DNA of 12,718 nt from a bacterium. GTDB lineage: Bacteria > UBP15 > UBA6099 > JAJRTR01. The notes below the pieces were generated by a model, which saw only the letters and a program-made list of their open reading frames with translations, searched no databases and was not told where the DNA came from. The DNA is taken from the NCBI GenBank assembly GCA_024278215.1, contig JAJRTR010000016.1:1-12718 (forward strand). Direction: 5' to 3'. Shown in pieces: positions 1 to 12,718 of the stretch. Position 1 is the stretch's first letter; every line of letters begins with the position of its first letter. A program made the position numbers and the translations under genes.

Positions 1-174
1 CAATTGCAAAATTATGTTCGTAGCGAGGTCGAGCTAAATTGTTCGGAGCAAGGCGGAGGTGTAAAATCCTCGCAGGCGTACTTGTAGAGTACGTCGAGGA
101 CGATTTTGTGCCGACAACGCAGCTATGGACAATAGCCGCCGCCCGCAGCAGAATCAGAATTTTGCAATTGGCTC
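1..174 (-). repeat. R1 element copy A (MITE-like, terminal inverted repeats), cut by the window edge
   Basis: First of three copies of a ~178-bp element, here in the opposite orientation to copies B (5509-5685) and C (10291-10468). The right end shows the terminal repeat CAGAATTTTGCAATTGGCTC (155-174). The left end starts at CAATTGC, so about four terminal bases lie outside the window. Aligned with B and C it is alike over the whole length, including the block near 68-105 with a central hairpin around GTACTTGTAGAGTAC. One strand stays open here (reading KILAGVLVEYVEDDF), but copy B breaks that frame, so I do not call a gene. No transposase is present; a non-autonomous element is the likeliest reading, by inference. 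Confidence 0.85.
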
Positions 175-188
175 ATATAGTTACCCTA

Positions 189-373
189 AACCGGCGCAGC
201 CGGAACCAAACAGGTCGCATTTTCGTGCCCGAACAAATACGGTTTTAGCACGGCACACAGAGTTTCATAGTTTCCGCAGTCAATCGCACTCACACTTGTC
301 CACATCGGTTTTTCATAGTTCCGGGGCTCCGATCTCTTGTTCAGCATTTCTTTACCATCCTGAGTAACATTTC
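189..373 (-). repeat. R2 mosaic repeat copy a
   Basis: Read on the minus strand it runs from GAAATGTTACTCAGGATGG through a GTGTGGACAAGTGTGAGT block, then CTGTGTGCCGTGCTAAAACC, to GGGCACGAAAATGCGACCTG and the small hairpin CCGGC-TGC-GCCGG. The same blocks recur at 1531-1743 and 5231-5420, but in different combinations. On the minus strand it is followed after about 15 bases by R1 copy A, the same order as R2c to R1 copy B. The minus-strand frame is open (CAVLKPYLFGHENATC), but module spacing in copy b breaks that frame, so coding is not supported. Confidence 0.75.
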
Positions 374-383
374 TGTCGTATGA

Positions 384-536
384 TAATTGATTCGTGTATA
401 ATAAGTCGTAGATGACAAATAGCAACCATCAATGGTCGAATATAACGAACGTGCGTTCAGCATTTTAAAGCATCTTGATCGACTTTGACAATAACATTGT
501 TTTTAAAAATGACTTATTACACACGAATCATAATTA
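384..536. repeat. 153-bp region bounded by 24-26-bp imperfect inverted repeats
   Basis: The arms 384-407 and 511-536 are inverted repeats matching at 23 of 24 aligned bases, with one two-base gap (core ATTCGTGTATAATAAGTC against GACTTATTACACACGAAT). The 103-bp centre is AT-rich, holds a short palindrome GAACG-TG-CGTTC at 447-458, and shows no gene. It directly abuts the R2 copy. It could be a third type of small inverted-repeat element or a decayed one; a second copy would be needed to decide and none is in the window. Confidence 0.6.
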
Positions 537-598
537 AGTAGACGGTATTGGGTTATAACGCAAGAGATGTGCCACGAGTACGAGTCATGTGTGGCGAG

Positions 599-1246
599 TT
601 AGCTGTTGCTGATGAAATAACCGGCGGATGTCGAGAGGAACCATATACCGAATCCGACGAGAATGAAGCCACAGGCGCGTATAATGTTGCGGTAGGCGGG
701 GTCGCTCATCAACTTTCTCCCGCGGCTGACGGCGTAAGAGATGACGCTGTACCAGGCAAGGTCGGCGAGTATGTGTCCGATGAAGAAAACCACAATGCCC
801 GGCGTTCCGAATTTACGCGCCGCGACGAGGTATCCGAGCCCGATTGTGGCCCACCAGATTATCCAATAAGGATTAGACAGGCTCGCGAGTATGCCAGCCA
901 GCACAGGGTTCGCCAACGCACCGCTGCTGTCATTGCCTACGTATAGTGATAGTAACGCCGCTTTGCGGTACATTCCTATTCCCATCCAGAGCAGAATGCT
1001 GCCGCCCAACAGCGCAATGACTGCCGTCACGAGTGGTATCTCGAGCAAGGGCCCCAGCCCCAGCACCACGGCGATCACGAGCGAAAGTTCGAGTATCGCG
1101 TGGCCGCAGATCAGCAGAGGTCCCGAGATAAAACCGCGTTTCGCTGAATCCGCCACGGTTACTGTGAACAACGGACCCGGCATCAGCGCACCCGAAAGGG
1201 CGAGGATGAACGATCCCAAAAATATAGTTGCAAGCTGAATTGTCAT
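599..1246 (-). CDS. LysE/RhtB-family amino-acid exporter-like membrane protein
   Basis: The 215-residue product is very hydrophobic, with about six membrane segments (roughly residues 6-28, 43-63, 70-92, 115-140, 148-172 and 188-208), the size and layout of the LysE/RhtB superfamily. The N-terminal GALMPGPLFTVTVADSAKRG is the family's conserved first-helix and loop motif, followed by GHAILELSLV in helix two and SNPYWIIWWATIGLGY in the fourth segment. Family members export amino acids or small solutes across the inner membrane using the ion gradient; the substrate here cannot be read from sequence. The ATG at 1246 follows GGAG by only three bases. The gene stands alone between repeats, with no regulator beside it. 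Family is secure, substrate unknown. Confidence 0.9.
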   Translation of the reverse strand: MTIQLATIFLGSFILALSGALMPGPLFTVTVADSAKRGFISGPLLICGHAILELSLVIAVVLGLGPLLEIPLVTAVIALLGGSILLWMGIGMYRKAALLSLYVGNDSSGALANPVLAGILASLSNPYWIIWWATIGLGYLVAARKFGTPGIVVFFIGHILADLAWYSVISYAVSRGRKLMSDPAYRNIIRACGFILVGFGIWFLSTSAGYFISNS

Positions 1247-1278
1247 AGGCTCCGTCTTGTGTTCGTCAATTATGGAAT

Positions 1279-1307
1279 ATTACAAAATGTCTATTCCTTT
1301 AGCACAA
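1279..1307 (-). promoter_or_regulatory. possible sigma70-type promoter for the LysE-family gene
   Basis: On the minus strand TTGTGC (1307-1302) and TGTAAT (1284-1279) are separated by 17 bases, about 33 bases upstream of the start codon. Both boxes are imperfect, so this is a weak prediction. The rest of 1308-1530 shows no gene and no convincing structure. Confidence 0.3.
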
Positions 1308-1530
1308 GTAGTTTTTATCAAAAAGCAGATACAGGCGCTGCCAAAAATAGCATTGACAATCCCTGTTTTTCGCGCATTCTGCTACAGTCCACATCAGCAT
1401 CTACTTTTATGCAGCACATCCACATCTCAATTATAACTTGCGTAATGTGGATAGTCATCTATTACAATGTATTCGACGTCGTTGTTCAGCCACGATATTT
1501 ATAACTAAAGGGGCGTAGTATCTTACGTCT

Positions 1531-1743
1531 GAAATGCTACGCAGGATGGTAAAGAAATGCTGAAAAGAGATCGGGGAAAGCTGGATCTGCCAGTTACAGG
1601 CGTTTTCACGGTAGACCTTTGGAACGATGAAACTCTGTGTGCCGTGCTCAAACCGTAGACCGTGTGTGTGCCGTGCTAAAACCGCATTTGTTTGGGCACG
1701 AAAATGCTGCCTGTTTGGTTCCGGCTTTGCCGGGTCAGGCATG
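1531..1743 (+). repeat. R2 mosaic repeat copy b
   Basis: It starts GAAATGCTACGCAGGATGG like copy a, then carries GGCGTTTTCACGGTAGACC, a block shared with copy c and missing from copy a. It lacks the GTGTGGACAAGTGTGAGT block found in a and c. The block TGTGTGCCGTGCT occurs twice (from 1636 and from 1665), an offset of 29 bases that changes reading frame. It ends with GGGCACGAAAATGCTGCCTG and hairpin CCGGC-TTT-GCCGG, 14 bases past the stop of the minus-strand DUF362 gene. No R1 copy follows. Confidence 0.75.
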
Positions 1744-1756
1744 GCAAAAGAAAGAA

Positions 1757-3061
1757 TTACCTGTGAACAGATACGATTTTCGGAACACGTGCGCGGCTGC
1801 CGTGCAACTTCGCTGCTATGAGGTCGATGATTGATGTCAGTGCATTTGGTGTCATGCCGATGACTTTCACACCCATCTGTTTTGTGAGTCCGTCGATGCT
1901 GGAGGCAAGGTCGTTGCAGCCGTAACTGACTGTGATACGACGATGTGTGCAGTTAATTTTAATTCGGGATAGGGTTTCTTCGGCGGCGCATGTGCCCGCG
2001 ATGTGTACAGGACCCTCTATGTGCTTTATTCTCTCCGGATCGAACCCCTTACCCATCAGTACAGTGAAACCTCCGCGACCGCCGTAATCCCTGTAAAGAG
2101 TCTGAATAAGTGTTTCCGTATTCTTACGACATCCTTCTTTACAGCAGAGTTCCGTACCGCGAATAATCTCAATATCGGGCGGAAAATCCATAAGTATGTC
2201 GAAATTGTATTGTGTGTTTGTATCGGGGAGCAGACCGTCTGTGTGTATGTTGCCGAAAACGCCGCAGCCGAGCCCGGCCTTGCGTGCAAGGCGCAGATGT
2301 TCCACATCGTCAACAGCGTAACCCAGCACATGAGAGCCGATTGTATCAACAGCGAGCACATCGGTTCCGCCAAGCAGCAGGTCGAGCCTGTCGACGCACT
2401 GATCGAGATGCGCGGCGGCGGGATAGTGGCCGTTATAAACAGCATACAGCGCATCGACCAGGGTGAAGTCGGGCCTGAAGTGCCGCAGGATGTCGACAAG
2501 TTTACGATGGAGCTTGAAGTTGTGGTCCCTGATGCGGTCCTTCTGGTCGATAAGTCCGAACTGATTTTTGATGCCGATTGTTACCACGCTCATCGAGTGG
2601 GTTTTGAGTTTCGGGATGTTCAGATAAAAAGTCGATTCGCGCTCGCGTAGCATTCGAGCGAGTCGACGGTGGATGCCGACTTCGTAGTCGAAGCTCCGGA
2701 GTTTCAGGGTTTCGCGGTGGCCTTCGTCGAGGTATAGAGGGCGCACACCGTGGCGTCTGCATACGGGGAGGTAGCCCGCGTGTCTGAAAACAAGCCTCGT
2801 GAAATTGCCCTGGGTGCAGTTTTCCATGAGCCGGATTTTTTTCGCGCCGAGGTCGCGCAGAGCGCCCAGCGCCGCGTCTACGACTGCGGGGTCTGTGAAA
2901 GTAAACGGCTTGAAGTCGATCCCGTTTATTTTCACGAGTATTTCGCCGACTGATTTTATTTGCGGAGCGACACCTGCCGCGTCGAACATCTTACGGATAG
3001 ACATGCGCATGTTGTCCGTTGCGGAACGCGCGAAAACAGTCGCTTGTGTTTTATTGTCCAT
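1757..3061 (-). CDS. DUF362 domain protein with a cysteine-bearing C-terminal region
   Basis: The 434-residue product carries the DUF362 signature: FYLNIPKLKTHSMSVVTIGI at 145-164 followed by KNQFGLI, the FTLVDALYAV stretch near 199-208, and the AVDTIGSHVLGY...DDVEHLRLARKAGLG block near 237-265. Residues 300-434 add CCKEGC (306-311) plus C358, C371 and C382, which could bind metal or an iron-sulfur cluster; this is inference, as the classic CxxCxxCxxxC ferredoxin pattern is absent. No signal peptide is evident, so it is probably cytoplasmic. DUF362 has no settled general function. It starts 31 bases after the GH84 stop on the same strand, so co-transcription is likely. No clear Shine-Dalgarno precedes ATG 3061, and the in-frame ATGs at residues 18 and 20 are no better. 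Confidence 0.85.
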   Translation of the reverse strand: MDNKTQATVFARSATDNMRMSIRKMFDAAGVAPQIKSVGEILVKINGIDFKPFTFTDPAVVDAALGALRDLGAKKIRLMENCTQGNFTRLVFRHAGYLPVCRRHGVRPLYLDEGHRETLKLRSFDYEVGIHRRLARMLRERESTFYLNIPKLKTHSMSVVTIGIKNQFGLIDQKDRIRDHNFKLHRKLVDILRHFRPDFTLVDALYAVYNGHYPAAAHLDQCVDRLDLLLGGTDVLAVDTIGSHVLGYAVDDVEHLRLARKAGLGCGVFGNIHTDGLLPDTNTQYNFDILMDFPPDIEIIRGTELCCKEGCRKNTETLIQTLYRDYGGRGGFTVLMGKGFDPERIKHIEGPVHIAGTCAAEETLSRIKINCTHRRITVSYGCNDLASSIDGLTKQMGVKVIGMTPNALTSIIDLIAAKLHGSRARVPKIVSVHR

Positions 3062-3092
3062 TGTTTATTCAAACCGCATAATCGTCGTCGAT

Positions 3093-5015
3093 TCACTCAC
3101 CGATGAGTGAGCCGAGTTTCTCGTCTTCGGGCAGTTCACGGTCGCGGAGAAGGGCGTACGATTTGAGCAGGAAGTTGTGCATTACCATCTTGGTGATGAC
3201 GGCTGTATTTTTTTCGCCTTCCTGCCATTCATTTTCCACTTCGTCGACTTTTGCAGGGTCGAACGCTTCATCCTTGTTGTATTTCTGAAGCAGGAGATCG
3301 AGTGTTTTTTCGCCGACCTTGCCGTACATGACCAGCTTGTCTATCCACGGCTGCATTTCGTCGAACATCTTCGAGTTTTCAGGAGTGCGGATTGCCTGCA
3401 TTTCGGAGTTCATGCCCTGGAAACGCTCCAGGGTTGAACGCAGGGCAGGTGCCGCGGTGTCGAGTGTGTAATTCGGCGCGTTCTGGAAGGCGAGCAGCAC
3501 GGCGCGTGTCTGTTCATAAAGTTCAGGCGCGTCGTACTTCCATATCAGCGACGACTGCGATTGTCTTGCGAAGAAGTTGAATGTGTCGTATTTTTCGTCG
3601 CCCGCGATGCGTTTCGCGGCGTTGATCCAGGAGCGTTCGGCATCGTAATTCATTGGGTTCCATGTGAAGTCGGCAACGGTGATAAGCGCGGGTTTAGAAC
3701 TTAGAGGCAGGGGCATCGCGTTGGCGGCGAAACCGGAAGTTGTGCGGAACAGGCGCGGGTCGCGTCCGCGGAGCGGCCCGAGCGCGAGGCGGCCTCCGAC
3801 ACGGTCGATGTTGTCGAGCACGGGGAAGTTGTCGCCGAGGAACGGCTTTCGCCCGATGAATTTCGCATAGAAAGCAGCGTCTTCGGAAGTGATGACATCG
3901 GGGGCTATCTCCATGCCTGTCCAGCCGATGCGCAGCCGTGGATCGAGATGCTTGCCGATGTAGCGCAGGTATTCCGAATCCATTGCCAACTCGCCCGAGT
4001 AGTCGTTGGGCACGAACGCGAAAACAACATTGGGATAATCTTCCATGAGTTTGCCGAGCACTTTGTTGGTGAAATAGACCTGGCCTTCTTCATAGGTCTT
4101 AAAAGCATCCCTGTCGTATGGAGTGAGCGCCTTGCCGACATCGTCGAACGCGAGCGAGAAGCATTTCACGCCCACGCCGATGACGCTTTTGAATTTAAGA
4201 TACGCTTTCTTTATGTCTTTCTTACTTGAAAAATTAACACTTACACCCGGGCTGAGGCTCCAGCAGTAGCGCACGTAGTTTTCATTTGCAAGGTCGTTGA
4301 GGGCTTCAACCTCATCGAGCTCTTTCTCCGTAAGCTTAAGCCGCCAGCCGAAGCGCAGTTTGTGGTCGTCTTTGGGAGTATAGAGAAATATGTTGTATTT
4401 ATAGTCGGACATCCAATTTATAATGTCGATACGGCCTTCGTCCGGCCAGGGCTTGCCGTAGAACCCCTCGAGGATGCCGCGGGTCTCGAACTCGGGCCAG
4501 TCGTGTATGGCGATTTCAGGGAGAGTGCCGTCAACGAAAAGCTGTTTAAGTGTTTTCGCGGCGTAATAAGCGCCATAACTGTCGCCGACACCGTTTTCTA
4601 TTTGTGATTTATGATAGAGAATCTGGACAGCAATGTAGTCTTTTATGCGTTTAATACCGAGGAAATACTCCTGAGGACCGAATGTTGAAGGGTTCAGCGA
4701 AGCACAGAACATCTCCGGGCAGTTGAAGTTTGCATGGGCGTCGCGCTGAGCCGCCACATGGACGAATATGCCGCCGGGGCTTGGTTTTTCCTGCACTTTT
4801 AAGGCTGGAAATATTTCTTTCAGTGCATCGAGTACACGTGGGTCCACATCGGCGCTTTCCGGGGTCAGCACCGCTGTCGAAGGATCGATCCGGATCGTCT
4901 TGCCTTCGAAAAGTATCTTCTGCGGCTCCGGCACAACTGTGTAAGCTGCCGCAGAGACGGCTATCGCCATATATACGATAAATACTGCTAATGCCGTTAT
5001 GATATTTCTTTTCAT
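3093..5015 (-). CDS. secreted GH84-type beta-N-acetylglucosaminidase
   Basis: The 640-residue product begins with a signal peptide (MKRNIITALAVFIVYMAIAV then SAAA-Y), so it is exported. Residues ~25-170 look like the N-terminal alpha/beta domain that precedes GH84 and GH20 catalytic barrels. The barrel starts at FETRGILEGFYGKPW (176-190), the hallmark of GH84 (bacterial NagJ/O-GlcNAcase-like enzymes), continues with YNIFLYTPKDDHKLR near 207-221, and has the catalytic Asp pair in SLAFDDVG (D291-D292). The family removes terminal beta-linked GlcNAc by substrate-assisted catalysis. Residues ~430-640 are a mostly helical C-terminal region. ATG 5015 follows a strong GGGAGGT with eight bases of spacing. 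A 6-bp hairpin (3093-3110) covers the stop codon. It is first gene of a pair with the DUF362 gene. The natural substrate (mucin, peptidoglycan fragments or other) is unknown. Confidence 0.92.
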   Translation of the reverse strand: MKRNIITALAVFIVYMAIAVSAAAYTVVPEPQKILFEGKTIRIDPSTAVLTPESADVDPRVLDALKEIFPALKVQEKPSPGGIFVHVAAQRDAHANFNCPEMFCASLNPSTFGPQEYFLGIKRIKDYIAVQILYHKSQIENGVGDSYGAYYAAKTLKQLFVDGTLPEIAIHDWPEFETRGILEGFYGKPWPDEGRIDIINWMSDYKYNIFLYTPKDDHKLRFGWRLKLTEKELDEVEALNDLANENYVRYCWSLSPGVSVNFSSKKDIKKAYLKFKSVIGVGVKCFSLAFDDVGKALTPYDRDAFKTYEEGQVYFTNKVLGKLMEDYPNVVFAFVPNDYSGELAMDSEYLRYIGKHLDPRLRIGWTGMEIAPDVITSEDAAFYAKFIGRKPFLGDNFPVLDNIDRVGGRLALGPLRGRDPRLFRTTSGFAANAMPLPLSSKPALITVADFTWNPMNYDAERSWINAAKRIAGDEKYDTFNFFARQSQSSLIWKYDAPELYEQTRAVLLAFQNAPNYTLDTAAPALRSTLERFQGMNSEMQAIRTPENSKMFDEMQPWIDKLVMYGKVGEKTLDLLLQKYNKDEAFDPAKVDEVENEWQEGEKNTAVITKMVMHNFLLKSYALLRDRELPEDEKLGSLIGE

Positions 5016-5230
5016 ACTTCATTACCTCCCGTACAAAATGTTCAGTCGCAATCATTTTATATCATTGACGGAACAGTGTCCATTTTATAATTCCCGTGCG
5101 ATTATCAGGTGTGCGACATGAAAGGGAAGGGCAGTTGTATTAAGGTGAGCTACTGTAGATAATTGATAGCGGAAGTTGTAGGCACTTATCGTGCGCCATA
5201 AGCAACAACATGTGGACGCGGGGCTTTCAA

Positions 5231-5420
5231 TTCCAGGCGTTTCCAAGGTGGACCTTGGAAACCATAAAAAATAGCCCATGGGAACGATGAAGACCGGTGT
5301 GGACAAGTGTGAGTACGATCACTGTGGAAATGATGAAACCCTGTGTGCCGCGATCAAACTATAGACCATGTGCCGTGCTCGAACCGCTTTTGTTTGGGCA
5401 CGAAAATGAGACCTGTTTGT
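5231..5420 (+). repeat. R2 mosaic repeat copy c, with a perfect 10-bp-arm palindrome
   Basis: It contains GGCGTTTCCAAGGTGGACC (also in copy b), GTGTGGACAAGTGTGAGT (also in copy a), two forms of TGTGTGCCG/TGTGCCGTGCT (as in b) and GGGCACGAAAATGAGACCTG (in all three). So it holds modules found separately in a and b. At 5240-5261, TTTCCAAGGT-GG-ACCTTGGAAA is a perfect inverted repeat. About 90 bases later comes R1 copy B in the same relative order as R2a to R1 copy A. The stretch 5016-5230 holds the GH84 upstream region with no gene and no clear promoter. Confidence 0.75.
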
Positions 5421-5508
5421 TTAGGGCTCCCCCGGGTTAGGGCTGCCGGCTGAATATCCGGATGCGCCTGGGGATTTTACGGTCCGTTTTCTCCCGAAAT
5501 TCTCTTTC

Positions 5509-5685
5509 GAGCCAATTGCAAGATTCTGATTCTGCTGCGGTCGGCTGCTATAGTACATAGCTGCGTTGTCTGCGCGAAATCGTCCTCGACGTACTTTACA
5601 AGTACGCTTGCGAGGTTTTACCCCTCCACCTTGCTCTGAACAATTTCGTTCGACCTCGCTGCGAACATAATTTTGCAATCGTCTC
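5509..5685 (+). repeat. R1 element copy B (MITE-like)
   Basis: It begins GAGCCAATTGCAAGATTCTG and ends GCGAACATAATTTTGCAATC-GTCTC, so its termini have drifted from the perfect 20-bp inverted repeats of copy C. The central hairpin is CGTACTT-TAC-AAGTACG. It aligns over its full length with copies A and C. A one-base deletion in the AAAACCTCGC block, where A has AAAATCCTCGC, destroys the frame that is open in A and C. It lies between R2c and the VOC-gene promoter. Confidence 0.88.
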
Positions 5686-5692
5686 TTTAAAG

Positions 5693-5721
5693 TTTTATAT
5701 ATCGCCGACCGGTATTATAAT
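5693..5721 (+). promoter_or_regulatory. possible promoter for the VOC gene
   Basis: A perfect -10 box TATAAT (5716-5721) stands 17 bases from a poor -35 TTTTAT (5693-5698). The -35 region is within eight bases of the end of R1 copy B. The untranslated leader to GTG 5838 would be about 110 bases. Confidence 0.35.
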
Positions 5722-5822
5722 GTACGCTGTGTGCTGTGCATACATCGCTTTTTGATACGTGCATGTGATATGCTGAGATGAATTTCCAGAATGACATGCG
5801 CAAACAGGCGCATAGCTGCTTC

Positions 5823-5828
5823 GAGGAG
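5823..5828 (+). promoter_or_regulatory. Shine-Dalgarno sequence that favours the GTG start of the VOC gene
   Basis: GAGGAG sits nine bases before GTG 5838. The in-frame ATG at 5778 has no comparable site, and the VOC fold begins right after the GTG. Confidence 0.6.
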
Positions 5829-5837
5829 TATACCATC

Positions 5838-6785
5838 GTGCGAGAAATACAACATTTCAGCGTAACTATACATCGCAGGAAAAGAAGCAGAGTTTTCTAT
5901 GCGAAAACCCTTAGGTTTCCTCTTTTAGGTGAGACTGTCAACAGGGGCGAACGCGCAGAAAAAATGCACTGCATACGAGAACTTGTCAACGTGGTATCAT
6001 GGTACCAGATCGGCGACTCGGGCATGGAAACATTCTATCTGCCGCGCCACCCCTCACAACCTTCGAATATCTCCGACATGCGCGAGCCCGGATACAGGTA
6101 TCTGGCGTTCTGGCTGAAAGGTTTCGACGACTTCGCCCGCCGACTGGCCGCGGCAGAACTCGACCTGATATATGCGAGTTCACGACACGGAAAATGCTTC
6201 AGGGTGAAGGACCCGGACGGCATTAATTTATTGTTTTTCGACTCGGGCGAATCAGCTCGTGCTGGTCATGTTTCAGGATTGAAAGAAGCGGGGATGGTCG
6301 TTTCGGACGATTCCGGCTTCGATGCTTTTTTCAATGTAATCGGGCTCAATAAAACTGAAGAAGGCGGATTTTTTCTCGAAGAACTGTTCGGTATCAGTGA
6401 GCCTGCACCACTCTATGGAAACATCAGGCTTATCACTCCGGCAGAAACGAATACAAAAATAGAACAACGCAACTTTCCCGGGCCCGGCGTCCATCGCGCC
6501 TCGCCGCGCCGCAGTCTGCGCGATGTCGGCATACAGCACATCGCTTTCTATGTCGACGACATTAACGACTTTTACAAGAAAGGTGTCAGGAATGGAATAT
6601 CGTTTCTGTTTTCCCCCACGCTGCTGCCGGGTGGCAACAAAATGACCTATTTCCTCGATCCGGAAGGCAACATCATCGAAGTAATGCAGGTGAACCGCGT
6701 CACTCGCACCGCCGCGCGCATCGCAGGCAAAGTCCTTCGCATCCGCGCAGATGCCGCAGCTTTTATCGAAATGGCATTCCCTTGA
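5838..6785 (+). CDS. two-domain VOC superfamily protein (glyoxalase / extradiol dioxygenase fold)
   Basis: I place the start at GTG 5838 (315 residues) because GAGGAG precedes it and because VREIQHFSV is where a VOC domain normally begins; ATG 5778 would add 20 unrelated residues. Domain 1 (~1-140) has QHFSVTI, YRYLAFWLKGFDDF and KDPDGINLLFF; domain 2 (~150-290) has AGMVVSD, IQHIAFYVDDINDF and LDPEGNIIEVMQ. Four beta-alpha-beta-beta-beta modules in ~315 residues match the size of extradiol ring-cleavage dioxygenases. The usual His-His-Glu metal set is incomplete: domain 2 keeps H234 and E281 but has glycine where the first His should be; domain 1 keeps H6 but has Tyr and Leu at the other positions. 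The reaction is therefore unassigned. The stop lies one base from the convergent glycosyltransferase stop. Confidence 0.82.
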   Translation: MREIQHFSVTIHRRKRSRVFYAKTLRFPLLGETVNRGERAEKMHCIRELVNVVSWYQIGDSGMETFYLPRHPSQPSNISDMREPGYRYLAFWLKGFDDFARRLAAAELDLIYASSRHGKCFRVKDPDGINLLFFDSGESARAGHVSGLKEAGMVVSDDSGFDAFFNVIGLNKTEEGGFFLEELFGISEPAPLYGNIRLITPAETNTKIEQRNFPGPGVHRASPRRSLRDVGIQHIAFYVDDINDFYKKGVRNGISFLFSPTLLPGGNKMTYFLDPEGNIIEVMQVNRVTRTAARIAGKVLRIRADAAAFIEMAFP

Positions 6786-6786
6786 A

Positions 6787-7434
6787 CTATTTTTTCTGGT
6801 TGATGTCGCGGCCAACGAGGATTCTCATGACATCGTAGTACATGACGGCACGTGCTGCGAGTCCTTTAAAGAAACCCAGTTTTTCTTCTTTTGTGTATTG
6901 TGACAGACTCTCGAGTTCCACTTCGTATATCTTGATGCCGTGGTCTTCGAGATACCTGTTTATGGCGACTTCGATGCCGAAACGAGTGTCTTCCATATCG
7001 ACTCTGGCGATAATTTCCCTGAGAATAGCGCGTTGGCCTGAAAGCTTTGGGGCAACAAATTGAGCGAGGTCTGTTATAGCGCGGCCTTCGGTGAAAACTC
7101 CCATTGTTGTTTTCGCGCGGCCTGTCAGCACAGGGCTCAGCAGATCAACAATATGCTGTCGCCTGAGTCCGACGAGATCGGCATCGAGCATGAGGATAAC
7201 GTCGGCCATCGTGCGGTCGATGCCTGCTTTGACAGCACCGCCCTTGCCCTTGTTTTCGGTAAGATTGACAAGTATAACTCCGAGTTCTTCGGCGGCTATC
7301 TCGGCGGTTCTGTCGGTCGAGGCATCGTTGACTACTATTATTTCATCTATCAAGTCAACATGCTGGAGCACATGTATCGTGCGCCTTATGGTTCTTTCTT
7401 CATTGTATGCAGGGACAACCGCTGCTACTTTCAT
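6787..7434 (-). CDS. family 2 glycosyltransferase (GT-A fold)
   Basis: With the start at ATG 7434 the product has 215 residues and begins MKVAAVVPAYNEERTIRRTI, the nucleotide-sugar-binding N-terminus of GT2 enzymes. VVNDASTDRTAEIA (34-47), TENKGKGGAVKAGI (59-72) and the metal-binding DAD at 84-86 follow. TDLAQFVAPKLSGQRAI (121-137) and RFGIEVAINRYL (151-162) resemble cytosolic GT2 proteins related to glucosyl-3-phosphoglycerate synthases and other cell-wall-type transferases; donor and acceptor are not readable. There is no membrane segment. The ATG overlaps the proS stop as ATGA and has GGAGGA seven bases upstream, inside proS, so translation is likely coupled. An upstream in-frame ATG at 7509 would add 25 residues overlapping proS and lacks family resemblance. 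Confidence 0.9.
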   Translation of the reverse strand: MKVAAVVPAYNEERTIRRTIHVLQHVDLIDEIIVVNDASTDRTAEIAAEELGVILVNLTENKGKGGAVKAGIDRTMADVILMLDADLVGLRRQHIVDLLSPVLTGRAKTTMGVFTEGRAITDLAQFVAPKLSGQRAILREIIARVDMEDTRFGIEVAINRYLEDHGIKIYEVELESLSQYTKEEKLGFFKGLAARAVMYYDVMRILVGRDINQKK

Positions 7435-9155
7435 GAAATCTCCTCCATGAGTTCCTGCACTCTCGTTAATATCAGAGCTTGAGGAACAAGTTCTTTCTCT
7501 TTCCTGCATCTCGCCTGGAGCTCGAGCTTGCCCTCTTTGAGTGAACGACCTACAACAATTTTTATGGGGAACCCTATGAGATCGGCGTCTTTGAATTTCA
7601 CTCCGGGTCGTTCATCTCTGTCGTCGAGCAGCACTTCGATTCCCGAATTGCCGATTTCCTCATATACCAGTTCCGCTTCTTTGACCTGTTCCTTATCTTT
7701 CATGCTGACGGGAATGATCACAACTTGATAGGGCGCAATGGAAAGAGGCCAGACGATACCGTTTTCGTCGTTGTTCTGTTCGATCACCGCGGCGAGTGTG
7801 CGTCCCACGCCGATGCCGTAGCAGCCCATGAACACCGGCGCTTCCACACCGTCCGTGTCTGTAAAGGAAACATTCATCGGTTTACTGTATTTCGTACCCA
7901 GCTTGAAAACATGACCGACCTCGACACCCCGTCGCAGTTGGAGTTTTCCATCGTTGCAGCGCGGGCAGTGGTCGTTCTCGGCGGCTTCGCGGATGTCGGC
8001 TACTTTTGTCACCTGGAAATCACGTCCGCGATTAACATTTTTCGTATGGACATCCTTTTTATTTCCGCCTGTTGTGAAATTGCTGAGCGGTGAAACGCTT
8101 CTGTCCATTATTATGGGAACACCGGCCTCGATGCCCTGCGGCCCCGCGAACCCGACTGGAGCGCCGGTGACTTTCTCGATAGTTTTGTCGTCGGCGAGTT
8201 CGAGCGAATCCGCACCGAGCGCGCGTTTCAGCTTCAAGTCGTTTAACTGGTGATCGCCGCGCAGGATGGCGACTACAGGTTTTTCGTCCGCCATATATAT
8301 AAGTGTCTTAACAACCTCCCGCGGCGAGATATTAAGGAAAGCAGTGAGTTCTTCGATAGTGCGCACACCGGGAGTGTCGATGTCTTCCATCTCGAGTTGC
8401 TCGACATTCGGGTCGACATCCTGCATACCGCCGCCGACTTGCGCACGCTCCATATTGGCTGCATAAGAGCATTTATCGCACGAAACGACAGTGTCTTCGC
8501 CCGAGTCGGCGAGCACCATGAATTCATGTGAAGCATCGCCGCCTATCGAGCCGGAGTCCGCCTCTACAGGCCGGGCCTGTAGACCGCATCGCTTGAATAT
8601 ACGCTTGTAAGCTTTGTACATCGCTTCATAGCTGACATCCATTCCGTCGGCGTCCAGGTCGAAGCTGTAGGCGTCCTTCATGCTGAATTCCTTGCCTCGC
8701 ATCAGCCCGAATCTCGGGCGTATCTCGTCACGATACTTGGTTTGTATCTGGTAGAGCGTGAACGGCAGATCCCGATATGAGTTTATGCGTGCCCGGGCAA
8801 CTTCGCAGACAACTTCCTCATGCGTTGGCCCGAGCGCGTACCAGCGGCCCTGACGGTCCTTTGTCCTGAAGAGTATGTTCTCGGCGAGGTAGATATCCAG
8901 CCGTCCCGATTCTTCCCATATTTCCTGTGGCTGGAGCGCGGGCATCAGCATTTCCTGTGCACCTGCTCTGTCCATTTCCTCGCGGATTATCTGCTCGACC
9001 TTGCGCAACGATCTGTATCCGAGCGGCAGGAATGTGTAGATTCCGGACGATAGACGTCTGATAAGGCCCGCTCGGAGCATCATCCTGTGGCTTGCGATCT
9101 CCGCTTCTCCGGGCGTTTCTCTCAGCGTGTAAAAAAATAAGTTAGAGTATCTCAT
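7431..9155 (-). CDS. proS: prolyl-tRNA synthetase, bacterial type
   Basis: The 574-residue product has the length and order of bacterial ProRS. Class II features: RLSSGIYTFLPLGYRSLRKV (34-53, motif 1 area), the proline-binding loop GPTHEE (109-114), motif 2 from YRDEIRPRFGLMRGKEFSMK (141-160), and motif 3 GCYGIGVGRTLAAVIEQ (444-460). Residues ~225-395 form the YbaK-like editing insertion that hydrolyses mischarged Ala-tRNA(Pro). The C-terminal ~100 residues (from IAPYQVVIIPV) are the anticodon-binding domain. It charges tRNA(Pro) in the cytosol. It leads an operon with the GT2 gene. No Shine-Dalgarno precedes ATG 9155, and the best promoter places the transcript start about five bases upstream, so a leaderless message is possible. 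Confidence 0.97.
   Translation of the reverse strand: MRYSNLFFYTLRETPGEAEIASHRMMLRAGLIRRLSSGIYTFLPLGYRSLRKVEQIIREEMDRAGAQEMLMPALQPQEIWEESGRLDIYLAENILFRTKDRQGRWYALGPTHEEVVCEVARARINSYRDLPFTLYQIQTKYRDEIRPRFGLMRGKEFSMKDAYSFDLDADGMDVSYEAMYKAYKRIFKRCGLQARPVEADSGSIGGDASHEFMVLADSGEDTVVSCDKCSYAANMERAQVGGGMQDVDPNVEQLEMEDIDTPGVRTIEELTAFLNISPREVVKTLIYMADEKPVVAILRGDHQLNDLKLKRALGADSLELADDKTIEKVTGAPVGFAGPQGIEAGVPIIMDRSVSPLSNFTTGGNKKDVHTKNVNRGRDFQVTKVADIREAAENDHCPRCNDGKLQLRRGVEVGHVFKLGTKYSKPMNVSFTDTDGVEAPVFMGCYGIGVGRTLAAVIEQNNDENGIVWPLSIAPYQVVIIPVSMKDKEQVKEAELVYEEIGNSGIEVLLDDRDERPGVKFKDADLIGFPIKIVVGRSLKEGKLELQARCRKEKELVPQALILTRVQELMEEIS
7441..7446 (-). promoter_or_regulatory. Shine-Dalgarno that sets the glycosyltransferase start
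   Basis: GGAGGA on the minus strand lies seven bases before ATG 7434, within the last codons of proS. With the ATGA overlap, it supports translational coupling. Confidence 0.7.
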
Positions 9156-9166
9156 AGCAAATACAA

Positions 9167-9194
9167 GTTATAACATCTATTGAAAATCTTTCAA
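9167..9194 (-). promoter_or_regulatory. sigma70-type promoter of proS
   Basis: On the minus strand TTGAAA (9194-9189) and TATAAC (9172-9167) are 16 bases apart. Initiation would fall near 9160, about five bases from ATG 9155. The -35 box and most of the spacer lie within the palindrome 9175-9199. Confidence 0.5.
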
Positions 9195-9199
9195 TAGAT
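9175..9199. promoter_or_regulatory. perfect palindrome (11-bp arms, 3-base loop) in the proS promoter
   Basis: ATCTATTGAAA-ATC-TTTCAATAGAT is an exact inverted repeat. No T-run follows on either strand, so it is not a typical terminator. Its overlap with the predicted -35 box and spacer suggests an operator for a dimeric regulator; this is inference. Confidence 0.6.
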
Positions 9200-9250
9200 A
9201 GGGAATAAAATGGGATTCATACAACATATTGATGCCATAGTGCTGCTTGC

Positions 9251-9279
9251 TTGACCACTTGAGATATATGTAATATCAT
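9251..9279 (+). promoter_or_regulatory. predicted promoter of the carboxypeptidase gene
   Basis: TTGACC (9251-9256) and TATCAT (9274-9279) are 17 bases apart, leaving an untranslated leader of about 55 bases before ATG 9343. Confidence 0.5.
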
Positions 9280-9342
9280 GCGGAAGCAACAGGATCAGCG
9301 ACAGGACAGTTGAGTAAGTGAGGGCAGACAGGACTTAAGGGA

Positions 9343-10311
9343 ATGGCAAAGTTCATAAAAAACACAAATTATATGACCTTTAAAGGCATCGAATCGGAGC
9401 TTCACGACCTTGTTTCTCAATCGGAGATTCCCGCTGAGATTATCACGCTTGGTCATTCGGTGGAAGAGCGTCCAATATATGGGATATGTTTCGGAGACGG
9501 CGACCACAGGAAACCGGAACTGCTTTATTACGCATTAACTCATTCAATGGAATATGTAGGAAATGCGGCGCTGATGGAAACAATGAGAAGGCTTTCACAG
9601 CACAACGGAGCGGCGGAACATGCAGAAAAAATCGAGAAGATGAATGTTTGGATGATACCTGTTCTGAACCCGGACGGATACGTGAAAATCGAGGAACAAC
9701 TCGGCAGGCGGCTGGGATTTGCCGCAGGTAGAAAAAATGCACGTGGCGTTGACCTGAACAGGAATTTTCCTGTGGCTTTCTATCATATTCCCAGATCGAT
9801 ATTCGCCGGCAGCCCTGTTAAAGCTTCACCATATTACAGGGGCGCATCACCATGTTCAGAACCCGAGTCGCAGGTGTTCAGGGATTTCATACTCGGGCAC
9901 AATATAAAAATGTCGTTATCATTCCACAGTTTCGGCGGTGCGTTGCTTTTTCCCTATTCTTACACAAAAAAGAAATGCCGTGATTACGATTTATTCGTGC
10001 AGATATGTGAGGAAATGACGCATCGTCAGGAAAATCCTTACTCGGTCAAGCCGGGCTGTGATCTGTATAACGCCAATGGAGAAATGGAAGACTGGCTGTA
10101 CGACGAATGCAGGATACTTGCACTTTGCATGGAGATCGGAAAGATCGGTTTCAATCTCGAGTATCCCGCCACATGGCTCAACCCTTTCTACTGGGCGAAT
10201 CCTTATGATCCGAGAGCCGAACTCGATAACATAACACCTGCGGCACTTCACCTCATTGACACACTGTATAATATGTTTGTTAAGCCTTTCGAGCCAATTG
10301 CAAAATTCTGA
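9343..10311 (+). CDS. M14-family zinc carboxypeptidase-like peptidase
   Basis: The 322-residue product has the M14 set: HxxE in THSMEYVGN (H67, E70), MIPVLNPDGY (104-113), GVDLNRNFPV (135-144, with the N-R pair that binds the substrate C-terminus), third zinc ligand H195 in SLSFHSFGGALLFPY, and the likely catalytic Glu E264 in LCMEIGKIG. The family cleaves C-terminal residues from peptides or cell-wall peptides. No signal peptide is visible, so it appears cytoplasmic. ATG 9343 is preceded by AAGGGA directly and GGA further up; neither site is ideal. The last residues, EPIAKF, and the TGA stop lie in the left terminal repeat of R1 copy C, so the C-terminus was set by the element; the original end may have been different. 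Confidence 0.9.
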   Translation: MAKFIKNTNYMTFKGIESELHDLVSQSEIPAEIITLGHSVEERPIYGICFGDGDHRKPELLYYALTHSMEYVGNAALMETMRRLSQHNGAAEHAEKIEKMNVWMIPVLNPDGYVKIEEQLGRRLGFAAGRKNARGVDLNRNFPVAFYHIPRSIFAGSPVKASPYYRGASPCSEPESQVFRDFILGHNIKMSLSFHSFGGALLFPYSYTKKKCRDYDLFVQICEEMTHRQENPYSVKPGCDLYNANGEMEDWLYDECRILALCMEIGKIGFNLEYPATWLNPFYWANPYDPRAELDNITPAALHLIDTLYNMFVKPFEPIAKF

Positions 10312-10468
10312 TTCGGCTGCGATCGGCTGCAATTGTCCATAGCTGTGTTGTCGGCACTAAATCATCCTCAACGTACTCGGCGAGTACGCCTGCGGGGATT
10401 TTGCACCTCCGCCTTGCTTCTGAAAATTTCGCTTGACCTCGCTACGAACAGAATTTTGCAATTGGCTC
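10291..10468 (+). repeat. R1 element copy C, best preserved, with perfect 20-bp terminal inverted repeats
   Basis: GAGCCAATTGCAAAATTCTG (10291-10310) is the exact reverse complement of 10449-10468. The central hairpin is CGTACTC-GGC-GAGTACG. Between ends and centre, the two halves still match in patches when one is reverse-complemented (TTCG, GCGA, AAATC and others), so the whole element reads as an old long palindrome. It overlaps the 3' end of the carboxypeptidase gene by 21 bases. TTCGAG occurs at both outer junctions, but no target duplication is certain. Confidence 0.9.
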
Positions 10469-10512
10469 ATTCGAGTAATAATTCATGGGGCAATTCCGGT
10501 AACACGGCTTTT

Positions 10513-10529
10513 TTACTTGATGCAAGTAA
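10513..10529. other. small hairpin downstream of R1 copy C
   Basis: TTACTTG-ATG-CAAGTAA is a perfect 7-bp-arm inverted repeat, preceded by a T-run and followed by TCCTTTTC. It could be a weak terminator for the carboxypeptidase transcript, but the stem is AT-rich and the tail broken. Confidence 0.3.
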
Positions 10530-10570
10530 TCCTTTTCAACAGTATTTGTGAAATATGCCGAATAAATATA

Positions 10571-10599
10571 TTGACAGAAATAAACTTATTCTATACCAT
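10571..10599 (+). promoter_or_regulatory. predicted promoter of the lipoprotein gene
   Basis: A consensus -35 TTGACA (10571-10576) lies 17 bases before TACCAT (10594-10599). Initiation near 10606 gives a leader of about 31 bases holding AGGTG upstream of ATG 10637. Confidence 0.55.
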
Positions 10600-10636
10600 C
10601 ATTACCACAGGACAGCATAAATCATAGGTGTACAAT

Positions 10637-12718
10637 ATGAACAAAAAAATGAGATATTTGTTCGTCTTTGCTGCAATAACGCTAATCTGCGGATGTGGCG
10701 GCGGGTCCTCGATTATCCAGAATCCTGTGCAGGTTTCAAACGGAACTTCAACCGGGACGACATCCTATGTTTCTATTACGGGACGTGTTGTCGCGCCGTC
10801 GAATTCCGACAGGCAGTTCGCTTCCATGATGATAGACGGCGCTGACGGGCTCGACCTTGACGGCACGCCGCTTGCAACTGCGACTGTTTCTGTCTCCGGC
10901 TATTCGGTCACGACAACTACGGACTCGATGGGCAATTTCTCGCTTTCGAGCGTTCCGGTCAGCGGAGATGTTGTAATATCGGCAGTAAAAGGGAAACTCG
11001 TTTTTTACAAACTATTGTCGAGTCCGGACTCGAATACTGTTGTCAACATAAATTACCAGACTACTGCCGCTTATCTCTATTATGAAAATGTGAAGGACAC
11101 TCTGCCCGAAGGCATTGATTACAACTGGCTCGAACGTACTATGCTTTCATGGAGTACAGATTTCCGGCAGGCTGCCGGCACGCTCAAGTCATGTATGCAG
11201 AAATACGGCAGGGGCGAAACAGATACTGCGCCGCTGGATCAGACGGATTTCCTTGAAACAATCGAACCGGTAGACGACATGATACCGCCAGTGCTTAAGA
11301 GCATTTCTTTTTCGTCTACAACGCCCAACGCCGGCGACACGATTACTGTAACTGCCGTTGTGCTGGATTCGAGCGATATCAGTTCAATGAGCGTCACCCT
11401 TCAGGAACTCGACGATCCGGGTTATGACTCATACAGCAGCAAATATTCAGAGGCCACCAGCCCCGTAAGGCTGGTTCTGTCGGATGACTTTACATCCCTG
11501 CAAAGCGGGAACCAACACAATGTTTCTTTCACTGGAACTGTCCCCGAACACTTCCCGGCAGGGAAATACTTCGTCTATCGCGTCACACTCAGAGACTCCG
11601 AGTACAATTACATGTACTATTCCGACGCGACCGAATTTGAAGACACCACTACTGTCTACAGGGACTTCGATGATATTACTATCAACACCTCGACAATAGA
11701 CACAACCGCGCCGGAAATTGTCAGCGCTGTTGTATCTCCTTCTGTGATATCAGAATCGGGTGATTACGTATATCTGACATTAACAGTCAGTGATACTTTG
11801 AGCGGCATATCCGAAGTCGGCTGCAGGATAATGAGAAGCAATGGTAATTCATTTACAAGCAGTTCAACGTCCGGAAGTTCGATGAACTACGACCAGTCGA
11901 CAGGCTACTATTCATACACATTCCGCTTCTACGGCGGATATTTCAGAAGTTACGATCCCAACACGTATAGTTTCGAGGTGTATGTTATTGATACTGCAAA
12001 CAACAAACTTTATTCGCAACTTAACACAACAACATTCGAGTCGACTATTGAAAAAACGACATCGTCAGGTTCGGGCGGTTCTGTCGAGACAGGCCTTGAA
12101 ATCGAATCCGTCTCGCTCTCATGGCTGACAGACAGTTCGGGGCCGGGCATCGTCGTCTCAGTTGTCGTTTCAAACGATTATTCGACTTCCACAATCTATG
12201 CCGATGTCAACATCGACTATGAGAATGGCGGCAACATCAACTATCTCGCGGGAACGAGCAATATTGACCTCTCGTATAATTCTTCAACCGGAAAATGGTC
12301 GGGGAGCGGGAATGCCTATATCGGAGATTACGTCTCAGATGCTGTAATAACTGTCGATTCAATGAGAGCCCGTGATTCGCTTGGAAGCTATAAGTATTAC
12401 TATTGCGATAGTGACGATTGCGACGGCTTTTCAATCGGTACACTGGTCAGGCCCGAACAGACGCGGGAAGATTCGATAATTCCGTTAATCACAGGTCTGA
12501 GCATTTCAAAAACTTCTCTCACAAGAGAAGATACACTGCCGGTTTCGGTTACCGTCAAGGAAAATGGTTCAGGATTAAAAAATTTGGGGCATCCGGGAAT
12601 CAAGTGGGTGACCACAACATGTAGTGTAGAAAGGAGAGAAAGGCGAGTTTATCGCATTCAGGACGATAACAGGAGAGAAAAAGAAAGAGAGGCCCCATTG
12701 AGAGGGCCTCTCCAGTTA
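10637..12718 (+). CDS. large surface lipoprotein with beta-sandwich domains, partial
   Basis: The frame is open from ATG 10637 to the right edge (694 codons). AGGTG stands seven bases before the ATG. The N-terminus MNKKMRYLFVFAAITLICGC is a lipoprotein signal with C20 as the lipidated residue, followed by a GGGSS linker. Residues ~48-115 (SITGRVVAP, ATATVSVSGY, TDSMGNFSLSSVPVSGDVV) resemble a carboxypeptidase-regulatory-like domain. Three stretches then start in similar style (DTITVTAVVLDSS; DTTAPEIVSAVVSPSVISES; REDTLPVSVTVKENGSG), consistent with bacterial Ig-like domains. It is rich in Ser, Thr and Tyr, as in extracellular proteins. Residues after about 648 (past the A6 run at 12577-12582) turn Arg-rich and no longer look like a beta-domain; a frameshift or assembly join is possible. 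Function unknown; a binding or adhesion role is inference. Confidence 0.75.
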   Translation, partial: MNKKMRYLFVFAAITLICGCGGGSSIIQNPVQVSNGTSTGTTSYVSITGRVVAPSNSDRQFASMMIDGADGLDLDGTPLATATVSVSGYSVTTTTDSMGNFSLSSVPVSGDVVISAVKGKLVFYKLLSSPDSNTVVNINYQTTAAYLYYENVKDTLPEGIDYNWLERTMLSWSTDFRQAAGTLKSCMQKYGRGETDTAPLDQTDFLETIEPVDDMIPPVLKSISFSSTTPNAGDTITVTAVVLDSSDISSMSVTLQELDDPGYDSYSSKYSEATSPVRLVLSDDFTSLQSGNQHNVSFTGTVPEHFPAGKYFVYRVTLRDSEYNYMYYSDATEFEDTTTVYRDFDDITINTSTIDTTAPEIVSAVVSPSVISESGDYVYLTLTVSDTLSGISEVGCRIMRSNGNSFTSSSTSGSSMNYDQSTGYYSYTFRFYGGYFRSYDPNTYSFEVYVIDTANNKLYSQLNTTTFESTIEKTTSSGSGGSVETGLEIESVSLSWLTDSSGPGIVVSVVVSNDYSTSTIYADVNIDYENGGNINYLAGTSNIDLSYNSSTGKWSGSGNAYIGDYVSDAVITVDSMRARDSLGSYKYYYCDSDDCDGFSIGTLVRPEQTREDSIIPLITGLSISKTSLTREDTLPVSVTVKENGSGLKNLGHPGIKWVTTTCSVERRERRVYRIQDDNRREKEREAPLRGPLQL
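12678..12712 (-). terminator. probable Rho-independent terminator for a minus-strand gene beyond the right edge
   Basis: GAGAGGCCC (12687-12695) and GGGCCTCTC (12704-12712) form a perfect 9-bp GC-rich stem with an 8-base loop. On the minus strand the stem is followed by TTTCTTTTT. Such a structure within a plus-strand coding frame is unexpected and suggests that the lipoprotein gene really ends earlier. Confidence 0.55.

Follow-up and report, generated by a model that had tools for sequence, protein, structure and literature searches.

Prokaryotic MITEs are elements of less than 500 bp with no transposase inside, terminal inverted repeats (TIRs) of about 4–30 bp and flanking direct repeats; they also form a stable stem-loop, insert into AT-rich intergenic targets, carry the same ends as an autonomous IS and are typically AT-rich themselves (PMC10969869). 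Copy numbers are in the tens for Chunjie and QMITE, above 120 for Correia and up to 711 for ERIC in Photorhabdus (PMC10969869). The Chunjie MITE of Geobacter uraniireducens measures 178–235 bp, with 37 further copies and 57 partial ones (PMC10969869). The Correia (NEMIS) elements of Neisseria are about 100–200 bp long, with 24-bp TIRs, more than 120 copies and a long stem-loop transcript (PMC10969869, PMC2229807). ERIC of the Enterobacteriaceae is 127 bp long (RU-1, PMC2759123), with a TIR of only 7 bp and TA termini (PMC2229807).

The element described here, R1, was studied from a window of 12,718 nucleotides, the whole of contig C191 in a bacterial genome of 4.55 Mb and 207 contigs. We consider it highly probable that R1 is a MITE, a non-coding near-palindrome of 178–179 bp with 17-bp TIRs that is spread by a DDE-type transposase acting in trans and leaves 4-bp duplications. 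Its length, the lack of transposase coding within it, its TIRs, its direct repeats (4-bp duplications at 47 of 74 copies, plus empty sites), its stem-loop (z = −6.6) and its insertion into AT-rich intergenic sites (64/74 intergenic) all agree with the class description. It departs from it in base composition, the consensus being about half G+C in a genome of 51% G+C, a trait in which AT-richness is typical and not defining. Compared by description, Chunjie resembles R1 in size, conserved TIRs, direct repeats, intergenic location and many truncated relatives, but has about seven times fewer full-length copies. Correia elements share its size, a similar TIR length, high copy number and a long stem-loop, but have TA at their termini (PMC2229807), where R1 has GAG/CTC and a variable 4-bp duplication. 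ERIC, likewise a high-copy intergenic MITE with stem-loop structure, differs in its TA termini, its 7-bp TIR and its 127-bp length. The copy number of R1 is at the high end for MITEs and not a record. R1 adds one well-documented case to a class of elements already known and does not found a class of its own. Its interest is that of a high-copy MITE in a little-sampled lineage, where the duplications are clean, empty sites can be compared and copies decay with no constraint on pairing.

A preliminary description, made from the letters of the window, had proposed three copies, and alignment places all three where it had put them:

1 to 174, minus strand: R1 copy A, 88% identical to copy C over 174 nt, cut by the contig start
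5509 to 5685, plus strand: R1 copy B, full length (177 bp), 83% identical to copy C, flanks TTTC/TTTA
9343 to 10311, plus strand: M14 zinc carboxypeptidase gene (Pfam PF00246, E 1.4e-44)
10287 to 10290, no strand: left copy of the target duplication flanking copy C, TTTC, decayed (3/4 match; 4 bp in the family)
10291 to 10468, plus strand: R1 copy C, full length (178 bp), subfamily c1, 90–100% identical, as query, to the other scored full-length candidates
10291 to 10307, plus strand: left TIR of copy C, GAGCCAATTGCAAAATT, 17 bp in the family and 20 bp in copy C
10452 to 10468, minus strand: right TIR of copy C, 17 bp in the family
10469 to 10472, no strand: right copy of the target duplication flanking copy C, ATTC

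Copy A is inverted with respect to B and C and lacks its last 4 bp because the contig starts inside it. Copy C supplies the last codons of the carboxypeptidase gene, E-P-I-A-K-F-stop: the filled frame ends in ...VKPFEPIAKF-stop, while the flanks joined without R1 read ...VKPFE-stop.

The end GAGCCAATTGCAAAATTCTG has five matches in the window (up to three mismatches), where 200 shuffles gave none. The family consensus has a perfect TIR of 17 bp (GAGCCAATTGCAAAATT) with GAG/CTC termini; one mismatch and then two matching bases come next. The perfect 20-bp ends given in the preliminary description therefore hold for copy C itself and not as a family trait, since alignments show that its TIR reaches 20 bp through a private T-to-G change in the right end. 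The partial complementarity of the two halves from ends to centre is upheld: the halves of the consensus align far better than shuffled ones, and when the terminal 20 bp are removed the interior still scores 44, where shuffles average about 10 (sd about 6) and never exceed 35. The folding energy of copy C is −68.6 kcal/mol (z = −6.6), a value equalled in none of 200 shuffles. The halves presumably derive from an old inverted duplication.

A genome-wide search for the 17-bp end, allowing two mismatches, returned 332 + 330 matches (662) and none with a reversed control, and all 40 of the candidates scored by BLAST, out of 473 at first look, proved to be R1 at 90–100% identity. Many further copies therefore exist, as had been expected from three in so short a stretch. 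Statistics were drawn from 686 kb of stretches, about 15% of the genome and mostly chosen around R1 copies, which hold 79 full-length copies in two subfamilies (38 and 41), with a median identity to the consensus of 94.9%, and 39 pieces besides. Extrapolation by end counts gives about 280 full-length copies, or about 415 copies and pieces, in the genome, the full-length copies making up about 1% of it. Short forms of 46, 106 and 162 bp retain identical 4-bp flanks; later deletion explains these as well as transposition of the short forms does, and sufficiency of the ends is not claimed. Eleven of 44 contig termini examined lie inside R1, a share biased upward by the choice of stretches around R1 matches. 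The assembly therefore probably contains too few of the near-identical copies; in practice, R1 breaks the assembly up.

Insertion has left a regular mark at the target. Flanks on both sides are available for 74 copies, of which 47 show an exact 4-bp duplication (500 shuffles gave 1.87 on average and 6 at most), and at least three of the four flank bases match in 62, while duplications of other lengths show no comparable excess among the 74. The targets are AT-rich and symmetric, Y-WWWW-R, at 34 of the 47 duplicated sites versus 25% of random intergenic sites. Two copies have landed in dispersed repeats of other kinds, and where these repeats lack R1 the 4 bp (TTAC and AAGA) stand once. The first (L030:5166) reads CATCTTAC–R1–TTACGTCTTTTC when filled and CATCTTACGTCTTTTC in an uninterrupted copy of the repeat (L014); the second (L029:1972) reads TTTAAGA–R1–AAGAGGGTATGG and, uninterrupted (L038), CTTAAGAGGGGATGG. 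Both pairs come from within one genome and from two other repeat families, and this comparison of filled with empty sites, which the preliminary description had called for, confirms the 4-bp target duplication. By a simple purpose-written ORF caller, 64 of the 74 copies are intergenic, 10 overlap a gene edge and no copy is situated far into a gene. In gaps between co-directional genes, R1 points the same way as transcription in 14 cases and the opposite way in 14, and the distribution over gap types (28 co-directional, 23 divergent, 8 convergent) roughly tracks the available sequence (61, 31 and 15 kb), so that the scatter between genes noted at the outset is real and random in orientation.

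The data presented above are consistent with a model whereby a DDE-type transposase, supplied in trans, would recognise the R1 ends and move copies into AT-rich Y-WWWW-R targets, where staggered cutting and repair would generate the 4-bp duplication. By this route R1 would have reached its present number, about 280 full-length copies belonging to two subfamilies or more. Copies persist where their insertion does little harm, between genes or at a gene's last codons, and afterwards decay with no constraint on pairing that could be detected. We infer both the DDE chemistry and the mobilisation in trans, and the movement itself is deduced from one genome of a single strain.

The strong end-to-end fold of copy C (z = −6.6) and the intergenic location of R1 would also suit a conserved structured RNA or cis-regulatory hairpin, such as a terminator or mRNA-processing site, kept by selection at gene junctions, an explanation that we regard as very improbable. 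No Rfam match reaches the gathering score in the window, the orientation between co-directional genes is evenly split (14/14), gap type shows no strong preference and the copies have target duplications. The preliminary description had held that copies always at the same gene junctions in all relatives would point to such an RNA; in six relatives of the same order, neither R1 nor its end was found. Furthermore, paired and unpaired columns are about equally variable (3.75% and 4.58%, p = 0.55, subfamily-diagnostic columns excluded), and double changes at pairs barely exceed independence (16 observed, 10 expected), most of them preserving pairing, as transition-dominated change predicts. Column variation and double changes thus give no sign of selection on the folding of inserted copies, and indicate that the dyad is a property of the source copies from which R1 amplifies. 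Together, the duplications, the empty sites, the scatter and the lack of R1 in relatives identify a mobile element and not a conserved RNA, and with the copy number they support the MITE-like element first suggested for this window.

Among mobile elements, a REP/REPIN-type palindrome mobilised by a RAYT (Y1, HUH) transposase instead of a DDE enzyme is similarly high-copy, intergenic and palindromic, and Y1 transposases (PF01797) lay outside the genome search. Y1 transposition leaves no target duplication, whereas that of R1 is a precise 4 bp, and R1, at 178 bp with 17-bp TIRs, does not conform to the 20–40 bp REP unit; we give this origin slightly less credence even than the RNA. Least probable of all is that R1 is the product of another type of mobile unit, a recombinase-inserted cassette or a retroelement, since it has TIRs and a duplication of fixed length and shows no site specificity beyond Y-WWWW-R.

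The transposase that would mobilise the R1 MITE was sought in its own genome with six Pfam families: DDE_Tnp_1, DDE_Tnp_1_4, rve, DUF772, DDE_Tnp_1_2 and DDE_5 (PF01609, PF13701, PF00665, PF05598, PF13586 and PF13546). PF01609 matched one IS4 (TIR CCAATACCGTTCAGTTAAGC) and two IS1634 transposases, both incomplete there, the right end of one of the two copies being ..GGGAAGTTCAG; PF13701 matched only an IS1380-like relic, and the other four had no matches. None of these loci, in a gapped assembly and with the IS256, IS630, ISL3, IS110, Tn3, Y1 and other families outside the search, shows R1 ends at its boundary; the check for an R1-ended transposase called for in the preliminary description thus returned none, and the mobilisation in trans that it had assumed stays putative.

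Several candidates for the parent element were set aside. Inward pairs of ends 1428 bp (L033) and 2317 bp (L044) apart enclose ordinary host genes and end fragments but no transposase, and the IS4 on C200 has a different TIR. The IS1634 on C48/C14 has the right end ..AAGTTCAG, an R1 copy a few bp beyond it being read as coincidence, and on C44, where an IS1380 relic has an R1 copy nearby, the far side of the relic shows no R1-like end. Viral contigs with the 16-mer gave 12 single matches with no inverted partner end, read as chance. Plasmid and phage records held no match to copy C, and a search of published text turned up neither the end sequence nor a close variant of it. The R1 transposase is lost, unassembled or of a family outside the six searched.

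The exact 20-bp end of R1 occurs in at least one other record among the matches listed in the genome collection, a Nitrospirae MAG (Nitrospirae bacterium nDJH14bin7, G041). This genome has 14 matches to the R1 17-mer with at most two mismatches (reversed control 0), several of which are paired ends of elements of about 160–200 bp whose ends match those of R1 fully or almost so:

C370:3005 to 3202: 198-bp MITE sharing 16 bp of its ends with R1, duplication TATA
C135:5525 to 5721: MITE, duplication GTAG
L089:1356 to 1517: MITE of 162 bp, duplication ATAA

These elements are like R1 in their TIR, the first 16 bp being identical in the best copy and another end identical over 20 bp, and in the 4-bp length of their duplications (TATA, ATAA, GTAG). 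They are unlike it in their interior, a dispersed CTGGATTCCCG...CGGGAATGAC repeat unrelated to R1, and BLAST of one against the other found nothing in common beyond the 16-bp end. Of nine PF01609 transposase matches in G041, none is bounded by the R1 end. The same ends and 4-bp duplications around unrelated interiors indicate that ends and duplication length form a module common to the phyla, and, from sequence comparison, the kind of transposase that would mobilise both is probably common to them and crosses phyla. A bolder proposal, which we put forward tentatively and think rather unlikely as it stands, is that one cross-phylum transposase lineage has both R1 and the Nitrospirae MITE as its cassettes and moves unrelated interiors with only 16–20 bp of end in common. 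If true, one IS group would account for dispersed repeats in several bacterial phyla, the CTGGATTCCCG...CGGGAATGAC repeat among them. The end common to another phylum provides a concrete sequence handle for finding this kind of transposase.

Other repeats were observed in the same genome. At four sites (L071:863, L018:7264, L019:2161 and L014:9999) R1 is represented by its first ~53 bp, joined each time to a slightly varying form of one hairpin, CCGGATTTCTCACAAAGGAATCCGG, which suggests an element of chimeric origin or a break point that recurs. A second dispersed family, containing GCCGGAACCAAACAGG and TTCAGCATTTCTTTACCATCCTG, lies in the window at 185–367, 1519–1739 and 5228–5441 in both orientations, two of its copies adjoining R1 copies A and B. 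A 143-bp unit at 388–530, with 20-bp inverted ends TGATTCGTGTATAATAAGTC (19/20) and related sequence in L052, L023, L025 and L087, is probably another MITE. The IS4 on C200 (G000:C200, L053 1019–2516) is apparently complete. Its end CCAATACCGTTCAGTTAAGC is similar to that of a short repeat dispersed in the same genome (CCAATACCGTTTACTTAAGAG; L038, L039, L035, L028 and L071); by this resemblance the two are likely an IS/MITE pair. Contigs C14 (G000:C14:1–441) and C48 (1–1355), covered by L033 and L068, both start at the same base inside an IS1634 transposase, the C14 copy having an internal deletion, and this is a multi-copy IS collapsed in the assembly.
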